Positions 1 to 64,000 of a DNA stretch of 64,000 bases are shown piece by piece; the first letter of the stretch is position 1; each line of letters starts with the position of its first letter. The stretch is from Actinotalea endophytica (lineage in GTDB: Bacteria; Actinomycetota; Actinomycetes; Actinomycetales; Cellulomonadaceae). The translations under genes were made by a program, and so were the position numbers. Under the pieces are notes generated by a model. That model did no database searches and was not told where the DNA came from. It saw nothing but the letters and a program-made list of their open reading frames with translations. The stretch is from NCBI RefSeq assembly GCF_025717005.1, contig NZ_JAOVZU010000008.1:161312-225311 (forward strand). Reading direction: 5' to 3'.

Positions 1-200
1 ATGTTGATCGTGATACCGCGCTGCTTCTCCTCCGGCGCCTTGTCGATCTCGTCGAACGGCGTGAAGGGGTTCAGGTCGGGGTACTTGTCGTGCAGCACCT
101 TCGAGATGGCAGCGGTCAGCGTCGTCTTGCCGTGGTCGACGTGACCGATGGTCCCGATGTTCACGTGCGGCTTGGTCCGCTCGAACTTGGCCTTAGCCAC
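1..200 (-). CDS. tuf: Elongation factor Tu, N-terminal part (cut by window edge)
   Basis: GTPase that delivers aminoacyl-tRNA to the ribosome in the cytoplasm. Only the first 66 codons are in the window; the remaining roughly 330 lie beyond position 1. The protein starts with GTG (198-200) and reads [16 protein letters not shown]. The P-loop GHVDHGKT is at residues 19-26 and the switch I start RGITIN is near the window edge. A strong ribosome binding site (GAGGAGGA) lies 4-5 bases upstream of the GTG. It is the last gene of the rpsL-rpsG-fusA-tuf str cluster, 114 bases after fusA. I see no convincing promoter in that gap, so read-through from fusA is likely. Confidence 0.97.
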
Positions 201-314
201 TGTTGTCCTCCTCGGACTGGGTAGTTGTGCCGAACGATGCAGGTGCCAGGTGACGCCTGCGGGGCGTTGCGGTCGCTACAGGTTGATGGATGTGTTGATG
301 ACCGACCTGTGGGA

Positions 315-2417
<2,103 letters not shown>

Positions 2418-2450
2418 GGTTGTGGGCCCTTCCTGGGTCGCCCGCCGGGA

Positions 2451-2921
2451 TTACCAGCGGTAGTGCGCGAAGGCCTTGTTCGACTCGGCCATCTTGTGCA
2501 TGTCCTCGCGGCGCTTGACGGACGCACCGAGCCCGTTCGAGGCGTCGAGGATCTCGTTCATGAGCCGCTCGGTCATGGTCTTCTCGCGGCGAGCGCGCGA
2601 GAAGTCGACCAGCCAGCGCAGGGCCAGCGTGGTCTGGCGCGTGGCGCGCACCTCGACCGGCACCTGGTAGGTCGCACCACCGACGCGGCGGGAGCGGACC
2701 TCGAGCGACGGGCGGACGTTGTCCAGCGCGCGCTTGAGCACGGTCACCGGGTCCTGGCCGGTCTTCTCCCGCACGCCCTCGAGCGCGCCGTAGACGATGG
2801 CCTCGGCGACGGACTTCTTGCCGTCCAGCAGGACCTTGTTGATCAGCTGGGTGACGATCGGCGACCCGTAGACGGGGTCGGTGATGAGCGGCCGCTTCGG
2901 GGCCGGGCCCTTGCGAGGCAT
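2451..2921 (-). CDS. rpsG: 30S ribosomal protein S7
   Basis: 156-residue S7, a primary 16S rRNA-binding protein of the 30S head. It begins [10 protein letters not shown] and ends AFAHYRW; the basic [14 protein letters not shown] segment and the [16 protein letters not shown] tail are typical. Its ATG shares one base with the rpsL stop codon (TGATG), so translation of the two is probably coupled. In E. coli S7 regulates the str operon by binding its intergenic mRNA. Here the rpsL-rpsG junction has no spacer, so that particular site cannot exist in the same form. Confidence 0.98.
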
Positions 2922-3295
2922 CAGCTCTTCTCCTTCTTGGCGCCGTACCGGCTGCGGGCCTGCTGGCGGTTCTTGACGCCCTGGGTGTCCAGCGCGCCGC
3001 GGATGATCTTGTAGCGAACACCCGGCAGGTCCTTCACACGGCCGCCGCGCACGAGCACGATCGAGTGCTCCTGCAGGTTGTGGCCGACACCCGGGATGTA
3101 CGCCGTGACCTCGATCCCGGTGGAGAGCTTCACACGCGCCACCTTGCGCAGCGCCGAGTTCGGCTTCTTCGGGGTCGTGGTGTAGACGCGGGTGCACACA
3201 CCGCGCCGCTGCGGGCTCCCCTTGAGGGCCGGCGTCTTGGACGAGTTCGGCTTGGAAGCCCGTCCCTTGCGCACGAGCTGCTGGATCGTGGGCAC
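2921..3295 (-). CDS. rpsL: 30S ribosomal protein S12
   Basis: 124-residue S12 of the decoding centre, starting at GTG (3293-3295), [12 protein letters not shown]. The [10 protein letters not shown] loop carries Lys43 and Lys44, and [11 protein letters not shown] carries Lys88. These are the classic streptomycin-resistance sites, here in wild-type form, so a streptomycin-sensitive S12 is expected. A GGAG ribosome binding site precedes the start. It is the first gene of the str operon and is read from the promoter at 3556-3585. Confidence 0.98.
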
Positions 3296-3555
3296 TGCGT
3301 CTCCGTCTTCTTGGCTTTGAACGTTGTCCTCGGGCCGGGCGCTTCCCGGACCTCGGCCGTGCCGGCCGATCCGACCCCCGCACCCGGGCGTGTCGGGCCA
3401 CCTGAGCGCGATCCTGCCCGCCATTCTTGTCGAGGCGGTAGGACCGCGCGGTGGTGGACCGGCCACCCGGCCCCGTCACCGCGCCCCATGGCCTTGAGGC
3501 CGGGGCACCGCTCTGAAGCGCGCGCGAGAGCCCGACGACGCGGGCACAGGGGCCC

Positions 3556-3585
3556 ACGATACCGACTGCCCCCGAGAACCGTCAA
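3556..3585 (-). promoter_or_regulatory. Probable sigma-70 promoter of the str operon
   Basis: On the minus strand TTGACG (3580-3585) is followed after 18 bases by TATCGT (3556-3561), close to the housekeeping consensus. Transcription would start about 250 bases upstream of rpsL. The 377-base gap 3296-3672 contains no credible gene; apart from this promoter and a long GC-rich leader I see nothing in it. Confidence 0.6.
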
Positions 3586-3672
3586 AGCGGGCCGGGCACC
3601 GGCACCGGTCCGGGGGACCTTGGCGCCTCACCGGTGGTGGCATCCCCGCTCAGCGTGCGGGGAGGGACCGGC

Positions 3673-4527
3673 TCACGCGCGCGAGCCGCGGTCCTGCGCC
3701 TCCGCGACCAGACTCGCGTACTCCTTGGCCGTGGTCGGTTCGAGCGTGCCGCTGGAGACGTCCGAGAGGTACGACTGCAGGCTCCACACGTACCACCGGC
3801 CGTCGTACTCGAGGAGCAGCGCACCACCCCTCCGGGTGCCGGCCGGCGTCCGGTAGAGCACGGCTGCGTCCTGGTAGTCGTCGGCCCCGTAGATCGCCGC
3901 CATCTCGGCCGCGTACTGCGCCCAGGCGCCACCTGCCGCGCCCAGCAGGTCGACCCGCTCGACCTGCAGCCCCGCCAGCTCGGTCGGATCGAGGTCGGCG
4001 GCGAGCTCTGCCGCCGTGAGATCCGCACCGACGTCGGTCGCCAGCCAGACGTCGCGCTCGGGAGCCGTGAGCTGCCAGACGACCTGCCGCAGCTGCAGGG
4101 CGACCTGCCCTTGCCGCAGGCCGGTGTCGATCGCCCGGTACCCCTCGTCCTCGGCCGGGAGCCAGCCGACAGGTGTGACACCGCGCAGGCGCTCGGCCTC
4201 CGCCTCGAACGAGTAGCCCTCGACGATCGGGCCGACCGCGAAGGCCTCGGCCGCGCCCGCCAGGTCGCCTGCCGCGACGGTCTCCGCGACCTGCCGGATC
4301 GCCTCCTCGGGCGTGGCGAAGCCGGCCGAGGTCGAGCTCGAGGCACCGCTCGACCCACGTGGCCACACCGCCACGAGCCCCACGACGGCCACGACGGCCA
4401 CGAGAGCCGCGACTGCCGCGATCACCCAGGGCAGGCGCGGCCCGGGTCGCCCGGGCGCCACGGTCTCGTGGGAGGCCGTGCCCGGCGCGCCTTGTGGCGC
4501 GGCGTGCTCGACGCTCGGTCCGGTCAT
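3673..4527 (-). CDS. Membrane-anchored hypothetical protein
   Basis: 284 residues of unknown function. A Pro/Ala/Gly-rich cytoplasmic N-terminus (about 1-32) is followed by one hydrophobic helix (about 33-54, PWVIAAVAALVAVVAVVG...). The rest is an acidic, Ala-rich extracytoplasmic domain of about 225 residues. Its start, ATPEEAIRQVAETVAAGD, resembles the helical openings of NTF2-like and lipoprotein-type sensor domains, but no family can be named. It lies between rpoC (upstream, behind a strong hairpin) and the str promoter on the same strand, and probably has its own promoter. Start ATG 4525-4527. Confidence 0.75.
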   Translation of the reverse strand: MTGPSVEHAAPQGAPGTASHETVAPGRPGPRLPWVIAAVAALVAVVAVVGLVAVWPRGSSGASSSTSAGFATPEEAIRQVAETVAAGDLAGAAEAFAVGPIVEGYSFEAEAERLRGVTPVGWLPAEDEGYRAIDTGLRQGQVALQLRQVVWQLTAPERDVWLATDVGADLTAAELAADLDPTELAGLQVERVDLLGAAGGAWAQYAAEMAAIYGADDYQDAAVLYRTPAGTRRGGALLLEYDGRWYVWSLQSYLSDVSSGTLEPTTAKEYASLVAEAQDRGSRA

Positions 4528-4599
4528 CGGGTGCCCCCTTCGTCAGGCCGCGGTCACGTTAGCAGCGGCGGACGGCACGGAGCGGGACCACCGGGACGT

Positions 4600-4638
4600 G
4601 ACGAGGGGCCCGCACCGTTGCGGTGCGGGCCCCTCGTC
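4600..4638. terminator. Strong hairpin terminator after rpoC
   Basis: A perfect inverted repeat: arms 4600-4617 and 4621-4638, 18 bp, with the 3-base loop TTG, 14 bases past the rpoC stop. There is no clear U-tract, which is common in high-GC actinobacteria. It should end the rpoBC transcript. Confidence 0.8.
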
Positions 4639-4651
4639 GGGTCGGCCTCGA

Positions 4652-7600
4652 TCAGCGAAGGTCGCCGAAGTCGATGTCGTCGAGCGGGATCGCCTCGCCG
4701 CTGCCCATGCCGAGCGGCGGGAAGTCGATCTCGTCGTAGCCGAAGCTCGGGTAGAGCTCGGCCTTGGCCTCCTCGGTGGGCTCGACCGCGATGTTGCGGT
4801 ACCGGGGAAGACCGGTACCCGCGGGGATGAGCTTGCCGATGATGACGTTCTCCTTGAGGCCCAGCAGCGGGTCGCTGCGACCGCTCATGGCCGCCTCGGT
4901 GAGCACCCGGGTGGTCTCCTGGAAGGAGGCCGCCGACAGCCACGAGTCGGTCGCGAGCGAGGCCTTGGTGATGCCCATCAGCTCCGGACGGCCCGAGGCC
5001 GGCTGGCCGCCCTCGGCGATCGCCTTGCGGTTCGCGTCCTCGAACCGGCCACGCTCGGCCAGCTCGCCCGGCAGCAGGTCGGTGTCACCCGAGTCGAGCA
5101 CGGTCACGCGCCGCAGCATCTGCCGCACGATGACCTCGATGTGCTTGTCGTGGATGTCCACACCCTGCGACCGGTAGGTCTCCTGGACCTCGTCCACCAG
5201 GTGCTTCTGGGTGGCACGCGGGCCGAGGATGCGCAGCACCTTCTTCGGGTCCACCGCACCCTGCACCAGCAGCTGGCCGACCTCGACGTGGTCGCCGTCC
5301 TCGATCAGCACGCGCGAGCGCTTGGTCAGCGGGTACGCCACCTCGTCGGTGCCGTCGTCCGGGGTCAGGACGATGCGACGGGTGCGCTCGTCCTCCTCGA
5401 TCGCGACCCGACCGGAGTACTCCGCGATGGTGCCCTCACCCTTCGGGGTGCGGGCCTCGAAGAGCTCCTGGACACGCGGCAGACCCTGGGTGATGTCGTC
5501 GGCCGACGCCACACCACCGGTGTGGAAGGTACGCATCGTCAGCTGCGTGCCCGGCTCACCGATGGACTGCGCCGCGATGATGCCGACCGCCTCGCCGATG
5601 TCCACCAGCTTGCCGGTGGCCAGCGAACGGCCGTAGCACTTGGCGCAGGTGCCCACGCGCGACTCGCAGGTGAGCACCGACCGGACCTTGATGTCGGTCA
5701 CGCCGGCCGCGACGGCCGCGTCGATCAGCAGGTCGCCCGCGTCGTCACCGGCCCGCGCCACGATCGTGCCGTCGTCGCCGACCAGGTCGGTGGCGAGGGT
5801 CCGCGCGTAGACGCTGGTCTCGACCTTCTCGTGACGAACCGTCGTGCCGTCCGGGAGCACCGTGGCGATCGGCAGGGTCAGACCCCGCTCGGTGCCGCAG
5901 TCCTCCTCACGGATGATGACGTCCTGCGAGACGTCCACCAGACGACGCGTGAGGTAACCCGAGTCGGCGGTCCGCAGCGCGGTGTCCGCCAGACCCTTGC
6001 GGGCGCCGTGCGTCGCGATGAAGTACTCCAGGACCGACAGGCCCTCGCGGTAGTTCGACTTGATCGGGCGAGGCATGATCTCGCCCTTCGGGTTGGCGAC
6101 CAGGCCACGCATGCCCGCGATCTGGCGGACCTGCATCCAGTTGCCTCGCGCGCCCGAGCCGACCATCCGGTACAGCGTGTTGCGGGCCGGGAAGTTGGCC
6201 TGCATCGCCTTGGCGACGTCGTCGGTGGCCTGGGTCCAGATCTCGATGAGCTCCTGGCGGCGCTCGTCGTCGGTGATCAGACCCTTGTCGAACTGACCCT
6301 GGATCTTCGCAGCGCGGGCCTCGTACTCCTCGAGGATCGACTGCTTCGACGGCGGGATCGGCACGTCGGAGATCGCGATGGTGACACCCGAGCGGGTGGC
6401 CCACCGGTAGCCGGCGTCCTTGAGCGCGTCCAGGCTCGCGGCGACCTCGACCTTCGGGTACCGCTCGGCGAGGTCGTTGACGATGCCGGAGAGCTTCTTC
6501 TTGTCGACCGGGCGGTTCACGTACGGGTAGTCGACCGGCAGGAGCTCGTTGAACAGCGCGCGACCCAGCGTGGTCTTGACCATCGCCGCGTCGCCCGGCT
6601 CCCACTCCTCCGGCAGGCCGAAGTCGCCGTCACCGGGCACCAGGTCGCTCATCCGCAGGGTCACCTCGGCGTTGAGGTCGAGGGTGCCCTGGTCGAACGC
6701 CATCATCGCCTCGGCCACCGAGCCGAACGCCCGACCCTCGCCGACCGCCTCGGGGCGGTCGGTGGTGAGGTGGAACAGACCGATGATCATGTCCTGCGAG
6801 GGCATGGTCACCGGGCGGCCGTCGGACGGCTTGAGGATGTTGTTGCTCGACAGCATGAGGATGCGGGCCTCGGCCTGCGCCTCCGCCGACAGCGGCAGGT
6901 GGACGGCCATCTGGTCGCCGTCGAAGTCCGCGTTGAACGCGCCGCAGACCAGCGGGTGCAGGTGGATGGCCTTGCCCTCCACGAGAACCGGCTCGAAGGC
7001 CTGGATGCCGAGGCGGTGCAGGGTCGGTGCACGGTTCAGCAGCACCGGGTGCTCGGTGATGACCTCCTCGAGCACGTCCCACACCTGCGGGCGGGCCCGC
7101 TCGACCATCCGCTTGGCCGACTTGATGTTCTGCGCGTGGTTGAGGTCCACCAGGCGCTTCATCACGAACGGCTTGAAGAGCTCGAGCGCCATCTGCTTGG
7201 GCAGGCCGCACTGGTGCAGCTTCAGCTCCGGGCCCACCACGATGACCGAACGGCCCGAGTAGTCCACGCGCTTGCCGAGCAGGTTCTGGCGGAACCGGCC
7301 CTGCTTGCCCTTGAGCATGTCGGAGATCGACTTCAGCGGCCGGTTGCCCGGGCCGGTGACCGGACGACCGCGGCGGCCGTTGTCGAACAGCGCGTCGACG
7401 GCCTCCTGGAGCATCCGCTTCTCGTTGTTGACGATGATCTCCGGCGCACCGAGGTCGAGCAGGCGCTTGAGCCGGTTGTTCCGGTTGATCACTCGGCGGT
7501 ACAGGTCGTTCAGGTCCGACGTGGCGAACCGGCCACCGTCGAGCTGGACCATCGGGCGCAGGTCCGGCGGGATCACCGGGACGGCGTCGAGGACCATCGC

Positions 7601-8530
7601 CTGCGGCGAGTTCGACGTGGTCAGGAACGCGTTGACCACCTTGAGGCGCTTGAGCGCACGGGTCTTGCGCTGGCCACGGCCGGTGCGGATGACCTCGCGC
7701 AGCGACTCGGCCTCGGCGTCGAGGTCGAAGGTCTCCAGGCGCTTCTGGATCGCCGCGGCGCCCATCGAGCCCTTGAAGTAGTTGCCGTACCGGTCGCCCA
7801 TCTGCCGGTAGAGCAGCTCGTCGCCCTCGAGGTCGGCGACCTTGAGGTTCTTGAAGCGGTCCCAGACCTGCTCGAGCCGGTCGATCTCGGCGTCCGCACG
7901 CTTGCGGATCGAGGCCATCTCGCGCTCGGCCGAGTCCCGCACCTTGCGGCGCGCGTCGGCCTTGGCACCCTCGGCCTCGAGCTCGGCGAGGTCGGACTCG
8001 AGCACCTGCGCACGGGCGTCGATGTCGACGTCGCGGCGCTTGGCGATCTCCTGCTTCTCCAGGTCGATCTCGTGCTGGAGGTTCGGCAGGTCCTCGGTCC
8101 GGCCCTCCTCGTCGACCTCGGTGATCATGTAGGCCGCGAAGTAGATGACCTTCTCCAGGTCCTTCGGGGCCAGGTCGAGCAGGTAGCCCAGGCGCGAGGG
8201 CACACCCTTGAAGAACCAGATGTGCGTCACCGGGGCGGCGAGCTCGATGTGGCCCATCCGCTCACGGCGCACCTTCGAGCGGGTGACCTCCACGCCGCAC
8301 CGCTCGCAGACGATCCCCTTGAAGCGCACGCGCTTGTACTTGCCGCAGTAGCACTCCCAGTCCCGGGTGGGACCGAAGATCTTCTCGCAGAAGAGACCGT
8401 CCTTCTCCGGCTTGAGGGTGCGGTAGTTGATGGTCTCGGGCTTCTTGACCTCGCCGTGCGACCACGCGCGGATGTCCTCCGCGGTGGCCAGGCCGATACG
8501 CAGCTCGTCGAAGACGTTGACGTCGAGCAA
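4652..8530 (-). CDS. rpoC: DNA-directed RNA polymerase beta-prime subunit
   Basis: 1292-residue beta-prime subunit, holding the catalytic magnesium site of RNA polymerase. The N-terminal zinc ribbon (CYCGKYKR...CERCG) is near residues 60-78. The active-site loop [12 protein letters not shown] is near residue 535, and the second zinc cluster ([11 protein letters not shown]) lies in the C-terminal part. The start is TTG (8528-8530), fixed by homology: [20 protein letters not shown] matches the conserved actinobacterial N-terminus, and AGGA lies just upstream. It follows rpoB after 92 bases and ends in the hairpin at 4600-4638. Confidence 0.98.
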
Positions 8531-8622
8531 GGTGTCCTACTTCCTTCGTCTGAAGTTCACGCAGTCTGTGTCCTGCGGTCACGCGCGCGACCGCGGATGG
8601 AACCGAAACGGCTCCGACGAGC

Positions 8623-12117
<3,495 letters not shown>

Positions 12118-12225
12118 GAGGGGTCCTTCCCTGCGGTCGAGGTACTGCGCATGGCCCGGAAGGCGCAACCCCCCGGCCGTCGAGCTGCTGCTCGCCGATC
12201 CAGGGCACGGCGATAGAAGACTCGG

Positions 12226-12253
12226 GTTATACGGGGTCGCGGACACAGGTCAG
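12226..12253 (-). promoter_or_regulatory. Candidate second rpoB promoter
   Basis: CTGACC (12248-12253) and TATAAC (12226-12231) on the minus strand, 16 bases apart, downstream of the stronger promoter at 12265-12293. The leader to rpoB would be about 100 bases. It is supported only by consensus match. Confidence 0.4.
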
Positions 12254-12264
12254 CGCAAAGCGCT

Positions 12265-12293
12265 AGCATACTCGGCTTGGTCAAGATGTCCAA
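12265..12293 (-). promoter_or_regulatory. Probable rpoBC promoter
   Basis: TTGGAC (12288-12293), 17-base spacer, TATGCT (12265-12270) on the minus strand. It lies about 145 bases upstream of the rpoB TTG. The 313-base gap 12118-12430 holds this promoter, a weaker one, and the rplL terminator; no gene is visible. It shows that rpoBC need not depend on rplJL read-through. Confidence 0.6.
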
Positions 12294-12360
12294 ACCGTGA
12301 CCTGCGATCAGTGCCCGGATGGCCGTCCGATCCGCTACCCTCTGCGCCCGCACGCGGCGA

Positions 12361-12386
12361 GGCCCGCACCCGGACGGGTGCGGGCC
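12361..12386. terminator. Terminator or attenuator hairpin after rplL
   Basis: Arms 12361-12371 and 12376-12386 (11 bp, 4-base loop), followed towards rplL by further GC-rich repeats (12387-12425). It lies between rplL and the rpoB promoter, where attenuation of rplJL transcripts is usual. Confidence 0.6.
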
Positions 12387-12430
12387 GCGCGCGGCGGGGC
12401 GCCGCGGGGCGCCCGGCGCGCGGCGGGACG

Positions 12431-12823
12431 TCACTTGACCGTGACGGTGGCGCCGGCGCCCTCGAGGGCAGCCTTCGCCTTGTCCGCGGCCTCCTTGTTG
12501 ACGGCCTCCAGGACCGCCTTCGGGGCGCCGTCGACCAGGTCCTTGGCCTCCTTCAGGCCCAGGCTGGTGAGCGCGCGCACCTCCTTGATGACCTGGATCT
12601 TCTTGTCGCCGGCGGCCTCGAGGACGACGTCGAACTCCGTCTTCTCCTCCTCCTCCTCGGCGGCGGCGGCACCGCCGGCGGCCGGGGCGGCGACCGCGAC
12701 GGCGGCCGGGGCGGCAGCGGTGACCTCGAAGGTGTCCTCGAAGGCCTTCACGAACTCGGAGAGCTCGATGAGGGTGAGCTCCTTGAACGCGTCGATCAGC
12801 TCGGCGGTGGTGAGCTTCGCCAT
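12431..12823 (-). CDS. rplL: 50S ribosomal protein L7/L12
   Basis: 130-residue stalk protein that recruits translation GTPases. An N-terminal dimerisation domain ([20 protein letters not shown]) is followed by an Ala/Gly/Glu hinge at about 36-60. The C-terminal GTPase-binding domain contains [20 protein letters not shown]. It follows rplJ by 63 bases that contain a perfect 18-bp palindrome, and is the last gene of its transcription unit. Confidence 0.98.
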
Positions 12824-12843
12824 GGGGTTGTCCTTCCTAGTGC

Positions 12844-12861
12844 CCTGCTCGCGCGAGCAGG
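12844..12861. repeat. Perfect palindrome between rplJ and rplL
   Basis: CCTGCTCGCGCGAGCAGG, an 18-bp perfect palindrome in the 63-base rplJ-rplL spacer. In mRNA it could form a small hairpin that helps set the higher L7/L12 to L10 ratio through processing or start-site access; this is inference. Confidence 0.6.
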
Positions 12862-12886
12862 TGGGGTTGGGGTGCGGAGGGGCGGC

Positions 12887-13417
12887 TCAGGCCGCCGTCT
12901 CCTCGGTCGCCCGCTTGTCGCGCAGGGCATCGATGGTGCGCACGGCCTGGGAGGCCGGCGCGGTGAACAGGTAGGCAGCCTGGTAGAGCTTGGCCTTCAT
13001 GGCCCCGGCCGCCTTGGCCAGCAGGACCTCACGGGACTCGAGGTCCGCGAGCTTGGTGACGTCGTCCGCGGACAGGGGCTTGCCGTCGAGGACGCCCCCC
13101 TTGACCACGAGCTGGTGGTGAGCCTTGGCGAAGTCACGCAGTCCCTTCGCGACGGCGACGGCGTCGCCGTCGACGAAGGCGATCGCCGTCGGACCCTTGA
13201 GCTGGTCATCGAGACCCTCGATGCCGGCGTCCCTGGCCGCGATCGCGGAGAGCGTATTCTTCACCACGGCGTAGGTGGCGTTACCGCGCAGCGCCGTCCG
13301 CAGCTCCTTGAGCTGCGTCACGGTGAGCCCGCGGTACTCGGTCAGCACGACGGCGCTGGACCCACGGAACTTCTCCGTGAGCTCGGCGACGGCGGCCGCC
13401 TTGTCCGGCCTCGCCAT
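12887..13417 (-). CDS. rplJ: 50S ribosomal protein L10
   Basis: 176-residue L10, the stalk base that anchors L7/L12 dimers. It starts at ATG (13415-13417), [20 protein letters not shown]. The [18 protein letters not shown] and [10 protein letters not shown] segments are typical. An open frame continues upstream but has no family similarity and covers the leader region. In most bacteria L10 (with L12) represses its own mRNA through a leader structure; a candidate lies directly upstream. Confidence 0.98.
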
Positions 13418-13560
13418 GGCACTCCTTCCGGTGGTGGTGCCGCAGGCGAGGTCCGCGAACGAGAAGAGCCCCGTGCGCAGGCACGGGGCTCGGTGCTGCC
13501 CGGAGTGCGCTCCGAGCCTGAGTCCTTCACCTGCGCGGGCCTCCGCTACGAGCGGGACTT
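13418..13560 (-). promoter_or_regulatory. Candidate rplJ mRNA leader with strong stem
   Basis: The 384-base gap 13418-13801 contains no gene. Its rplJ-proximal part has a perfect 11-bp stem with a 4-base loop (13466-13476 and 13481-13491) about 50 bases ahead of the rplJ start. GC-rich sequence that could form further helices lies upstream. Position and stem are consistent with an L10-binding autoregulatory leader; the kink-turn core was not verified. Confidence 0.45.
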
Positions 13561-13726
13561 CGATCCGCCACCTGGCGGTGGCGGACGACCTGCGGTCTTG
13601 GGCGCGACAAGGGTACGCGCCCCGCGGGCCGGCGACCAAATCCGGCCGGGCGTCGGGCGTCCCACCGGTTCGCGCGGGCGTCGCCTCGATCAGCCACGGG
13701 GACCGCCGACGAACTCCTTCGCGTCA

Positions 13727-13740
13727 GGTTGTCACAAACC
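13727..13740 (+). promoter_or_regulatory. Shared GTTGTCACAAAC element upstream of the S8 homologue
   Basis: GGTTGTCACAAACC, 62 bases before the ATG at 13802. The 12-base core is identical to one upstream of the sigma gene (minus strand, 20245-20256). TGTCACA resembles minus-35 elements of some ECF sigma groups, and TTGT.ACAA is also a short dyad, so it may be a sigma -35 box or an operator. No conserved -10 was recognised. Confidence 0.6.
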
Positions 13741-13801
13741 GGGCACGGAGTGCTCTCGACCGGGTGAGGACCCGCACCGGGCCACCGAGGAGAGGATCCC
13801 G

Positions 13802-14635
13802 ATGACCGTGACCACCCGACCCGCCGGTCTCACCGGTCGCGACGACCTGCAGCGCCCCGCACCGGTCCGCCCGGCCGGCGTGCCGGCCCCGGCGCCGCTC
13901 GACTGCCTGGACTGGCTCACCCGCTCGGCCCGGCCGAGCACCACCGTGCCCAGCGTGCCGGTGCCGCCGCGGTCCGCGAACGCCGGCGCGGGTCGACGCA
14001 TCGCGCTCCTGGACGGCGGCGTCGACACCCAGCACCCCGACCTGGCAGGTGCGCGGGTCCGCGTGTGGTCCGGCGGACCGGACACCGTCGACGACCACGC
14101 CACCGGCCTCGCATCCCTCGTGGTCGGCCAGGGCGCGGCGCACGTGCGCGGCCTGCTCCCGGCCGCCGAGCTGCTCGTCGCGGCGGTCCGGCCGGACCGC
14201 GAGGGTGGCGACGCGGTCGTCGCCCGGGCGGTGCGGTGGGCGGTCAACCACGGCGCCGAGGTGATCGTGCTCCCGTTCGGGCGTCAGCGGCTCGGACGAC
14301 GGATCACCACCACGCTGCACGAGGCCATGGCATCCGGGGTCCGGGTGTTCGCCGCCGCCGGCAACCTCGGCCCCGAGGTGCTGGCCTTCCCCGCCGCCGT
14401 CACCGGGGTGGTCGCCGTCACCGGTCACGACGGTCAACGCGTCCTCGCCCAGTGCTGCGAGCGCGCCGACCTCGCCGCACCCGGGTACGACGTGCCGGCA
14501 GCCGGACCGCGGCGCCGCGCCTACCTGCAGGGATGCGGCCCCGCCGCGGTGCTGGCCGCCGCGTCACACCTCGCCTGGGTCGACGCCGGCTCGCGCCCCG
14601 AAGCACGCGAGCGGGACGGGCTCCTCGGCGGCTGA
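13802..14635 (+). CDS. Subtilisin-fold (S8) protein lacking the catalytic serine
   Basis: 277 residues with no signal peptide. The S8 landmarks occur in order: Asp71 (LLDGGVDTQHPDL), His99 (DDHATGLASL) and oxyanion Asn188 (AAAGNLG). The position of the usual GTSxAAP motif reads GCGPAAV at 244-250, so Gly246 replaces the nucleophile. It is therefore predicted to be a proteolytically dead homologue. The start ATG has a good ribosome binding site (GAGGAGAGG). It converges with the TPR-CHAT gene, the two 3' ends overlapping by 72 bases, and carries upstream the motif shared with the sigma operon. Possible roles are a decoy, a substrate, or a regulator of the active S8 protein; no evidence separates these. 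Confidence 0.85.
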   Translation: MTVTTRPAGLTGRDDLQRPAPVRPAGVPAPAPLDCLDWLTRSARPSTTVPSVPVPPRSANAGAGRRIALLDGGVDTQHPDLAGARVRVWSGGPDTVDDHATGLASLVVGQGAAHVRGLLPAAELLVAAVRPDREGGDAVVARAVRWAVNHGAEVIVLPFGRQRLGRRITTTLHEAMASGVRVFAAAGNLGPEVLAFPAAVTGVVAVTGHDGQRVLAQCCERADLAAPGYDVPAAGPRRRAYLQGCGPAAVLAAASHLAWVDAGSRPEARERDGLLGG

Positions 14636-17158
14636 CAGGACGCCGGCCAGCGCTGCGGCCGGGTCGACGCCCTGCCGGATCGCCGCGTGCAGGTGTGGTG
14701 CGAGGTCGGCTGCGACGTCGTCGCGCAGCGGGGTCAGGGCCGCCACGACGTTCTCGGCGCCGAGCCGCAGCAGCACGCTCGCCATGCCGAGCGCCTCGCC
14801 ACCTGGCCGCACGGTGGACCGGCCGACCTCGCACGCCGAGAGCACCACGACCGACCCACGCAGGTCCGCACCCTCGAGCTCGTGCGCGAACAGCGGGCCG
14901 TCGGCGAGCCGTACCCAGGAGAAGAGCGGGTTGTCGGGCTCGTGACGACCGTGCACCGCGAGGTGGACCACGCCGGCGCTGCGCAGACCGGCTGCGACCG
15001 ACTCCGTGGCCGCGGCAGCACCTGCCAGCACGGTGGCGTCGCCCCACGCACGGGCCACCGCTGCGGCTTCGTCCTCGGCAAGCGTGAGCCCGGGTCCGGC
15101 CACCGCCAGCACGCCGTCCTTGCGCGGCGCCGGCGCCTGCGCGGTCAGCCGGCTCCCCACGCTGGTCGCGAGCCCCCGGCGGGAGGGCAGCAGGCCCCAC
15201 GGCAGGGCGACGAACGTGCCGCCGGCCGCCAGCTGCACGGGACCGTGCAGGTCCAGCGGCGCGAGCAGGAGCTCGTCGAGCCTGGCCAGCCCGCGCTCGA
15301 GCGAGCCTCGCACCACGGCCCGCAGCGCGTCGGGCAGGTGAACCCCGGCCAGTGCTCGCAGGTCCGCGTCCACCCGGCGCGCGGCCGCAGCCACCACGTC
15401 GACCTCGGCGAGGTGGTGCAGCCGGACCCCGTCGCCGTCCACCACGACCGCATGCACCTGGCCGCCGATGCCGACGAGGTCGACCACCGCCTCGTCGCCG
15501 CCCGCCAGCTCGTCGACCAGCCGGGCCGCGGTCGGCGCCTCCGGCGGCCCGACCTCGCCGTCGAGATGCCACGACCGTTGGCGCGCCGCGGTGCGCAACC
15601 GCTCGACCTCCCGGTGCGCCTCCGCACGGTCCGCGTGGCTGTCCGGCGGGAGCAGGCGTTCCCGCTCGACGGCGAACCTGAGCTCGGCAAGGAGCTCGGC
15701 CAGTGCCGGGTCGGACGGCGGGCGGACCCGCGCCGGGCCGGCGAACGTCGCCCGCCCTCGCTCGACCGCGTCGAGCACTCGGGCCGCGTCCCCGGAGCTG
15801 AGCGCAGCAGCACTCTCGACGACCACGAGCCGCTCACCGTGCACGGCCGCCGCGGTCACGGCCTCGACCGAGCCGAACTGCCGGCGGTGCGCCGCGAGGA
15901 GCCGCTGACCGGCCCGGACCTCGCGACGACCGTCCGACGCGCGACCGTTCGCGAACGCCAGCTCGGCGCGGACCGCGCGCAGCCCGAGGGCCAGGGTGAG
16001 CGGGTCGCGGGCACGGGCTCGGCCCGCGGCCTCGAGTGCTGCCGCCGCCTCGCGCCGATGCCCGCCAGTGACCAGGGCCGACGCCCCGACCACCTGTGCC
16101 GCGCGCACGACCGAGCGGGGGCTGCCCGCGGCCTCGAGCCGGCCCGCGAGGTCGGCCGACCGCCGCGCGATCCGCGCGCACGCGGCCCGGTCGGGTGCGT
16201 CGAGGACCAGGTCCAGCCGCGCCCGCAGCTCGGCGAGCTCCGCGCGGGCAGCCCACGAGACGTTGCCACGCCGCGCGAGGCGTCGTTTGGCTCCGAGCGC
16301 CCAGCGCAGGGCCGCCTGCGGTCGGTGCAGCAGCAGAGCGCACTCCGACCGCACGAGCTCGGCCTGGGCCAGGTCCAGCGAGAGGCGCTGGGCCGCGAAG
16401 AGCTCGGCGGCCTGGGCCAGGGTCTCGTCGGCCTCGTGCACGAGCCCCGCCTCGAGCAGCACCTGCGCACGGTCCGCGAGCGCGACCCCGAGCGAGACGT
16501 CCCCCGGGCTCTCGGCCGCCCTGGCCATCGTGGCGAGCGCCCGGGGCAGGTCGCCCGCGAGGAACTCGGCGTAGCCGAGGTTGTGCCGCGCCTTGAAACC
16601 GAGACCGTGCTCGCCGAGGCCGTCGGCCAGCTCCGCACACGCCCGCAGGTCCGCCCTGGCGGGCTCGATCTCGCCGAGCTCGAGACGCAGCGAGCCGCGG
16701 TTGAGCAGGATCCGGCAGGCGTCGATCGGCTCCGCGTCGCCCAGCCGGGCCGCCGCACGGTCCAGCGCGGCCAGGGCACGCGCGGTGTCCCCCGACCGGA
16801 GCCACAGCAGCCCCTGCTGACCGGCGACCGCGACCCGGAGCGCGTCGGCACCTGCCACGGCCGCCCAGCGGTCGGCGTCGCCGAGCACGGCCAGACCGGC
16901 GTCGACGTCGGCGCGGAGCTCGAACTCGCTCATCACCCGGCCGAGCAGGGCGCGAGCGCGCAGGTACGCGCGCTCCGCGGTCTCCCGGTCGGGGTCGGCG
17001 CTGCCGTCACCGACGGCGTCGAGCACCCGCCGGAAGTACCGTCCGGCCACCGCGGGCCGGCCGTCGGCGTTGCTCTTCAGGCCGGCCGCCAGCAGGCCGC
17101 GGACGGGCTCGAGCGGGTCCGGCCCGCCCGTCCCCGCGCTCGTGCCGCCCCGACCCAC
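14564..17158 (-). CDS. TPR-CHAT protease-like protein
   Basis: About 864 residues. The N-terminal two thirds is a long Ala/Leu/Arg-rich helical solenoid typical of degenerate TPR repeats (for example ALAALDRAAARLGDAEPI and DLPRALATMARAAE). The C-terminal third is a CHAT domain of the caspase-like clan CD. The His is in VHLAVHGRHEPDNP (His736) and the Cys in VVVLSACEVG (Cys776), so the dyad is intact. CHAT proteins are often triggered proteases in conflict or signalling systems. The start is uncertain: GTG 17156-17158 is chosen because it leaves a 100-base gap to the preceding S8 gene and begins just before conserved-looking helical sequence. It is the last gene of the sigma operon; its 3' end overlaps the opposing S8 homologue by 72 bases. 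Confidence 0.85.
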   Translation of the reverse strand: MGRGGTSAGTGGPDPLEPVRGLLAAGLKSNADGRPAVAGRYFRRVLDAVGDGSADPDRETAERAYLRARALLGRVMSEFELRADVDAGLAVLGDADRWAAVAGADALRVAVAGQQGLLWLRSGDTARALAALDRAAARLGDAEPIDACRILLNRGSLRLELGEIEPARADLRACAELADGLGEHGLGFKARHNLGYAEFLAGDLPRALATMARAAESPGDVSLGVALADRAQVLLEAGLVHEADETLAQAAELFAAQRLSLDLAQAELVRSECALLLHRPQAALRWALGAKRRLARRGNVSWAARAELAELRARLDLVLDAPDRAACARIARRSADLAGRLEAAGSPRSVVRAAQVVGASALVTGGHRREAAAALEAAGRARARDPLTLALGLRAVRAELAFANGRASDGRREVRAGQRLLAAHRRQFGSVEAVTAAAVHGERLVVVESAAALSSGDAARVLDAVERGRATFAGPARVRPPSDPALAELLAELRFAVERERLLPPDSHADRAEAHREVERLRTAARQRSWHLDGEVGPPEAPTAARLVDELAGGDEAVVDLVGIGGQVHAVVVDGDGVRLHHLAEVDVVAAAARRVDADLRALAGVHLPDALRAVVRGSLERGLARLDELLLAPLDLHGPVQLAAGGTFVALPWGLLPSRRGLATSVGSRLTAQAPAPRKDGVLAVAGPGLTLAEDEAAAVARAWGDATVLAGAAAATESVAAGLRSAGVVHLAVHGRHEPDNPLFSWVRLADGPLFAHELEGADLRGSVVVLSACEVGRSTVRPGGEALGMASVLLRLGAENVVAALTPLRDDVAADLAPHLHAAIRQGVDPAAALAGVLSAAEEPVPLACFGARAGVDPGEV

Positions 17159-17258
17159 CGGCTGATCATCCCGCCGTGCCGAGTCCGTGTCACGACGACA
17201 CGGGACGGCCGACCGGGGAGCCCGATGACGGCGGTCGGCCGCGCCCGCGGTACGCGAC

Positions 17259-18938
17259 CTACGGCAACGGGAGGCCGGTCGCCGCGACGATCGCGTGCCA
17301 CGCCGCCTCGCGACGTTCCTTGGCCCGCGCCTGCCAGTCCGCGCCGCCCCCGCCGCCGGCCGCACGCCGCCGGAGCAGCTCCTCGGCGAGGTCGCCGGCC
17401 ATCACGGGGGCCGCGAACGAGGTGCCGCTCCACACCCCGAAGCCGCCGGTGAACCCGTCGGGGTCGACCGTCGCCCGCGTCTCACGCGGCCGCAGGCCGC
17501 GCAGCGCAACGGTGGGTGTCAGGGAGCCGTTCATCGTGACCGGGAACGTGCTGACCACCGCGGCCCCCGTGCGCAGCGCCGTCACCCAGTCCCCGTCGTT
17601 GCTCATCAGCGCCGTCGAGCCGTCCGGGTTGAGCGCACCGACGGTCACCACCGGCGGCAGGTCCCACGATCCGGGGGTGACCGGTGTCGGCGGGTCCCAC
17701 GAGCTCAGCCGGGGCGCGAACGCCGCGGGGTAGCACGGCCGCGTGGTCGCGTCGTTGCCCGCCGAGACCACGACGGCCACGCCGTAGCGGGCGAGCGCGT
17801 CGAGCAGCGCGCGGAACGGGCCGTCGAACTCGGCGTCCTCCGGGCGCTCGTGGTAGTAGCCGAGCGAGAGGGTCAGGACGTCGACCGGGTGGCAGCCGGG
17901 CCGCCCGAGCAGACCGAGCAGGTGGAAGAGGAGCACTCGGCGCAGACCGGTGAGCAGGTCGGACTCCGCGATCATCCCGTCACCGCCGTACAGCCGGCAG
18001 GCGAGCACGGTCGAGTCGGGGCACCGCTGGTGCACGAGGCCGGTGATGAAGGTTCCGTGCGGCGCGCAGGAGTCGAGGCTGCCGGTCAGCGGGCGCCCGT
18101 CCATCCCGCCGACGTCGGCGTCGCGCCAGTGCGGCTCGGTCGGTGGGTACGGGCCGATCGGGACGCCGAGCACCTGCGGGTCACGCACCACGGTGTCGCC
18201 GACGAACCAGGGGTGCTCGCCGGCACCGGTGTCGAGCACGACCACCACCGGCCGCGCCGGCCCCTTGCCGGAACCGTCCACCGTGGCGTCCGGGTACCGC
18301 CTCGAGGGCGCCGGGCCGACCCACGCGACCGGGCTGCGGCCCCCGCTCCCGGCGCGGGCGTACTCGCCCACGGCGTCAGGCGCCGTGTACGGGTGGGGCT
18401 CGGTGTAGGGGTGGGGCTCGGTGTACGGGTGCGGCTCGGTGTAGGGATGGGGCTCGGTGTACGGGTGCGGCTCGGTGTACGGGTTCCCGACGATCCCCGT
18501 GGCGACCACGAGGTGGTCGAGCGACGCGAGCACACCGGCCTTGTCGACCAGCGCCTCCAGCACCGGCCACACGTCGACCGGCTCGGCGATCGCACGGTTC
18601 TCCAGCTGGGCGGTGTAGCCGAAGGCCGCGTAGAGCTCGGCCGCGAGCTCCTCGGGCAGATCCGCCTGGCGCAGCAGCTCGAGGTCGCGCTCGTCGCGGG
18701 CGTCGAGACTCACCCGCAGACCCCGCTCCTCGGCGAGCTCCTCGAGCACCTGCCAGCCTTCCGACCCCGGCGCCCCGGCCATCAGGAGCCGGTCACGCAG
18801 GTACCACGTGGTCTGCACCGGCATGGCCTGCGGTCGCTGCGGCGCCGTCGCCGGGTCCAGCCGGAGCAGGCGACCCGCCCAGGAGCGGGGCAGATCCCCG
18901 TACGCACCCTCGTCGGCCCGGCCGTCGTTCTCCACCAT
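17259..18938 (-). CDS. Cytoplasmic S8 (subtilisin) peptidase with PYTEPH repeats
   Basis: 559 residues with no signal peptide or membrane segment, so probably cytoplasmic, unusual for subtilases. An N-terminal region (1-150) of unknown fold is followed by a hexapeptide linker, PYTEPH five times then PYTAPD (about 153-188). The peptidase domain has Asp236 (VVVLDTGAGEHP), His294 (APHGTFITGL), Asn395 (VVSAGND) and Ser507 (SGTSFAAP), all present, so it should be active. A large insertion lies between His and Asn. It sits 39 bases after the 160-aa protein gene and 100 bases before TPR-CHAT, in one operon with the sigma factor. There is no recognisable propeptide. Confidence 0.9.
   Translation of the reverse strand: MVENDGRADEGAYGDLPRSWAGRLLRLDPATAPQRPQAMPVQTTWYLRDRLLMAGAPGSEGWQVLEELAEERGLRVSLDARDERDLELLRQADLPEELAAELYAAFGYTAQLENRAIAEPVDVWPVLEALVDKAGVLASLDHLVVATGIVGNPYTEPHPYTEPHPYTEPHPYTEPHPYTEPHPYTAPDAVGEYARAGSGGRSPVAWVGPAPSRRYPDATVDGSGKGPARPVVVVLDTGAGEHPWFVGDTVVRDPQVLGVPIGPYPPTEPHWRDADVGGMDGRPLTGSLDSCAPHGTFITGLVHQRCPDSTVLACRLYGGDGMIAESDLLTGLRRVLLFHLLGLLGRPGCHPVDVLTLSLGYYHERPEDAEFDGPFRALLDALARYGVAVVVSAGNDATTRPCYPAAFAPRLSSWDPPTPVTPGSWDLPPVVTVGALNPDGSTALMSNDGDWVTALRTGAAVVSTFPVTMNGSLTPTVALRGLRPRETRATVDPDGFTGGFGVWSGTSFAAPVMAGDLAEELLRRRAAGGGGGADWQARAKERREAAWHAIVAATGLPLP
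18385..18492. repeat. 18-bp in-frame tandem repeat encoding PYTEPH
   Basis: Five close copies of an 18-base unit plus a partial sixth (18385-18402, 18403-18420, 18421-18438, 18439-18456, 18457-18474, 18475-18492), inside the S8 gene. Units differ mainly at synonymous positions (CCG/CCC, CAC/CAT), so the amino-acid repeat is kept while the DNA drifts. The copy number is likely variable between strains. Confidence 0.95.
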
Positions 18939-18977
18939 CTACGCCTCCTCGCGCATGCCTCGCACGTCGTTGACTCT

Positions 18978-19460
18978 CTAGAGCTCGATCACCGGCGTGC
19001 TGACCGCCGGCCCGGTGCCGTCCGTGCGCCGGAGCACCAGGCTCGCCGGCCCGCGGGGCAGGTCCTCGATGACGAAGCAGCCCTCGTCGTCGGACTCGGT
19101 GCGGACCTCGCCCTCCGGACGCAGCACGTCCACGGTGCACCGCATCGCGGGCGCCACCCAGCCGTCGATCCGCACGCCGGCCTCGCCGGGCGACACGGTG
19201 ATCATGACGGTGCAGGGGTCGGCCGTGAACGTGATCGTCCGGGCCGTCACCGTCTCCTCGCCACGCAGGGCGAGCTCCGGGGTCTCCATCCGCACCAGCT
19301 CGACCATCTCGGCCTGCAGGTCGGCGAGCGTGAGGGCGAAGAGCGAACGCTCCGCCAGCCCGTCGGGCACCGGGTCCACCTGCTGCACCACACGGCCCAG
19401 GTGCGTCAGCAGCTCCCGATCGCGGGCATCCATCACCTCGTCGGGCGAGTACTCGCTCAT
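18978..19460 (-). CDS. Helix plus beta-sandwich protein coupled to the sigma factor
   Basis: 160 residues, not assigned to a named family. Residues 1-65 are charged and helical (DRELLTHLGRVVQQVDPVPD, ERSLFALTLADLQAEMVELV). Residues 68-160 are beta-rich and resemble carboxypeptidase-regulatory or CNA-B-like sandwiches (VRIDGWVAP, GEVRTESDDEGCFVIEDLPR). There is no zinc-binding anti-sigma motif and no membrane helix. Its ATG overlaps the sigma stop by 4 bases (ATGA), so it is probably made in fixed ratio with the sigma factor. Position suggests an unconventional anti-sigma factor, or a protease substrate that holds the sigma factor; this is inference. Confidence 0.8.
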   Translation of the reverse strand: MSEYSPDEVMDARDRELLTHLGRVVQQVDPVPDGLAERSLFALTLADLQAEMVELVRMETPELALRGEETVTARTITFTADPCTVMITVSPGEAGVRIDGWVAPAMRCTVDVLRPEGEVRTESDDEGCFVIEDLPRGPASLVLRRTDGTGPAVSTPVIEL

Positions 19461-20077
19461 GCCCACTCCCACCTCTCGTCCTGGTCCAGCAACGTGCGCA
19501 GCTTGGCGAGGCACCGGCCCCTGGTGACGCCGACCGCGGTCACCTTCATGCCGGTCACCTCCGCGATCGCCCGGTAGTCCGGCCGGTCGGCGCTCGCCAC
19601 GAAGCGGAGGATCTGCTGGCATCGCGCCGGCAGCCGCAGGAACACCTGCCAGAGACGGCTGTCGCGGTCGTGGGTGAGGACCTCGGCCTCCGGGCCCGGC
19701 GACGGCGACGGCAGCTCGCCGGCCTCGTCGGTGTCGTCCGGAAGCTCGCGCGTGTGCGCCTGGTCCCCGCGCTGACGGCGGACCGCCAGCCACGCCGCAC
19801 GCCGCGCGCTGACCAGCAGCCAGGCGAGCAGGGCCTCCGGCTCGCGGATCGTCCCGGTGTGCCGCACGAAGGAGAGCCACACACCCTGCACGACGTCCTC
19901 GGCGTCCTCGCGCGGCACGCCCTGGCCGCGCACCACGTGCCACAGCAGCGGCGTCGCCTCGTGGACGAAGTCCTCCAGGGGTGCGGTGCGTCCCTCGCGG
20001 TACGCGAGCAGCGCGAGCGCCGCCCGGTCCCCGAGGGTCGTGTCGCCGGTGTGTCCCGTCATCGCCTGCCGATTCAT
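19457..20077 (-). CDS. ECF-type RNA polymerase sigma factor
   Basis: 206 residues. The region 2 segment is about residues 25-95 (FVHEATPLLWHVVRGQGV, EDAEDVVQGVWLSFVRH, ALLAWLLVSARRAAW). The region 4 helix-turn-helix is at the C-terminus (RLPARCQQILRF, DYRAIAEVTGMKVTAVGVTR). There is no region 1 or 3 of the housekeeping type. The start ATG 20075-20077 is chosen; ATG 20062 is possible and neither has a strong ribosome binding site. It is the first gene of the operon sigma, 160-aa protein, S8 peptidase, TPR-CHAT. No classical anti-sigma gene adjoins. The motif at 20245-20256 suggests autoregulation. Confidence 0.88.
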   Translation of the reverse strand: MNRQAMTGHTGDTTLGDRAALALLAYREGRTAPLEDFVHEATPLLWHVVRGQGVPREDAEDVVQGVWLSFVRHTGTIREPEALLAWLLVSARRAAWLAVRRQRGDQAHTRELPDDTDEAGELPSPSPGPEAEVLTHDRDSRLWQVFLRLPARCQQILRFVASADRPDYRAIAEVTGMKVTAVGVTRGRCLAKLRTLLDQDERWEWA

Positions 20078-20244
20078 CGACGGCCGTCCCGCCCACTCGG
20101 CGGCGGTCCCGCCAGAGTTGTCGAGACTACGGTCGCCGCGGTGGCCACGCCAGGGGTGCAGGGTGCGCGCATCGGCCACCTCCCGGGGTCGTGGGCGCCT
20201 GCTGCGGCGGACCCGTTCACCCTGGAGGGAGGTCGTCGAGCACC

Positions 20245-20256
20245 GTTTGTGACAAC
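20245..20256 (-). promoter_or_regulatory. Shared GTTGTCACAAAC element upstream of the sigma gene
   Basis: On the minus strand GTTGTCACAAAC, 168 bases upstream of the sigma ATG. It is identical over 12 bases to the element at 13729-13740 upstream of the S8 homologue. It is the most recognisable feature in the 324-base divergent gap 20078-20401, which otherwise holds only untranslated leaders of the sigma and asparaginase genes. Confidence 0.6.
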
Positions 20257-20401
20257 CCCCGGTGTGCGGTGCGTCACACGGTGGCACGCGGCCCACGAGG
20301 TGCCCCACACCTCGCACCGGCGCACGCGGTGACGGCGCGCGAGACGCACCGCGCGCCGAGCCGGTGGTGCGGCACACTCACCCCGACGAGAGGAGGGGCG
20401 C

Positions 20402-21343
20402 GTGGCCCATCCGCTGGACGCCGCCGGCTGCGTGGAGCTGGCCGTGCAGGACCGCAACGGCCTCGACGAGTCGAGGCACCTGGGCGCTGTCGTGGTCGTC
20501 GATCCGGACGGCGTCGTGCTCGAGTCGCACGGCGACATGACGGCGGCGGTCTACCCGCGGTCGTCGCTCAAGCCCTTCCAGGCCGCGGCGTCGCTCGCGG
20601 CCGGAGCACCCCTCGACCAGCTCCAGCGCGTGCTCGCCTGCGCCAGCCACGCCGGCACCGACGAACACGTGGCCGTGGTCGCCGGCACCCTCGCCGCGGC
20701 GGGCCTCGACGAGCACGCCCTGGGCTGCCCGGCACGCGCTCCCCTGGACCCGGCGACCGCCGCGCGGGTCGAGCCGAGCCGGATCCGGATGAACTGCTCG
20801 GGCAAGCACGCCGCGTTCCTGTCCGCCTGCGCGGCGGCAGGCTGGGACCCGGCGACCTACCTCGAGCCCGAGCACCCGATGCAACGCGCCGTCGTCGCGA
20901 CCCTCGAGGAGTACTGCGGCGAACGCATCGCGCACAGCGGGGTCGACGGGTGCGGCGCCCCCACGCACGCGCTGACCCTGCCCGCCCTGGCACGCGGTGG
21001 GGCGCGACTGCTCGGCCCCGGCAGCAGCCTCGCCGACGACGTCCGCGCGCACCCCTGGGCCCTGGACGGCCGCGGGCGGGCCAACACCCGCACGGTCGAG
21101 GCCACCGGGGCGATCGCCAAGGGCGGCGCGGAGGGCTACCTCGTGGTCGTCGCACCATCCGGCGCCGCAGCCGCGATCCGAGTCCTCGACGGCTCGCAGC
21201 GGGTCACCGGGTACGTCGCGCTCGCGCTGCTCGCCCGGTCCGGCGCGCTCGACCCCGGCCCGGTCGCGGAGCTGCTCGCCGAGCTGGCCCCGGCCCCGAC
21301 CGGTGGGGACGACGTCGTCGGCCGGTGGCGGCTGCTGGTCTGA
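20402..21343 (+). CDS. L-asparaginase, AnsA/Rhizobium type II family
   Basis: 313-residue asparaginase of the family typified by Rhizobium etli (Asparaginase_II), unrelated to the E. coli enzymes; it converts L-asparagine to aspartate and ammonia in the cytoplasm. Family motifs seen are YPRSSLKPFQA, CASHAGTDEH, RMNCSGKHAAFL and VDGCGAPTHAL; the SGKH segment contributes to the active site. The start is GTG 20402 with GAGGAGG upstream. It is transcribed alone, divergent from the sigma operon, and ends in a strong bidirectional hairpin. Confidence 0.92.
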   Translation: MAHPLDAAGCVELAVQDRNGLDESRHLGAVVVVDPDGVVLESHGDMTAAVYPRSSLKPFQAAASLAAGAPLDQLQRVLACASHAGTDEHVAVVAGTLAAAGLDEHALGCPARAPLDPATAARVEPSRIRMNCSGKHAAFLSACAAAGWDPATYLEPEHPMQRAVVATLEEYCGERIAHSGVDGCGAPTHALTLPALARGGARLLGPGSSLADDVRAHPWALDGRGRANTRTVEATGAIAKGGAEGYLVVVAPSGAAAAIRVLDGSQRVTGYVALALLARSGALDPGPVAELLAELAPAPTGGDDVVGRWRLLV

Positions 21344-21353
21344 GCACGGATGC

Positions 21354-21388
21354 GGAACGGCCCGGACCCCTCGGGTCCGGGCCGTTCC
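21354..21388. terminator. Bidirectional terminator between asparaginase and rplA
   Basis: Perfect 16-bp arms 21354-21369 and 21373-21388 with a 3-base loop. It lies 10 bases after the asparaginase stop and downstream of rplA on the other strand, so it can end both converging transcripts. Confidence 0.8.
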
Positions 21389-21410
21389 ACGTGCAGAGAG
21401 GGGAGGCGTC

Positions 21411-21476
21411 AGGCCTCGAGCCGATGCTCGGCCTGCGCTCCTCAGGCCTCGAGCCGATGCTCGGCCTGCGCTCCTC
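21411..21476. repeat. 33-bp tandem duplication at the 3' end of rplA
   Basis: Two perfect 33-base copies (21411-21443, 21444-21476), the second overlapping the rplA stop codon. The unit starts AGGCCTCGAGCCGATGCTCG. It looks like a slippage duplication of the last codon, the stop and the first UTR bases. Confidence 0.95.
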
Positions 21477-22197
21477 AGGCCTCGTCGGCCTCCTCGACCG
21501 TGAGGTTGCGCGTCTTGTTCGGGTCCAGCGGGACGCTCGGGCCCATCGTCGTGGTGACGAAGGCCTTCGTGATGTACCGGCCCTTCGACGCCGCCGGCTT
21601 CAGACGCAGGACCTCGTCCAGCGCCGCGGCGTAGTTCTCCACCAGCGCGGTGTCCGAGAACGACGCCTTGCCGATGATGAAGTGCAGGTTCGCGTGCTTG
21701 TCGACGCGGAACTCGATCTTGCCGCCCTTGATCTCGGACACGGCCTTGGCCACGTCCATCGTCACGGTGCCGGTCTTCGGGTTCGGCATCAGGCCGCGCG
21801 GGCCGAGCACCTTGCCGAGACGACCGACCTTGCCCATCAGGTCCGGCGTCGCGACCGCGGAGTCGAAGTCCGTGTAGCCGTCGGCGACCTTGGCGATGAG
21901 CTCGTCGCCGCCGACCTCGTCCGCACCGGCGTCGAGCGCCTGCTGCGCACGCTCACCGACCGCGAACACGATCACGCGGGCGGTCTTGCCCGTGCCGTGC
22001 GGCAGGTTGACCGTGCCACGGACCATCTGGTCGGCCTTGCGGGGGTCCACACCGAGGCGGAACGCGACCTCGACGGTCGAGTCGTACTTCGTGGTGGAGG
22101 TCTTCTGCGCCAGGCGGATCGCCTCGAGCGGCGCGTAGAGCCGCGTCCGGTCGATCGTCCCCGCGGCGGCGCGGTAGGCCTTGCCGTGCTGTGCCAT
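21475..22197 (-). CDS. rplA: 50S ribosomal protein L1
   Basis: 240-residue L1 of the mobile E-site stalk, starting at ATG (22195-22197), [13 protein letters not shown]. The landmarks [27 protein letters not shown] and [17 protein letters not shown] are present. It follows rplK by 82 bases. In many bacteria L1 represses the rplKA mRNA; no such target was identified here. Its 3' end carries the tandem duplication noted separately. Confidence 0.98.
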
Positions 22198-22279
22198 TGC
22201 GTTCTCCTTCAGTCGTGGTCGTCGGGCCGCACAGGGCCCTGCCACTGGACGGGTGCGCCGGTCGGCGCGCCCGGGTCGG

Positions 22280-22711
22280 TCACTCGGTGACCGTGATGCC
22301 CATCGAGCGGGCGGTGCCGGCGATGATCTTCGTCGCCGCGTCGAGGTCGTTCGCGTTGAGGTCGGCCATCTTGGTCTCGGCGATCTCGCGCGCCTGAGCG
22401 GTCGTGATCGAGGCGACCTTGGTGGTGTGCGGGGTCGGCGAACCCTTCGCGACACCGGCGGCCTTCTTGATCAGCTCGGCGGCCGGCGGGGTCTTCAGGA
22501 CGAAGGTGAACGAGCGGTCCTCGTACACCGTGATCTCGACCGGGATGACGTTGCCGCGCTGCGACTCGGTCGCCGCGTTGTACGCCTTGCAGAACTCCAT
22601 GATGTTGACGCCGTGCTGACCGAGCGCCGGGCCGATCGGCGGCGCGGGGTTGGCGGCACCAGCGTTGATCTGGAGCTTGATCAGGCCGGAGACCTTCTTC
22701 TTCGGGGGCAT
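22280..22711 (-). CDS. rplK: 50S ribosomal protein L11
   Basis: 143-residue L11 of the GTPase-associated centre, beginning [20 protein letters not shown]. The proline-rich [20 protein letters not shown] is the thiostrepton-contacting N-terminal domain and is wild type. The C-terminal RNA-binding domain ends [10 protein letters not shown]. It lies 97 bases after nusG. Confidence 0.98.
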
Positions 22712-22808
22712 GTGCCTTCCGTTCCGTGTCGTGGGCCGACGCCGTGGGCGATGACCCGGTTGCATGCCCGGCCGGCGAGCGCCGGTCGAGCGGAGGTGAG
22801 CCGTTCGC

Positions 22809-23585
22809 TCAGATCTTCGCGACCTGGTTGAACGACAGCTCGACCGGGGTCTCCCGGCCGAAGATCGAGACGAGCACCTTGAGCTTCTGCGCCTCGGCGT
22901 TGATCTCGGAGATCGTCGCCGGCAGCGTGTCGAACGGCCCGTCCGTCACGGTGACGGACTCGCCGACCGTGAAGTCCACGGTGATCGGGGCAGCACCCGT
23001 GGCGGCCTTCGCGGCCGCCTTCTCGGGCGCCGGGGCGAGCGTCGGGGCGAGCATCGAGAAGACCTCGTCGAGGGTCAGCGGCACCGGCTGGTGGGTGTGC
23101 CCGACGAAGCCGGTCACGCCCGGGGTGTGCCGGACGGCGCCCCACGACTCGTCGGTGAGGTCCATCCGCACCAGCACGTAGCCGGGGATCCGGACCTTGC
23201 GCACGACCTTGCGCTGGGAGTTCTTGATCTCCACGACCTCTTCCATGGGGACCTCCACCTGGAAGATGAAGTCCTCCATGTTCAGCGACTGGATGCGGTT
23301 CTCCAGGTTCGCCTTCACGCGGTTCTCGTAGCCCGCGTAGGAGTGGATGACGTACCAGTCGCCGGGCTGGCGACGCAGCTGGGTCTTGTACTCCGCGACG
23401 GGGTCGACGACCTCGTCCTCGACGGCCTCGTCCTCGTCGACCGGGTCGGCGTCGGCGGCCGGCTCGACGGCGTCCTCCGCGTCCTCGACGACCTCGACGT
23501 CCTCGGCCGGCGCGTCGGCCTGCTCGGGCGCGACGTCCTCGGGCACGACGAGCTCCTCGGCCTGCTCCTGAGGCTCCTGCGACAC
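22809..23585 (-). CDS. nusG: Transcription elongation and antitermination factor NusG
   Basis: 258 residues starting at GTG (23583-23585). It has an acidic, disordered N-terminal extension of about 70 residues, longer than in E. coli (181 aa in total) but common in actinobacteria. The NGN domain ([47 protein letters not shown]) and the C-terminal KOW domain ([19 protein letters not shown]) follow. It couples RNA polymerase to Rho and ribosomes. It is located between secE and rplK in the usual order. Confidence 0.98.
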
Positions 23586-23641
23586 GGTTCGAACCTGCTT
23601 TCTGGTGATGACGTGCGGGTGGGCGGGCGACGGCGCGGCCG

Positions 23642-23887
23642 TCAGCCGCCGAAGACCCAGCCGACGAAGGACCCGATCGCGAGGTCCACCCCGGTGACGA
23701 ACGCCATGATCACGGCGACGAAGACGAGGACGACGGTGGTGTACCGGACCAGCTCGGTCCGGGTCGGTCGGACGACCTTCTTGAGCTCGGCGACGACCTG
23801 CCGGACGAACAGAGCGATGCGCGCGAACAGACCGCGGCGGCCGTCCTTGGACGGCGCCTTGCTGGCGCTGCTGGCGCGTTCGCTCAC
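23642..23887 (-). CDS. secE: Preprotein translocase subunit SecE
   Basis: 81 residues, the single-helix short form. A basic cytoplasmic amphipathic segment ([20 protein letters not shown]) with the conserved RPTRTEL hinge precedes one membrane helix ([20 protein letters not shown]). It forms the SecYEG channel with SecY and SecG. The start is GTG 23885-23887. It lies between tRNA-Trp and nusG, probably on one transcript. Confidence 0.97.
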
Positions 23888-23946
23888 CGGTGGGTCCTCA
23901 CGTCTCGTCGTGCTCTGCGGTCACCGCGAGATGCGGTGCCGCGCTG

Positions 23947-24019
23947 CAGGGCAGGAGGGACTCGAACCCACAACCGCCGGTTTTGGAGACCGGTGCGCTG
24001 CCAATTGCGCCACTGCCCT
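23947..24019 (-). tRNA. tRNA-Trp (CCA anticodon)
   Basis: 73 nt on the minus strand. The acceptor stem AGGGCAG/CTGCCCT is perfect. Anticodon loop CTCCAAA has anticodon CCA, and the T-loop GGTTCGAGTCC is present. The 3' CCA is not encoded. It precedes secE, as in other actinobacteria. Confidence 0.97.
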
Positions 24020-24043
24020 TCGGCGACGCCATCCGGCCGCAGG

Positions 24044-24057
24044 CATGCTGCAGCATG
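24044..24057. promoter_or_regulatory. Perfect 14-bp palindrome between tRNA-Trp and the aminotransferase
   Basis: CATGCTGCAGCATG in the divergent gap 24020-24173, just below a TTGACG box (minus strand, 24063-24068) that could be the -35 element of tRNA-Trp. It may be an operator or chance; no protein is linked to it. Confidence 0.35.
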
Positions 24058-24173
24058 ACGGACGTCAACCGCCGACGGACGAGTGTACGTGGTCCACGGG
24101 CGCAGGTCGAACCGGTCGAACGGGCGGCCGAACCCGGCGACGCCGACGCGGTGTGCTCTGCGAGAATGCCGAC

Positions 24174-25397
24174 GTGAGCGAGCACCCCGTGACCCCCAAG
24201 CCCCGGATCTCCCAGCGCATCGGCTCCATCGCGGAGTCCGCGACCCTCGCGGTGGACGCCAAGGCGAAGGCGCTCAAGGCCGCCGGCCGGCCGGTGATCG
24301 GCTTCGGCGCCGGCGAGCCCGACTTCCCGACGCCGGACTACATCGTCGCCGCCGCACAGGCGGCCTGCGCGGTGCCGGCCAACCACCGGTACACGCCGGC
24401 GGCGGGCCTTCCCGACCTGCGCCAGGCGATCGCCGACAAGACCCTGCGGGACTCCGGCTACCCGGTCGCCCCGAACCAGGTGCTCGTCACCAACGGCGGC
24501 AAGCAGGCGGTCTACCAGGCGTTCGCGACCCTGGTGGACCCGGGCGACGAGGTGCTGCTGCCCGCGCCGTACTGGACCACCTATCCCGAGGCCATCCGGC
24601 TGGCCGGCGGCGTGCCGGTCGAGGTCTTCGCCGGTGCCGACCAGGGCTACCTCGTCACGGTCGACCAGCTCGAGGCCGCCCGGACCGACCGGACCAAGGT
24701 GCTGCTGTTCTGCTCGCCGTCCAACCCCACCGGCGCGGTGTACTCGCCCGAGCAGACCGAGGCGATCGGGCGCTGGGCGCTCGAGCACGGCATCTGGGTG
24801 ATCACCGACGAGATCTACGAGCACCTCACCTACGACGACGCGGTGTTCACCCCGATCGTGCGGGCGGTCCCCGAGCTCGCGGACACGACCGTGGTGCTCA
24901 ACGGCGTCGCGAAGACCTACGCGATGACCGGGTGGCGGGTCGGCTGGATGATCGGCCCCACCGACGTCATCAAGGCCGCGACGAACCTGCAGTCCCACCT
25001 GTCCTCGAACGTCGCGAACGTGTCCCAGCGTGCCGCGATCGCAGCGGTGAGCGGTGACCTCGCGGCGGTGGACATGATGCGGGCCGCGTTCGACCGCCGT
25101 CGCCGGACCATCGTCGAGATGCTCTCCGCGATCGACGGCGTCGTCTGCCCGACGCCCAAGGGCGCGTTCTACGCCTACCCGAGCGTCGAGGGCGTGCTGG
25201 GCCGCACCATCCGCGGCGTCACCCCGACCACGTCGGCCGAGCTGGCTGCGCTGATCCTGGACGAGGTCGAGGTCGCCGTCGTGCCCGGCGAGGCGTTCGG
25301 CCCGAGCGGGTACCTGCGGCTGTCCTACGCGCTCGCCGACGACGACCTCGTCGAGGGCGTGTCCCGGATCCAGACGCTGCTCGGCGAGGCCCGGTAG
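24174..25397 (+). CDS. PLP-dependent class I aminotransferase (probable aspartate aminotransferase)
   Basis: 407 residues, fold type I. Conserved features are [14 protein letters not shown], the NPTGAVYS turn, [10 protein letters not shown], the PLP-binding Lys247 in [17 protein letters not shown], and RLSYAL near the end for the substrate carboxylate Arg. It is closest to the aspartate aminotransferase AspC/AspB subgroup (family Ib), which transfers the amino group between aspartate and 2-oxoglutarate. The start GTG 24174 begins the protein at [20 protein letters not shown]; upstream codons overlap the tRNA region. Four bases separate it from the following hydrolase. Confidence 0.92.
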
Positions 25398-25401
25398 CCC
25401 C

Positions 25402-25992
25402 GTGACCGCCGCGGCGGCGGGCGGCGGGCGGCCCGCCGGTCTGCTGCTCACCCCCGGCTCGAACGGCGACCCGGACCACCCGCCCCTGCTCGCGGTGGCC
25501 GAGGCCGTCGAGCGCGCCGGGGTACCGGTGCGGCGGTTCGGGTTCGGCTCGCCGGACAAGGACGGGCGGGGGCCCGCACCGGCTGCCACCGCGGTCGCGC
25601 GGATCCGCGCCGAGGCGGACCGCTGGGCCGGCGAGCTCGGCGTGCCCGCGTCCCGGCTGCTGCTCGGCGGGCGCTCGTTCGGCGGGCGGATGTGCTCGGT
25701 CGCGGTCGCCGAGGGCCAGCCGTCCGCGGGACTCGTCCTGCTGTCCTACCCGCTGCACCCGCCCGGACGGCCGGACCGGTTGCGGGTCGAGCACCTGCCG
25801 CGGGTCCGCGTCCCGGTGCTCGCGGTGTCCGGCGCCACCGACCCGTACGGGTCGCCCGACGAGCTCGCCGCAGCGTTCGCGGCGGTGGGCGGTCCGCTGA
25901 CGCACGTCACCGTGGCCGGCCCGCACGTGCCGAAGGACGCTGCCGCGGTCGCCGACACCGTCGCCGCGTGGGTGCTGACGCTGAGCTCCTGA
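25402..25992 (+). CDS. Small alpha/beta hydrolase
   Basis: 196 residues of the compact KAT/dienelactone-hydrolase-like alpha/beta family. The oxyanion region is LLLTPGSNGDPDHPPL, the nucleophile elbow is GGRSFGGRM (Ser), and Asp in VSGATDPYG and His in VAGPHVPK complete a plausible triad. The substrate is unknown. The start is GTG 25402, directly behind the aminotransferase, so the two are probably co-transcribed. No signal peptide. Confidence 0.85.
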   Translation: MTAAAAGGGRPAGLLLTPGSNGDPDHPPLLAVAEAVERAGVPVRRFGFGSPDKDGRGPAPAATAVARIRAEADRWAGELGVPASRLLLGGRSFGGRMCSVAVAEGQPSAGLVLLSYPLHPPGRPDRLRVEHLPRVRVPVLAVSGATDPYGSPDELAAAFAAVGGPLTHVTVAGPHVPKDAAAVADTVAAWVLTLSS

Positions 25993-26054
25993 GGTCCGTC
26001 ACGGCCGCGCAGCCGGTCGGACGCGACCACCCGGCCGTTCGACGGGGCCGGGCA

Positions 26055-26070
26055 TCCACCGATCGGTGGA
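26055..26070. promoter_or_regulatory. 16-bp perfect palindrome upstream of the ABC/two-component operon
   Basis: TCCACCGATCGGTGGA, 60 bases ahead of the ABC ATPase start. It is a candidate operator for the operon's own NarL-type response regulator or another regulator; no functional evidence. Confidence 0.45.
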
Positions 26071-26129
26071 CCCCAGGACTCACCGAAGGATGCTGCCGGC
26101 GGGACCTGGCCCCGCGGCACGCTGGAGGC

Positions 26130-26981
26130 ATGACAACGACCGCCCCCGCAGTCCTGGTGCAGGACCTGCACAAGCACTACGGCGCCAAGCGCGCCGTCGA
26201 CGGGCTGGACCTGCGGGTCGAGACCGGTGAGATCTTCGCCGTCCTCGGACCGAACGGTGCCGGCAAGACGACCACCGTCGAGATCCTCGAGGGCTACCGC
26301 AAGCGCGACCGCGGCTCCGTCTCGGTGCTCGGCGAGGACCCGCAGCACGCGGGCCGGGCCTGGCGCAGCCGGATCGGCGTCGTGCTGCAGTCGGCCGACG
26401 ACCACGCCGAGCTGACCGTACGCGAGATGGTCGCGCACTTCGCCCGGTTCTACCCGAGCACGCGGGACCTCGACGAGGTGATCGCGGCGGTCGGGCTCAC
26501 CGAGAAGGCCGGCGCCCGGACCCGGCAGCTCTCCGGCGGCCAGCGCCGCCGCCTCGACGTCGCGCTCGGCATCGTCGGCCGGCCCGAGCTGCTCTTCCTC
26601 GACGAGCCGACCACCGGGTTCGACCCGGAGGCCCGGCGCTCGTTCTGGGACCTCATCGCGTCGCTGCGCGAGGACGGCACCACCGTGCTGCTCACGACGC
26701 ACTACATGGACGAGGCCGAGCACCTCGCCGACCGGATCGCCGTGATCCGCGACGGCCAGGTGGTCGCGCTCGACACCCCGGCAGCGATCGGTGCCCGTGC
26801 CCAGCAGCACGCGACCGTGCGCTGGCACGACGGCACGCGCCACGAGGAGCGCACCGCCACCCCCACCGCCCTCGTCGCCGACCTGGCCGCCCGCTTCGGC
26901 GGCGAGGTGCCGGGCCTCGAGGTCTACCGCCCCACGCTCGAGGACGTGTACCTCGGGCTCGTCGGAGAGGCCACCCGATGA
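26130..26981 (+). CDS. ABC transporter ATP-binding protein
   Basis: 283 residues of the DrrA/CcmA-like exporter ATPase family. Walker A GPNGAGKTT, Q-loop VVLQSADDHAELT, signature LSGGQRRR, Walker B LLFLDEPTTG and H-loop TTHYMDEAEHL are all present. It powers the permease encoded next. The start ATG 26130 has a GGAGG site. An ATGA overlap joins it to the permease; a histidine kinase and response regulator follow. Exporters in this arrangement often remove antibiotics or envelope-active lipids; the substrate here is unknown. Confidence 0.95.
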   Translation: MTTTAPAVLVQDLHKHYGAKRAVDGLDLRVETGEIFAVLGPNGAGKTTTVEILEGYRKRDRGSVSVLGEDPQHAGRAWRSRIGVVLQSADDHAELTVREMVAHFARFYPSTRDLDEVIAAVGLTEKAGARTRQLSGGQRRRLDVALGIVGRPELLFLDEPTTGFDPEARRSFWDLIASLREDGTTVLLTTHYMDEAEHLADRIAVIRDGQVVALDTPAAIGARAQQHATVRWHDGTRHEERTATPTALVADLAARFGGEVPGLEVYRPTLEDVYLGLVGEATR

Positions 26982-27835
26982 CCACCACCGCCACCCAGCC
27001 GTTCGTCGCCAGCCGACGGGCCGCCCTGCCGGGCACGCTCTCGCTCGGCCTGGAGCGCACCCGCGCCGAGGTCGTCACGTTCTTCCGCGAGCGCGACGCC
27101 GTGGTCTTCGTCTTCGCCTACCCGATCCTGATGCTGGCGATCTTCGCGACGGTCTTCGGGCAGGACGGCACCACCGTCGGCCCCGACCCCGGGATCCCGT
27201 TCGCGCAGTACTTCCTGCCCGGCATGGTGGCCACCGGCGTCATGCTGTCGAGCTTCCAGAACCTCGCGGTGTCGATCGCGGTGGAGCGCGACGACGGCAC
27301 GCTCAAGCGGCTGCGCGCCACGCCCATGCCGCCCGCCGCGTTCTTCCTCGGCAAGATCGGTTCCGTCCTGGTGACCTGCGTCATCCAGATGGGTCTGCTG
27401 CTCACCGCGGCCGCGCTGATGTTCGGCGTCTCGCTGCCGACCGAGCCGGCCCGCTGGTGGACCTTCACCTGGGTGTTCCTGCTCGGCACCGCGAGCGGTG
27501 CGGTGCTCGGCGTCGCGTTCTCGTCGGTGCCGCGCAGCGGACGCAGCGCGTCGGCCGTGGTGATCCCGATCGTGCTGGTGCTGCAGTTCATCTCCGGCGT
27601 GTTCTTCCAGTTCAACGAGCTGCCGTCGTGGATGCAGTCCGTGGCCTCGGTGTTCCCGCTCAAGTGGCTCGCGCAGGGCATGCGTTCGGTGTTCCTGCCG
27701 GACTGGGCGCTGCAGATCGAGCCCTCCGGGTCCTGGCAGCACGGCGCGACTGCCGCCATCCTGGCTGCCTACCTGGTGATCGGCCTGCTGGTGGGCGTCA
27801 AGACGTTCCGCTGGCGCCGGCGCGACGACGGCTGA
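26978..27835 (+). CDS. ABC-2 type permease
   Basis: 285 residues with six predicted membrane helices (for example AVVFVFAYPILMLAIFATVF, YLVIGLLVGVK near the end), matching the ABC-2 drug or lipid exporter permease family. FQNLAVSIAVERDDGTLKRL is the typical coupling helix region. The start overlaps the ATPase stop by 4 bases. Confidence 0.95.
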   Translation: MTTTATQPFVASRRAALPGTLSLGLERTRAEVVTFFRERDAVVFVFAYPILMLAIFATVFGQDGTTVGPDPGIPFAQYFLPGMVATGVMLSSFQNLAVSIAVERDDGTLKRLRATPMPPAAFFLGKIGSVLVTCVIQMGLLLTAAALMFGVSLPTEPARWWTFTWVFLLGTASGAVLGVAFSSVPRSGRSASAVVIPIVLVLQFISGVFFQFNELPSWMQSVASVFPLKWLAQGMRSVFLPDWALQIEPSGSWQHGATAAILAAYLVIGLLVGVKTFRWRRRDDG

Positions 27836-27848
27836 ACGGAGCTCGACG

Positions 27849-29114
27849 GTGACAGAGATCCGACCGGAGGCCGGGCAGCCGGAGGGGCAGCCCGGCCCTC
27901 GGCCGTCCCTGGACGACCCCGGCGACCGGTCCCACTTCTGGTCCAGGTCGATGCGCGGGTGGGACCTCGCGTTCTACCTGATGACCGGCCTGACCGCGGT
28001 CGCGATCCTGATCCTGCAGGAGGGCGCGGACGTGCCCACGGCCGTCGCGCTGGGGCTGCTGGCCGTCCTCGTGGTCGCCTACGTGCTGATCGGACGGCGG
28101 GCCGCGCTCACCGACAACCCGCGGCTGGTCGCGGTCTACCTCGCGGTGCTGCTCGTCGTGGTGACCGCGGTCTCCGCGGCCAGCATCGCCGGCAGCGTCC
28201 TGCTGTTCATCGGGTTCAGCCAGATCTGGTTCTTCGCCCCGAACCGACGCACCGGCGTGGTGCTCGTCGTGGTCCTCGCGGTCGGGGTGTTCACGGCCAT
28301 CGGCCTGCGCAGCGGGATCCACACCGCGGCGGACCTCGGCGCGCTGCTGACCCAGGGTGGTGTCACGGTGGCGTTCGCGGTGCTCCTCGGCCTGTGGGTG
28401 ACCCAGATCGCCGAGCGCAGCGAGGAGCGTGCCCAGCTGGTCGAGCGGCTCGAGGCCGCCCAGGAGGAGCTCGGCCGGACGCACCACACCGCCGGCGTGA
28501 TGGCCGAGCGTGAGCGGATGGCCCAGGAGATCCACGACACGCTCGCCCAGGGCTTCACGAGCATCGTGATGCTCTCCCAGGCCGTGCGCGCCGACGTCGA
28601 GCGCGGCCGGACCTCGGCCGCGGTCGAGCGCCTCGACCTGGTCGAGCGCACCGCGCGGGACAACCTCGCCGAGGCGCGCGCCCTGGTCGCCGCGTTCGCC
28701 CCGGTCGGCCTGGACGACGGCGGCATCCGGGCGGCGCTCGAACGCCTCGCCGCACGCTTCGGCGCCGAGACCCGGATCTCGGTCGAGGTCGCCCTGCCCG
28801 ACGCGCTGCCCGACCTCGGCCGCGAGCGCGAGGTGATCCTGCTGCGCGCCGCCCAGGAGGCGCTGACGAACGTCCGCCGCCACGCCGAGGCGTCCTCGGC
28901 CCGGCTCGCGCTCGCGGTCGGCGAGGGCGGCGCGCTCACGCTCGAGGTGAGCGACGACGGCCGGGGGATCGACCCCGAGGTGGTCGAGGGCTTCGGGCTG
29001 CGCGGCATGCGCGACCGCGTGACGTCGGGCGGCGGCGAGCTCGAGGTGGCAGCACGGCAGGAGGGCGGCACGCGGGTGCTGGTCGTCCTGCCCCCAGGAG
29101 AGGTGGAGCAGTGA
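27849..29114 (+). CDS. Sensor histidine kinase, NarL/DesK-type (HisKA_3)
   Basis: 421 residues starting at GTG. Six likely membrane helices occupy about 40-185 (YLMTGLTAVAILILQEG, LVAVYLAVLLVVVTAVSAAS and others). A coiled segment and an H-box RMAQEIHDTLAQGF with His229 follow. The ATPase domain has AAQEALTNVRRHA, VSDDGRGID and GFGLRGMRDRV. It should phosphorylate the response regulator, whose start overlaps its stop by 4 bases. It probably senses the membrane state or the substrate of the adjoining ABC exporter. Confidence 0.94.
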   Translation: MTEIRPEAGQPEGQPGPRPSLDDPGDRSHFWSRSMRGWDLAFYLMTGLTAVAILILQEGADVPTAVALGLLAVLVVAYVLIGRRAALTDNPRLVAVYLAVLLVVVTAVSAASIAGSVLLFIGFSQIWFFAPNRRTGVVLVVVLAVGVFTAIGLRSGIHTAADLGALLTQGGVTVAFAVLLGLWVTQIAERSEERAQLVERLEAAQEELGRTHHTAGVMAERERMAQEIHDTLAQGFTSIVMLSQAVRADVERGRTSAAVERLDLVERTARDNLAEARALVAAFAPVGLDDGGIRAALERLAARFGAETRISVEVALPDALPDLGREREVILLRAAQEALTNVRRHAEASSARLALAVGEGGALTLEVSDDGRGIDPEVVEGFGLRGMRDRVTSGGGELEVAARQEGGTRVLVVLPPGEVEQ

Positions 29115-29737
29115 GCGTGCGGGTCGTGGTGGTCGACGACCACCCAGTGGTGCGTGCCGGGATCGTCGGCCTGCTGGCCGGGGAGGACGACCTCGACGTC
29201 GTCGGGGAGGCCGGCGACGGGCTCCAGGCGCTCGACGTGGTGGCCGCCGAGTCCCCCGACGTGGTCCTGATGGACCTGCGGATGCCCCGTCTGGACGGCG
29301 CGGCCGCGACCGGCCGGGTGCTCGCGGCGCACCCCGAGGTGCGGGTCGTCGTGCTCACCACGTACGAGTCCGACGCGGACATCCTGCGCGCGGTCGAGGC
29401 CGGCGCGACCGGCTACCTGCTGAAGGACACCCCGCGGGAGGACCTGGTCGAGGCGGTGCGCGCCGCGGCTCGGGGCGAGACGGTGCTCGCGCCGTCGGTC
29501 GCACGGCGGCTCGTCGCCCAGGTGCGCGGCGACGACCAGCGCCTCACCGCCCGCGAGCTCGAGGTGCTCGCGGCAGTCGCGCGGGGCGGCTCGAACGGTC
29601 AGATCGGGGCCGAGCTGTTCATCAGCGAAGCCACCGTGAAGACCCACCTGCTGCGGATCTTCACCAAGCTGGGGGTCGACGACCGGACCCGCGCTGTCAC
29701 CGTCGCGATCGAGCGCGGGATCCTGCCGTCGCCCTGA
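29111..29737 (+). CDS. NarL/FixJ-family response regulator
   Basis: 208 residues. The receiver domain has the acidic pair DDHP and phosphoacceptor Asp55 (VVLMDLRMPRLDG), then T/K residues in VVLTTYES and YLLKDTPRED. The C-terminal LuxR-type HTH is LTARELEVLAAVARGGSNGQ with EATVKTHLLRIFTKLGV. It is the partner of the kinase upstream. It ends 3 bases from the converging HdeD-like gene. Confidence 0.95.
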   Translation: MSVRVVVVDDHPVVRAGIVGLLAGEDDLDVVGEAGDGLQALDVVAAESPDVVLMDLRMPRLDGAAATGRVLAAHPEVRVVVLTTYESDADILRAVEAGATGYLLKDTPREDLVEAVRAAARGETVLAPSVARRLVAQVRGDDQRLTARELEVLAAVARGGSNGQIGAELFISEATVKTHLLRIFTKLGVDDRTRAVTVAIERGILPSP

Positions 29738-29739
29738 AG

Positions 29740-30306
29740 TCAGACCTGGACGGCCCGGGTGATCGACAGTGCGTAGATGATCTGCGCGATGCCGATCACG
29801 ATCGCCGAGATCCCCAGCAGCCACCACAGCACGGCGACGCCGAAGATCGGCGAGAACAGCAGCAGCACGCCGGCGACGATGCTGATGATCCCCGAGACGA
29901 TCGCCCAGCCACGGGACGGCGCGTACCGCGACATCGCGATCGCGCCGGCCCCGGAGACCACCCACATCGCGCCCGTGATGATGCCGAGGAAGGTCGCCAG
30001 GAAGGCCGTCGTCGCCCGCAGGTTGCTGAACGCCAGGATCGCGACCACCACGAACAGCACGCCGAGCACGACGTGGCCGAGCCGCCACCAGCCGCCCCGG
30101 CCGGAGCCGAACAGGCCGATCGCGGCGTAGACCACGCCCGCGATGAGGGCGTACGCGGCGATCACGCCGGCGACCACCGCCGCCGTCCGGCCCGGCCAGA
30201 CGACGATCAGGATCCCGATGATGAGGGTGATCACACCCCCCAGCCCGATCAGGACGCGGATCGCGCCGACGTCAGAGTTGCTGGTAGGGGCACTGAGCTC
30301 GGACAC
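29740..30306 (-). CDS. HdeD-family membrane protein
   Basis: 188 residues with six short membrane helices in three hairpins (IRVLIGLGGVITLIIGILIV, AYALIAGVVYAAIGLF, VVSGIISIVAGVLLLFSP and others), the DUF308/HdeD pattern. HdeD is linked to acid resistance in E. coli, but the actinobacterial role is unknown. The start GTG 30304-30306 is preferred because GAGGAGG lies 7 bases upstream; a longer frame exists. Converges with the response regulator with almost no gap. Confidence 0.85.
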   Translation of the reverse strand: MSELSAPTSNSDVGAIRVLIGLGGVITLIIGILIVVWPGRTAAVVAGVIAAYALIAGVVYAAIGLFGSGRGGWWRLGHVVLGVLFVVVAILAFSNLRATTAFLATFLGIITGAMWVVSGAGAIAMSRYAPSRGWAIVSGIISIVAGVLLLFSPIFGVAVLWWLLGISAIVIGIAQIIYALSITRAVQV

Positions 30307-30437
30307 CTGGGCCTCCTCGGACGGACGGCGCGTGCTGCGCCGCACAGTTCGATCTTCGCGGTCGGCGGGCGGCCGGACAAGGACCCCCGCGGATCGGACC
30401 TGGCCGGGGCCGGGCGCGCGACTGGCAGACTGCCACC

Positions 30438-31451
30438 GTGCGCGACCTGGCCCGGCTCCCGAAAGCGCACCTGCACCTGCACTTCACCGGCTCGATGCGT
30501 CCGGCCACGCTCGCCGAGATGGCCGCCGAACGGGGGGTCCGCCTCCCCCACGCGCTCACCGAGGGGGTCGTCCGGGCACCGGTCGACGAGCGCGGCTGGT
30601 TCCGCTTCCAGCGGCTCTACGACGCGGCGCGCGCGTGCGTGCGCAGCGAGGCCGACATGCGCCGGATCGTCGCCGAAGCGGCCGAGGACGACGCCGCGGA
30701 GGGTTCCGGTCGCCTCGAGATCCAGGTCGACCCGACGTCCTACGCACCGCACGTCGGTGGCATCACACCGGCCCTCGAGATCGTCCTCGACGAGGCGCGC
30801 GCCGCGAGCCTGCGAACCGGCGTCGAGGTGGCCGTGGTGGTCGCCGGCTCGCGCGTGCGCCACCCGCTCGAGGCCCGCACGCTCGCCCGGCTCGCAGCGC
30901 AGTACGCCGGCGAGGGGGCCGGCGAGGTGGTGGGCTTCGGCCTGAGCAACGACGAGCGCCGCGGCGACACCGAGGACTGGGCGCCGGCGTTCGCGATCGC
31001 GCGGCGGGCGGGCCTCGCCTCGGTCCCGCACGGCGGCGAGCTCCTCGGCGCCGCCCACGTCGCGCGGGTCGTCGAGCACCTGGCGCCGGACCGGATCGGT
31101 CACGGCGTGCGCTCGGTGGAGGACCCGGCGGTGCTCGGCTGGCTGGTCGACCGGGGCATCGGCCTCGAGGTCTGCCCGGCGTCGAACGTCTCGCTCGGCG
31201 TGTACGCGGAGGACCGCCACGTGCCGCTGCGCGCGCTCACCTCCGCGGGCGCGACGGTCGCCCTCGGCGCGGACGACCCGCTGCTGTTCGGCTCGCGGCT
31301 CACCGACCAGTACGAGCTGGCCCGCCACGTGCACGGCTACTCCGACGCGGAGCTCGCCGAGCTCGCGCGCGGCTCGGTGCGTGCGTCCAGGGCCGGCAAG
31401 GGCACCAAGGCCCGGCTGCTCACCCAGGTGGACGACTGGCTGGCGTCCTGA
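30438..31451 (+). CDS. add: Adenosine deaminase
   Basis: 337-residue zinc-dependent purine deaminase. The metal-binding HLHLHFTGS is near the N-terminus, the usual HAGE is VPHGGELLG, RIGHGVRS supplies a catalytic His, and ALGADDPLLFGS supplies the Asp pair. It converts adenosine to inosine. The start is GTG 30438 with no clear ribosome binding site, so a leaderless or near-leaderless transcript is possible. Close family members use other adenine nucleosides or adenine, so substrate choice is less certain than the family. Confidence 0.9.
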   Translation: MRDLARLPKAHLHLHFTGSMRPATLAEMAAERGVRLPHALTEGVVRAPVDERGWFRFQRLYDAARACVRSEADMRRIVAEAAEDDAAEGSGRLEIQVDPTSYAPHVGGITPALEIVLDEARAASLRTGVEVAVVVAGSRVRHPLEARTLARLAAQYAGEGAGEVVGFGLSNDERRGDTEDWAPAFAIARRAGLASVPHGGELLGAAHVARVVEHLAPDRIGHGVRSVEDPAVLGWLVDRGIGLEVCPASNVSLGVYAEDRHVPLRALTSAGATVALGADDPLLFGSRLTDQYELARHVHGYSDAELAELARGSVRASRAGKGTKARLLTQVDDWLAS

Positions 31452-31512
31452 GGGGCCCGATTCACTCGTCTGCGCGATCTGCTCGACCCGTCCACGTGCC
31501 GATGCACCGATC

Positions 31513-31980
31513 ATGACGCGAGCGGACGAGGTGCGGCTGACGATCACGGCCGATCGGACGACCGGGCTCTCCGCGCACGAGCAGGTCCGCCTCCAGGTGC
31601 TCGCCCACCTCGCGACCGGCCGCCTCGCGGCGGGCGACCTCGTGCCCGAGGCCGCGGAGCTCGCCGCCCGCTCGGGGCTGCCCACCGAGACCGTGCGACG
31701 CGCGTACGACGAGCTCGAGCGGGCCGGCGTCCTGACGGTCGATGCCGACGCGCTGCACGTCGCGCAGGTGCCCACCACGCTGCCGACCGGCGAGCTGCGC
31801 ACCGCAGCGGTCCGCCTGGTCACCTGGGCCCGGGACGCCGGCCTCGACGACGACGCGATCCTCGACCTGGTCCGGCGCGCCCTGCTGGGCCTGCCGGCAC
31901 CGGTACCCGACGAGCCGTCCGTGCCGAGCCCGCGCACGCCGTTCGAGGTGCCCGAGCGTCGCGCAGGAGCCGACGACTGA
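31513..31980 (+). CDS. GntR-like winged-helix regulator
   Basis: 155 residues. The N-terminal GntR-type winged helix (GLSAHEQVRLQVLAHLATG, DLVPEAAELAARSGL, TETVRRAYDELERAGVLTV) is followed by a short helical C-terminus as in the YtrA subfamily. YtrA-type regulators usually sit in an ABC-transporter operon, but here the neighbour is adenosine deaminase, 61 bases upstream. The start is uncertain. No effector-binding domain is present. Confidence 0.82.
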   Translation: MTRADEVRLTITADRTTGLSAHEQVRLQVLAHLATGRLAAGDLVPEAAELAARSGLPTETVRRAYDELERAGVLTVDADALHVAQVPTTLPTGELRTAAVRLVTWARDAGLDDDAILDLVRRALLGLPAPVPDEPSVPSPRTPFEVPERRAGADD

Positions 31981-31996
31981 GGCGTCGGCGGGCAGG

Positions 31997-33106
31997 TCAG
32001 AGCGTCGCGCCGACCAGCACGGGCTCCGGCTCGAGGACCACACCGAACGCGTCCCGGACGCCGTCGCGCACCTGACGCGCCAGCGCGAGCAGCTCGGCCG
32101 TGCTGCCGCCGCCGCGGTGGGTGAGCGCCAGGGTGTGCTTGGTCGAGATGCTCACCGGTCCGGGCAGCCCGAACCCCTTCGTGAAGCCCGCGTGCTCGAT
32201 CAGCCAGGCCGCGCTCGTCTTGACCAGGGTCGGGTCGACCGCACCGAGGCTCGGCCCGGTCGTGGTCGCGGGCACGGACGACCGCACCGGGTAGCGCGGA
32301 GCGGCCTCGGGCAGGGCGTCGGCGACCCCGGCGGGCACCACGGGGTTGGTGAAGAACGACCCGGCACTCCAGGTGTCGTGGTCAGCGGGGTCGACCACCA
32401 TGCCCTTGCCGGTGCGCAGCTCGAGCACCGCGTCGCGCACGTCGGCGAGCGGCGCGCGGTCCCCCACCTCGACGCCCAGCCGACGGGCCAGCTCGCCGTA
32501 GCCGACCGGAGCGGACAGCGTGCCGAGCCGGAGCTGGAACGAGACCTCCAGCACGACGAAGCGCGGCGTCGGGCCCCAGCCGTCCTCGCGCATCGAGCGC
32601 TTGAGCACCGAGGTGCGGTACCCGAAGCCCAGCTCACCGACCGCGAAGGTGCGGTGCCGCCCGCGCTCGCGGTCCCAGGTGCGGACCGTGGACACCACGC
32701 CGGAGACCTCCTGCCCGTAGGCACCGACGTTCTGCACGGGGGTCGCGCCGGTCGCGCCGGGGATCCCCGCGAGCGCCTCGACGCCCACCCAGCCCTGCTC
32801 CACGGCGGAGTCGACCACGACGTGCCACGGCGTGCCGGCGGGCACGGTGATGCTCGCTCCCCCGCACGTGTCTCGCGCGTCGACGTGCACGTCGCTGCGA
32901 ACGTCCCGCACCACGAGGCCCGGGAAGCCCCGGTCGGCCACCACGAGGTTCGACCCGCCGCCGACCACCAGGACCGGTTCGCGTGCGTCGTCCGCGGCCC
33001 GGACCGCTTCCACCAGGGCATCCGCGGAGTCGACCTCGAGGTAGCGAGCGGCGGGGCCGCCGAGGTGCAGGGTCGTCAGCTCGGCCAGGGTGGGGACGTC
33101 GGGCAC
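31997..33106 (-). CDS. murB: UDP-N-acetylenolpyruvoylglucosamine reductase
   Basis: 369-residue FAD enzyme that makes UDP-MurNAc for peptidoglycan. The FAD-binding motif VVGGGSNLVVADRGFPGLVV, IPGATGATPVQNVGAYGQEV, catalytic Arg region GYRTSVLK, and catalytic Ser in WSAGSFFTNPVV are all present. The C-terminal Glu lies in LEPEPVLVG. The start is GTG 33104-33106. It ends 16 bases from the converging GntR-like gene. Confidence 0.97.
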   Translation of the reverse strand: MPDVPTLAELTTLHLGGPAARYLEVDSADALVEAVRAADDAREPVLVVGGGSNLVVADRGFPGLVVRDVRSDVHVDARDTCGGASITVPAGTPWHVVVDSAVEQGWVGVEALAGIPGATGATPVQNVGAYGQEVSGVVSTVRTWDRERGRHRTFAVGELGFGYRTSVLKRSMREDGWGPTPRFVVLEVSFQLRLGTLSAPVGYGELARRLGVEVGDRAPLADVRDAVLELRTGKGMVVDPADHDTWSAGSFFTNPVVPAGVADALPEAAPRYPVRSSVPATTTGPSLGAVDPTLVKTSAAWLIEHAGFTKGFGLPGPVSISTKHTLALTHRGGGSTAELLALARQVRDGVRDAFGVVLEPEPVLVGATL

Positions 33107-33223
33107 GGCGTCACCCTACGCGCCGGCCACGTCCCGCACCGCGCTCGGCAGCGGCTCCAGCCGCCCGCGGCGCCGTCAAGGCCGGAGGGACGCCCGTCCG
33201 GCCCGCTCGCGGGCCGGGCGAGG

Positions 33224-34420
33224 TCAGCGGGCCTTGCCGGCTGCGGTCGGCAACGGCGCGGCGGCCGGCACCAGGAACAGGCCGATGAGCACCGGCACGG
33301 CGACCGCGAGCAGGGCGTGCCGGTAGCCGACCTGGTCGGCCAGCAGCCCGATCAGCGGAGGCCCGCCGAGGAAGGCGCTGTAGCCGATGGTGGCGACCAC
33401 CGCGACCCTCGCCGGTGCGCGGCGCGGTTCGTCGGACGCGGCCGACATGCCCACCGGGAAGCCGAGCGCGGCGCCCATCCCCCACAGCACCACGCCGATC
33501 GCCGCGAGCCAGAGGGTCGGGGCCAGGCCGAAGAGCAGCAGCCCGCTGAGCGAGAGGACCGCAAGGATGCGCAGCACGGGCACGCGGCCGAGCCGGTCGA
33601 GCAGGCCCGTGCCGAGCAGGCGCATCGCGGTCATCGCCGTGACGAACAGCGCGAAGCCCAGCGCACCGACGTCGTTGCCCACGTCGAAGCCGTCGACCAC
33701 GGCGAGGCTGACCCAGTCGTTCGCGGCGCCCTCGGTCAGCGCGGCCGCGAGCACCACGAGGCCGATCAGCAGGGTGCGGGTCTCGCGCCACGCGCTGCGC
33801 GGGCGCTGCGCGGCGTCGTCCGGGTGGGCGTCGTGGGTGCCCTCCGGCAGGTACCAGCGGGCGCAGGTGACGAGGGCCACGTAGCTGAGCGGCAGGATCA
33901 GGCCGAGGTGCAGCACCAGCGGCGCGCCGAGCGCGGCGGCCAGCGCCCCGAGCCCGGCGCCGAGGATCGTGCCGAGCGAGAAGCCGGCGTGGAACCGCGG
34001 CATGATCGCCCGGCCCAGCGCCTGCTCGACGGCCGCGCCCTCGAGGTTCATCGCCGCGTCCCAGGTGCCGGTCCCCATGCCGACCAGCACGAGGGCCGTC
34101 GCGACCAGCCACACGAGCCCGCCGGCGACGGCAGCCGCGGTCACCAGGAGGCCGATCGCGTTGACGGCCGCGAACACGAGGATCGTGCGACGGGCGCCGA
34201 GGCGCTGCACGACCCGGCCACTCAGCGGCATCGCGGAGAGCGCGCCGGCGGACGCCGCGAGCAGCAGCAGGCCCATCTGCGCCGGCTCGACGCCCAGCGA
34301 GTCGCGCACCGCCGGGAGCCGCGAGGCGAGGCTGGCGAACGAGAGCCCGTTGAGGGCGAAGGTGACGAACACCGCCCAGGCGGCAGCCTGCGGCGTGGAC
34401 GTCGTCGTCGGGGTGCTCAT
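33224..34420 (-). CDS. MFS transporter (YbjJ-like)
   Basis: 398 residues with 12 predicted membrane helices and an RxGxRRT signature (VVQRLGARRTILVF) between helices 2 and 3. Closest to the YbjJ/FucP-like MFS proteins with unknown cargo. It follows a paralogue by two bases, in the same operon and behind the same LacI-type operator, which suggests related sugars or sugar derivatives. Confidence 0.9.
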   Translation of the reverse strand: MSTPTTTSTPQAAAWAVFVTFALNGLSFASLASRLPAVRDSLGVEPAQMGLLLLAASAGALSAMPLSGRVVQRLGARRTILVFAAVNAIGLLVTAAAVAGGLVWLVATALVLVGMGTGTWDAAMNLEGAAVEQALGRAIMPRFHAGFSLGTILGAGLGALAAALGAPLVLHLGLILPLSYVALVTCARWYLPEGTHDAHPDDAAQRPRSAWRETRTLLIGLVVLAAALTEGAANDWVSLAVVDGFDVGNDVGALGFALFVTAMTAMRLLGTGLLDRLGRVPVLRILAVLSLSGLLLFGLAPTLWLAAIGVVLWGMGAALGFPVGMSAASDEPRRAPARVAVVATIGYSAFLGGPPLIGLLADQVGYRHALLAVAVPVLIGLFLVPAAAPLPTAAGKAR

Positions 34421-34422
34421 GC

Positions 34423-35991
34423 TCAGCTCGCTACGGGTTCAGCCGGGACAGGGGCGGCCCGCGGCGTCGGGACGGCCGACGCGGGCACCGAGTCCGAGGG
34501 TACGGCGGTCGCACGCCGGCCGAGTGCCAGGCCCACGGCCATCACGACCGCGATGCCGAGCACCGCGTGCCGGACCCCGAGCTGCTCGGCGACCAGGCCG
34601 ATCACCGGTGGCGCCGCGAGGTTCGCCGTGGACCCGAACGCGGAGACAACGGCCACCCGTCCGGCCGCGCCGAGCCCGTCGCCGGTGGTCGCGCTCATCG
34701 CGATCGGGATGACCAGCCCCGCACCGAGGCCCCACGCGACGGCTCCGGCGACCGCGCCGGGCAGCGTCGGGGACAGGCCGTAGACGAGCAGCCCGGCGAC
34801 CGCGAGCGCCATCGAGCCGACCAGCACCGGCGCCCGGCCCAGCCGGTCGATGAGCACGGTGCCGCCGAGCCGGGCGACCGTCATGGCTGCGACGAACGTG
34901 CCGAACACCAGGGCGCCGACCGCCTCGCGCGCACCGAACCCGTCGACGACACCGATCGCGAGCCAGGTGTTGGCCGTCCCCTCGGAGAGCGCGCCCGCCA
35001 TGACGACGACACCGAGCAGCAGCGTGCGCGGGTCACGCCACGCGTCGAGCGAGCCGCGGAGGCCGCCGCCGCGCCGCACCCTGGTGGGCGCTGCGGCCTG
35101 GGAGCCATCGGCCGCCGGCGCGCCTGAGCCGGGAAGCACCGACGTGGCGAGATCAGCGGTGGCGAGATCCGCGGTGGGGAGCGCGGATCTCGGGAGAGCT
35201 GCGGTGGCGAGCACCGGGACGGGGAGCACGGGGACGGGGAGCACGGAGGCGGGGATCGTGCGCAGCCGCCAGACGAGGCTGACCACCGCGACCAGCGAGA
35301 AGTGCACCACGAGCGGGAGGTGCCCCCACGCGGCGAGCGCGCCGAGCCCGGAGCCCAGCACCGAACCGACCGAGAACGCCGCGTGGAACTGCGGGACCAC
35401 GGTGCGCCCCATCGCGCGCTCGATCCGGACGGACTCGACGTTCAGCGGCACGTTCCCCAGCGCGAAGGACACGCTCATCAGGACGACGCCCACCGCGAGC
35501 ACGAGGACCGAGCCCATCGCCGGACCGAGGCCGAGCAGGGCGGCCGCGACGGAGAACACCCACGCTGCCACGACCATCGTCCGCCGGCTGCCCCAGCGCT
35601 CGGCGAGCCCGCCGGCGACGAGGACCGTCCCGAGCGACGCGATCGCACCCGCGAGCAGCACGGTGCCGAGGCCGCCGGTGCTCAGGCCGAGGTCGGCGCG
35701 CACGGTCGGCAGCCGGGACAGCCAACTCGCGACGGTGATGCCGAGCAGCCCGTACAGGCCGAGCAGGGCGACCCGCGCGCGCAGTGCCTCGGGCTCGACC
35801 GGCGGGCGAGGCCTCCGCAGCACCCGAGCACCGGGCCGCAGGCGCGACGGGAGCGCCGCGGCGCGGGCGGCTGCCGAGCGACGCGGCACGGCGCCGGAAC
35901 GCGCGGGGTGGGTGGCGGCTCCGGCCGGGCGGCCGGGGCGTCGGGCGGAGGGTCGGGCGAGCAGGTCGGACAGGCGGGCGGAGCGAGGCAC
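34423..35991 (-). CDS. MFS transporter with Pro/Ala-rich central loop
   Basis: 522 residues, paralogous to the gene that follows it. An unusual basic, Arg/Pro/Ala-rich N-terminus (about 75 residues) precedes the first helix. The central cytoplasmic loop has a low-complexity repeat (SVLPVPVLPVPVLATAALP, ADLATADLATSVLPG) absent from the paralogue. The start GTG 35989-35991 has GGAAG upstream. Divergent from the LacI regulator, with the palindromic operator in the gap. Confidence 0.85.
   Translation of the reverse strand: MPRSARLSDLLARPSARRPGRPAGAATHPARSGAVPRRSAAARAAALPSRLRPGARVLRRPRPPVEPEALRARVALLGLYGLLGITVASWLSRLPTVRADLGLSTGGLGTVLLAGAIASLGTVLVAGGLAERWGSRRTMVVAAWVFSVAAALLGLGPAMGSVLVLAVGVVLMSVSFALGNVPLNVESVRIERAMGRTVVPQFHAAFSVGSVLGSGLGALAAWGHLPLVVHFSLVAVVSLVWRLRTIPASVLPVPVLPVPVLATAALPRSALPTADLATADLATSVLPGSGAPAADGSQAAAPTRVRRGGGLRGSLDAWRDPRTLLLGVVVMAGALSEGTANTWLAIGVVDGFGAREAVGALVFGTFVAAMTVARLGGTVLIDRLGRAPVLVGSMALAVAGLLVYGLSPTLPGAVAGAVAWGLGAGLVIPIAMSATTGDGLGAAGRVAVVSAFGSTANLAAPPVIGLVAEQLGVRHAVLGIAVVMAVGLALGRRATAVPSDSVPASAVPTPRAAPVPAEPVAS
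35163..35192. repeat. Intragenic 11-bp inverted repeat in the MFS gene
   Basis: Perfect arms 35163-35173 and 35182-35192 (CGAGATCCGCG) with an 8-base loop, inside the repetitive central-loop coding region that also has short direct repeats (GTGGCGAG, GGGGAGCAC). Confidence 0.8.
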
Positions 35992-36038
35992 GTGGGCTTC
36001 CGGTGGTTCGAGTGGTGGCCCTCGTCGAGCGTCGTCGG

Positions 36039-36052
36039 TCGAATCGATTCGA
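36039..36052. promoter_or_regulatory. LacI-type operator
   Basis: TCGAATCGATTCGA, a perfect 14-bp palindrome with the central CG step common to LacI-family operators. It lies in the divergent gap between the MFS operon (GTG 35991) and the lacI-like gene (ATG 36140), 48 bases from the former. The divergent lacI-like gene probably controls both directions. Confidence 0.75.
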
Positions 36053-36139
36053 GGAGTGGTCTCAAGTGTGACCGTTAGGCTGCCGCTCGTCAATCCGACG
36101 CCGTGCGCCGGACGGGTCACGGACTCAGGAGGCCGAGGG

Positions 36140-37189
36140 ATGACGGAGCGGACCACGCTCGCCGACGTCGCCGCGGCGGCGGGTGTGTCCGTGTCCACCG
36201 CGTCACTGGCGTTCTCCGGCGCGGGACCGATCTCGGCCGCGACCAAGCAGCGCGTGCTCGACGCCGCCGCGGAGCTCGGCTACACCGGGCCCAGCGCGCT
36301 CGGCAGGTCGCTGCGCTCCGGGCGCTCGGGGATCGTCGGCGTCGTGATCGGGGACCAGCTCCGGCGCTCGTTCCGCGACCCGGTGTCCGTCCAGGTGCTC
36401 GACGGGCTCGTCGACTCGGTCGGACCCCAGGGGCTCGGCGTCCTGCTGGTCCCCGCGACGGGAGGCGAGGCGGCCGACCCGCTGGTCGAGACCGCACCGA
36501 TGGACGCCGCCGTGCTGCTCTTCGGCGCACGGCGCGGCGAGGGCACCTTCGAGGCGCTGCGCCGGCGCGGCGTGCCGGTGGTGCTCGGCGAGGGCCCGCG
36601 CGGCCTGGACGCCCCGGTGGTCGGGATCGCCGACCGGGAGGGCACCCGCCGCCTCGTGGAGTACCTGCGCGAGCTCGGGCACAGCCGGATCGGCGTCGTC
36701 ACGCTGCCGCTCGGTGGCGAACGTCGCTGCGCGCCGGTCGACGCGGCCCGGATGGCCGAGCTGGACTGCCCGCCGGCGGAGCATCGCCTGGCCGCCCTGG
36801 ACGACGCGGGGGTCGTGCCGACCGCCGTGGTCGAGGCGAGCGCCTCGCTCGTCGAGGCCGGCGTCGAGGCCGGGCGCGTCCTGCTCGACGTCGCCGACCC
36901 GCCGACCGCGGTGCTGACCCATTCGGACCTGCTCGCCGCCGGTGTGCTGATCGCGGCGCGGGACCTGGGGCTGCGGGTCCCGGAGGACGTGTCGGTGGCC
37001 GGCTTCGACGGGCTGAACCTGCCCTGGCTCGCGCCGGACGTGCTGACGTCCGTCGCGCAGCCGTTCGCGGCGAAGGGCGCGGCGATCGGCGACGCGATCA
37101 CGGCGATCCTGGCCGGTGAGACCCCGGCGGACGTCGAGCTCGAGGTCGAGCTGCGGATCGGCACGACGACCGCGCCGCCGCGGGCCTGA
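36140..37189 (+). CDS. LacI-family transcriptional regulator
   Basis: 349 residues. The N-terminal HTH and hinge are TTLADVAAAAGVSVSTASLA through GYTGPSALGRSLRSG. A periplasmic-binding-like effector domain follows, with ELGHSRIGVVTLPLGGER, TAVLTHSDLLAAGVLIAARD and VPEDVSVAGFDGL. Start ATG 36140 has GGAGG upstream. It probably represses the two divergent MFS genes through the palindrome at 36039-36052; the inducer is unknown. Confidence 0.93.
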   Translation: MTERTTLADVAAAAGVSVSTASLAFSGAGPISAATKQRVLDAAAELGYTGPSALGRSLRSGRSGIVGVVIGDQLRRSFRDPVSVQVLDGLVDSVGPQGLGVLLVPATGGEAADPLVETAPMDAAVLLFGARRGEGTFEALRRRGVPVVLGEGPRGLDAPVVGIADREGTRRLVEYLRELGHSRIGVVTLPLGGERRCAPVDAARMAELDCPPAEHRLAALDDAGVVPTAVVEASASLVEAGVEAGRVLLDVADPPTAVLTHSDLLAAGVLIAARDLGLRVPEDVSVAGFDGLNLPWLAPDVLTSVAQPFAAKGAAIGDAITAILAGETPADVELEVELRIGTTTAPPRA

Positions 37190-37194
37190 GCGCC

Positions 37195-37605
37195 TCAGAG
37201 GCGGACGAGCACCTGGGCGCGGCCGAGCACCTTCACGCCGGCCGACTCGACCGTGAGGTCGATCCGCGCCGTGCCGGCCTCGGCGTCCACCGCACCGACG
37301 GTCGCGGTGATCGCCACCGTGGCGACCCCGGGGTCGGGCACCTCGACGGGGCGGGTGAACCGGACGCCGTACTCGAGCACCCGGCCCGGGTCGCCCAGCC
37401 AGTCGACCACCACGCCGACGGCGGTGCCCATGGTGAACATGCCGTGCGCGATGACGCCGGGCAGGCCGACCTCGCGGGCGAACCGCTCGTTCCAGTGGAT
37501 CGGGTTGCGGTCGCCGCTCGCGCCCGCGTAGTGGACCAGGTCCGCGCGGGTGACCTCGACGGTCCGCGAGCCGACCACCTGGCCGACCTCGAGCTGGGCG
37601 CTCAT
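37195..37605 (-). CDS. MaoC-type (R)-hydratase, HadB-like
   Basis: 136 residues, a single hot-dog fold with the hydratase motif DLVHYAGASGDRNPIHWNER, where Asp and His are catalytic. It forms a heterodimer with the product of the upstream gene, whose stop overlaps this start by 4 bases. In mycobacteria HadAB is the (3R)-hydroxyacyl-ACP dehydratase of FAS-II. Cellulomonas-like organisms lack mycolic acids, so a role in general fatty-acid metabolism is more likely. Confidence 0.88.
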   Translation of the reverse strand: MSAQLEVGQVVGSRTVEVTRADLVHYAGASGDRNPIHWNERFAREVGLPGVIAHGMFTMGTAVGVVVDWLGDPGRVLEYGVRFTRPVEVPDPGVATVAITATVGAVDAEAGTARIDLTVESAGVKVLGRAQVLVRL

Positions 37606-38051
37606 GCGTCCGCCCCCCGCACCGCGAGGGTGGAGACAACGGTGCTCACCGGGGCGCCGTCGGCGTCGGCGAGCTCGCAGCGCGTGGTGACCATGGCGAG
37701 CCCGGCGCGCTCGACGATCGAGTCGACGTGCAGCACCGTGACGATCGCGTCACCGGCGACGATCGGCCGGTGGTGGGTGAACCGCTCCTCGGCGTGCACG
37801 ACGCGGGAGAAGTCGATGCCGGCCGCGGGGTCGGAGATGAGCTGGGCCTCGGCCGCCTGTGCGATGACGACGGCGAAGGTCGGCGTCGCGACCACGTCGG
37901 CGTAGCCGAGCGCACGCGCGGCCTCGACGTCGTGATGCGTCGGGTGCGTGGCACCCACCGCCGCGGCGAAGTGCCTCAGGTGCTCGCGGCCGACCAGGTA
38001 GGGCGCCGTGGGTGGGTACACCCGGCCCGCGTAGCCCGCGTCGATCGCCAT
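37602..38051 (-). CDS. HadA-like dehydratase subunit (FAS1-like N-terminal hot-dog)
   Basis: 149 residues of the MaoC_dehydrat_N/HadA-type hot-dog family (YLVGREHLRHFAAAVGATHP, GYADVVATPTFAVV, AEERFTHHRPIVAGDAI). This subunit usually lacks the catalytic pair and binds the acyl chain next to HadB. It lies 13 bases after rpmG, the standard actinobacterial arrangement. Confidence 0.88.
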   Translation of the reverse strand: MAIDAGYAGRVYPPTAPYLVGREHLRHFAAAVGATHPTHHDVEAARALGYADVVATPTFAVVIAQAAEAQLISDPAAGIDFSRVVHAEERFTHHRPIVAGDAIVTVLHVDSIVERAGLAMVTTRCELADADGAPVSTVVSTLAVRGADA

Positions 38052-38064
38052 GCCGGAGGCAGGG

Positions 38065-38235
38065 TCAGCGGGTCTCGCGGTGCGCGGTGTGCTTGCCGCA
38101 GCGCGGGCAGAACTTCGCCAGCTCGAGCCGGTCGGGGTCGTTGCGGCGGTTCTTCTTCGTGATGTAGTTCCGCTCCTTGCACTCCGTGCACGCGAGCGTG
38201 ATCTTCGGACGGACGTCCTGCGTCTTGCTGGCCAC
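38065..38235 (-). CDS. rpmG: 50S ribosomal protein L33
   Basis: 56 residues, starting at GTG (38233-38235): [20 protein letters not shown]. Two CxxC pairs (CTEC, CPRC) show that it is the zinc-binding C+ form. The end is KHTAHRETR. It precedes hadA and follows tRNA-Met; short length makes it easy to miss. Confidence 0.97.
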
Positions 38236-38298
38236 GATTCACCTCTGCTGTCGATCGCACGTCGCGCGCCATCCGGGCCGTGCGCGACCTCTTCTGTG

Positions 38299-38375
38299 TG
38301 GTAGCGGGGGCGGGATTCGAACCCGCGACACCACGATTATGAGCCGTGTGCTCTAACCACCTGAGCTACCCCGCC
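38299..38375 (-). tRNA. tRNA-Met (CAT anticodon)
   Basis: 77 nt including an encoded 3' CCA (38299-38301). Acceptor stem GGCGGGG/CCCCGCT with one G-U pair. Anticodon loop CTCATAA. The first pair G-U and the lack of initiator-type G-C stack in the anticodon stem mark it as elongator rather than initiator tRNA. It is the only tRNA here with an encoded CCA. Confidence 0.95.
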
Positions 38376-38413
38376 ATTCCGGCATCCGCACCACATGGTG
38401 CGGGCACCGAGAG

Positions 38414-38486
38414 AGCCCCGAAAGGGAATCGAACCCTTGACCTTCTCCTTACCATGGAGACGCTCTGCCGACTGAGCTATCGGGGC
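38414..38486 (-). tRNA. tRNA-Thr (GGT anticodon)
   Basis: 73 nt. Acceptor stem GCCCCGA/TCGGGGC, anticodon stem TCTCC/GGAGA with loop ATGGTAA (anticodon GGT), and T-loop GGTTCGATTCC. CCA is not encoded. It lies 38 bases upstream of tRNA-Met on the same strand. Confidence 0.96.
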
Positions 38487-38625
38487 AGCGCAGGCCAGGG
38501 TACAGGAGCGCGCGCGGCCCGCGAAATCCGGTACCCGGCTCTCGCCCGGCACCCTGCGACGCACGTGATCCTGCTCCCGGCCGGCAACCGGAAAGCCGAA
38601 CGCCCCGGAGATCCCGGGGCGAGCG

Positions 38626-38706
38626 TGGCAGGTGAGGGATTCGAACCCCCGTAGCTTGCGCAACTGATTTACAGTCAGCTCCCTTTGGCCGCTTGGGTAA
38701 CCTGCC
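38626..38706 (-). tRNA. tRNA-Tyr (GTA anticodon)
   Basis: 81 nt with a long variable arm. Acceptor stem GGCAGGT/ACCTGCC, anticodon loop CTGTAAA, T-loop GGTTCGAATCC, discriminator A. CCA not encoded. It is the first gene of the Tyr-Thr-Met-rpmG run; the 139-base spacer after it holds no gene. Confidence 0.95.
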
Positions 38707-38740
38707 CGGCCGAGCGCGTCGCCGCGCTGGTGCGGATGGA

Positions 38741-38770
38741 AGGATAGCAACTCTGCGGGGTGCACCCGAA
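38741..38770 (-). promoter_or_regulatory. Candidate promoter of the tRNA-Tyr/Thr/Met-rpmG cluster
   Basis: TATCCT (38741-38746) as -10 with a weak TTCGGG (38765-38770) 18 bases upstream on the minus strand, about 35 bases before tRNA-Tyr. The -10 is convincing, the -35 is not. Confidence 0.4.
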
Positions 38771-38816
38771 CGCGCCGGGGATCGCACCGCCCGCACACAG
38801 CCCGAGGAGGACAGGC

Positions 38817-39308
38817 ATGGCAGGCGACTCGTCGTTCGACGTCGTGAGCAAGGTGGACCGCCAGGAGGTCGACAACGCCCTCAACCAGGCGGCCAAGGAG
38901 ATCGCACAGCGCTACGACTTCAAGAACGTCGGCGCCTCGATCACCTGGAGCGGCGACACGATCGTGATGGTCGCCAACTCCGAGGAGCGCGTGAAGGCCG
39001 TCCTCGACGTCTTCCAGACCAAGCTGGTCAAGCGCGGCATCTCGCTCAAGGCGATCGAGACCTCCGCCCCCAAGCCGTCCGGCAAGGAGTACCGGCTCGA
39101 GGGCGCCATGAAGCAGGGGCTGAGCAGCGAGAACGCGAAGAAGATCGCCAAGATCGTCCGCGACGAGGGCCCCAAGGGCGTCAAGACCCAGATCACCGGC
39201 GACGAGCTTCGGGTCTCGGCCAAGTCCCGCGACGACCTGCAGTCCGTCATCGCGCTGCTCAAGGCGGCCGACCTGGACGTCGCGCTGCAGTTCGTCAACT
39301 ACCGGTAG
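38817..39308 (+). CDS. YajQ-family nucleotide-binding protein
   Basis: 163 residues, the full YajQ length, with two ferredoxin-like halves ([40 protein letters not shown]-like [15 protein letters not shown]-like [12 protein letters not shown]). In Xanthomonas YajQ binds cyclic di-GMP and acts with a transcription factor; elsewhere it is described as a nucleic-acid binder. Function here is unproven. Start ATG 38817 with GAGGAGGA upstream. It ends in the hairpin at 39313-39345. Confidence 0.92.
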
Positions 39309-39312
39309 GCCG

Positions 39313-39345
39313 CCGGCTTCGGCGGCACATGTCCGCCGAAGCCGG
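39313..39345. terminator. Terminator after yajQ
   Basis: Perfect 13-bp arms 39313-39325 and 39333-39345 with a 7-base loop, 5 bases after the YajQ stop. A second, smaller inverted repeat (39348-39355 with 39371-39378) overlaps the end of the converging TfoX-like gene. Confidence 0.7.
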
Positions 39346-39373
39346 GTGGTAGCGGTCGGCGCCGAGCGGGCCG

Positions 39374-39736
39374 CTACCGCTTCGTGCCGCGCGGTGGTTT
39401 CGGCGGGATGGTGCGGGCGTAGGCCGCGGACCGTTCGAGCCACGGCTGCACGTCGGGCGAGGCGAACAGGTCCGGCGGCAGGACGACGTACTCCTTCATC
39501 TTGCGGCCGGCCATCGGCTCGAAGATGTGCAGCGGATGGTCGGCCGCGAAGTCCTCGCGGTCGGCCTCGGACATCCTCAGGACGGCGCTCGCGTGGAACA
39601 GCGAGAAGAAGAGGTTGCCGTTCATGAAGAGGGCCGGGTAGCCGAACATCGGCCTGCGGACGGCATCGGGCACGAGGCCGACCAGCTCGTCGAACCGCGC
39701 GACCACGTCCGGGGGTGACTTCTCGAAGCTGGGCAC
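39374..39736 (-). CDS. TfoX N-terminal domain protein
   Basis: 120 residues matching the stand-alone TfoX/Sxy N-terminal domain (RPMFGYPALFMNGNLFFSLF, ADREDFAADHPLHIFEPM, MKEYVVLPPDL). It lacks the C-terminal helix-hairpin-helix half of true competence regulators, and free N-domains of this kind have no established role. The start GTG 39734-39736 has GAGGGG upstream. Confidence 0.85.
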   Translation of the reverse strand: MPSFEKSPPDVVARFDELVGLVPDAVRRPMFGYPALFMNGNLFFSLFHASAVLRMSEADREDFAADHPLHIFEPMAGRKMKEYVVLPPDLFASPDVQPWLERSAAYARTIPPKPPRGTKR

Positions 39737-39812
39737 GGGGACCCCTCTCGGCGGCGCACCCCGAAGGTACCTCGCACCTCGGACACCGGCGGGGCGCGGC
39801 CGGCGCGACGCG

Positions 39813-40298
39813 CTACATGCCGAGCGCGGTGAGGTCGGCGGCGCCGGCCCCGGCCTCCCCGGCCGCATCGGCGAACGACTCGAGCGCGCCCGCGAGCACG
39901 TCGCGGGTCTCCGGCGGCATCGTCGCGAGGATCTCGCGCAGCTCGGCGCGACGGCGCCGGGTCACGCGGTCGACCAGGTCCGCCCCGGTGTCGGTCAGCT
40001 CGATCAGCACCGAGAGCCGGCTGTCGGGGTCCTCGACGCGGCGCACCCACCCCCCGGCGACCAGCCGGTCGGCGTTCCGGGAGAACGTCGACGGGTGGAT
40101 GCCCATCCGCTCGGCAACCACGCCGGAGCGCAGCGGGCCGTCGACGGCCAGGAGCACGAGCACCCGGAACTGGGGCAGCGAGACGTGCTCGAGCGCCTCG
40201 GACAACGAGCGGGCGACCACCCCGAGCAGGGCGCGAGAGGCGCGCAGGGTCGCGTCGGTGGCGTCGTCGAGGCCCGAACCTCGCCGGTGAGCAGTCAT
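39813..40298 (-). CDS. MarR-family regulator
   Basis: 161 residues. The winged helix has SLPQFRVLVLLAVDGPLRSG, VVAERMGIHPSTFSRNADRL and the wing WVRRVEDPDSRLSVLIELTD, flanked by dimerisation helices. It is divergent from the ClC gene, with a perfect inverted repeat between the starts and overlapping the ClC ATG, so it probably represses ClC and itself. The Ala/Gly-rich tail is non-conserved. Confidence 0.93.
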   Translation of the reverse strand: MTAHRRGSGLDDATDATLRASRALLGVVARSLSEALEHVSLPQFRVLVLLAVDGPLRSGVVAERMGIHPSTFSRNADRLVAGGWVRRVEDPDSRLSVLIELTDTGADLVDRVTRRRRAELREILATMPPETRDVLAGALESFADAAGEAGAGAADLTALGM

Positions 40299-40316
40299 GG
40301 GATGTCATGGTACATT

Positions 40317-40334
40317 AGTTGTATGCCTACAACT
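40317..40334. promoter_or_regulatory. MarR-type operator overlapping the ClC start codon
   Basis: AGTTGTA-TGCC-TACAACT: perfect 7-bp arms (40317-40323, 40328-40334) with a 4-base centre. The ClC ATG (40323-40325) lies inside it. A TACATT box at 40311-40316, seven bases before the ATG, would place the transcript start at or next to the start codon, so the ClC mRNA may be leaderless and blocked by bound MarR. Confidence 0.75.
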
Positions 40335-42191
40335 CCCGGGGCCGTCGCGCGCCTCAGCACCACAGCACGACGGCTCCGGGGAACCAGCGGCGCGCTCATG
40401 GTCATGGCGATCGTGGTCGGCGCGGCCACCGGCCTCGGCGCGGTGGCGTTCCGGTGGCTCATCCAGGCGGCCACCAAGATCTTCACCGGCACGTCCGACT
40501 ACTCCGCGGTGGGCCTCGGACAGCACCCGCCGCACCCGTGGCTGCCCTGGCTCGGCGCCGGCTTCGTGGTGCTCGCCCCGGTGGTCGGCGGCCTGATCTA
40601 CGGCCCGATGGTCCAGCGCTGGGCCAAGGAAGCCCGTGGGCACGGCGTGCCCGAGGTGATGCTCGCGGTCTCCCAGAAGGGCGGCCGGATCCCCGGCAAG
40701 GTCGCCGTGGTCAAGGCCCTCGCCTCCGCGCTCACCATCGGCTCGGGTGGCTCGGTCGGCCGCGAAGGGCCGATCGTGCAGATCGGCTCGGCGCTCGGGT
40801 CGCGGATCGCCCAGACCGCGCGACTCTCCGAGACCCGGGTGCGCACCCTGGTCGCGTGCGGCGCCGCCTCCGGCATCGCGGCCACGTTCAACGCCCCGAT
40901 CGCCGGAGTCTTCTTCGCGCTCGAGCTCCTGCTGCGCGACTTCCAGGCCGAGTCGTTCGGCGTCGTGGTGCTCGCGGCCGTGGTCGCCTCGGTGATCGGC
41001 CGGGCGATCCTCGGCGACGTGCCGTTCCTCGAGCTGCCGTCGTTCGAGCTCCCGCACGCCGGGTCCTTCGTGCTGGTGGCACTGCTCGGAGTGCTGGCCG
41101 GCGTCATCGGCGTGATCTTCACCCGCACGCTCTACGCCTTCGAGGACGTCGCCGACAAGATCTGGCGCGGCCCCGAGTGGGCGCGACCCGCGGTCGGCGG
41201 CGTGCTGCTCGGCCTGCTGCTGCTCGCCATCCCGCAGATGTACGGCGTCGGGTACCCCGTGCTCGAGGCCGGGGTCCAAGGTCAGTACGCCATCGCGGTG
41301 CTGCTCGGGCTGCTGATCGCCAAGGTCGTGGCGACCAGCCTGACGATCGCGATCGGTGGCTCGGGCGGCGTCTTCGCGCCCAGCCTGTTCATCGGCGGCA
41401 TGCTCGGTGCGGCGTTCGGCGCGAGCGTGCACGAGGCGTTCCCCGGCTGGGCCGGGCCGGCAGGGGCGTACGCCCTGATCGGGATGGGCGCCGTATTCGC
41501 CGGTGCCGCGCGGGCACCGATCACCGCGGTCCTCATCCTGTTCGAGCTGACCGGCGAGTACACGATCATCCTGCCGATGATGCTCGCGATCGTGCTCGCG
41601 ACCGGCGTCTCCCGGGCCCTGAGCCGGGACAGCGTCTACACGCTCAAGATCCGCCGGCGGGGCATCGAGATGGACGCCCGCGCGGCCGATCCACGGATGA
41701 CCGAGAAGACCGTCGGCGACATCATGGAAGCAGCACCGACCGCGCTCGCCCCGGACGTGGCGCTCGAGATCGCAGCGCGGCGCCTGCTCGGCAGCGGACG
41801 CGGCTCGCTCCCCGTGGTCGAGGACGGCATGCTCATCGGACAGGTCAGGGCCGACCGGATCGCCGCTGCGATCGAGGACGAGGACACCACCGCCCTCAGC
41901 GTGCGCGACGTGCTGGACGACGTCCCGCAGGCCAGGACCGAGACGGTGCTCCGGCGCGGCATGGAGGCGTTGCGCCGACACGAGTACCCCGACGGCGGGC
42001 TCGCGGTCACCGACGGCGCCGGCACCCTGGTGGGCTGGGTGACGCACCGCACGCTGCTGCGCACGCTGACCGCTCCGCTGCCGATCGCCGCGTCGGCACC
42101 GGCCGGTACCGCGCTGGCCCGGCTGCGGCCGTCGCTGCGCGGTGGGGGCTCCCGGATGGGGACCTCGGCGAGTCGGCGCCAGCGGACCTGA
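40323..42191 (+). CDS. ClC-family chloride channel/antiporter with CBS domains
   Basis: 622 residues. A ClC membrane domain of 10 or more helices carries the selectivity segments GHGVPEVML, GSGGSVGREGPIVQ, FNAPIAGVFFALE and GGSGGVFAPSLFIGG. The gating glutamate of GREGP is present (Glu148), and a Glu is present in FALE, which favours H+/Cl- exchange over a passive channel. Two CBS motifs occupy the C-terminal 140 residues (VGDIMEAAPTALAPDV, VRDVLDDVPQARTETVL). There is no ribosome binding site before the ATG. Regulated by the divergent MarR. Confidence 0.93.
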   Translation: MPTTPGAVARLSTTARRLRGTSGALMVMAIVVGAATGLGAVAFRWLIQAATKIFTGTSDYSAVGLGQHPPHPWLPWLGAGFVVLAPVVGGLIYGPMVQRWAKEARGHGVPEVMLAVSQKGGRIPGKVAVVKALASALTIGSGGSVGREGPIVQIGSALGSRIAQTARLSETRVRTLVACGAASGIAATFNAPIAGVFFALELLLRDFQAESFGVVVLAAVVASVIGRAILGDVPFLELPSFELPHAGSFVLVALLGVLAGVIGVIFTRTLYAFEDVADKIWRGPEWARPAVGGVLLGLLLLAIPQMYGVGYPVLEAGVQGQYAIAVLLGLLIAKVVATSLTIAIGGSGGVFAPSLFIGGMLGAAFGASVHEAFPGWAGPAGAYALIGMGAVFAGAARAPITAVLILFELTGEYTIILPMMLAIVLATGVSRALSRDSVYTLKIRRRGIEMDARAADPRMTEKTVGDIMEAAPTALAPDVALEIAARRLLGSGRGSLPVVEDGMLIGQVRADRIAAAIEDEDTTALSVRDVLDDVPQARTETVLRRGMEALRRHEYPDGGLAVTDGAGTLVGWVTHRTLLRTLTAPLPIAASAPAGTALARLRPSLRGGGSRMGTSASRRQRT

Positions 42192-42236
42192 CGTCGGGGT
42201 CGCGCCGGGCGCCGACGGCGCGGGACCACCGGCCGT

Positions 42237-42276
42237 CAGCGACGGCCAGCGACGGTCAGCGACCGTGAGCGACCGT
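42237..42276. repeat. Four 10-bp direct repeats after htpX
   Basis: CAGCGACGGC-type units in tandem (CAGCGACGGC, CAGCGACGGT, CAGCGACCGT, GAGCGACCGT) filling the gap between the ClC and HtpX stops and touching the HtpX stop codon. Overlapping GACGGTC/GACCGTC could also form a small terminator hairpin. Confidence 0.75.
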
Positions 42277-43148
42277 CACGCGTACGGGTGGCCGGCCATC
42301 TGACGCAGCCGGGAGATCCGGTCCGCCATCGGCGGGTGGGTCGCGAACAGCTTCGCCATGCCGCCGGCGCGGAACGGGTTCGCGATCATCAGGTGCGACA
42401 CGTCGACCAGGTCGCGGGTGGCCGGCAGCGGCGCCCGTGACGTACCCGCGTCGAGCTTCTCCAGCGCCGAGGCCAGCGCAAGCGGGTCCCCGGTCAGCCG
42501 CGCGCCGTCCTCGTCGGCGTCGTACTCGCGGGTCCGGGAGATCGCGAGCTGGATCATCATCGCCGCGATCGGCGCCAGGAACACCAGCGCCAGGGCACCG
42601 ATCGGGTTGGAGTTGTTCCGGCTCCCCCCGCCGAAGAACAGCAGGAACTGCGCGACCGACGTGATCATGCCGGCGATCGCCGCGGCCACCGACGAGGTCA
42701 GGATGTCGCGGTTGTACACGTGCATCAGCTCGTGCCCGAGCACACCGCGCAGCTCACGCTCGTCGAGCATCCGCAGGATGCCCTCGGTGCAGCAGACCGC
42801 CGCGTGCTGCGGGTTGCGCCCCGTCGCGAACGCGTTCGGCGCTGCGGTCGGCGAGATGTAGAGCGCGGGCATCGGCTGACGGGCCGCCGTCGACAGCTCG
42901 CGCACGATCCGGTACATCTCCGGAGCCTCGAGCTCGGTCACCGGGTACGCGTGCATCGCGCGGATCGCGATCGACGAGGAGTTCCAGTACCCGTACGCCG
43001 TGCCCAGCAGCCCGATCCCGGCGAACAGCCACAGGAACGTGGCGTTCCCGGACGACCCGGCCAGCCAGCCGCCGATGCCGAGCAGCACGGCCCACAGCAC
43101 ACCGAACAGGGCTGCCGTCTTCAGCCCGTTGAAGTGCCGACGACCCAC
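42276..43148 (-). CDS. htpX: Protease HtpX homologue
   Basis: 290-residue membrane zinc metalloprotease for membrane-protein quality control. Helices at about 10-28 and 33-50 precede the zinc site HELMH (139-143). Two more helices follow, and the third ligand Glu lies in [15 protein letters not shown]. The start GTG 43146-43148 has GGAGGA upstream; upstream in-frame sequence lacks similarity. It converges with ClC. Confidence 0.93.
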
Positions 43149-43311
43149 GAACGTCCTCCGTCTCCCGGCGCCCCGCGCCGCACCACCGGGCCCCGTCACG
43201 GCACCCGAGTGTCCAACGAGGCCGATCGTGCCACGGTTCCCCGGGAGAGCGCCGGACGGTCGCTGAGCGGCGGCTGTGCGGCGCGCGGCCACAGGGCCGG
43301 GGATCCCGCGC

Positions 43312-43380
43312 GACGGGTCAGGGCCGGGGCTCCGGTGACGGATCAGGGCCGGGGCTCCGGCGTGACGGATCAGCGCCGCG
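43312..43380. repeat. Imperfect 25-27-bp direct repeats between htpX and fprA
   Basis: Two nearly identical units (43312-43336 and 43337-43363, GACGGRTCAGGGCCGGGGCT...) and a degenerate third from 43364, in the 263-base gap that separates htpX from fprA. No gene is visible in the gap. Confidence 0.75.
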
Positions 43381-43411
43381 TCGGCGTGGCCGCAGAGCTG
43401 CGGCGTGGGGC

Positions 43412-44773
43412 TCAGGCCTGCGGCTGCTCGCCGCGCATCACGGCGAGCATCGAGTCCCGCGGCACGACCTTGATCCGCTCCCGGCCGTGCGGGGCGCCGA
43501 GCGACTGCTCGTACGCGTCCAGCAGGGTCCAGCCCTGCCACTCGACGGCGCCGACCCCACGCTCGCGCAGCAGCGTGCGGAACGCCTCGGGGTCGCGCCG
43601 GGTCGCTCGCGGCAGCGCGTCCGCGTCGGCGACCAGGTGCCGGATCGTCTCGGTCGCGTCGGACTTCGTGTGCCCGATCAGGCCGACCGGTCCGCGCTTG
43701 ATCCACCCCGTGGTGTACAACCCGGCGAGGTGCTCGCCGTCCGGGCCGATCACCCGGCCCTCCCGGTTCGGGATCACCCCGGCGACCTCGTCGAACGGCA
43801 GTCCGGGCACCGGCGAGCCGAAGTAGCCGACCGCGCGGTACACCGCCTCGACCGGCCAGTCGTGCAGCTGCCCCGTGCCGGCAACCGTGCCGTCGCCGGT
43901 GAGCGTGGTGCGCTCGGTGCGCAGGCCGGTCACCCGGTCGGTGCCGAGCACGGCCACCGGCTGGTGCAGGAAGTGCAGGTGGATCCGCCGGCTGGCGGTG
44001 AGGTCCTCGGGCTCCTTGAGCGTCCAGTCGGTGAGGGTCTTGACGACCTGCTTGGTCTGGTTCGACGAGTGGATCGCCGCCATCGAGCCCTCGTCGAACT
44101 CGAAGTCCTCCGGGTACACGACGATGTCCACGTCCGGGACGTGGCCGAGCTCACGGAGCTCCAGCGGGGAGAACTTGACCTGGGCGGGCCCGCGGCGGGC
44201 GAACACGTGGACGTCGGTCACCGGGTTCGCGGCCAGCCCCTCCTGCACGTTCGCCGGGATCTCCGTCGGGAGCAGGTCCTCGACGTGCTTGGCGAGCATC
44301 CGCGCCACGTCCAGCGCGACGTTGCCCGCACCGACCACCGCGACGTGCTGCGCCTCGAGCGGCCAGGTCCGCGGCACGTCGGGGTGCCCGTCGTACCAGG
44401 AGACGAAGTCCGCGGCGCCGTAGGACCCGGTCAGGTCGATGCCCGGCACGCTCAGTGCGGCGTCCCGGATCGCGCCGGTCGCGAAGATCACCGCGTCGTA
44501 GTGGTCCTGCAGCTCGGCGACCGTCACGTCGGTGCCGACGTCCACGTTGGCCAGCAGCCGGATGTCGCCGCGCTCGAGCACCTTGTGCAGCGCCACGATG
44601 ATCTGCTTGATCCGCGGGTGGTCCGGCGCGACGCCGTAGCGCACCAGGCCGAAGGGGGCGGGCAGCCGCTCGATGAGGTCGATCTCCACCTCGGCTCCGG
44701 CCTTGGACAGGATGTCCGCCGCATAGATGCCGGCCGGACCGGCGCCGACCACGGCGACACGCAGGGGACTCAC
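43412..44773 (-). CDS. fprA: Ferredoxin/flavodoxin--NADP+ reductase FprA-type
   Basis: 453 residues, adrenodoxin-reductase fold as in mycobacterial FprA. The FAD GxGxxG is [17 protein letters not shown], the NADP site is [19 protein letters not shown], and ATG signatures are [10 protein letters not shown] and [20 protein letters not shown]. It transfers electrons between NADPH and ferredoxin. The start GTG 44771-44773 is chosen because GGAAGG lies about 12 bases upstream; a GTG at 44801-44803 would add 10 residues. Confidence 0.94.
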
Positions 44774-44929
44774 GACGTCTGAACACCTTCCGACTTCACG
44801 CACGAACCACGGATCAGCGGGTCTGCGGGATCTCGGGGATCACCGCACGGGCCAGCAGACCAGTGTAGGCGGCTGCTCGCCAGCCGGACGGTCGAGGCCC
44901 GTGCCGGTGGCCGGGCGTAGCGTCGCGTC

Positions 44930-45871
44930 GTGACGCACCCCTCCTCCACGCGGGCGGTCACCACCCAGGGTCTGAACCGCTCCGGCATGACGCAGGGCCT
45001 CAGCGCGTACGGGCTGTGGGGACTGCTCCCGCTGTACTTCCCGCTCCTCGCGCCGGCCGGCCCGGTCGAGATCATCGCGCACCGCGTGCTGTGGACCTTG
45101 GTGTTCTGCGTCGTCGGGCTCGCCGTGACCGGAGGCTGGCGCTCCGCGGTCACGATGGCGCGGTCCGGGACGATCGTCGCGCGGCTCGCCCTGGCCGGCG
45201 TCCTGGTCGCGACCAACTGGACCGTCTACGTCTGGTCGGTGCTGTCCGGGCACACCGTGGACGCCGCGCTGGGCTACTACATCAACCCGATCGTCACCGT
45301 CGTGCTCGCGGTGGTCGTGCTGCGCGAGCGGATGCGACCGGCGCAGTGGGTGGCGGTCGGCCTCGGGGTGCTGGCCGTCGTGGTGCTGAGCACCGGCGTC
45401 GGCGGGCTGCCGTGGGTCGCCCTGGTGCTCGCGACCACGTTCGGCCTCTACGGGTTCCTGAAGAACCGGCTCGGCGCGCGCGTCACGCCGATGGCCGGGC
45501 TCGCGGTCGAGACGGCGGCGCTGAGCCCGCTCGCGCTCGTGTGGCTGCTCGTCGTCGAGCACGGCGGCTCGTTCGTCGGGTACGGCGGGTGGCACTCGCT
45601 CGCCCTCGCGGGTGCGGGCGTCGTCACCGCGGTCCCGCTGCTGCTCTTCGCAGGCGCCGTGCGGCGGCTGCCGCTGTCCGTCGTAGGACTGCTGCAGTAC
45701 CTGACGCCGACCCTGCAGTTCGCGATCGGCGTGCTGGTGTTCGGCGAGGCGATGCCGGCGGTGCGCTGGTGGGGGTTCGCGATCGTCTGGGTCGCGCTGA
45801 TCGTGCTCACCGTGGACGGCCTGCGGGCCGCCCGGGCACCGCGCCGTCAGCCGGCGACGGTCAGCCAGTAG
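44930..45871 (+). CDS. rarD: RarD/EamA-type membrane transporter
   Basis: 313 residues with ten helices in two EamA repeats. The RarD marker region (GLSAYGLWGLLPLYFPLLAP, VEIIAHRVLWTLVF, NWTVYVWSVLSGHTVDAALG) is present. RarD homologues are annotated as chloramphenicol-sensitivity or metabolite exporters, with no firm substrate. The start is uncertain: GTG 44930 or ATG 44987, which gives MTQGLSAYGLW. Its 3' end overlaps the converging RDD-FHA gene by 25 bases. Confidence 0.9.
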   Translation: MTHPSSTRAVTTQGLNRSGMTQGLSAYGLWGLLPLYFPLLAPAGPVEIIAHRVLWTLVFCVVGLAVTGGWRSAVTMARSGTIVARLALAGVLVATNWTVYVWSVLSGHTVDAALGYYINPIVTVVLAVVVLRERMRPAQWVAVGLGVLAVVVLSTGVGGLPWVALVLATTFGLYGFLKNRLGARVTPMAGLAVETAALSPLALVWLLVVEHGGSFVGYGGWHSLALAGAGVVTAVPLLLFAGAVRRLPLSVVGLLQYLTPTLQFAIGVLVFGEAMPAVRWWGFAIVWVALIVLTVDGLRAARAPRRQPATVSQ

Positions 45872-46962
45872 TCGCCGAAGGCGACCGACGCACCCACCGG
45901 GACCCGGACCTTCTGCTCCGGGGCGCACAGGATCTGCTGGCCGTCCTCGAGCGTGACCACCGTGCCGTTGGTGGAGTTGCGGTCCCGGAGCCAGACGCCG
46001 TCGCCGTCGACGCCGATCGCGAGGTGGGTCTTGGACACCGAGCGACCGCGGTCGACCACGGCGATCACCTGCACGGGCATGGCCTCGCCCTCACGCGGTG
46101 ACGGGTTGCGGCCGACGAGCGCCGTGCCCTCCAGCACGACCACGCGGTTGTCCCAGAGCAGCAACGTGGCCCGCGGGCGGGTCTGGGCGCGGGTCGGCGC
46201 ATAGGCGACCTTGGTGCGCGCGTGGCGCATCCGGGTGCGTTCCACCTCGTCGTCGAGCTGCCGGAACGAGGAGCTCTGCACCTGCTCGTAGGGAGCGGGC
46301 GGGACGACCCGTCGGCCCGCACCTGGCGGGTTCTCGGACATGGGGGCCTCCCGGGTGGGGTAGTCGGTCGTCGCCACGGCGGCGGGCTCGGGCGCCTCGG
46401 GGGCGGGCGCCATGACACGTTGGGGCTCGGTACGCCGTCTGCGGCGCTCGGTCTCGGACTCGGTGAGCAGGGCTTGCAGGCGCGTGGTCGCCTGGCTCGG
46501 CGTGTCCGGCGCCGAGGTGGGGTCGACGCCGGTGCTCACGTCGAACACGATGTCCCGGGCGACGCGATCCTGCCAGCCGCGGCGGCGGTCGTCCCGCGCG
46601 GCGGAGACTGCCAGGAACACCGGGCCGACCACGACGACGCACGCCGCGGCGACCACCAGCTCGCGCAGCAGCGCACGGCCCCAGCCCAGGGGCTCCCCTC
46701 GGTCGGCCGTGAGCACACGCAGCCCGGTCAGCAGCCGCCCGAAGGTGTACCCGCGGGTCGCGAGCACCCACCACTGCAGCACGGCCTGGACCACCAGGAG
46801 CACGACGCCGGCGAGCAACAGGGTCTGCTCGGTCTCCACGGACCCGCTCAGCAGCACGCCGAGCAGCAGGCCGCCGCCGAGCACGAGCACCGCCACGGCG
46901 TCGATGACGCGGGCCAGGAGCCGGCGGCGGAGGGTCGCGGGCAGCGAGCCAGGAGTCGGCAC
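45847..46962 (-). CDS. RDD membrane domain fused to FHA domain
   Basis: 371 residues. The N-terminal RDD domain (about 10-150) begins LRRRLLARVIDAVAVLVLGG and has TRGYTFGRLLTGLRVL and two or three helices. A disordered Ala/Pro/Arg linker (about 165-270) follows, and a C-terminal FHA domain (about 285-371) with VGRNPSPREG and SVSKTHLAIGVDG, DRNSTNGT. FHA domains bind phosphothreonine, so it may recruit substrates of the kinase encoded at 57513-59108. The start GTG 46960-46962 has GGAGG upstream. It is 270 bases away from the rest of the module but has the same upstream motif. Confidence 0.88.
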   Translation of the reverse strand: MPTPGSLPATLRRRLLARVIDAVAVLVLGGGLLLGVLLSGSVETEQTLLLAGVVLLVVQAVLQWWVLATRGYTFGRLLTGLRVLTADRGEPLGWGRALLRELVVAAACVVVVGPVFLAVSAARDDRRRGWQDRVARDIVFDVSTGVDPTSAPDTPSQATTRLQALLTESETERRRRRTEPQRVMAPAPEAPEPAAVATTDYPTREAPMSENPPGAGRRVVPPAPYEQVQSSSFRQLDDEVERTRMRHARTKVAYAPTRAQTRPRATLLLWDNRVVVLEGTALVGRNPSPREGEAMPVQVIAVVDRGRSVSKTHLAIGVDGDGVWLRDRNSTNGTVVTLEDGQQILCAPEQKVRVPVGASVAFGDYWLTVAG

Positions 46963-47044
46963 CCGACCCACCTCCCTCCGCACGGCACGGCAGAGCACCG
47001 CCCTGCAGGCGTGCTCTGGGTGTGCATCGGCACGCCTGACGGCG

Positions 47045-47066
47045 GGCATGAGCCCGAACGGGTGAA
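47045..47066 (-). promoter_or_regulatory. Shared upstream element, copy A (RDD-FHA gene)
   Basis: GGCATGAGCCCGAACGGGTG followed by AA on the plus strand (TTCACCCGTTCGGGCTCATG... in the direction of transcription), 83 bases before the RDD-FHA start. Related copies lie at 61450-61473 and 61508-61530 upstream of the PP2C gene. It is probably a regulator site or promoter part. Confidence 0.65.
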
Positions 47067-47120
47067 TCTTCTGTGCAGGCCGCGCCCGGGCCGCGGTCCG
47101 AGCGTGCCCAACGGGAGATC

Positions 47121-47230
47121 AGCTCGGCGGACGGAAGCTCGGCGGGACGGAAGCTCGGCGGACGGAAGCTCGGCGGGAGGTGGGCTCGGCGGGAGGTGGG
47201 CTCGGCGCGACGGAGGCTCGGCGGGACGGA
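47121..47230. repeat. Degenerate 15-17-bp tandem array
   Basis: Seven units based on AGCTCGGCGGGACGGA (47121-47135, 47136-47151, 47152-47166, 47167-47183, 47184-47199, 47200-47215, 47216-47230) in the 270-base gap between the transglutaminase-fold gene and the RDD-FHA gene (46963-47232). No gene is visible in the gap. There are no spacers, so it is not a CRISPR array. Confidence 0.9.
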
Positions 47231-47232
47231 GC

Positions 47233-49488
47233 TCAGTCCGGCCGGCCGCGCGGCCGACGACGCAGCGAGGCGACCGACCAGCGGGAACGCCACCGCACCC
47301 GCCGCGGCACGGCCGAGCGCATCGCCGAGACCGCGTCGTCGACCTGACGCCAGTAGGACTCGACCTCGGCATCGTTGGGCTCGGCACCGCCGAACACGGC
47401 CGCGTCCGCACGCACGGCCAGGGTCGCGACCGGGCCGCCGATGCCGACCGCACGCCGGCCGCCGTGCGGCGAGCCCGACGCCCTGGACCCGAACGAGCCC
47501 GCGAGCGCCACCGCGAGCTCGCGACGGGTCGCCTGCTCGGGCAGGTCCCGCCGCAGGTCCGTCGCCTCGTCGAGCAGCTCGTCCCATCCGCCGACGACCC
47601 TGCGCAACGGCTCCTCCGCCCGACGGCGACGACCCCGCCTGCGCCGCTTGAGCAGTCCGACCAGCAGGGGCGGGCCGAGCAGCAGGACGAGCGGCACCCC
47701 ACCGACCAGCGCGACCCGGCCGACGATCGCCCACAGCTGCGAGTCCTCGGAGACGTCCTGGTTGTCGTCGGTCTGCGGCTGCTCGGTGTCGTCGTCCGGG
47801 GCGGTCACCGGCTGCTGCGGCGGCGGTGGGGGCTGGCGCAGCTGCGGGTCGGCCGCCGCGGGTTCCTCCGCCGTGCTCTGCTCGGGCGTCCGGCTCTCGT
47901 CCGGCGTCGGGAAGTAGGGCACCCAGCCGTAGCCGGCGTAGTTGATCTCGACCCAGGCCTGGATGTCGGCGCCGGTGAAGGTCACCTCGTCGCTCGCACC
48001 GTCCGGGCGGAAGCCGAGCACGACCCGCGCGGGCAGGCCGCGCTCCCGCGCCATCAGCGCCATCGCCGACGCGTACTGCTCGCCGTCGCCCACCATGGTG
48101 GACAGCAGCGACACCATCCGGTCGGCGCCGTGCCCGGACAACGACGCCGCCTGGCCCTGGGCGGTCAGGCCGTGGCTGAACCAGCCCTCGTCGTGCAGCG
48201 TCTGGGCCAGCGCGTCGGCGATCAGCGAGGCACGACTCGCGTTGCCGGCGAAGTCCGAGGCCGCGGCGGCGATCTCGTCGGGCACGCGCTGCAGCTCGGG
48301 CAGCACCACGGAGCCGCCCTCGGCGCTCTCGAGCGCGTCGGCATCGGGCACCGGCGGCACCACGACCTCGGCCGTCCAGGTCAGGCCGTCCGGGAGCGTG
48401 TCCACCATCGCTGCGGTCCCGGTGGCCTCGTTGTAGCGGAGCTCGGACCGCAGATCGGGGTTGGTGAAGGTGATCTGGCGGGTCCAGCCCACCGTGGGCA
48501 GCCAGACGAACGGCAGGTGGTCCACCTGCATCTCGACGGTCGCGATCTCGCCCCGCCGGGTCTGCGTGTCCACGTCGCTGCCCACCCGGCGGAACGTTCC
48601 CGAGCCCTCAGCCGCCTCGGCGCCCGCGACGTCCCACACGACACCGTCGTAGGCGTCCATCGTCGCGATCCGCACGAGAGCGCCCTCGGGCAGGCCACGC
48701 ACGGTGAGCAGGTCGGTCTCGTCCCAGTCCTTGACGAACTTCCGGAAGGCCGACAGCGGGCTCGCCTGGGCGGCCGGGTCGAACGGAGGCACGATCTCGT
48801 CCCGAAGCACGAAACGCGGACGCTGGTCCACGACCCACGGACCGGTGACCGCACCGAGCGCGCCGACCACCACCGCGACCACCGCGAGCGACGCGACCCG
48901 CCGCGGCGCGAAGGTGCCGACCCGCCACGACGCCCAGGTCACGAGCCCGAGCACCATCGCGACACCGGCCACCACCGGGACCACGGTCACCTTGGTGCCC
49001 AGCAGCACCGACACCACGAGGACCACGACCGGGACCGCCGCAGCGAGCGCGCCCGTCCGGCGCGAGGCACGCAGCGCGAGGCTCAGCGCGGCCAGGGACG
49101 CGACCAGCGCGAGCACGAACGGGGCGACCAGCACCACACCCGTCGCGCCGAGCTCGGGGTCGAGGGTGAGCACCTGCTTCCACGACGTCACCGCTCCGGC
49201 GAGCAGGTCGAGCAGGCTCTGCGGCCGCGGCAGCACCCGGAGCACCGTTGCGTCCGGCATCGCCACCGCCGGGCCGACCAGCAGGTACGCGGCGAGCGCG
49301 GCGGCCGTCGTCACGGCGGCACCCCAGCGCAGCCGCGCGGACAGCAGCGCCACGATCACACCGACGAGCAGCCCCGCGACCACCGGCGCGATCAGCGTGG
49401 TCGCGCCGAAGACCGGCACCAGCGGCAGCAGCCCGAGCGCGATCGCGACGGTGAGGACCAGCACGTCGGCCTCCGGACGAGACCTCAT
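47233..49488 (-). CDS. Transglutaminase-fold (TgpA-like) membrane protein without catalytic triad
   Basis: 751 residues. Six to eight N-terminal helices (1-220, DVLVLTVAIALGLLPLVPVF and following) precede an extracytoplasmic transglutaminase-like domain, one more helix and a basic cytoplasmic tail. In the core, VGDGEQYASAMALMARERGL aligns with the usual G-Y-C-E-Q; the Cys is Gly. The His motif HAWVE is IQAWVEI, and the DPTP Asp is Phe (YFPTPD). It is therefore predicted to be inactive as an enzyme. Its ATG overlaps the DUF58 stop by 4 bases. MoxR-DUF58-TgpA is a widely conserved trio of unclear function. Confidence 0.9.
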   Translation of the reverse strand: MRSRPEADVLVLTVAIALGLLPLVPVFGATTLIAPVVAGLLVGVIVALLSARLRWGAAVTTAAALAAYLLVGPAVAMPDATVLRVLPRPQSLLDLLAGAVTSWKQVLTLDPELGATGVVLVAPFVLALVASLAALSLALRASRRTGALAAAVPVVVLVVSVLLGTKVTVVPVVAGVAMVLGLVTWASWRVGTFAPRRVASLAVVAVVVGALGAVTGPWVVDQRPRFVLRDEIVPPFDPAAQASPLSAFRKFVKDWDETDLLTVRGLPEGALVRIATMDAYDGVVWDVAGAEAAEGSGTFRRVGSDVDTQTRRGEIATVEMQVDHLPFVWLPTVGWTRQITFTNPDLRSELRYNEATGTAAMVDTLPDGLTWTAEVVVPPVPDADALESAEGGSVVLPELQRVPDEIAAAASDFAGNASRASLIADALAQTLHDEGWFSHGLTAQGQAASLSGHGADRMVSLLSTMVGDGEQYASAMALMARERGLPARVVLGFRPDGASDEVTFTGADIQAWVEINYAGYGWVPYFPTPDESRTPEQSTAEEPAAADPQLRQPPPPPQQPVTAPDDDTEQPQTDDNQDVSEDSQLWAIVGRVALVGGVPLVLLLGPPLLVGLLKRRRRGRRRRAEEPLRRVVGGWDELLDEATDLRRDLPEQATRRELAVALAGSFGSRASGSPHGGRRAVGIGGPVATLAVRADAAVFGGAEPNDAEVESYWRQVDDAVSAMRSAVPRRVRWRSRWSVASLRRRPRGRPD

Positions 49489-50675
49489 CCGACCATCACC
49501 ACCCGCCGCAGCAGGCGGGGCAGGTCGGCGAGGTCGCCGAGCCGAGCGGTCGCCAGGGAGCCGTGCACGGCCACCTCGGTCGTCGCACCGACCTGGCAGG
49601 TGAGCAGGACCGTCGGCACGCCCGCCGGGATGCGGCCCGCCGCCGCACGCAGCGCCGCGCGATCGGGCATCGAGCCGGTCACGAGCACCACGACCGAGGC
49701 GTCCGGCGCCGAGCCGACCACCCACGGCACCAGGCCCTCGCCCGACCGCCCCTGCGAGTCCAGCCGCAACCGGGCCAGGTCGTCGAGCAGGCGACCGGGG
49801 TTCTCGCTGCGCAGCCGACCCGCCCCGGCGAGGAACGTCAGGTCGCGCTCGTCACGCAACGCCTGGACCCCGATCGACCCGGCCGCCGCGATCGCGAGCT
49901 CGGCCTCGTCGTCGTCCAGGTAGTCGCCGGGCCGGGTGGCGAGGGCCACGGCCGTGTGGGTGCGCCTGGTGTCCTCGAACTGCCGGACCATGAGCGTGCC
50001 GGTCCGGGCCGTGGTCCGCCAGTGGATGTGCCGGCGGTCGTCGCCCGGTACGTAGTCACGCAGCGCGTGGAAGGACAGGTCCGAGTCGGAGATCACCCGG
50101 GTCGACTGCCCCTCGAGGTCACGCAGCACACCGGCCGCCGCCCCGGCGAGGCGGACTATCCGGGGGTGCACGAAGACCTCGACCGCCTCGGTCCAGGCGA
50201 CGCGCCTCGAGACCAGCCCCCACGGGTCGCCGCGGACCGAGCGCACCGGACCGACCCGGATCACCGAGCGCCGCGCGGTCGGGATCGCGAACAGGTCCTC
50301 GTGGCTCTCCCCCGGCCGCAGCGACGGCAGCGGGAAGTCGGTCACACGCGCGCCGACCGGCAGCTCGACCCGTGCGGGCAGCAGCCGGCCACGCGCCGTG
50401 CTGACCACCGCGACGCGTCCCGAGATCCGCTCGCCGGCCACCACGCGCCGCACCGGTACGTCGAGGTCGACCTCGTAGGTGGACCGACCCACGGTGAACA
50501 CCACCGCGACCGCCATCGCGCCCACGAGCGCGAGGCCCACCACGGTGAGCTCGACCCAGCCCAGCCACCAACCGCCGAACGAGGTCGCCAGCCCGATCGC
50601 GAGCAGCACCCACCCGAGCCCGGACACCGGCCGAAGCGGCCGTACCAGGGCCCGAAGGCGTGCCCGCACCCGCAC
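49485..50675 (-). CDS. DUF58 domain protein
   Basis: 396 residues. Two N-terminal membrane helices (GLGWVLLAIGLATSFGGWWL, VELTVVGLALVGAMAVAVVF) precede a beta domain and the DUF58 hallmark FHALRDYVPGDDRRHIHWRT, then a degenerate von Willebrand A-like fold. DUF58 proteins accompany MoxR ATPases, which may remodel them. The start GTG 50673-50675 lies one base from the MoxR stop. Confidence 0.93.
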   Translation of the reverse strand: MRVRARLRALVRPLRPVSGLGWVLLAIGLATSFGGWWLGWVELTVVGLALVGAMAVAVVFTVGRSTYEVDLDVPVRRVVAGERISGRVAVVSTARGRLLPARVELPVGARVTDFPLPSLRPGESHEDLFAIPTARRSVIRVGPVRSVRGDPWGLVSRRVAWTEAVEVFVHPRIVRLAGAAAGVLRDLEGQSTRVISDSDLSFHALRDYVPGDDRRHIHWRTTARTGTLMVRQFEDTRRTHTAVALATRPGDYLDDDEAELAIAAAGSIGVQALRDERDLTFLAGAGRLRSENPGRLLDDLARLRLDSQGRSGEGLVPWVVGSAPDASVVVLVTGSMPDRAALRAAAGRIPAGVPTVLLTCQVGATTEVAVHGSLATARLGDLADLPRLLRRVVMVG

Positions 50676-50676
50676 C

Positions 50677-51642
50677 TCAGATCCTCGTCGCCGGCGGCTC
50701 GATGTCGGCCAGCACGCGAGCGACGATCTGGCGGGCGGCGACGCCGCCGAACTCGGCCTCCGGGTCGAGGATCAGGCGGTGGGCCAGGACCGGCTCCGCG
50801 AGGAGCTTGACGTCGTCCGGGATCACGTAGCCGCGCCCCTGAGACGCCGCCCAGACCTTCGCGGTGCGCACCAGGGCCAGCGACCCGCGCACCGAGGCGC
50901 CCACGACGGTCTGCGAGTCCGCACGGGTTGCCTCGGTCAGCCGCGCGACGTAGTCCAGGACCGCGGGCTCGACGTGCACCGTGGCCGCGAGGTCGGACAT
51001 CTCGGCCACCGCGGCCGTGGTGATCTTCGCCAGCAGGCCCACCGTCCGGTCCCGCTCGGCAGAGCCCGCGAGGATCCGCACGGTGGACTCCCGGTCCGGG
51101 TAGCCGAGCGAGGTCTTCATCAGGAACCGGTCGAGCTGGGCCTCCGGGAGCCGGTACGTGCCGGCCTGCTCGATCGGGTTCTGGGTCGCGATCACCATGA
51201 ACGGCCGGCCGACCGGGTGCGAGACCTTGTCGACGGTCACCCGCGACTCCTCCATGACCTCCAGCAGCGCCGACTGCGTCTTGGGCGAGGCGCGGTTGAT
51301 CTCGTCCGCGAGCACGACCTGGGCGAACACCGGGCCGGGGTGGAAGTCGAAGGTGCGGGCGCCCTGGTCGTAGATCGTCACGCCCGTGACGTCGCTCGGC
51401 AGCAGGTCCGGGGTGAACTGGATCCTGCTGTGGGTGCCCTGCACCGTCGCGGCGATCGCCTTGGCCAGCGAGGTCTTGCCGGTGCCCGGCGCGTCCTCGA
51501 GCAGCAGGTGCCCCTCGGCGAGCATGCAGGTCAGGGCCAGGCGGACCACGTGCTCCTTGCCGAGCAGGGCCTCGCCGACGTTGGTCACGAGCGCGTCGAA
51601 CGTCTGGGCGAACCACGCGCTCTGCTCGGCGGTCATGCTCAC
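50677..51642 (-). CDS. MoxR-family AAA+ ATPase
   Basis: 321 residues. Walker A APGTGKTS (51-58), Walker B VVLADEINRASPKTQSALLE, sensor 1 IATQNPIEQAGTY and LPEAQLDRF define the MoxR group. It is a likely chaperone for the DUF58 and transglutaminase-fold proteins. The start GTG 51640-51642 has AGGAG upstream; ATG 51636 is the alternative. It lies 45 bases after the giant surface protein gene. Confidence 0.96.
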   Translation of the reverse strand: MSMTAEQSAWFAQTFDALVTNVGEALLGKEHVVRLALTCMLAEGHLLLEDAPGTGKTSLAKAIAATVQGTHSRIQFTPDLLPSDVTGVTIYDQGARTFDFHPGPVFAQVVLADEINRASPKTQSALLEVMEESRVTVDKVSHPVGRPFMVIATQNPIEQAGTYRLPEAQLDRFLMKTSLGYPDRESTVRILAGSAERDRTVGLLAKITTAAVAEMSDLAATVHVEPAVLDYVARLTEATRADSQTVVGASVRGSLALVRTAKVWAASQGRGYVIPDDVKLLAEPVLAHRLILDPEAEFGGVAARQIVARVLADIEPPATRI

Positions 51643-51687
51643 GGGGTGCTCCTGGTCTGGTCGTCGGATCGGTCGTCGTGGAAGAGG

Positions 51688-54600
51688 TCAGCCACCGCCG
51701 CCTCCAGCGCCGCCACCTGGCGGCGGAGCGGGCCCGTCGGGCACCTCGGCCTGGACGAGGTTCGACGCCAGCGACTCGCCCTCGGCGTTGATCGCGTGCA
51801 CCTCGATCGTCAGCACCGCACCGGCGTCGGCCGAGACCGTCACCGAGAGCCTGGACGCCGACACGGTCCGGGTGTCGACGATCGCGTCGGTCTCGTCGGT
51901 CACGACGTAACGGTAGGAGGTGATCGGCGATCCGCCGGTGCCACCCGCCGTCCACCGGAACGTCACCTCGAGCGGCACCGAGACGTCTGCGGGATCGGTG
52001 ACCGTGGGTGCCTGCGGCACCGTCACGGTCGTGCCCTCGACGGTGACCGCGGCGCTGGTCGCGTCCTTGACGTTCACGGCGACCACGGACACCGAGTGCG
52101 AGCCCCCCTGCAGGCCGGTGAACAGGTACGTCGTCTGGGTGGTGACCACCGGGTCGCGTCCGTCGATCGACACCCGGTAGCCGCTCAGGGCCACGCCGCC
52201 GGTGTCCGTGGGCGCGGTCCAGGTGGCCCGCACCGCGCCCTGGCCGAACGGCGTCGGGTTCGCCGCCGCGTCCGTGACGGTGAGGCCGGTCACCGCGGCC
52301 GGCGAGCTCCAGATCTCGCCCGTGGTCGAGACCCAGGCCGAGACCCCGGCCTTGTTCGCGCCACGCACCTCGATCGTGTAGGTCCGGCCGCGGTCCGCGT
52401 CGAACGTGTAGCTCAGCGAGGTGCCCGGCACCTCGACCACCGTGCCGTCGATCCGCACGTCGTACCGCGACACCGGGTCGCCGTTCGGCGCCGCCGCGGC
52501 CCACTGCACGGTGATCTGGCGCGCGCCCGAGCCCACCGACGACGTCGTCGCCGTGACCGGGTCCGGTGCGCCCGGCACACCTGCCGGGACCTGGGACGCC
52601 GACCATGCGCTCCAGTCACCCGGGTCGGGCGCGTCGTTCAGCGCGCGGACCCGCACGATGTACGCGGTGCCGTTGGCCAGCCCGGTGAAGGTGTACGACG
52701 TGGACGCCGTGCTCACCACCGCCGGTCCGGTCGGCGGGGCCGGGCTGATCTCGACCTGGTACTCGCGGATCGGCGACCCGGTGTTCGTGGGCGCGGTCCA
52801 CGTCGCGGTGACGCGGGCGTCGCCCCAGGCGAGGCTCGCGGCCGCCGGGGCCGCGGGCCGCACGTCGGGTCGGGCGGGTCCGGACGCGGGGCTCGGGTCG
52901 GAGTCCCCGACCACGTTGCGGGCGATCACGGTGAACGTGTACTCGGTGTCGTTCGTCAGCCCGGTGATCGTGCAGGTGGTCGTGGGGCAGTCGGTGACGG
53001 TGCCACCCGGCGAGGCGGTCACCCGGTAGCCGGTGATCGGCTCGCCGTTCGAGGTCGGGGCGTCCCAGGCGAGCTGGACGGTGGTGTCACCCACCTGGAC
53101 GATCCGCGGTGCGGCGGGTGCCGCGGGCCGGTCCCGCACCACCAGGGTGACCCGGCCCTCGACCTGCCGGTCGAGGTCACCGGTCACGTCGGCGACCCGG
53201 AACCGCACCACGAGCGGACCGACGAAGCCGGGGTCCGGGCGGATCGTGACGCTCGAGCTGTCGAACGCGTCCACCTGGCCGTCACCGGACTCCACGGTGG
53301 CGTCCACCACGGACAGCCTGGAGCCCGGGAACGGGTTGAACGCGCCGGTCAGCAGCTGGACCGTGGTCGACCGGCCGGCGACGCCGTCGGACCGGAACAC
53401 GTCGTTGACCCGGGCGAGCGGCCGTTGGGACGCCACCACCCGGAAGTCGACCTCGGCCGGCAGCGGCGCGAGCCCGCCGTAGTCGATCGCCAGGCCGATG
53501 CTGCCGACCGAGCCGCGAGGTGTGGTCGCGTCCGCGGTGAGGGTCAGCTGGGACCCGTTGAGCACCACACCGAACCCCGCCGGGACCGCGGTGGTCAGGG
53601 CGTACGTGTAGGCGGAGACGTCGGAGCCACCGATCCCGACCGGGGCGACGACGAACGCAGACAGGTCGACGTTCACCGTGTCGCCGGGACCCACGTCCAG
53701 CACCGACGGCACGAACCGCGGCGGGTGGTCCTCGAACGCGAGCACCGTGATCGGCAGCGTGATGACCGCGGTGCGCACACCGGCCGAGCCCGGCACGCCG
53801 TCGGCGACCTCGACGGTGACCGAGGCCGGCCCGGCGTAGGACTTCAGCGGCGTGTAGACGAGGGTCTCGCGGTCCACCACCACGACCGGACCGTCGGACT
53901 TGGTCGCCGAGACCGCGGTGACGTCGGCGATCCGCGGGCTGCGGCCCGGGGCGACCTGGATCTGCTCACCGAGCTTGATCGTCAGCGACGACCCGGCGAG
54001 CACCTGCAGGTCGGCCACGTTGGGGCGGCGGACCGGCGGGAAGTCGCCGAGCGCGGGCACCGTGATGAACGCGTACGCCGAGACGCCGTTCGCGTCCGGC
54101 GCGGTGTTGGTGAGCAGGTACGGCAACGTCCGAGGGTTCGGGCCGAGCGTGACCACCACGGTGCCGGTCGGTGTCACCTGCGCGATGTCCGCGACCGACG
54201 GGTGCACCGAGACCTGCAGGTCGGTCAGCGGGCCGCTCGGGTTCTCGGCGACCTCGAGCACGTTCACCTCGACCGACGTCGCGTTGAGCGTCTCCGAGGC
54301 CGGGACCACCACGTCGCGGGCGACCGGCGGGCTGATGGTCGCGTCGGCACTGACGGTGACCGTGAGCACCGCGGAGTCCTGGCCGCCGCGGTCGTTGAGC
54401 GCGGTGTAGGCGATCTGCAGGGTGCCCTCGTCCTGCGGCGTCTGGACCACGATCCGGCGGCCCTCGATCCGGGCGTCCACGCCCTCGGGCACGTCGAGCT
54501 GGTCCGCCAGGTGCAGGTCGCCGCCGGACATGTCGACGTCGTTGGCGAGCACGCGCACCTCGACCGAGCGGCCCGGGCGCACCGTCACCTCGTCGTTGCG

Positions 54601-57516
54601 GGCCACGACCTCGGCCGACGTGCTGGGCCGCGCGGCGATGCCCACCCGGATCGTCGCGACCGCGCGCTGACCGACCCAGTCCTCCACCGCATAGGTGAAC
54701 TCGTCGGTCCCGCTCTCCCCGGGCAGCGCGGTGTACTCGATCCAGTCCGCGCCCTGGTTCTGCACGATGCCCTTGGACGGCGCGGTGTCGATGCCGAGCA
54801 GCGTCACGCCGTCACCGTCGGCGTCGATGCCGGTGAGCGGGATCGGGATCCGGATGGTCTCTTCCTCGAACATCCGCGCGGTCAGGTCCTTGGGGCGCGG
54901 CAGCGACTTCGAGGTCGCGTCCGAGGCGTGCACCGTGACCGTGACCGTGCCGGCCGACGCGTTGCGGTACTGGTCCACCACCTCGAACGTCGCCTGGACG
55001 GTCATCGGTGTGCTCGGCGCCTGGTACCGCAGCACGTCGCCGGAGACGAACAGCAGGCCCTGGTCGGCCGGCAGCGTGGCCGGCAGCACCGGGTTGAGCG
55101 TGATGCTGTCGCCGTCCGGGTCGTACGCGTCGTCGAGCACCGGGATCGTCACCACGCCACCGGTCCGCACCGTGACGCTCACCGGCGGGACCACCGGCGG
55201 CTGCTGACCGGTGGCCGCGTCGATCGGCTTGACGCGCAGCTCACCCGTGGTCGACTCGTAGCCGTTCGAGATCGTGTACGGCACCGTCACGGCATGCTCG
55301 AGCACCCGGACGGCGGAGATCCGCACGAGCTGGTGACCGAGGATCGCGACCTCCAGGCCCGAGTCCTCCGGCACCTGGACGGACTGCAGGACGAGCACGT
55401 TGCCGCCCGGGTCCACGTCGTTGGCCAACGGGTCCAGCACGACCTCGCCGTCCGGTGGCAGCAGCGCGACGTCCAGCACCGCGATCGGCTTCGGTCGGGT
55501 CTCCGGCAGCTCCTTGACGTCGATCCGCGCGATGCCGGTGGCCTGCTGCGGCGCTGCGGTGATCACGAACGACACGTAGTACGTGCCCGCGTTGACCGCC
55601 TGGAACGTGAACGTCCCGGCCTCGAGGTCGGTGCTGATCGTCGCGCTCGGCACGTCGTCCACGCCGGCCAGCCGGACCGGCTCACGCGAGGACGACCGCA
55701 CGAAGTCCAGCGGGCTCACGGTGACCGGCTGGCCGACGTAGGTGACCGCGTGGACGGGGTCGATCAACGGCACCAGGGTCCCGGCCGGCCGCACGTCGAT
55801 GCTCAGGGTCCCGCCGGCGACCAGCTCACCGTCCGAGACCACCAGCTCGACGGTCCGCGTCCCGAGGGTCGTGCCGTCGGAGAAGAACGTGAGGTCGCCG
55901 TCCTGGCGTGAGCTCACCGTGCCGCCGCCGTCGACCGTCGCGCTGAGCAGCACCAGCTGGTCGCCCTCGGGGTCCATGAAGTCCGGGAGCACGTCGTAGG
56001 TGACGCTCGCGCCGAGCTCGGCCTGGACCGAGCCCGGGTGCACCTGCACCGGTGCCTCGTTCTCGCCGTCCGACCGGATCGTCAAGGTCACCGTCGCGGT
56101 GGACGGGGCGCCCTCGTTGCGTCCGTCGCTCACCGTGTACGTGAACGTGGCCGTCCCGGTCGCGTCGGCCGTGGTGACGAGCTGCAGCGCGCGTCCGCCG
56201 TAGATCGGCACGACCGTCCCGAACGAGGCCGGCAGCTCGTCGAACTCGCGGATCACGAGGATCCCGCAGTCGCTGGCAGCGTCGTTGTCGATCACCGAGA
56301 GGATCGTCGTCCGCCCGGGACGCACGCCGTAGCTGTCCGGCACGGCCCGCGCCTCGCGGGTCTGGTCGGTGCACTCGGCCTGCAGCACCTGGGTGCTCGG
56401 TTGCTCGTTGCTCTCCTGCCCGTCGCCCGGGTCGCTCTGCTCGGCGATGTCCGGCCAGTTGGGCTCACGCACCATGTCGTCCTCGGTGGGCACCCAGACC
56501 AGGCCGTCGGCGACCGAGTTGAGCACGACGACGTCCCGGTTCACCCGGAACACGACGCGCTGGGTCGCCGAGATCCGCTCCAGGTCCCGCTCGACGGTCC
56601 GCGAACCGCAGACCTGCAGGTAGCCACCCTGCCCACCGGCCCACGCGGAGTTCGCGCAGCCCGCCACGAGCACGGGCGCCGCCGGCTCACCCGCGTACGG
56701 CGTGGCGTGCTCGACGACGTTGCCGCCGGCCAGCGGCACCTCGAGGAGATCCCCGTTCGCGGTCGCGACCAGGACGTCATCCGCGATCGGTCCCGGCTGC
56801 TGGAGCACGAGGTCGGTGCCGTAGCTCGCGAGGTCGACCGTGGCCTGCGACGTGTGCAGCGTGGTGCCGGTCAGGGCGACGAGGCTGTCGCCGACCGCGG
56901 TGACCTGGTCCGCGGTGCGCATCTCGCCCGCGAGCGCACCGATCGTGCGGTCCTGCACCTGCCCGCCGGCGAGCTCGATGCGGTGCAGCTCACCGGCCGA
57001 GGTGGTCGCCAGGACGGCACCCGAGTCGGCCGACACCACGGCGCTCGCACCGGGGCCGAGGTCGACGTCTCCCGGCACGTCGGTCGCGACCTCGGCGAGG
57101 TCGTCGAGGGTCCGGACCCAGAGCCTGCCGTCGTCGGCCATCTCGGAGACCACACCGCGCGCCATCGTCACGTCGACCTCACCGGTCACCGTGACGCTCT
57201 GCGGCGCGGACACGCTCGCGGTGTCCACGGCGGCGATCCGACCGGGCTCGACCAGGAGGACCGCGTCGCCGTCCTGCCACACGTCCAGCGCCGTGCTGGT
57301 GGCCAGCAGGCCGGCGTTGAGCTCGGACACCGCCGGGTTCCACCGGCCGAGCTTGAGCTCGGCGGCGTTGGTCACCCAGACCGCACCGTCGTCCAGGTCG
57401 ACCTGCGAGACGGACGCCCCCGGGTACACCAGGGCGAGGCCGACCAGCACCGCGGGCGCGACGACGGCGCCGACGGTGCTCGGCCACCTCCGGCCTCGTG
57501 GAGCGGATCGGCTCAC
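51688..57516 (-). CDS. Giant Ig-like/FnIII surface protein
   Basis: 1942 residues. An N-terminal basic stretch and one helix (about 13-33, STVGAVVAPAVLVGLALVYP) act as a signal-anchor. Residues about 35-400 form a beta-propeller-like region with repeated degenerate blades. From about 420-1450 run Ig/cadherin-like domains marked by NDxDPxGD-type motifs (LANDVDPGGNVLVLQ, DDAYDPDGDSITLNP, GIDADGDGVTLLG). Five fibronectin type III domains follow (about 1450-1925), and a glycine tail (GGGAGGGGG). There is no LPxTG sorting motif. It starts at GTG 57514-57516, overlapping the kinase stop (GTGA), so expression is coupled to the kinase. It probably projects from the membrane; the ligand is unknown. 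Confidence 0.88.
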   Translation of the reverse strand: MSRSAPRGRRWPSTVGAVVAPAVLVGLALVYPGASVSQVDLDDGAVWVTNAAELKLGRWNPAVSELNAGLLATSTALDVWQDGDAVLLVEPGRIAAVDTASVSAPQSVTVTGEVDVTMARGVVSEMADDGRLWVRTLDDLAEVATDVPGDVDLGPGASAVVSADSGAVLATTSAGELHRIELAGGQVQDRTIGALAGEMRTADQVTAVGDSLVALTGTTLHTSQATVDLASYGTDLVLQQPGPIADDVLVATANGDLLEVPLAGGNVVEHATPYAGEPAAPVLVAGCANSAWAGGQGGYLQVCGSRTVERDLERISATQRVVFRVNRDVVVLNSVADGLVWVPTEDDMVREPNWPDIAEQSDPGDGQESNEQPSTQVLQAECTDQTREARAVPDSYGVRPGRTTILSVIDNDAASDCGILVIREFDELPASFGTVVPIYGGRALQLVTTADATGTATFTYTVSDGRNEGAPSTATVTLTIRSDGENEAPVQVHPGSVQAELGASVTYDVLPDFMDPEGDQLVLLSATVDGGGTVSSRQDGDLTFFSDGTTLGTRTVELVVSDGELVAGGTLSIDVRPAGTLVPLIDPVHAVTYVGQPVTVSPLDFVRSSSREPVRLAGVDDVPSATISTDLEAGTFTFQAVNAGTYYVSFVITAAPQQATGIARIDVKELPETRPKPIAVLDVALLPPDGEVVLDPLANDVDPGGNVLVLQSVQVPEDSGLEVAILGHQLVRISAVRVLEHAVTVPYTISNGYESTTGELRVKPIDAATGQQPPVVPPVSVTVRTGGVVTIPVLDDAYDPDGDSITLNPVLPATLPADQGLLFVSGDVLRYQAPSTPMTVQATFEVVDQYRNASAGTVTVTVHASDATSKSLPRPKDLTARMFEEETIRIPIPLTGIDADGDGVTLLGIDTAPSKGIVQNQGADWIEYTALPGESGTDEFTYAVEDWVGQRAVATIRVGIAARPSTSAEVVARNDEVTVRPGRSVEVRVLANDVDMSGGDLHLADQLDVPEGVDARIEGRRIVVQTPQDEGTLQIAYTALNDRGGQDSAVLTVTVSADATISPPVARDVVVPASETLNATSVEVNVLEVAENPSGPLTDLQVSVHPSVADIAQVTPTGTVVVTLGPNPRTLPYLLTNTAPDANGVSAYAFITVPALGDFPPVRRPNVADLQVLAGSSLTIKLGEQIQVAPGRSPRIADVTAVSATKSDGPVVVVDRETLVYTPLKSYAGPASVTVEVADGVPGSAGVRTAVITLPITVLAFEDHPPRFVPSVLDVGPGDTVNVDLSAFVVAPVGIGGSDVSAYTYALTTAVPAGFGVVLNGSQLTLTADATTPRGSVGSIGLAIDYGGLAPLPAEVDFRVVASQRPLARVNDVFRSDGVAGRSTTVQLLTGAFNPFPGSRLSVVDATVESGDGQVDAFDSSSVTIRPDPGFVGPLVVRFRVADVTGDLDRQVEGRVTLVVRDRPAAPAAPRIVQVGDTTVQLAWDAPTSNGEPITGYRVTASPGGTVTDCPTTTCTITGLTNDTEYTFTVIARNVVGDSDPSPASGPARPDVRPAAPAAASLAWGDARVTATWTAPTNTGSPIREYQVEISPAPPTGPAVVSTASTSYTFTGLANGTAYIVRVRALNDAPDPGDWSAWSASQVPAGVPGAPDPVTATTSSVGSGARQITVQWAAAAPNGDPVSRYDVRIDGTVVEVPGTSLSYTFDADRGRTYTIEVRGANKAGVSAWVSTTGEIWSSPAAVTGLTVTDAAANPTPFGQGAVRATWTAPTDTGGVALSGYRVSIDGRDPVVTTQTTYLFTGLQGGSHSVSVVAVNVKDATSAAVTVEGTTVTVPQAPTVTDPADVSVPLEVTFRWTAGGTGGSPITSYRYVVTDETDAIVDTRTVSASRLSVTVSADAGAVLTIEVHAINAEGESLASNLVQAEVPDGPAPPPGGGAGGGGG

Positions 57517-59108
57517 GGCGCGCACCCGGTGACCAGCTCGGAGGCACGTCCGTCCGCGGCCACGACCGCCACCTCGATGCACACGAGCCCCGAGCCGTCG
57601 TAGTCGACGGCGGCGCTCGCGGTCTCGATGCGCTCGAACACGGGGTCGGCGTCGATCCGGCGCTCGGCCCACAGGAAAGCGTGGCCGGCGGCCGGCTCGG
57701 GGTCGGTCCAGGTGAAGGTGACCTTGCCGTCACCCACCGTGCCGACGATGTCCGTCGGCGCTGCGACGGTCGAGTCCGGCACGGCCGCGGTCTGCGAGGT
57801 CGTCACGGTCGGCGCGGCACCCGGTGCCTTGGGGTCCAGCGCGGCGGCCGCCGCCAGCACGGCAGCCGTGACGAGCAGGCCGCCGGCGAGCCCGGCCGCC
57901 ACGACGCGCCCCGTGCGGCGCGGGCGTCGCTGGGTCGGGACCCGCGCGGCCTCGAGCTCGGCGACGTGCCGCCGCCAGCTCTCCGGGACGTCGACGATCT
58001 CCTCGGTGTGCACCGGGTCGCTCGGGCGGACGGCCGGCCGGACGGCCGCATCCGGGGCCCCCTGCGCGTCGGCCGTCGCGGTGCTCGCGCCCTGGGCGCT
58101 CGCGGCGGGCCCGCCAGCCGTCGCGAGCTGCTCCTCGGCCTCCGGCGAGACGGTCCGGACCGGACGCAGCCGGGTCTGCTGGTCCGCCTCGGCCGTGCCG
58201 TCACCGCCGCCCGGGGCGGCCGGCGCGACCGGCAGGTCCTCGGGCAGGTCGAGCGGCGTGAGCGGCAGCATGAGCTCGGCCTCGACCTGCTGCAGGGCGC
58301 GGGCCAGCGCCAGCGCCGAGTGGTGCCGGCGGTCCGGGTCCTTCGACATCGCCCGCTCGAGCACGCCGTGCAGCGAGTCCGGCACGTCGCCGCGGCCGGT
58401 CCTGGCCAGCGGCGCCCGTTCGATCCGGGCGATCAGGTCGGCCGCGCTGTTCGAGGCGTCCGAGACCTCGAACGGCGAGCGGCGCGCCAGGAGCGAGTAG
58501 ATCGTCGCGGCGAGCGAGTACACGTCGGACCGCACGTCGCCGCCCGGCTCGTCGGTGAGCATCTCCGGCGGCGACCACGGGATCGACATGCCGACCATCG
58601 CGCCTGCCGCGAGCCCCGCGGTGGCTGCGATGCCGAAGTCCGTCAGCGCCGGCCAGCCGAAGTCGGTGACCAGCACGTTGGCCGGCTTGATGTCGCGGTG
58701 CAGCACGCCGGCCCGGTGGGCGGTCTCGACCGCCGACGCCAGCCGGATGCCGATCCGCAGCACCTCGGCCACACCCATCCGCTCCGCCCGGTACCGCTGG
58801 GCGAGGCCGGGCCGGGAGCAGTACTCCATGACCAGGTAGGGGCGCCCGTCCGGGGCGACGTCCGCCTGGTAGACGGTGACGATCGACGGGTGGTGCGACA
58901 GCGAGGCCATGATGTCCGCCTCCGCCCGGAAGCGGGCGCGGGCGGCGTCGTCCAGGGAGGCCGCGAGCAGCACCTTGACCGCCACCGGACGGCGCGGCAT
59001 CTGCTGGCGGTACAGGAAGACGTCGGCGAAGCCGCCCATCCCCAGGAGTCGGACGTACTCGAACCCCGGGATGACGGGCGGCTGCGAGGCCTCGCGACGA
59101 GAGCTCAC
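57513..59108 (-). CDS. Membrane Ser/Thr protein kinase
   Basis: 531 residues. The Hanks-type kinase domain (about 15-275) has LLGMGGFADV, Lys45 in VAVKVL, HRDIKPAN with Asp139, and TDFG with Asp157. The activation segment is AGAMVGMSIPWSPPEM; the usual GTP(x)Y is changed. A disordered Pro/Ala linker, one helix (about 405-427, VVAAGLAGGLLVTAAVLAAA) and a FnIII-like ectodomain (VGDGKVTFTWTDPEP...) follow. The start is GTG. It overlaps both neighbours by 4 bases. Likely substrates are the FHA-partner proteins or MoxR-cluster members. Confidence 0.94.
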   Translation of the reverse strand: MSSRREASQPPVIPGFEYVRLLGMGGFADVFLYRQQMPRRPVAVKVLLAASLDDAARARFRAEADIMASLSHHPSIVTVYQADVAPDGRPYLVMEYCSRPGLAQRYRAERMGVAEVLRIGIRLASAVETAHRAGVLHRDIKPANVLVTDFGWPALTDFGIAATAGLAAGAMVGMSIPWSPPEMLTDEPGGDVRSDVYSLAATIYSLLARRSPFEVSDASNSAADLIARIERAPLARTGRGDVPDSLHGVLERAMSKDPDRRHHSALALARALQQVEAELMLPLTPLDLPEDLPVAPAAPGGGDGTAEADQQTRLRPVRTVSPEAEEQLATAGGPAASAQGASTATADAQGAPDAAVRPAVRPSDPVHTEEIVDVPESWRRHVAELEAARVPTQRRPRRTGRVVAAGLAGGLLVTAAVLAAAAALDPKAPGAAPTVTTSQTAAVPDSTVAAPTDIVGTVGDGKVTFTWTDPEPAAGHAFLWAERRIDADPVFERIETASAAVDYDGSGLVCIEVAVVAADGRASELVTGCAP

Positions 59109-60580
59109 CCACCGGCCTCCACGAGGAACGTGACGCCCTCACCCAGGTCGACGACGACCCCTTGCTCGACCACGGTCGGCTCGCCGGGGTGCAGCCGCTG
59201 CGCGCCCTGCCCCTGGCGCAGCAGGAGGACGCCGTTGGTGGATCGCAGGTCGGTCACCACGACGTCCTCACCGTCCATCCGGACCTCGGCGTGCGTGCGC
59301 GAGATGTCCTGGTTCGGGCTCGCGACCGTGATCAGCCGCGGGATCTCGTTGTTCGCGACCCGGGTGACCTGCGGCGCCCGGCCGATCAGCACCGGCCGGT
59401 TGAGCGACACCACGAGGCCGGTGGACATCAGCAGCTTCGCCGGCGCGGGGTTGTGCGGGGTGGGGACGGCGAGCTGGGGCACCGCGTCACCCGCCCACTC
59501 GGGCAGCTGGCGCCGCAGCGCCACCATGTCCGAGCTGAGCACGGTGAGACCGTCGTGGTCCTCGGGCAGGCCGCGACGCACAGGCGGCGCCGTCGACTCC
59601 TCGGGCTCGTCGTCGTCCTGGTCGTTCGGCAGCGGCGGCACCGCGGTGAGCGGGCGTCCGGCGTTGAGCGACGGGACCGCGGTGAGCGAGGGCGCGGGCG
59701 GGAGCGGCGGCACGGCGCTCAACGGGTTCGCCGTGGTCGACGACGAGCCGCTCGTCGCGGGCTGCTCCTCCTCGGTGTCCCTCCGCTCGCGACGGACCTG
59801 CTCGGGGTCGGCCGACACCGCGCCGAAGGACCCGGTGAGCGGCGAGGAGCCGGTCTCGGCGGGGCCGACCCGCACCGGCTCCCAGGCCGGCAGCATGGCC
59901 ACGACGTCGGGCTCGTCGTCGGCCGCGCCGTCGTGCTCGGCAGACTCGCGGTCGTCGGCCGGGACGAGCTCGTCGGACGGCGCGGGGCCGGGCGCGGGGG
60001 TGGGCGCCGCGACGGGCGCGGGGGCACGCAGGACCGGCTCGGACACCTCGATGGTCGCCACGGGCACCGGCCCGCTCACCGCGGGGCCCTCGCCGGTGGC
60101 GGGGCGCGTCGCGGCGGGCTCGGAGATCGGCGCCCGGAGACCGCCGGCGGCGGGCAGCGGGCGCAGCAGCACCGTGTCGGCGAGCAGCACCCCGGCGACG
60201 ACCGGCAGCGGCCCGCTCTGCGCGGCACGCGGGCCGCTGAGCCGTGCGGCCGTGGCCCCGGGCACGGTCTGCTCGGACCAGGTCGCGACGTTCGCCGCGG
60301 TCACGACCCGCGACGCGTCCGCCGTGACGACCTCCGCCTGGGTGGCGCCGCGCACCACCACGTGCGCACCGTCGTCGGTGAGCTGGACGAGGGCGAACGC
60401 CGGCGCGGCGGCAAGGCCCGGACCGAGCAGCACCTGAAGGTGGTCGGTGAGCGTCGCGCCGCCCTGCACGGAGGCCCAGAGCTGCTCGAGCAGCTCCGAC
60501 GCGCAGCCGTCCGGCAGCAGCACGGCCGTTCGGCCTGCGACGACGGCGAGGCCGTCGCCCGGCACGTAGTCGATCCTCAT
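59105..60580 (-). CDS. FHA-domain protein with long disordered linker
   Basis: 491 residues. The N-terminal domain (1-150) resembles no family I can name. A Pro/Ala/Asp/Glu-rich disordered segment (about 150-370) follows, then a C-terminal FHA domain (about 395-470) with VLIGRAPQ, NQDISRTHAEVRMDGEDV and DLRSTNGVLLL. It should bind phosphothreonine, probably on the kinase or a kinase substrate. It starts at ATG 60578-60580 overlapping the phosphatase stop (ATGA). No membrane helix. Confidence 0.88.
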   Translation of the reverse strand: MRIDYVPGDGLAVVAGRTAVLLPDGCASELLEQLWASVQGGATLTDHLQVLLGPGLAAAPAFALVQLTDDGAHVVVRGATQAEVVTADASRVVTAANVATWSEQTVPGATAARLSGPRAAQSGPLPVVAGVLLADTVLLRPLPAAGGLRAPISEPAATRPATGEGPAVSGPVPVATIEVSEPVLRAPAPVAAPTPAPGPAPSDELVPADDRESAEHDGAADDEPDVVAMLPAWEPVRVGPAETGSSPLTGSFGAVSADPEQVRRERRDTEEEQPATSGSSSTTANPLSAVPPLPPAPSLTAVPSLNAGRPLTAVPPLPNDQDDDEPEESTAPPVRRGLPEDHDGLTVLSSDMVALRRQLPEWAGDAVPQLAVPTPHNPAPAKLLMSTGLVVSLNRPVLIGRAPQVTRVANNEIPRLITVASPNQDISRTHAEVRMDGEDVVVTDLRSTNGVLLLRQGQGAQRLHPGEPTVVEQGVVVDLGEGVTFLVEAGG

Positions 60581-61419
60581 CGGTCCACCTCCGGGACACG
60601 GGCGCGCGAGGCGCGTGGGTTGGTCGAGCCGTCACTCAGCTCGTCCCATGGCTTGGCGGCGGCCCGGCGCTCCGCGCCCTGGGCCGTGCTGTCGGCGTCG
60701 ACGGACCTGGCCGTCGCGACGTCGACCACGATCGCGGTGACGTTGTCCCGGCCGCCGCGCCGCACCGCGGCGTCGACCAGCGCCTCGGCGGCCACCTGCG
60801 GGTCGGCCACGTCGGCGAGCACCGCGGCGAGCTCGTCGTCGGCGAGCTCGTCGGTGAGGCCGTCGCTGCACACGAGCATGCGGTCGTCGGACCCGACCGG
60901 CAGCAGCCAGTAGTCGGGGTCCGGATCGGGACCGGTGCCGATCGCGCGCGTGATGACGTGGCGGTCGGGGTGCCGGTGCGCCTCCTGGGGTGCGATCACG
61001 CCGCGGTCGACCAGCTCCTGCACGACCGAGTGGTCCACGCTGATCTGGCTCAGCGCGCCGTCGGCGAACCGGTACACCCGCGAGTCCCCGATGTTGAACA
61101 CGAGCCAGTACGAGCCGCCGTCGTGGGTGGCGAGCCCGACCCCGGCGAACGTGGTCCCGACGGTGCGCCCGGCCGGGACGGCCTCCCGCACCCGAGCGGA
61201 GATCGCCCGGACCACGACGTGCACGTCGTCCGCGGTGACCACCGGCCGGCCCGCGAGCGAGCTGGCCTCCTCGATCGCGATCCGCGAGGCGACCTCGCCC
61301 GCGTCGTGGCCGCCCATCCCGTCGGCGACCACGAAGAGCGGTGGGTAGGCGAGCAGCGCGTCCTCGTTCAGCCGCCGGTACGGACCGCAGTCCGTCGCCG
61401 AGCCCCATGCCGCGTGCAC
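60577..61419 (-). CDS. PP2C-family Ser/Thr phosphatase
   Basis: 280 residues. The PPM metal ligands are in order: RRLNEDALL, VVADGMGGHDAGEVAS, VCSDGLTDEL and GGRDNVTAIVV. It is the likely counterpart of the kinase two genes downstream, as Stp is to PknB. The start GTG 61417-61419 is preferred (AGGAGG 7 bases upstream) over GTG 61423-61425. It is the first gene of the eight-gene module, with two shared upstream motifs. Confidence 0.94.
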   Translation of the reverse strand: MHAAWGSATDCGPYRRLNEDALLAYPPLFVVADGMGGHDAGEVASRIAIEEASSLAGRPVVTADDVHVVVRAISARVREAVPAGRTVGTTFAGVGLATHDGGSYWLVFNIGDSRVYRFADGALSQISVDHSVVQELVDRGVIAPQEAHRHPDRHVITRAIGTGPDPDPDYWLLPVGSDDRMLVCSDGLTDELADDELAAVLADVADPQVAAEALVDAAVRRGGRDNVTAIVVDVATARSVDADSTAQGAERRAAAKPWDELSDGSTNPRASRARVPEVDR

Positions 61420-61449
61420 GCTCACCCCTCCTCTCCCGATCGCCGTCCG

Positions 61450-61473
61450 GGCATGATGGCCCGAACGGGTGAA
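61450..61473 (-). promoter_or_regulatory. Shared upstream element, copy B (PP2C operon)
   Basis: Plus strand GGCATGATGGCCCGAACGGG then TGAA, 31 bases before the PP2C start. It matches copy A except for a two-base longer centre. Confidence 0.6.
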
Positions 61474-61507
61474 CGTCCCCGCCTGCTCATCGGCGCGTTC
61501 GTCCCCC

Positions 61508-61530
61508 GGCATGAGTCCGGCGGGGTGAGA
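61508..61530 (-). promoter_or_regulatory. Shared upstream element, copy C (PP2C operon)
   Basis: Plus strand GGCATGAGTCCGGCGGGGTG then AGA, 89 bases before the PP2C start, the same spacing of half-sites as copy A and nearly the same distance from the gene (83 for A). Confidence 0.55.
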
Positions 61531-61550
61531 AGTTTCTGCCGATTCGCCCG

Positions 61551-62549
61551 TCAGGCGGAGCGCTCGACCAAGGCGTGCGCGAACTGCACCAGCGAGTCCC
61601 GCACCGAGCCCTCGGGCAGGGTGTCGAGCGCCGCCACAGCCTCGGCCGCACGGGCCGACGCGGCGGCCCGCGTGCGGTCGGTGACCGGGTGCTCGCGCAG
61701 CGCGCGCACGGCGTCCGCGAGACTCTCGTCGTCCGAGAGGTCCCCGTCGAGCATGGCCAGCACCTGACGGTCGGCGGCGGACGCCGAGTCCGAGGCGGCC
61801 AGGCGTCGCAGCAGCAGCACGGGCATGGTCGGCACGTGCTCGCGCAGGTCGGTCCCCGGACGCTTGCCGGTCAGGCTGCCGTCGTCGGTCAGGTCGATGA
61901 CGTCGTCCGCGAGCTGGAACGCGAGGCCGATCTTCTCGCCGTACGTCGCGAGCGTCTCGACCACCTCGGGGTCGCACCCGGCGAACATCGAGCCGTACCG
62001 CGCGGACGTCGCGATGAGCGACCCGGTCTTGTCGGCGAGCACCTGGAGGTAGTGCTCCACGGGGTCGGCGCCCTCGACCGGGCCGACCGTCTCGTGCAGC
62101 TGTCCCAGGCAGAGCCGCTCGAACGTCCGGGCCTGGATGAGCACCGCCTCCGGGCCGAGCCCGGCGGTCAGCGCCGAGGCCTTGGCCAGCAGCAGGTCGC
62201 CGGTCAGGATCGCGACCTGGTTGCCCCACACCTCGTGCGCGGCGGGGGCACCCCGACGGACCGGTGCCGAGTCCATCACGTCGTCGTGGTAGAGCGTCGC
62301 GAGGTGGGTCAGCTCGACCACCACGGCGGCGTCGAGGACCCGCGGGTCGGCTCCGTCGCCGAGCTCGGCCGCGAGCAGCGTGAGCAACGGGCGCAGCCGC
62401 TTGCCGCCCGCGTTGACCAGGTGGCGCGACGTGGCGTCGGCCAGGTGGTCGGCGTGCGAGGCGGCCGCGACGAGGCGCGCCTCGACGGCCTCCAGCCGCC
62501 CGGTGAGCCGGGCGGAGAGGTCGTCGGTGAGCGGGAAGGTGACGGTCAC
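61551..62549 (-). CDS. Polyprenyl (probable heptaprenyl-type) diphosphate synthase
   Basis: 332 residues, trans-isoprenyl diphosphate synthase. The first aspartate-rich motif is LYHDDVMDSAPVRRG, the second is LADDVIDLTDDG, and GGKRLRPLL gives the substrate-binding region. It extends isoprenyl chains for menaquinone. It starts at GTG 62547-62549, overlapping the nuoN stop (GTGA), which couples quinone-tail synthesis to complex I. Chain length is not readable with confidence. Confidence 0.92.
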   Translation of the reverse strand: MTVTFPLTDDLSARLTGRLEAVEARLVAAASHADHLADATSRHLVNAGGKRLRPLLTLLAAELGDGADPRVLDAAVVVELTHLATLYHDDVMDSAPVRRGAPAAHEVWGNQVAILTGDLLLAKASALTAGLGPEAVLIQARTFERLCLGQLHETVGPVEGADPVEHYLQVLADKTGSLIATSARYGSMFAGCDPEVVETLATYGEKIGLAFQLADDVIDLTDDGSLTGKRPGTDLREHVPTMPVLLLRRLAASDSASAADRQVLAMLDGDLSDDESLADAVRALREHPVTDRTRAAASARAAEAVAALDTLPEGSVRDSLVQFAHALVERSA

Positions 62550-64000
62550 CGGACGAAGACCGCCAGGTCGCCCAGTGCGGACAGCACGCCCGACGGCAGC
62601 ACGCCGAGGAACACCGTGCCGACCGCCGCGATCGCGACCGCGACCGCCGTCGGACCCTCGGAGGTCACGACGGTCGTGCCGGCACGCTCCTCGTCGGGCT
62701 CCTTGAAGAACATCAGCACGACGACCCACACGTAGAAGAACACCGCGGCGGCCGACGCGACCACACCGAGCACGGCGAGCCAGGCCTGGCCCCCGGCGAT
62801 CACCGCGGTGAAGACGGCGAACTTCCCGACGAAGCCCGCGGTGAGCGGGATGCCCGCGAAGGACAGCAGGAACAGCGTGAACGTCACGGCGAGCACCGGG
62901 TGGCGCCGGCCGAGCCCGGCCCACTGCGCGAGCGACGTCGCCTCGGCGGTCACCGTGCCACCGGCGCTCTCGTTGACCTCGCGGACCAGGGTCACCAGGC
63001 CGAATGCGCCGATCGTCGCCAGGCCGTAGGCCAGCAGGTAGAACAGCACGCCGGTGATCCCGGACTGCTGCAGCGCGACGACGCCGACCAGCACGAACCC
63101 GGCGTGCGCGATCGACGAGTACGCGAGCATCCGCTTGATGTCGGTCTGCACCAGCGCGATCACGGTCCCGACCACCATGGTGAGCGCGGCGACCGCGTAG
63201 AGCAGCGGCATGACGTCCCACTGCAGCGGCGCGATGATCACGTACACCAGGCGCAGCAGCGCACCGAAGGCGGCGACCTTCGTGCAGGCCGCCATGAAGC
63301 CGGTGACCGGGGTCGGGGCGCCCTGGTAGACGTCCGGGGTCCAGGAGTGGAACGGCACGGCGCCGACCTTGAACAGCAGGCCGACCAGGACGAGCACGAG
63401 ACCGCCCACCAGCAGCGGCGAGAGCGAGGCGCTCGACGCGACGGCGTCGCCGATGCCGGCGAGCTCGACCGAACCGGCGAACCCGTACAGCAGCGCGATG
63501 CCGAACAGCAGGAACGCCGACGCGAACGCACCGAGCAGGAAGTACTTGATCGACGCCTCCTGGCTGAGCAGGCGACGGCGCCGGGCGAGGCCGGTCAGCA
63601 GGTAGAGCGGCAGCGAGAAGACCTCGAGCGCGACGAACAGGGTCAGCAGGTCGCCTGCCGCCGGGAAGATCATCATGCCGCCGAGCGCGAGCATCATCAG
63701 CGGGAAGACCTCGGTCTGCACGAGGCCGCGCGACGTCGCCAGCCGCTCGTAGTCGGAGTTCGGCACCGCCGCGCCACTGGGCGCGAACGCGTCCTCGCCG
63801 AGGTCGGTGCGGTCCGCCACGACGAGCATGCTCAGCGCGCCGAGGACCACGAGGATCGACTGGAGCAGCACCGCCGGGCCGTCCATGATCAGCGAGCCAC
63901 CGAGCGCGCGCACGCCGGCGCTGCCACCCGCCGGGTCGAGGTCGCGCCACTGGAGCGCGAGCATGATCAGCGCGCCGGCGAGCGCCAGCAGGCTGAGCAC
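62546..64000 (-). CDS. nuoN: NADH-quinone oxidoreductase subunit N (start outside window)
   Basis: 484 residues in the window, at least 12 membrane helices; the N-terminus lies beyond 64000. Matching antiporter-like subunit signatures are SQEASIKYFLLGAFASAFLL, PFHSWTPDVYQGAPTPVTGF and RMLAYSSIAHAGFVLVG with the conserved lysines (K in EASIKY). It is a proton-pumping membrane subunit of complex I. The last subunit gene of the nuo operon, followed directly by the prenyl transferase. Confidence 0.95.
   Translation of the reverse strand: MLSLLALAGALIMLALQWRDLDPAGGSAGVRALGGSLIMDGPAVLLQSILVVLGALSMLVVADRTDLGEDAFAPSGAAVPNSDYERLATSRGLVQTEVFPLMMLALGGMMIFPAAGDLLTLFVALEVFSLPLYLLTGLARRRRLLSQEASIKYFLLGAFASAFLLFGIALLYGFAGSVELAGIGDAVASSASLSPLLVGGLVLVLVGLLFKVGAVPFHSWTPDVYQGAPTPVTGFMAACTKVAAFGALLRLVYVIIAPLQWDVMPLLYAVAALTMVVGTVIALVQTDIKRMLAYSSIAHAGFVLVGVVALQQSGITGVLFYLLAYGLATIGAFGLVTLVREVNESAGGTVTAEATSLAQWAGLGRRHPVLAVTFTLFLLSFAGIPLTAGFVGKFAVFTAVIAGGQAWLAVLGVVASAAAVFFYVWVVVLMFFKEPDEERAGTTVVTSEGPTAVAVAIAAVGTVFLGVLPSGVLSALGDLAVFVR

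Follow-up and report, generated by a model that had tools for sequence, protein, structure and literature searches.

A conserved sigma factor, p160, and TPR-CHAT protease module in Actinotalea endophytica and related bacteria: a possible protease-gated transcription switch in the cytoplasm

The window, by which we mean the whole stretch of 64,000 nucleotides of Actinotalea endophytica that was analyzed (contig NZ_JAOVZU010000008.1, positions 161,312 to 225,311), carries on its minus strand, at 14564-20077, four intact genes in the order sigma factor, p160 (a protein of 160 amino acids), S8 peptidase, and TPR-CHAT protein. A preliminary description of this DNA had claimed such an operon, and the genes, their order, their strand, and their intactness are all borne out. 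It also had p160 translated with the sigma factor through an ATGA sequence, and the start codon of p160 indeed overlaps the stop codon of the sigma factor gene. It overlooked a gene on the plus strand at the left edge (13802-14635), whose 3′ end overlaps the CHAT gene. The features of the region are as follows.

19457-20077 (stop codon included), minus strand: ECF-type sigma factor, 206 amino acids (TIGR02937, Sigma70_r2), in an ECF54-like neighborhood
18978-19460, minus strand: p160, 160 amino acids, with two N-terminal helices, a disordered linker, and a CarboxypepD_reg-like beta-sandwich; candidate soluble anti-sigma factor
19263-19265, minus strand: codon for Arg66 of p160, near-invariant in the linker; candidate P1 residue of a CHAT cut between R and G, S, or A
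17259-18938, minus strand: cytoplasmic S8 peptidase, 559 amino acids, with intact catalytic triad and oxyanion Asn
18385-18484, minus strand: tandem array in the S8 linker, 18 bp × 5.6, coding for (PYTEPH)n
14564-17158, minus strand: TPR-CHAT protease, 864 amino acids, GTG start, His736/Cys776
20227-20254, minus strand: predicted autoregulatory promoter of the sigma operon, TGTCAC-N17-CTCC
13730-13757, plus strand: second copy of the predicted promoter, with one mismatch, upstream of the pseudo-subtilisin gene
13802-14635, plus strand: convergent subtilisin-like pseudoprotease (pseudo-subtilisin), 277 amino acids, catalytic Ser replaced by Gly; possibly of the same regulon

Both proteases of the operon have the residues expected of active enzymes. 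The CHAT domain is recognized well above its cutoff (PF12770, 80.4 bits versus a cutoff of 24), and the His/Cys dyad that had been read from the sequence is present and conserved: H736 and C776 are retained in all 78 alignment rows with a letter at these positions (102 rows in total). Sequences of solved structures matched by the protein are those of TPR and CHAT/Csx29 proteins. The S8 peptidase passes its Pfam cutoff in a profile scan, and the claim that it is intact is upheld by its relatives, in which D236 is conserved in 63/63 rows, and H294, N395, and S507 in 75/75 (rows with a letter there, of 104). Its supposed lack of a signal peptide also extends to the family, with no signal-like N-terminal stretch in 146 of 147 unique sequences by simple hydropathy. 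The CHAT profile has one further match elsewhere in the window's genome, a partial one (G000:C15:373540-374052, E = 7e−36).

The sigma factor passes the ECF cutoff (TIGR02937, 63 bits versus a cutoff of 42.9) and matches Sigma70_r2 above the cutoff (34.4 bits), while region 4 stays under its cutoff. It is probably a member of group ECF54, an assignment made by neighborhood and not by an ECF54 profile. In the consulted part of a 2022 review (PMC8999054), ECF54 sigma factors, of which SFT86700.1 is a named member, have conserved neighbors with carboxypeptidase, subtilase, and CHAT domains, and the loci studied here have neighbors of these types. Section 3.3 of the same review proposes that ECF54 is controlled by proteolysis without an anti-sigma factor, a view it credits to Casas-Pastor 2021 and Huang 2015. 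The co-occurrence of these genes is thus already published, at least in that source, and the module cannot be called an undescribed system, as the preliminary description had it. The association of the genes is known; as far as the searched literature shows, the mechanism is unestablished, and we found there no study of a CHAT/sigma factor mechanism, on which the primary ECF54 sources may say more. The "carboxypeptidase" of the review is most likely p160, for which a profile scan found no catalytic carboxypeptidase domain and only a subthreshold match to CarboxypepD_reg. In three of our loci (L124, L128, and L132), the sigma factor genes are called at about 370 amino acids or are split.

The arrangement is unlikely to be due to chance. 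In a first sample of 99 genomes, including the window's own, p160 was matched in 48 (E ≤ 0.001), and loci were cut around p160 in 40 of the other 47 genomes. A CHAT match lies within the stretch in 37 of these 40 loci and is missing from three; the exceptions among the 40 are a locus at a contig end (L032), one with a doubtful p160 (L069), one with no CHAT nearby (L066), and one with CHAT several kilobases off (L068). A second collection of 80 named loci, which partly overlaps the 40, has CHAT in 78 and S8 in 65 (stretches of up to ~6 kb per side); it includes Actinotalea, Cellulomonas, Cellulosimicrobium, Oerskovia, Promicromonospora, Isoptericola, Nocardioides, and Actinopolymorpha. The genes occur in the orders sigma-p160-S8-CHAT and S8-sigma-p160-CHAT, and also with CHAT divergent. 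Most loci of the window's family have the module between genes for 143 and ~239 amino acids on one side and genes for ~176 and 129 amino acids, followed by a long gene, on the other. From the lengths and reading of these neighbors, we take the flanking genes to be rplK-rplA and rplJ-rplL-rpoB. Tandem duplication of CHAT is seen in L049, L051, L054, L061, and several of L227-L256, in named loci of Promicromonospora and Antribacter.

Across 394 genomes of the class, p160 (E ≤ 0.001) is found in 116 and a CHAT orthologue (E ≤ 1e−60) in 118, with both in 104, p160 only in 12, CHAT only in 14, and neither in 264 (Fisher test, P = 7.5e−65, uncorrected for phylogeny). When the 21 weaker p160 matches (E above about 1e−11) are dropped, 93 of the 95 genomes with strong matches have a CHAT orthologue, and the two that lack it are 75% and 78% complete. 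Ten of the 12 p160-only genomes have weak p160 matches, and the other two are incomplete; in 12 of the 14 CHAT-only genomes, wider profiles reveal a p160 gene close to CHAT, and one other has its CHAT at a contig end. In family f35, p160 was matched in 157 of 170 genomes, with at most five matches in a single genome, and several parallel modules may coexist there.

The module can also be split. In the wider class, CHAT is present in 41 of 60 loci (L149, with a weak CHAT match, is left out of these), and 16 of the 19 loci without it belong to the single family f38, in whose split genomes p160 adjoins the sigma factor and not CHAT. Among 21 genomes with a p160 locus that has no CHAT nearby, or CHAT several kilobases off, a CHAT orthologue was found in 20, the miss being a 75%-complete genome. 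Of 20 CHAT loci examined in split-type genomes, 18 have S8 next to CHAT, with one called ORF between them in L172, and two are truncated at contig ends. We considered whether f38 p160 genes without proteases refute a link to proteolysis and rejected this, since CHAT is present elsewhere in these genomes with S8 beside it. The sigma factor and p160, rather than occurring mostly without proteases, are therefore nearly always accompanied by CHAT, split loci included. We regard sigma-p160-CHAT as the core of the module, a definition that is new in the present analysis.

What p160 does is central to the interpretation. It resembles no anti-sigma factor, as had been noted earlier: anti-sigma family profiles gave no match, profile scans and a family search recognized no anti-sigma domain, and the HxxxCxxC motif of zinc anti-sigma factors (ZAS, class I ASD) is absent. 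Its only Pfam match is CarboxypepD_reg (16.2 bits, below the cutoff of 32.3), a regulatory-like family also matched by 30 of the 37 members of p160 set A1 at E ≤ 0.1. The AlphaFold model has helices at residues 12-28 and 35-49, a segment with pLDDT < 50 at 61-69, and a seven-strand sandwich. In a Foldseek comparison of this structure with the PDB, none of the 763 matches (E ≤ 10) reached E ≤ 0.001, and sequences of solved structures gave three weak matches, the best to a NOMO protein (E = 0.01).

Within the low-confidence linker, Arg66 is the most conserved residue of p160 outside the sandwich (0.99, weighted, 116 sequences), and the columns around it are mostly less than 50% conserved. Of the 212 distinct sigma-p160 pairs that remain from 272 after removal of duplicates (low-coverage pairs excluded), 211 have Arg at this position, and in 199 of the 212 the residue that follows is G, S, or A. 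A regular expression for hydrophobic-R/K-small is matched by 106 of the 109 p160 sequences with an anchor, which is missing from seven of the 116; the anchor is misplaced in two of the three misses, and the third (L196) has R followed by D. Among the clan-CD relatives of CHAT, separase and paracaspase are examples of proteases that cleave behind an Arg. By analogy with these examples, R followed by a small residue is a plausible clan-CD protease site, and Arg66 is a candidate for the position at which CHAT would cut. It could alternatively be structural, for instance anchoring the start of the sandwich. The layout of p160, with helices, a flexible linker with one near-invariant Arg, and a sandwich, suits a cleavable inhibitor. 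Overlapping genes are common for sigma/anti-sigma pairs, and the relative reading frame of the sigma factor and p160 genes is identical in 82 of 98 loci.

Two other roles for p160 have to be weighed against that of an inhibitor. One is that of a chaperone or adaptor in a scheme without an anti-sigma factor, where the sigma factor itself is degraded by CHAT and S8 and so kept off. This scheme comes close to the view of ECF54 in the consulted part of PMC8999054. However, p160 has only a CarboxypepD_reg-like fold and is not a peptidase, S8 is dispensable (see below), and a near-invariant Arg in the linker and a gene that overlaps that of the sigma factor speak against it as well, so we consider direct degradation distinctly unlikely. 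The other is that p160 serves CHAT as a sensor or coactivator, with a ligand-binding sandwich and TPR-docking helices, and does not inhibit the sigma factor; Arg66 would then have a structural or docking role. The tight co-occurrence of p160 and CHAT agrees with such a role, as do diverged homologues in which the first core strand begins just a few residues after the Arg, and two of the 60 class loci (L140 and L146) in which p160 stands beside S8 and no sigma factor was detected. Against it, the p160 of split f38 genomes stays beside the sigma factor and away from CHAT, which better fits a partner of the sigma factor, and we judge the sensor role unlikely.

A contact between the two proteins was sought by modeling and by coevolution, and neither brought an interface to light. 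A read-through fusion of sigma factor and p160 from one locus (stop codon changed to Gly) was modeled with a mean pLDDT of 85.1 and a pTM of 0.50 and without an interface measure; of its 113 input alignment rows, only three were paired, and we count it neither for nor against an interaction. Mean-field couplings were computed for the 212 distinct pairs, a shallow set (Neff = 141). With the full alphabet, the maximum inter-protein z was 6.5 (20 shuffles: mean 6.0, maximum 7.8), and six couplings exceeded z = 5 versus a shuffle mean of 2.8. With a reduced alphabet, the maximum z of 8.6 was attained by one of 60 shuffles, and the 52 couplings with z > 4 (shuffle mean 30) by none of the 60. No localized block of couplings was found with this alphabet, as the observed block was attained in 55 of 60 shuffles. 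Because shared ancestry alone can produce such an excess and no localized block accompanies it, we rejected it as evidence of an interface.

The preliminary description left open whether S8 or CHAT would cleave p160. The evidence favors CHAT rather than S8 as the gate. In three near-complete genomes (G023, G026, and G057) that possess sigma-p160-CHAT, no match to S8 was found at E ≤ 1e−10, and Arg66 is retained in modules without S8 (L056, L057, L058, and L062), those of the three genomes (L057, L056, and L062) among them. A genome may have S8 even if its module does not, as in G033, where S8 is missing from the module and an S8 gene stands beside a second CHAT. The S8 gene is part of the sigma operon or, if it leads an operon, often follows a sigma-type promoter (22 of 75 cases); because of this position, it looks more like an output than a gate. 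That S8 is nevertheless the gating protease, with CHAT merely activating it, would fit the conservation of intact S8 in most loci and its pairing with CHAT in split modules, but given the modules that do without S8 and the promoters ahead of it, we see this as highly improbable. We conclude that p160 is probably the substrate of CHAT and that the further proteases are probably output.

The promoter in question emerged from a dyad search in 113 non-redundant regions upstream of sigma factor genes, in which GTATC-N17-CTCC occurs in 23, versus 0, 0, and 1 in shuffled sequences. We then counted the pattern GT(CA/AT)C-N16-18-C(C/T)C(C/T) in unique upstream sequences, among which near-duplicates remain. 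It precedes 86 of 120 sigma factor genes that come first in an operon and 1 of 38 internal ones; the corresponding counts are 22/75 and 3/81 for S8, 0/58 and 2/129 for CHAT, and 0/10 and 2/159 for p160, with 53/1037 for other leading genes. In the 120 sigma-first regions, from 34 of which the motif is missing, four scrambled motifs gave 1 to 5 matches, and shuffled sequences gave a mean of 3.2 and a maximum of 7. The spacer is 17 in 94 of 108 cases. The sigma-first count is not independent, since the upstream regions that were counted are also those that yielded the motif. More independent support comes from the S8-first operons, from the homologues of the pseudo-subtilisin (6 of 7), from repeat-bearing trypsin-like genes (12 of 12, or 10 after removal of two apparent duplicates), and from the window's own genome. 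In that genome, a strict pattern built after the sigma promoter has two matches (reversed control: 0), one being the sigma promoter and the other lying ~20 bases ahead of the start called for a 498-amino-acid Trypsin_2 protein (L387:1-1494, contig C12). Within the window alone, the two motif matches at ≤1 mismatch (1.62 expected) are not above chance, and the case for the promoter therefore rests on the comparative counts. From these, we infer that GT(CA/AT)C-N17-CTC(C/T) is the promoter of ECF54, a prediction from sequence patterns.

Near modules, the motif is also found upstream of a gene for a 993-amino-acid protein with HELGGH and no Pfam match (L147:2377-5355), an S8-VWA gene (L067:2605-6102), and genes for AAA-LuxR regulators (L152:12916-14853 and L153:8097-10775), all of which are possible further targets of the sigma factor. 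The pseudo-subtilisin is recognizably subtilisin-like (62.1 bits) and reads GCGPAA where active S8 peptidases have GTSFAA. It was found in seven loci of the window's genus in the sample, and by reading of the alignment, each of the seven homologues has at least one catalytic position changed. It is perhaps an inhibitor or decoy.

The S8 peptidases have a further peculiarity. Tandem arrays occur at one site before the catalytic domain in 53 of 136 sequences and in none of the 136 shuffled linkers (147 unique sequences, of which 11 could not be judged; several are near relatives), and 43 of the 53 arrays have a period of 6. The unit is PYTEPH in the window and elsewhere, among others, PFTQPL, PYSTPL, NPFHST, NPYGRT, or GYGDGV; short S8 peptidases have, by reading, a single related GGPATEP-like copy. 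At least three copies of P(Y/F/A)T-x-P were found in 13 of 2,072 other genes, 12 of which encode trypsin-like proteins, the 13th being the S8 of the window under another label. The loci in which these repeat-bearing trypsin-like genes adjoin the module are of the Cellulomonas type and have no S8. All 12 proteins have GDSG and a His motif; both of the two that were scanned fall below the Trypsin_2 cutoff. The S8 and trypsin-like proteins thus have P-(F/Y)-T-type tandem repeats in common, and two unrelated protease families of one predicted regulon would carry a common fast-changing, homogenized peptide array, which is surprising in its own right. The S8 linker was also considered as a substrate of CHAT, and rejected because the position of the Arg that follows the repeats varies between R and L.

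We propose, with a confidence that falls just short of even, that the module is a cytoplasmic protease-gated sigma factor switch, in which CHAT cuts p160 and the freed sigma factor drives its own operon and protease genes. Translated together with the sigma factor, p160 would bind it and keep it inactive. The TPR part of CHAT would take up a signal, upon which CHAT would cut the p160 linker between helices and sandwich, most likely after Arg66, and release the sigma factor. With RNA polymerase, the sigma factor would use the predicted promoter to transcribe its own operon, a positive feedback, as well as genes for other soluble proteases or their relatives, S8 included. These targets may differ by lineage: the repeat-bearing trypsin-like protease in Cellulomonas-type genomes, the pseudo-subtilisin in the window's genus, and another trypsin-like protease in the window's own genome. 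The P-(F/Y)-T repeats of S8 and the trypsin-like protease might be docking sites for a common partner, perhaps CHAT. A more elaborate form of this proposal, which we find speculative and rather less probable, is a transcriptional caspase cascade: CHAT as initiator would cut the anti-sigma factor between R and G, S, or A, the ECF54 sigma factor would induce soluble executioners of unrelated folds (S8 and trypsin-like) together with a pseudoprotease brake, and the fast-evolving, homogenized, lineage-varying P-(F/Y)-T arrays would address the proteases to a common partner.

The proposed logic, in which a protease cuts an inhibitor and an ECF sigma factor is freed, is that of RseA/DegS and RsiW. 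Those systems use site-1 and site-2 proteases, whereas here the protease is a cytoplasmic CHAT and no membrane protein was recognized. In type III-E CRISPR systems, according to the consulted part of PMC10028731, the TPR-CHAT protein Csx29 cleaves Csx30, an inhibitor of an ECF-like sigma factor. The Csx29-Csx30-CASP-sigma system resembles the module in its TPR-CHAT protein, partner, and ECF-like sigma factor, with cleavage of the partner proposed to release the sigma factor. However, the CHAT protein of the window scores 23.5 bits versus a curated Csx29 cutoff of 300, p160 differs from Csx30 (565 amino acids) in size and architecture, and p160 is present in more than a hundred of the sampled genomes of the class. 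No Cas gene was recognized among the neighbors of the window's module; the neighboring genes between 11 and 24 kb read as rpoB, nusG-like, and ribosomal protein genes, with no Cas7-11/CRISPR neighborhood. The ECF54 context of PMC8999054 shares the ECF sigma factor and the carboxypeptidase-, subtilase-, and CHAT-type neighbors. In its consulted part, the published scheme counts a carboxypeptidase, whereas we see in p160 a non-enzymatic protein with a candidate cut site. The present analysis also contributes a predicted promoter and regulon as well as the repeat arrays.

The predicted EACC2-caspase-ECF sigma-TPR systems likewise combine a caspase-like domain, an ECF sigma factor, and a TPR protein; they differ in their EACC2 and DUF1822 domains, and the consulted part of their description (PMC8195603) does not mention p160. 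These systems bear on the alternative that the module is an anti-phage or cell death defense, in which cells would be killed by the output proteases. Proteases of the caspase-like and trypsin-like kinds are a recurrent element of predicted conflict systems, and caspase systems coupled to ECF sigma factors and TPR proteins are described in that same part of PMC8195603. PADLOC gave weak matches, the best being "subtilase" for the pseudo-subtilisin (E = 2.3e−8), followed by S8 (E = 0.0022) and CHAT (E = 0.01). The position that the module keeps in most loci of the window's family, beside what we read as ribosomal protein and rpoB genes, however, suggests vertical inheritance and not a mobile defense island, and we consider a defense function very doubtful.

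Besides the definition of the core, new here are the linker Arg, the promoter-like motif, and the repeats common to S8 and trypsin-like proteins. The module is widespread (p160 in 116 of the 394 class genomes at E ≤ 0.001), and its proposed mechanism was not found in the searched literature. If the switch operates as we propose, it would offer one cut site, one promoter, and one docking motif, each of them testable. Control of a sigma factor by CHAT would then be a general logic of cytoplasmic signaling, of which the CRISPR-linked Csx29 would be one case.
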